Position numbers and translations under genes: made by a program
Shown here: positions 1 to 9,376 of the stretch, piece by piece
Position numbering within the stretch: the stretch's first letter is position 1
Layout: every line of letters starts with the position of its first letter
Assembly: GCA_002686955.1 (NCBI GenBank)
Contig: NYZA01000061.1
Span: 1-9,376 of the forward strand
Length of the DNA stretch: 9,376 nt
From: Gemmatimonadota bacterium
GTDB taxonomy: Bacteria > GCA-2686955
Reading direction: 5' to 3'
The notes under the pieces: model-generated
Told to the model about the DNA's origin: nothing
The model's database searches: none
What the model saw: the letters and a program-made list of their open reading frames with translations, nothing else

Positions 1-1397
1 CCGGGTTCGATCGGTCCAGGCCCTGGGATCTCGGCTGCGGCCGGCGGAACGATCTCGGCGTTGCGTCCGCGACGGGTATCGAGGCTGCTTTGGGCTCCCT
101 CGATCCGAGTCGTCGGGTGGGCTACGAGGGGCGAAGGGTCGTCTTTCACGGCGTGTAGACAGGGCTCCTTCGCGTCCTGGCTCGGCACGATCCGGTCCCG
201 CCCACTGGCGCAGGGCGCGAGCACGCCGTGATACCGAACCTGATGTGCGCGGGGTGGGGGAATCAGTGGTGCCAGCCGTTCGAGCAGCTCATGCCGTTCC
301 ATCACTACGTGCGTCGTCCCGTCCCGCCACGGCGTCTTCAGTCGATAGGCGAGTCGACGGTCCGGCAGCTCCTCGAGACGGTCGAGCGCGAGCGGCGGAC
401 GCGCGACATAGCGGCACAGCCGCTCGAGTCTTTTCCGATCGCGGGCGGGCACGGCCACATCCGCATGCAGGCTCATTCCGCCCTGACGAACACAGCGCGG
501 CGGGACCCTGGCTCCCGGCTCCACGCCGTCCACCTCCTCTCCGATCGGTTCCACCCGGTCCCCGAGGCGACGCCACGGTTCTCCCGCTTCGGGGCCGGTC
601 GCGATCCGCGATCGGATGGATGCGGCGCCGAGCATCGCCATCAATGGGTTGTCGGCCGAGATTGGATCCTCGTCCATCTCGGCCCCGCTCCGCTCGAGCC
701 GTCGACGGATCCGCCGCGCCGTCCCGGCTAGCACCCGAGCAACGTCGTCGGTCTCAGGTGGATCGAGCACAAGAAAGCAACCTGGATCATGCGCCGCCCC
801 TTCGTAGACGCCGTTGAGCACGAGCGCATGGAAGTGGGGCGTCAGGTTGAGCGCCGAGCCGAAGCGCTGGATGAACGTGACCGAACCACACAGACCACGG
901 CTGATCCCGAAGTCCCGCTTCGCCCGTCTTCGCTGATCCGCGAACAGAGCACGCAGGAAGCAACGCAACACCTCGCTCGTGAGCCGCGCGTTCCACGCGC
1001 AGCGATAGCGGAGTGGATAGGGCAGGGTCAGAACCCATTGTCGAACGGGCACTTCGGGAAGGACGTGATCGACGAGGTGGGCTGCCATGTCCGCCATGCG
1101 CCGACCGCCACATGAAGGACAGAATCCCCGGCCTTTGCACGAGAAGGCGACGAGCCGATCGTGACCGCAGCCGTCGCAGTGAACACGTAAGAAGCCATGG
1201 GCCAGAACACCACACTCGAGATAGGTACGAATCTCGCGTTCGACGAAGCGAGCGACGGGAGCACCCGCGGATCGGGAGCGCGAGAGGAACGACTCCACAT
1301 CCTCGCGGACAACACGATGGAGGAGCGTCTTCTCGGGCTCATGGCGTTCGTAACGAATCGCGACGGCTTCGCCGGGACCGGGCTCGAGCCGAATCTT
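1..1397 (-). CDS. IS91-family (ISCR-like) HUH transposase, C-terminus cut by window edge, no clear start codon
   Basis: This is a rolling-circle, single-strand transposase. I read it from the reverse strand (codons with low coordinate divisible by 3): about 465 codons are open from 1397 to the left edge with no stop. The N-terminal part carries a zinc-binding domain (CDGC at about 1167-1178, then CKGRGFCPSC at about 1110-1139), followed by GGRRMADMAAHLVDHVLPEVP, which is typical of IS91 relatives. The HUH motif HFHALVLNGVY lies at about 804-836. The putative catalytic Tyr is in LCRYVARPPLA (Tyr codon 408-410). Only one Tyr is present there, as in ISCR-like members rather than Y2 IS91. HQVRYHGVLAP (about 210-245) marks the Y2_Tnp C-terminal part; the usual last segment would lie outside the window. 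Upstream the frame is closed by TAG at 1398-1400, and no ATG, GTG or TTG precedes the conserved N-terminus; only ATT codons (1392-1394, 1356-1358) are available. It is either an ATT-started gene or a decayed one. Family assignment is secure; activity is uncertain. Confidence 0.9.
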
Positions 1398-1880
1398 CTA
1401 CGCAATCGTTATGCCGGGTGCGGCGTCGAAGACAGTGGAGGCTCACGCGATATTTGGAACACCCGCTTCAGATCGGCTTCAGCGAATTGAGACCGATCGT
1501 CCACAGGCCGACCGTGAACCGTAGGGTTCAGAGTCCCGCCGAGAGCAGCCGGCGAGCTCCCAACTTACTCAAATGGAATGCTGCCGCGGATCGAGCATCG
1601 TGGAGCCACGACTGGTCGCCTGAGTCCTGCCCGTCGCCAACGCGAATCGAGGAGGGCGCAAGGGAACCGCCGAACATGGCAACAGAGACAAAGACGCCCG
1701 ACCGCTCGAATCTCATGGCGAACCGGCCATCTCCGGTTCCCATGCGCGAACCCCGAATCGCCAAAACCCAGCGGAATCGCGTGTTTTTCTCAGTCGAACG
1801 ATTCAGGGATGCGGGAAGTCTCCGCTCGGCGAGACTCAATGGCGGTGGGGGGAGTCGGGGGGGAACTCGTCTCTCTTGGC
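1398..1880. other. Gene-free stretch upstream of the transposase
   Basis: I see no credible gene here. The open frames on either strand give low-complexity, Arg/Ser-rich translations without a recognisable domain. A short in-frame stretch reading FAEADLKRVFQISREPP on the minus strand (ending at TAA 1409-1411) lies just upstream of the transposase; it could be a remnant, but I cannot assign it. One perfect hairpin is listed separately. If the element follows IS91 organisation, the terminus (terIS) upstream of the transposase should fall in or near this stretch. Confidence 0.5.
1510..1535. repeat. Perfect hairpin near the 5' end of the IS91-type element
   Basis: TGAACC (1515-1520) and GGTTCA (1525-1530) form a perfect 6-bp inverted repeat with a 4-nt GTAG loop. 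GAC (1510-1512) and GTC (1533-1535) can extend the stem past a 2x2 internal loop. It lies about 115 bp upstream of the open transposase frame. Hairpins next to GAAC-type tetranucleotides occur at IS91-family ends, so this could be the terminal structure of the element. That role is inference; the pairing itself is plain in the sequence. Confidence 0.45.
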
Positions 1881-2068
1881 AATTCCCTGATGAGCAGGGA
1901 AAGTACAGGGAATTTCTCCGAGTTCGGGCCCCGCGGAGCTCTGCATTGCCGGAATTTCCCCGTCGTTCCGAGCAGTTAGAAACGAATTCCCTACAGACTC
2001 GAACAGGGAATTATTTCAGGCGAGCAGGGAATCCTTGGAGCGAAACAGGGAATCGAAACTCCCTGCTC
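1881..2068. repeat. Cluster of CAGGGAA / TTCCCTG short repeats with 21-bp phasing
   Basis: CAGGGAA occurs at 1895-1901, 1906-1912, 2004-2010, 2025-2031 and 2046-2052. The last three are exactly 21 bp apart, about two helical turns. Opposite-strand copies lie at 1883-1889 (TTCCCTG), 1987-1993 (TTCCCTA) and 2059-2065 (CTCCCTG). The copies pair with one another. AATTCCCTG 1881-1889 matches CAGGGAATT 1906-1914 (9 bp) or, in 7 bp, 1895-1901. AATTCCCT 1985-1992 pairs with AGGGAATT 2005-2012. GAGCAGGGA 2022-2030 pairs with TCCCTGCTC 2060-2068. This gives mutually exclusive hairpins. Function unknown: candidates are protein-binding iterons, a dispersed intergenic repeat or a recombination site. It sits between the transposase and the deaminase gene. 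Confidence 0.75.
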
Positions 2069-2365
2069 CCCGTAACCATATGGGTCTCATCCGCGGCGAT
2101 TCGGCGCCCCGGCAGCGAGACGTGCAGCGAACGATTTCCTGGCGGCCTACGCCTCGGCGAGCCTAATTTGACTCCACCGGATGAGTAAAGAGGACCGACA
2201 AGACGGTAAAGGGGTCGACCGCGTTTCAACCGGCGAGGGCCCGTGCATACTCTAAGCGAATTTTTCGTTACTAAGACAATCGAGGTCGCGACCGAAGCTG
2301 TCACGCCTATGCTCTAAATTGGGCAATGTATCGAGGGCGTTCACGCGGAATCGAGGGAGTCCGGA
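2069..2365. other. Leader region upstream of the deaminase gene
   Basis: About 300 bp with no supported gene. It must hold the promoter of the deaminase unit, but I found no convincing -35/-10 pair; the best -10-like hexamers (TACTCT 2248-2253, TAAATT 2315-2320) lack a good partner. The stretch 2245-2275 is AT-rich compared with its surroundings and can fold into a small stem (AGCGAA 2255-2260 with TTCGTT 2264-2269, one G-T pair). In the Vibrio AvcID system the deaminase is held in check by a small RNA encoded just upstream; whether one exists here cannot be decided from sequence alone. Confidence 0.35.
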
Positions 2366-3892
2366 ATGTCCGCGGAAGAGACGAAAACGAAGACCACAGA
2401 TGAGCTTGAAGGCGATGCCGGGCTCGACGCGCCCAACTCTGAGTTGGGCCCCGAGAACTCTGAACTCGTCATCGGTCTCGTATCGGCTGTGGGAACCCCA
2501 TTAGAGCTCGTCGAGCAAGCCATTCGCGACCGCCTGAATTCCTATTCGTATTCGACCGAAGTTCTTCGGCTCAGCGACTATTCGCGAAGCTTCCAATTGG
2601 GTGTCGAGGGCGAAGAATCCGGCGAAGATGGTCGGATCGACGCCGCTATGACCCGAGGAAATGACGCCAGAACCAAGACTGACCGGAACGACATCTTGGC
2701 GCTTGCGGGAATCGCCGACATTCAGAACAAACGAGGGGACGAGCCCGGTCCGCTACCTGGGCGAGCTTTCGTACTCAGGCAGCTAAAACGTCCCGAAGAG
2801 GTTCACTTGCTTCGTCGTACGTACGGCGAAGGATTCGTCCTGCTCGGCGTATACTGCCGTCGAAGTGAGCGCGAGAAGAACCTGCGGAAGGCGGGCGTAA
2901 GCGACGAGCGCGTTGAGGAGCTGATTATTCGCGACGAGCACGAGGCCCGCATGGGAGGTCAGGCCCTTCGCGACACGTTCCATCTTGCTGACTTGTTCCT
3001 CGAGGTAGGGAACGACCTCGACGCGGTGAAACAGGACCTTAGCCGGATGCTCGATCTTTTGTTCGGCTTTGGGATATCGACCCCCACTCGAGCGGAGTCT
3101 GGGATGTTTCATGCGCATGCCGCGTCCCTAAGGTCCGCGCAGCTAGGACGTCAGGTGGGTGCGGCGTTGCTAACGACTGACGGCGACATGATCTCGGTGG
3201 GCACCAACGAAGTTCCGCGTTCGGGAGGTGGCCTCTATTGGGAGGGCGACTCACCGGACGACCGCGATCATAAGCGTGGGCGCGATTCGAGCGACGAGGC
3301 CAAAGAGGAAATAGTGCGTGAAATCCTCGATGTTCTTGACGACACGTGGCGAAACACACCCTCTGAAGACAAACAGCGTTTGTTATCCGATCGAATTCAG
3401 GAACTTCGCACAACGAGGATCATGAGTTTGACCGAGTTCGGCCGAGCGGTGCATGCGGAAGCCGAAGCAATTGTTTCCGCAGCTCGACGTGGCACAGCCA
3501 CGGCGAAGTCAGAGTTGTATTGTACAACTTTCCCTTGCCACGTATGTGCCAAGCACATCGTGGCCGCCGGCATTCGCTCGGTGACGTATATCGAGCCCTA
3601 TCCAAAAAGCCGGGCACTCGATCTCCACAACGATTCAATCTCTCTGGAGGACGAGGAAGATGGAAAGGTGTTATTTCGCCCATTCGTCGGAGTCGCTCCA
3701 CGTGCCTTTGAGAGACTATTCTCGATGACCAAGCAGGATGGAAGCCGGATTTGGCGAAAGAACGGCGCCGGGACTCCAATTCTCGACCGAGTAAATCTGC
3801 GATTCAAAATGCCGTATCTCTCTGCGCTCCAGAGGGAGAGTCTCGTTGCTAAGGAACTGATTGAAATCACGCCGGAGGAGGGGAGGCGATGA
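2366..3892 (+). CDS. Anti-phage dCTP deaminase-type protein (P-loop-like N-terminus, zinc deaminase C-terminus)
   Basis: Predicted cytoplasmic defence enzyme, 508 aa, of the class that deaminates dC nucleotides to starve phage replication (DCD/AvcD-type; the activity is inferred from family). Residues 1-32 are acidic and low-complexity. ELVIGLVSAVGT (33-44) begins the P-loop-like domain, but it has no Lys where Walker A would need one. Family-like segments follow: RAFVLRQLKRPEEVHLLRRTYG (about 133-154) and ARMGGQALRDTFHLADLFLEV (about 194-214). The deaminase domain opens with SAQLGRQVGAALL (about 257-269) and GTNEVPRSGGGLYWEGD (about 279-295). It contains the catalytic HAE (His363, Glu365) and the zinc cysteines in PCHVC (Cys391, Cys394). 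All four key residues are intact. The start is chosen on ATG 2366 with GAGGGAG (2353-2359) 6 nt upstream. The gene overlaps the next ORF by ATGA, so the two are probably co-translated. It is convergent with the minus-strand operon. Confidence 0.9.
   Translation: MSAEETKTKTTDELEGDAGLDAPNSELGPENSELVIGLVSAVGTPLELVEQAIRDRLNSYSYSTEVLRLSDYSRSFQLGVEGEESGEDGRIDAAMTRGNDARTKTDRNDILALAGIADIQNKRGDEPGPLPGRAFVLRQLKRPEEVHLLRRTYGEGFVLLGVYCRRSEREKNLRKAGVSDERVEELIIRDEHEARMGGQALRDTFHLADLFLEVGNDLDAVKQDLSRMLDLLFGFGISTPTRAESGMFHAHAASLRSAQLGRQVGAALLTTDGDMISVGTNEVPRSGGGLYWEGDSPDDRDHKRGRDSSDEAKEEIVREILDVLDDTWRNTPSEDKQRLLSDRIQELRTTRIMSLTEFGRAVHAEAEAIVSAARRGTATAKSELYCTTFPCHVCAKHIVAAGIRSVTYIEPYPKSRALDLHNDSISLEDEEDGKVLFRPFVGVAPRAFERLFSMTKQDGSRIWRKNGAGTPILDRVNLRFKMPYLSALQRESLVAKELIEITPEEGRR
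2431..2449 (+). repeat. 19-nt near-perfect palindrome inside the 5' end of the deaminase gene
   Basis: GCCCAACTC (2431-2439) and GAGTTGGGC (2441-2449) are perfect reverse complements around a single T. The same place also holds a direct repeat, AACTCTGA at 2435-2442 and 2456-2463, again 21 bp apart, which encodes NSEL twice. It lies in the codons for the low-complexity N-terminal tail, before the first conserved segment. It could act as an operator or an mRNA structure near the start; it may also be coincidence. Confidence 0.5.
3874..3886 (+). promoter_or_regulatory. Strong Shine-Dalgarno stretch for the 58-aa ORF
   Basis: A purine run with GGAGGAG (3874-3880) and GGGGAGG (3880-3886) lies at the end of the deaminase gene, 8 and 2 nt before ATG 3889. 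It is much stronger than the ribosome-binding site of the deaminase itself. It supports genuine translation of the small ORF, although part of it also encodes the last deaminase residues (EEGRR). Confidence 0.6.
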
Positions 3893-4065
3893 CCCAAAAA
3901 CTGACCAGGAACACGAACGACGAAAGATGGCGCGAGTTTTGGAAGGGCGTAGACGCCGCGGCGGCGCGTGCCCCCAGGCTCCACTACGAGGCATCAGCCA
4001 AAACGACACGCCCCGAATCAACTCCTGCGCCGCGCGCGAAAAGGACAGGCAAACCTGCCAAGTAG
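3889..4065 (+). CDS. Small 58-aa basic protein, translationally coupled to the deaminase
   Basis: I do not recognise this protein. It starts on ATG 3889, which overlaps the deaminase stop as ATGA, and ends at TAG 4063-4065. The translation begins MTQKLTRNTNDERWREFWKG and continues VDAAAARAPRLHYEASAKTT; the last third is rich in Pro, Arg and Lys (ending KRTGKPAK). The N-terminal half could form one amphipathic helix with two Trp (WREFWKGV), and the C-terminal tail looks unstructured and basic. There is no signal peptide, membrane segment or Cys. The ATGA overlap, the strong ribosome-binding site and the clean stop before the convergent intergenic region argue for a real gene. A regulator, antitoxin or accessory subunit of the deaminase is possible, but nothing in the sequence proves it. 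No homology search was possible. Confidence 0.6.
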   Translation: MTQKLTRNTNDERWREFWKGVDAAAARAPRLHYEASAKTTRPESTPAPRAKRTGKPAK

Positions 4066-4086
4066 CCGGCAAGTCGGCATGTAGTG

Positions 4087-4138
4087 GGGCCGCGCGGCCC
4101 GGTGACCTGGCCCGTGATTCCGACAGCCTTCGAGGCTG
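4087..4138. terminator. Candidate bidirectional terminator between convergent units
   Basis: Two inverted repeats lie between the end of the small ORF (4065) and the end of the Nudix fusion gene (4168): the palindrome GGGCCGCGCGGCCC (4087-4100) and CAGCCT-TCG-AGGCTG (4124-4138, 6-bp stem, 3-nt loop). Neither is followed by a T-tract in either direction, so these are not textbook intrinsic terminators. Their place between two converging transcripts is the main reason for the call. Confidence 0.35.
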
Positions 4139-4167
4139 CCCCTGACCGCTGCATGGTCTGGTCGCCT

Positions 4168-5760
4168 CTATTCGAACCAATCACCGAACTGCCTACGAAA
4201 CGCGTCTTTTCGCTCCTCGGGCGACAGAAGTCTCGGCTCCCAGTCGGGGTGAATTCGCAGAGAGCCGACATGCGCATCCCATCCAAGTCGGCCTGACTGA
4301 AAGGCCTTCGTGCAGCCCTCGATGGGACATCTCTTAATCGAGCGGACTGTTGGAGCGAGAGCCGACGGAGAATTCCTCCTTCGCTGGGACCTCGACCCTG
4401 GGACGCCGGGCTCACGTGGAATAATCCCTCCGGTTCCCAGGATGCCGCCTTCCCAGGTGGGATCCACGAGGTAGGTGGACAGCGGAACGTTTGAAGACAC
4501 GAGGCGTACGAGAGCCGCCGCTTGCATCAGCGCATCGAAGTCGTCCTCGCTTCTCTCCGCCCATTCGGTTCCCGTAACCGTGACGCCCGCCGCCTTCAGC
4601 CAGGCAGCCTCACGGAGTTCCGCCAGGCGAATCGTACGCTCGCTGGCGTCTGTCTTGGAGAGCGGAAGAAGGTTTGCAGGCACGTTTGGAGCCAGGGCCA
4701 CCGCGTAACAGGCCCGAGGATACGATTCTGCGATGACGGGGCAGCCCGTTGATTGAACTTCACTTAGCTCCACCTCGAAGGGCCAAATTCGAAATGCCTG
4801 CGTGCCAGAACGCCGTACTGCAAGAATTTCGCGCCACAGGGCGATTGACCCGCCCCCGACTGCACCTCGTATTCCGCTGATCACAAAGACGGTCTTTCCT
4901 CCCGTGATCCGCTCCAGTTGCCGAAAGACGGTCGCCCGGCCGCCGGCGCTCTCGATGTACCGATTGAGCCCGCCCTCTCCCCTGTCGACAGCGAAGAAGG
5001 GGGCACGGGGGCGCCACCGCGTGGCATCTCTAATGGGCTTCTCCAGAGCCTTTCCCTGGTCGAGCCATTCCATCGCCGAAGGGAAGCTGTCTTCTCCCGA
5101 ACGCAATCCATAGCCGGCAGGCAACCCCAAAACAGCGTCGATTGCGACCAGACAGGAACCGCCCATTGGACCCGCGAGGGCCTGAGCCTGGGAGAGCACT
5201 TCCTCGAACGACCAACCGCCTTCCGGAGGTTTGGGGCGCTCGATCCGCCACCCGTTAGCCTTGGGGCAGGCCGTATAGACTGCCCTTCCCTTCCTCGGCT
5301 TAGCCCAGTCGACGCTCACGATCGGAATCGGCTTCGTGAATGGCAGCTCACCGAGACCCCGATCCAGAATTCGCCGGAGGAAAGGGAGAATGGGCCGATC
5401 GGCGTCTGCCCAGTCGAGGCCGCCGAGCTGATCCGAGGTGATCCATCGCGTCTCTGAATGCTCCGTGGGGCGCGGCTCCCCGCTCACAAGATTCGAGCAA
5501 TAGACGTCGAGCACGATCTCCCGGCCCTGGACGACCGATTCCCCCCGGCCGATCCAGAGTCCGATCTCGATCTCGATGCCGAGTTCCTCCTGAACCTCGC
5601 GAGACAGCGCCGATTGCGGAGATTCGCCGCGCTCGACCTTCCCGCCAGGAAACTCCCAGGAACCGGCCAGTGCCATCCCTGGACCCCGCTGAGCAACGAG
5701 ACATCGCCCTTCCTGAATAATTGCGGCTCCGACGACGTGTATGACAGACGGCTTCGTCAA
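4168..5760 (-). CDS. Nudix hydrolase - DUF429 - zinc-finger-like fusion protein
   Basis: 530 aa, probably cytoplasmic. Residues 1-130 are a MutT/NudG-like Nudix domain: LAGSWEFPGGKVERGES, then a perfect Nudix box (Gly40, Glu46, Arg54, Glu55, Glu58, Glu59, Gly61). Such enzymes hydrolyse (deoxy)nucleoside triphosphates, often oxidised or modified ones. Residues about 145-430 resemble DUF429, an RNase-H-like fold: IVSVDWAK (Asp151), VAIDAVLGLPAGYG (Asp208), IAESYPRACYA (Glu345) and SEDDFDALMQAAALVRL (Asp406, 407, 409) supply the acidic residues. A linker of about 45 residues leads to a C-terminal zinc-finger-like motif, CPIEGC (Cys478, Cys483) with His497 and His504 in WDAHVGSLRIHPDW; the spacing (4/13/6) is looser than classical C2H2. 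The start is TTG 5760, because upstream codons run without ATG or GTG to TGA 5797-5799 and the ribosome-binding site is weak. It follows the helicase gene in the same frame, so coupled expression is likely. The substrate is unknown. Confidence 0.88.
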   Translation of the reverse strand: MTKPSVIHVVGAAIIQEGRCLVAQRGPGMALAGSWEFPGGKVERGESPQSALSREVQEELGIEIEIGLWIGRGESVVQGREIVLDVYCSNLVSGEPRPTEHSETRWITSDQLGGLDWADADRPILPFLRRILDRGLGELPFTKPIPIVSVDWAKPRKGRAVYTACPKANGWRIERPKPPEGGWSFEEVLSQAQALAGPMGGSCLVAIDAVLGLPAGYGLRSGEDSFPSAMEWLDQGKALEKPIRDATRWRPRAPFFAVDRGEGGLNRYIESAGGRATVFRQLERITGGKTVFVISGIRGAVGGGSIALWREILAVRRSGTQAFRIWPFEVELSEVQSTGCPVIAESYPRACYAVALAPNVPANLLPLSKTDASERTIRLAELREAAWLKAAGVTVTGTEWAERSEDDFDALMQAAALVRLVSSNVPLSTYLVDPTWEGGILGTGGIIPREPGVPGSRSQRRRNSPSALAPTVRSIKRCPIEGCTKAFQSGRLGWDAHVGSLRIHPDWEPRLLSPEERKDAFRRQFGDWFE

Positions 5761-5799
5761 CAGATCAGTCTCGCTGAGGTTCTCTTCTCTAACCGCTCA

Positions 5800-8700
5800 T
5801 CACGCCGGCGGCTCGAAGATCGGCCAAAGGGAATCCGGCACCGCCTCGGAGAGGCGCCATCGGATGGTAATGGGTTGATCGCCCTCCCAGTCGATGAATT
5901 CGAGGGGTCCGCAGTAGACGAAAGGCGCGCCCTTCCCGTCAATCTTTGAGTGCTTTCGAATAAAGAGATGAATCGTGATTCCTCGCTCCATGTGGTGCTG
6001 GAATCTCTCTCCCGTGCCCGAGTCTCGACGCGTTCGGTTCTGGCTCTGCCACTCAAAGACATCTCGGGAAAGGAAACGATCTCCGTACCGGTGCTCCTCA
6101 GGAAGGTTGGACTTCTCAAGCGTGACGAAGAAAAAGAACTCTTCCCCGCGCCGGACAACGCCCTGCCCCCAATTTCGCGAGTAGTCGTGACCAAAGCGCT
6201 CGGCGACCTCCTGGCGCGGATAACTGTCCCAGAGCGTAACGCCCGTTGTTCCTTCGCCGGCCGGCGCGAGCAACCATCGGCCTTCGACCTCGGCGAACTC
6301 AACCAACTGTCGAGTGCCGGGCTTGCCTGCGTCTGGGCCGAACCAGCTCTGGAGCACCTCCGCGAGAACGTTCGCTTCGCCCCCAGGTCGTCGCATGACA
6401 TTGACGGCCACCTTGACGAAGTTCGCTTCAAACGATTCGCCAGCTGCGTCGACAGGGACCCAGTCCTCGGGAATCCCCTCGACTCGCTCTCGGTCGGGAA
6501 GTCGGATGATTGGCTTCCCACTTGCGTGACTCACCCGACACTGAAAACGCCCTCCTTCACCGGCGCCTACCCTCGGACGGGCCAGGTACTCAGCGAGACG
6601 AAACTCCGCCAGCTCCCGAACGAGCTCAGAAATCGTCTCGGCCTGATCAACGGGGACATCGAATGTGCTCTCAAAAGCCCCGTCGCGGTATGCGAAGTAC
6701 GACCGCCCTCCGGTTCCTCTTCCTCCCGTCCACGCAGCGATCGGATTCTCTTCCAAGTGCCTTCGAAGACCAGGCTGCGAATCAATCGACGGGCCCACGT
6801 CCCCGACGAGCACAGGCGAGCGACGAGCCACCCGCTCCACCGCCGACGTCAAATCTTCGACGGAGATTTGTCCCGGAAAGCACTCCTCCTCCAACATCGC
6901 GAGCAGAACCAGCATCTTGTAGCTGCGCGTCATCGGAGTCGACTCGAGGTGCTCGAGAAACGTCCCCGTGGCCTGATGACTGGCTATGAGCTCAGACGCC
7001 TCGGAGAGGTCGCCCATGGCCTCTACGAAGCGAAGCCAGGAGCCGTATCCGCGAGCGGCCGCGCGAGGCGAGTATCCGTCGTGAAGCGCTTCTGAAGCTG
7101 TGGGGCGTCGACCATTGAGTTCTCGAAACGTCTCGTAGTAGCTCCGAACAACGTCCCCGCCGGTCGGCTCACGCAAGAGTGAGCGAAGGAGATCGATGGT
7201 CTCCAGCTCGTACGTCACCTCGCATCCGGGCGGAAGATCGGCGGTTCCCGACTGGAGCCTCTCCAACACCTCGCGAACGTGCTGGTCTCCGGGCACCAGC
7301 TCGAAGAGCGCCTGGACCTTCAGCAAGAAGGAGCGGTGGTTTCCGATGTAGTCTATGATGGCGAGGTCCCGCTTGCCTTCTGCTTTGCGGAGCCCACGAC
7401 CGAATTGCTGAGTCCACAGCAGCTGGGAATCCGTCGGCCTCAGCATCAGAACCGTATCCACGTGGGGGATATCGACGCCCTCATTGAACATATCGACCGC
7501 GAAGACCACTTGGAGGTCGCCCGTTTCGAGCTTCTCGAGCGAGCCGGCTCTGGGGTCGCTGCCCTCTCCGGAATGGACCGCCGCCGCCTTGATTCCCGAT
7601 GCGACAAAGAAGTCACGCATATAGTCGGCGTGCCGCTTCGAGCAACAGAAGGCGAGCACCTTGTCGCCACCGTGCTGCTGGAGCTGCTCGAGAGCATTTT
7701 GAGCCCGGTCCTGGGTCGCCACGGCGGTCGTGAGCTGTTCTTCGTCAAAGCGATTGCTTCGCCATGGGATGTTTGAATAGTCGACATCGTCGGGCACACC
7801 GAAATACCGAAAGCTCGAAAGGAAGCCCCGCTCGATCGCCTCGCGCACGCCGCAGCGAAAAACGAGGTTCTCACCGCAGAGAGACAGGAGATCTCCCCCG
7901 TCCGTGCGCTCAGGCGTCGCCGTCAGACCCAGTAGGAACTTGGGCTCGAAGTAGTCAATCAGTCGCCGGTAGGTACGGGCGGAGGCGTGATGAAACTCAT
8001 CAACGATGAGGTAGTCGAAGGCACGGCGATCGAATCTCCGCAGATGGGTCTCTCGGCTAAGGGTCTGCACCGAGGCGAAGAGGACGTCCGCCGCCTCGTC
8101 TTTCTGGGTCCCCGTGTAGAGCCCGAGCTTTGCCGTCGGCCGAATCCGCCGGAAGGTCTTCATAGCCTGTCCGAGGATCTCCTCGCGATGTGCCACAAAG
8201 AGAACTCGACGGAACTCGGGACGGCTGCTGTCGAACGCGGAGAGCCAAGTCTTCCCCAGACCGGTCGCGAGGACGACGAGGCCCGCCCGGGCGCCTTCGG
8301 CACGGGTCCCTTCGAGGGCAGTAAGGGCCTCCTTCTGCACGTCGTGCGGCTCCGGCGGCGGCTCGGGCGGATCCGCGTCGACTTCGACGCGATCACCTGT
8401 GGAGGTTGCTTTCACATCCGGCCGTCGATCTCGATAGGCGTCGATCCAGGATTGGTCGAGAGTGACAGTCGATGGACTCGAGAAGAGGGCCTCGAAGCCC
8501 TCGACCACCTCAGCAAAGCCGATCGCGTCTCGGGCAGGCACCGCGCGGTAGTTCCACTCGACGCCTTGGATGAGGGCCGTTCGCGTGAGGTTCGAGCTGC
8601 CTACAAAGGCGACCCCACCCTCCGCCGCCCCCTCGAAGATGTAGGTCTTGGGATGAAACGAGCGATCGGTGGTGGAGTACACCCGAAGCTCGACGCGATC

Positions 8701-9376
8701 TTCATACTGGGCCTGAATATCGAGAAGCCGTTCGAGGGCGTCCGGGTCGGTGACTCCCTGGTAATCGCCGGTCAAGAACTGTAGCCGCCCTCCCCGGCTA
8801 CAGAGGTCTCGAAGATGCTCGTCGAGCAGATCGACGCCACTGGGCAGCACGAAAGCGACCGCAAGCCGAGCGACCATGGCCGCGTCCAGATGGATCTTCA
8901 GATGGGGAAGCAGCGGGTCGTCTTCACCACCGCGAATGAGCGCGGGGAGGTCCGTGACGGTCGGTACCTCCTCCCGGTCTCGAACCGCTGAGCTACCGTC
9001 GGGAGCCTCGCGGAGGTAGTTTTGCATCTGGGGAATGACGCCGCGCACGCCACCACGAGGATCCGCCATGTCGCCTGAGTATCGAGGGATCACATGGACG
9101 TGGAGGTGCGGGACGGTCTGACCGGCGGAAGCCCCGATATTTACGCCGACGTTGAACCCATCCGGTCGGTGGGTCTGTTCGATTGCCGATCGGGCGACAT
9201 CAATCGCGCCGAATAGCTCTCTCTGTTCTTCTGCCGTTGCCTCAAACCAACTCGCGATATGGCGCTTAGGGACAAGCAGCGCATGACCGGGGCTCACGGG
9301 GTAGGAATCCCAGATTCCCAGGACGTGCTCGCCGAGATGAAACAGTCGATCCGCGGCGGGTCGGCAAAACGGACAG
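5800..9376 (-). CDS. HIT - PLD-like nuclease - SF2 helicase - DUF3427 protein, 5' end beyond window
   Basis: The frame is open to the right edge, so the start lies outside. GTG 9295-9297 is not the start, because the preceding codons encode CPFCRPAADRLFHLGEHVLG, the normal N-terminal part of a HIT domain. Numbering the 1191 visible residues from that Cys: HIT domain about 1-120, with the zinc-type CPFC and the triad HLHVHV (His90, 92, 94). PLD-like domain about 150-300, with one HPK motif (His241, Lys243, Glu248) and GSSN (Asn262), implying dimeric use as in one-motif PLD nucleases. SF2 helicase about 343-690, with ATGLGKT (Lys375, Thr376), VDEFHH (459-463), TATPER (485-490) and motif VI QQFGRGLRK (Arg660, Arg663). 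A DUF3427 C-terminus includes FFFFVTLEKS and FEWQSQNRTRRDSGTG. The protein probably opens and cuts or processes DNA. Helicase, PLD and DUF3427 together are common in defence islands; the HIT head is less usual. It ends in TGA 5800-5802, followed at once by a second TGA. Confidence 0.93.
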   Translation of the reverse strand, partial: CPFCRPAADRLFHLGEHVLGIWDSYPVSPGHALLVPKRHIASWFEATAEEQRELFGAIDVARSAIEQTHRPDGFNVGVNIGASAGQTVPHLHVHVIPRYSGDMADPRGGVRGVIPQMQNYLREAPDGSSAVRDREEVPTVTDLPALIRGGEDDPLLPHLKIHLDAAMVARLAVAFVLPSGVDLLDEHLRDLCSRGGRLQFLTGDYQGVTDPDALERLLDIQAQYEDRVELRVYSTTDRSFHPKTYIFEGAAEGGVAFVGSSNLTRTALIQGVEWNYRAVPARDAIGFAEVVEGFEALFSSPSTVTLDQSWIDAYRDRRPDVKATSTGDRVEVDADPPEPPPEPHDVQKEALTALEGTRAEGARAGLVVLATGLGKTWLSAFDSSRPEFRRVLFVAHREEILGQAMKTFRRIRPTAKLGLYTGTQKDEAADVLFASVQTLSRETHLRRFDRRAFDYLIVDEFHHASARTYRRLIDYFEPKFLLGLTATPERTDGGDLLSLCGENLVFRCGVREAIERGFLSSFRYFGVPDDVDYSNIPWRSNRFDEEQLTTAVATQDRAQNALEQLQQHGGDKVLAFCCSKRHADYMRDFFVASGIKAAAVHSGEGSDPRAGSLEKLETGDLQVVFAVDMFNEGVDIPHVDTVLMLRPTDSQLLWTQQFGRGLRKAEGKRDLAIIDYIGNHRSFLLKVQALFELVPGDQHVREVLERLQSGTADLPPGCEVTYELETIDLLRSLLREPTGGDVVRSYYETFRELNGRRPTASEALHDGYSPRAAARGYGSWLRFVEAMGDLSEASELIASHQATGTFLEHLESTPMTRSYKMLVLLAMLEEECFPGQISVEDLTSAVERVARRSPVLVGDVGPSIDSQPGLRRHLEENPIAAWTGGRGTGGRSYFAYRDGAFESTFDVPVDQAETISELVRELAEFRLAEYLARPRVGAGEGGRFQCRVSHASGKPIIRLPDRERVEGIPEDWVPVDAAGESFEANFVKVAVNVMRRPGGEANVLAEVLQSWFGPDAGKPGTRQLVEFAEVEGRWLLAPAGEGTTGVTLWDSYPRQEVAERFGHDYSRNWGQGVVRRGEEFFFFVTLEKSNLPEEHRYGDRFLSRDVFEWQSQNRTRRDSGTGERFQHHMERGITIHLFIRKHSKIDGKGAPFVYCGPLEFIDWEGDQPITIRWRLSEAVPDSLWPIFEPPA

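What the first reader, a model, noticed from the sequence alone, without database searches (positions are those of the whole stretch)
4168..9376. Two-gene operon combining HIT, PLD nuclease, SF2 helicase, DUF3427, Nudix, DUF429 and a zinc-finger-like module
The sequence shows two nucleotide-hydrolase folds (HIT, Nudix) genetically tied to a DNA translocase, a PLD nuclease and a probable RNase-H-fold domain. PLD-helicase-DUF3427 proteins are known in accessory DNA; pairing with a Nudix-DUF429-zinc-finger protein suggests a system that either senses or degrades altered nucleotides, or clears modified phage DNA. This is the best candidate for an under-described defence or repair system in the window. 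The joint function is inference.
Basis: partly seen in the sequence, partly recalled or inferred. Interest (0 to 1): 0.75.

Follow-up and report, generated by a model that had tools for sequence, protein, structure and literature searches.

The report
SauUSI-like restriction enzyme with nucleotide-cleaning partner
Two neighbouring genes encode a bacterial enzyme that probably shreds foreign DNA carrying methylated cytosines and a partner that probably removes stray modified nucleotides, a pairing that recurs beside the well-studied Staphylococcus enzyme SauUSI and may explain how such cells avoid attacking themselves.

Summary
On the minus strand, P0002 (5800-9375, 5' end cut by the contig) is HIT-PLD-SF2 helicase-DUF3427, and 39 bp behind it P0001 (4168-5760) is Nudix-DUF429-C2H2-like finger; catalytic motifs are intact. 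P0002 has the architecture of SauUSI, the 5-methylcytosine-dependent type IV restriction enzyme (sequence E 5e-94; model aligns along SauUSI 29-952), with an added N-terminal HIT domain. In 181 relatives, four clades each carry their own accessory: Nudix beside SauUSI-proper (11 of 13 loci, including S. aureus SauUSI itself, 1 bp gap), a fused methyltransferase, a fused HIT (the window's clade), or a helical extension. Nudix is adjacent in 6 of 167 other loci. MazG also recurs. MutT2/NudG-type Nudix and MazG-fold DCTPP1 both hydrolyse 5-methyl-dCTP. I infer that these partners keep modified dNTPs out of host DNA, preventing self-cleavage. The Nudix-DUF429-finger fusion was found only here; one DUF429 relative lies directly behind McrBC. 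New variant of a known kind; partner function untested.

The parts
9018..9375 (-). HIT domain of P0002 (Fhit-like GQTVPHLHVHVIPR; His90, His92, His94), 5' end cut by contig end
   Evidence: PF01230 E 2.6e-20; His triad invariant in 12 HIT-clade homologues
8476..8943 (-). PLD-family nuclease domain of P0002 (H241-x-K243-x4-E248 ... GSSN262)
   Evidence: PF13091 E 1.7e-7; same H(X)K(X)4E motif as SauUSI 119-126
7296..8352 (-). SF2 helicase/translocase ATPase (Walker A ATGLGKT with K375, DEFH box)
   Evidence: PF04851 E 3.2e-36, PF00271 E 4.4e-13; SauUSI 7clg E 4.7e-94
5803..6255 (-). DUF3427 / SRA-like target-recognition domain
   Evidence: PF11907 E 3.7e-25; profile hits SauUSI 797-918 E 8.7e-17; D1099 and W1109 match SauUSI D858 and W868
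5800..9375 (-). whole P0002, HIT-PLD-helicase-coupler-DUF3427 protein, 1191 aa, 5' open
5350..5760 (-). Nudix domain of P0001 (box 40-62 GKVERGESPQSALSREVQEELGI)
   Evidence: PF00293 E 7.7e-18; PADLOC PDC-S07 E 1.2e-40; MutT2 5zrc best PDB match E 5.9e-26
4432..5340 (-). DUF429-like domain of P0001, predicted RNase H fold (D151, D208, E345, D406, D409)
   Evidence: PF04250 E 0.01, below cut-off; aligned with two DUF429-like relatives at 26-28% identity
4249..4329 (-). C2H2-like zinc-finger motif CX4CX13HX6H of P0001
   Evidence: motif only; no Pfam match
4168..5760 (-). whole P0001, Nudix-DUF429-finger protein, 530 aa, TTG start

Best explanation
P0002 is a SauUSI-type, ATP-driven, modification-dependent (type IV) restriction enzyme: the SRA-like DUF3427 domain reads a modified cytosine, the SF2 motor translocates, and the PLD nuclease dimer cuts. 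P0001 is its nucleotide-pool partner. Shredding modified DNA and salvaging it releases 5-methyl- (or 5-hydroxymethyl-) dCMP that kinases can return to triphosphate and polymerases insert into the host's own DNA. The MutT2/NudG-type Nudix hydrolyses such triphosphates, so the chromosome stays unmodified and is not cut by P0002. The fused HIT domain, and MazG in some relatives, serve the same housekeeping on related nucleotides. DUF429 with its finger probably adds a second, RNase H-fold nuclease acting on fragments. Shown here: architecture, intact motifs, clade-specific accessories, Nudix adjacency far above background. Inferred: target base, Nudix substrate, self-protection, roles of HIT and DUF429.
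For: P0002 vs SauUSI: phmmer E 4.7e-94, PADLOC mREase_IV E 2.9e-119, model aligned 145-1188 to SauUSI 29-952 with Z 25, DUF3427 profile hits the SauUSI SRA domain and the D858 and W868 equivalents are kept in 31 and 32 of 33 relatives. Nudix: MutT2 best match; [quoted passage not shown] NudG kcat/Km 3e5 for 5-methyl-dCTP (PMC3744803). Co-occurrence: 11/13 SauUSI-proper loci vs 6/167 others, Fisher p 8e-12; S. aureus SauUSI with Nudix 1 bp upstream; S. suis PDC-S07 and type IV RM co-localised 23/23 (PMC12813430). MazG-fold genes directly behind two Lactobacillales SauUSI-like genes; DCTPP1, also MazG fold, prefers 5-methyl-dCTP and alters global methylation (PMC4491611).
Against: In the window's own clade only 2 of the other 38 HIT-fused loci have an adjacent Nudix, so the Nudix is not obligatory there. 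Pyrimidine-type Nudix enzymes also act on dCTP, CTP and oxidised nucleotides, so the substrate is not fixed by sequence. Y831 and M829 of the SauUSI pocket are not conserved (V1073, Q1071). No biochemical data exist for either protein. The NTX clade (68 rows) manages with almost no nucleotide enzyme nearby.
Confidence: 0.5

Rival explanations
1. The Nudix is offensive: it destroys the modified dNTP precursors (5hm-dCTP, 5m-dCTP) of phages that replace cytosine, while P0002 cuts their DNA, so two layers act against the same modified phages.
For: Same enzymology; an anti-phage dCTP deaminase lies convergent in the window (NF041025 above cut-off), so dNTP-pool attack is locally in use.
Against: The deaminase was seen in no other SauUSI-like locus. 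Destroying the modified precursor would push phage DNA toward unmodified cytosine, which P0002 would no longer cut.
Confidence: 0.17
2. HIT and Nudix handle a signal nucleotide (ApnA, NAD-type or adenylylated) that switches the nuclease on or off, as regulators rather than pool cleaners.
For: HIT is closest to Ap4A phosphorylase and Fhit-type proteins; PADLOC holds a HIT model named ThsC that matches at E 2e-11.
Against: No synthase or sensor gene recurs in the neighbourhoods; the Nudix is MutT2-type, not ADP-ribose-type.
Confidence: 0.15
3. It is a DNA-end or DNA-protein-crosslink repair module: aprataxin-like HIT, PLD end-processing, helicase, with SprT/Spartan-like protease in relatives.
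For: SprT-like metallopeptidase lies upstream, same strand, in 9 loci, 8 of them HIT-fused and the ninth (L087) with HIT in a split upstream ORF; none in other clades.
Against: The whole chain downstream of HIT matches a restriction enzyme including its SRA reader; the loci sit among defence genes; the HIT sequence looks Fhit-like, not aprataxin-like (from memory of the motifs).
Confidence: 0.1
4. P0001 is a chance neighbour in a defence island.
For: The Nudix-DUF429-finger fusion was seen only here; the island also holds IS91-type transposase and deaminase genes.
Against: Co-directional with a 39-bp gap; PDC-S07-type Nudix is about 1 per genome, giving about 0.06% chance per locus of adjacency, yet it recurs beside SauUSI-like genes in several phyla.
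Confidence: 0.08

Closest known systems
SauUSI (S. aureus 5mC/5hmC-dependent type IV restriction enzyme, PDB 7clg)
   Same: PLD-SF2 ATPase-coupler-SRA order, HxKx4E motif, helicase motifs, SRA Asp and Trp; Nudix gene beside it (S. aureus locus L101)
   Different: P0002 has an extra N-terminal HIT domain and an extra beta-rich stretch (about 935-1040) before the SRA domain; it falls in a separate clade; the partner Nudix carries DUF429 and a finger and lies downstream
PDC-S07 (PADLOC phage-defence candidate, Nudix)
   Same: P0001 residues 6-128 match at E 1.2e-40
   Different: The model covers only the Nudix; it also rings in ordinary genomes such as E. coli, so alone it is not a defence marker
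MutT2 / NudG (pyrimidine Nudix hydrolases)
   Same: Best solved relative; Nudix box and the Asp of the WxPADxP stretch kept as DAD
   Different: Stand-alone housekeeping enzymes; P0001 is fused to DUF429 and sits by a type IV enzyme
McrBC with a DUF429 neighbour (Microvirga plasmid, L233)
   Same: DUF429 relative 7 bp behind a McrC-like gene, another 5mC-dependent system
   Different: Unrelated restriction machinery; the McrB-like gene there is broken into two reading frames

Membership tests
SauUSI-type type IV restriction enzyme | PLD nuclease domain with HxKx4E and distal GS-N | tested here: met
   H241, K243, E248, S260, N262; motif in SauUSI from PMC7913695
SauUSI-type type IV restriction enzyme | SF2 helicase-like ATPase | tested here: met
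   PF04851, PF00271; Walker A K375, DEFH
SauUSI-type type IV restriction enzyme | C-terminal SRA-type target recognition domain (DUF3427) | tested here: met
   profile match to SauUSI 797-918 E 8.7e-17; D and W pocket residues kept; whole model aligned to SauUSI
SauUSI-type type IV restriction enzyme | cleavage depends on 5mC or 5hmC and ATP, two sites | not testable with these tools
   biochemistry needed
SauUSI-proper clade | groups with S. aureus SauUSI in the PLD-helicase tree | tested here: not met
   window falls in the 54-row HIT clade (support 98), not with L101
MutT2/NudG-type Nudix hydrolase | exact Nudix box and closest match to pyrimidine-type enzymes | tested here: met
   box 40-62; PRK10546 and MutT2 among best matches, though below equivalog cut-offs
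MutT2/NudG-type Nudix hydrolase | hydrolysis of 5-methyl-dCTP | not testable with these tools
   assay needed
HIT superfamily | HxHxHxx motif in a HIT domain | tested here: met
   H90, H92, H94; PF01230 E 2.6e-20; invariant in 12 homologues
DUF429 | Pfam PF04250 above gathering score | tested here: not met
   16 bits vs 23; relationship rests on alignment to two divergent DUF429-like proteins

The most novel reading that the evidence does not exclude
Modification-dependent restriction enzymes come with dedicated anti-autoimmunity partners that cleanse the dNTP pool of the very base they cut. Nudix, MazG and HIT are interchangeable solutions, and the Nudix beside SauUSI in S. aureus is the missing half of that textbook system; in the window it has been joined to a nuclease and a finger.
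Probability: 0.35. Interest if true: 0.78.

Novelty: new variant of a known kind. Interest (0 to 1): 0.55.

Why it matters
Type IV enzymes have no protective methylase; how hosts avoid self-cutting when salvaged modified nucleotides re-enter their DNA has no assigned answer that I found. A Nudix gene beside SauUSI, recurring across phyla, makes that directly testable in laboratory strains, would give the PADLOC candidate PDC-S07 a function, and would affect how SauUSI-carrying hosts are engineered.

Tried and rejected
Viral contigs scan with P0002 found nothing; with P0001 it found only Nudix matches. The window's phylum has only two held genomes, so kin could not be compared. A single-sequence model of P0001 was useless (pLDDT 34), so the DUF429 fold is not confirmed. 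Foldseek and VIA list mostly helicases; the HIT domain and the 935-1040 stretch were not tested on their own. PADLOC scan of flanking ORFs (145 near, 76 distant) showed defence families in both sets, so it gives no enrichment test. DUF429 linkage to type IV systems: McrBC in L233 and an Mrr-type gene in L236, but not in Sinorhizobium L238 or L237, so too few to claim. Only one held paper contains both 'SauUSI' and 'Nudix' words, and the passages read do not pair them.

Full report
OBSERVATION. The window is one complete 9376-bp contig of a 4.28-Mb draft genome; only one other genome of its phylum is held. On the minus strand lie P0002 (5800-9375, open at the contig end; relatives start about 4 residues earlier) and, 39 bp downstream on the same strand, P0001 (4168-5760). 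Pfam confirms HIT, PLD, ResIII, Helicase_C and DUF3427 in P0002 and Nudix in P0001; DUF429 is below its cut-off but alignment with two DUF429-like proteins (26-28% identity) keeps D151, D208, E345, D406 and D409. Motifs are intact.

IDENTITY OF P0002. Its best solved relative is 7clg, E 4.7e-94, matching 145-685, which the structure search titles SauUSI. PADLOC's best model is mREase_IV, E 2.9e-119. A profile of the DUF3427 region finds SauUSI 797-918 and nothing else in the PDB, E 8.7e-17. SauUSI's pocket residues are given in PMC7913695: D858 and W868 are D1099 and W1109 here and nearly invariant in 33 relatives; F841 and I842 are F1083 and V1084; Y831 and M829 are not kept (for the last two, one search used positions that were ten too low, and I read Q1071 and V1073 from the alignments instead). 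An AlphaFold2 model (mean pLDDT 76, pTM 0.37) aligns 145-1188 to SauUSI 29-952, Z 25, rmsd 28.6, so domain order matches but domain placement does not.

FAMILY SURVEY. I gathered 186 SauUSI-like loci: 80 by a genome scan, 91 from samples of four phyla, 14 from plasmid records, plus the window. A tree of 181 PLD-helicase domains has four blocks. (A) SauUSI-proper, 13 rows: Nudix within 1 kb in 11, all within 25 bp, upstream or convergent. (B) 68 rows, nearly all with a helical N-terminal extension: Nudix in 2. (C) 45 rows, many with a fused or adjacent TehB-like methyltransferase: Nudix in 2, one of them a Nudix-methyltransferase fusion (L051). (D) 54 rows including the window, HIT fused in most, degenerate in Rhodobacterales: Nudix in the window, L021 and L022. 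A vs all others without the window: 11/13 vs 6/167, Fisher p 8e-12; even the 6 exceed background (about 0.06% per locus, estimated from 18 PDC-S07 hits in 16 genomes and an assumed 4000 genes each). Loci are related, so these p-values are indicative only, and some plasmid loci in A were fetched after a Nudix had been seen near them; of the eight members of A that came from unselected phylum samples, seven have the Nudix (L118, L145-L148, L150, L151; not L180).

THE FOUNDING CASE. In S. aureus record L101 the Nudix gene (WP_000755954) ends 1 bp before the SauUSI frame, which is interrupted in that record. Its sequence matches PDB 5x1x over the 121 residues shown. In S. suis, PDC-S07 and type IV RM were the only one of 24 co-occurring pairs consistently co-localised, 23/23 (PMC12813430). 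The passage I read gives no mechanism.

WHY A NUDIX. The window Nudix is closest to MutT2. [quoted passage not shown] NudG also hydrolyses it (PMC3744803). MazG-like genes lie 17 and 8 bp behind SauUSI-like genes in two Lactobacillales, and the MazG-fold DCTPP1 prefers 5-methyl-dCTP and changes global DNA methylation in human cells (PMC4491611). Two unrelated folds sharing this activity beside a 5mC-dependent nuclease is the main reason for the self-protection model. It remains inference: none of the window's proteins was assayed.

HIT, SprT, DUF429. The HIT triad is invariant in 12 clade members, so it is probably active. A SprT-like metallopeptidase lies upstream, co-directional, in 9 HIT-clade loci and in no other clade; the window's contig ends before that position. 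An HNH_2 endonuclease recurs near about 8 loci. DUF429-finger fused to Nudix was seen only in the window. A stand-alone relative lies 7 bp behind McrC in Microvirga, another in an island with an Mrr-type gene, two others in no such setting.

VERDICT. A real two-gene unit whose core is a new architectural variant of a known restriction enzyme. The general Nudix link is stronger than the finding claimed for SauUSI-proper and weaker for the window's own clade.

Noticed in passing
window 2366-3892 +: Anti-phage dCTP deaminase (NF041025 above cut-off, PADLOC dCTPase E 5e-152; zinc motif HAE...PCHVC intact), convergent with P0001.
   Followed up: partly
window 3-1298 -: IS91-type transposase (Y2_Tnp and Zn_Tnp_IS91), cut by the contig end.
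   Followed up: no
L051:8988-9980, overlapping the SauUSI-like gene by 4 bp: Nudix fused to a TehB-like methyltransferase; related methyltransferases are fused N-terminally to the ~1285-aa SauUSI-like proteins (e.g. L058) or sit directly upstream (L017). Role unknown.
   Followed up: partly
L021:9489-9998 and 8 other HIT-clade loci: SprT-like zinc metallopeptidase with a zinc-ribbon-like tail upstream of HIT-PLD-helicase genes.
   Followed up: partly
L085:11900-12901: SauUSI-like protein in which the DUF3427 end is replaced by a Peptidase_S24 (LexA-type) domain.
   Followed up: no
P0002 residues about 935-1040 (window about 6250-6570): Beta-rich stretch between coupler and SRA domain, seemingly kept in HIT-clade members that lack DUF3427; no Pfam match; may be a second reader domain.
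   Followed up: no
L233:399-4933: McrB-like gene in two frames, McrC-like and DUF429 genes in a row on a Microvirga plasmid.
   Followed up: partly
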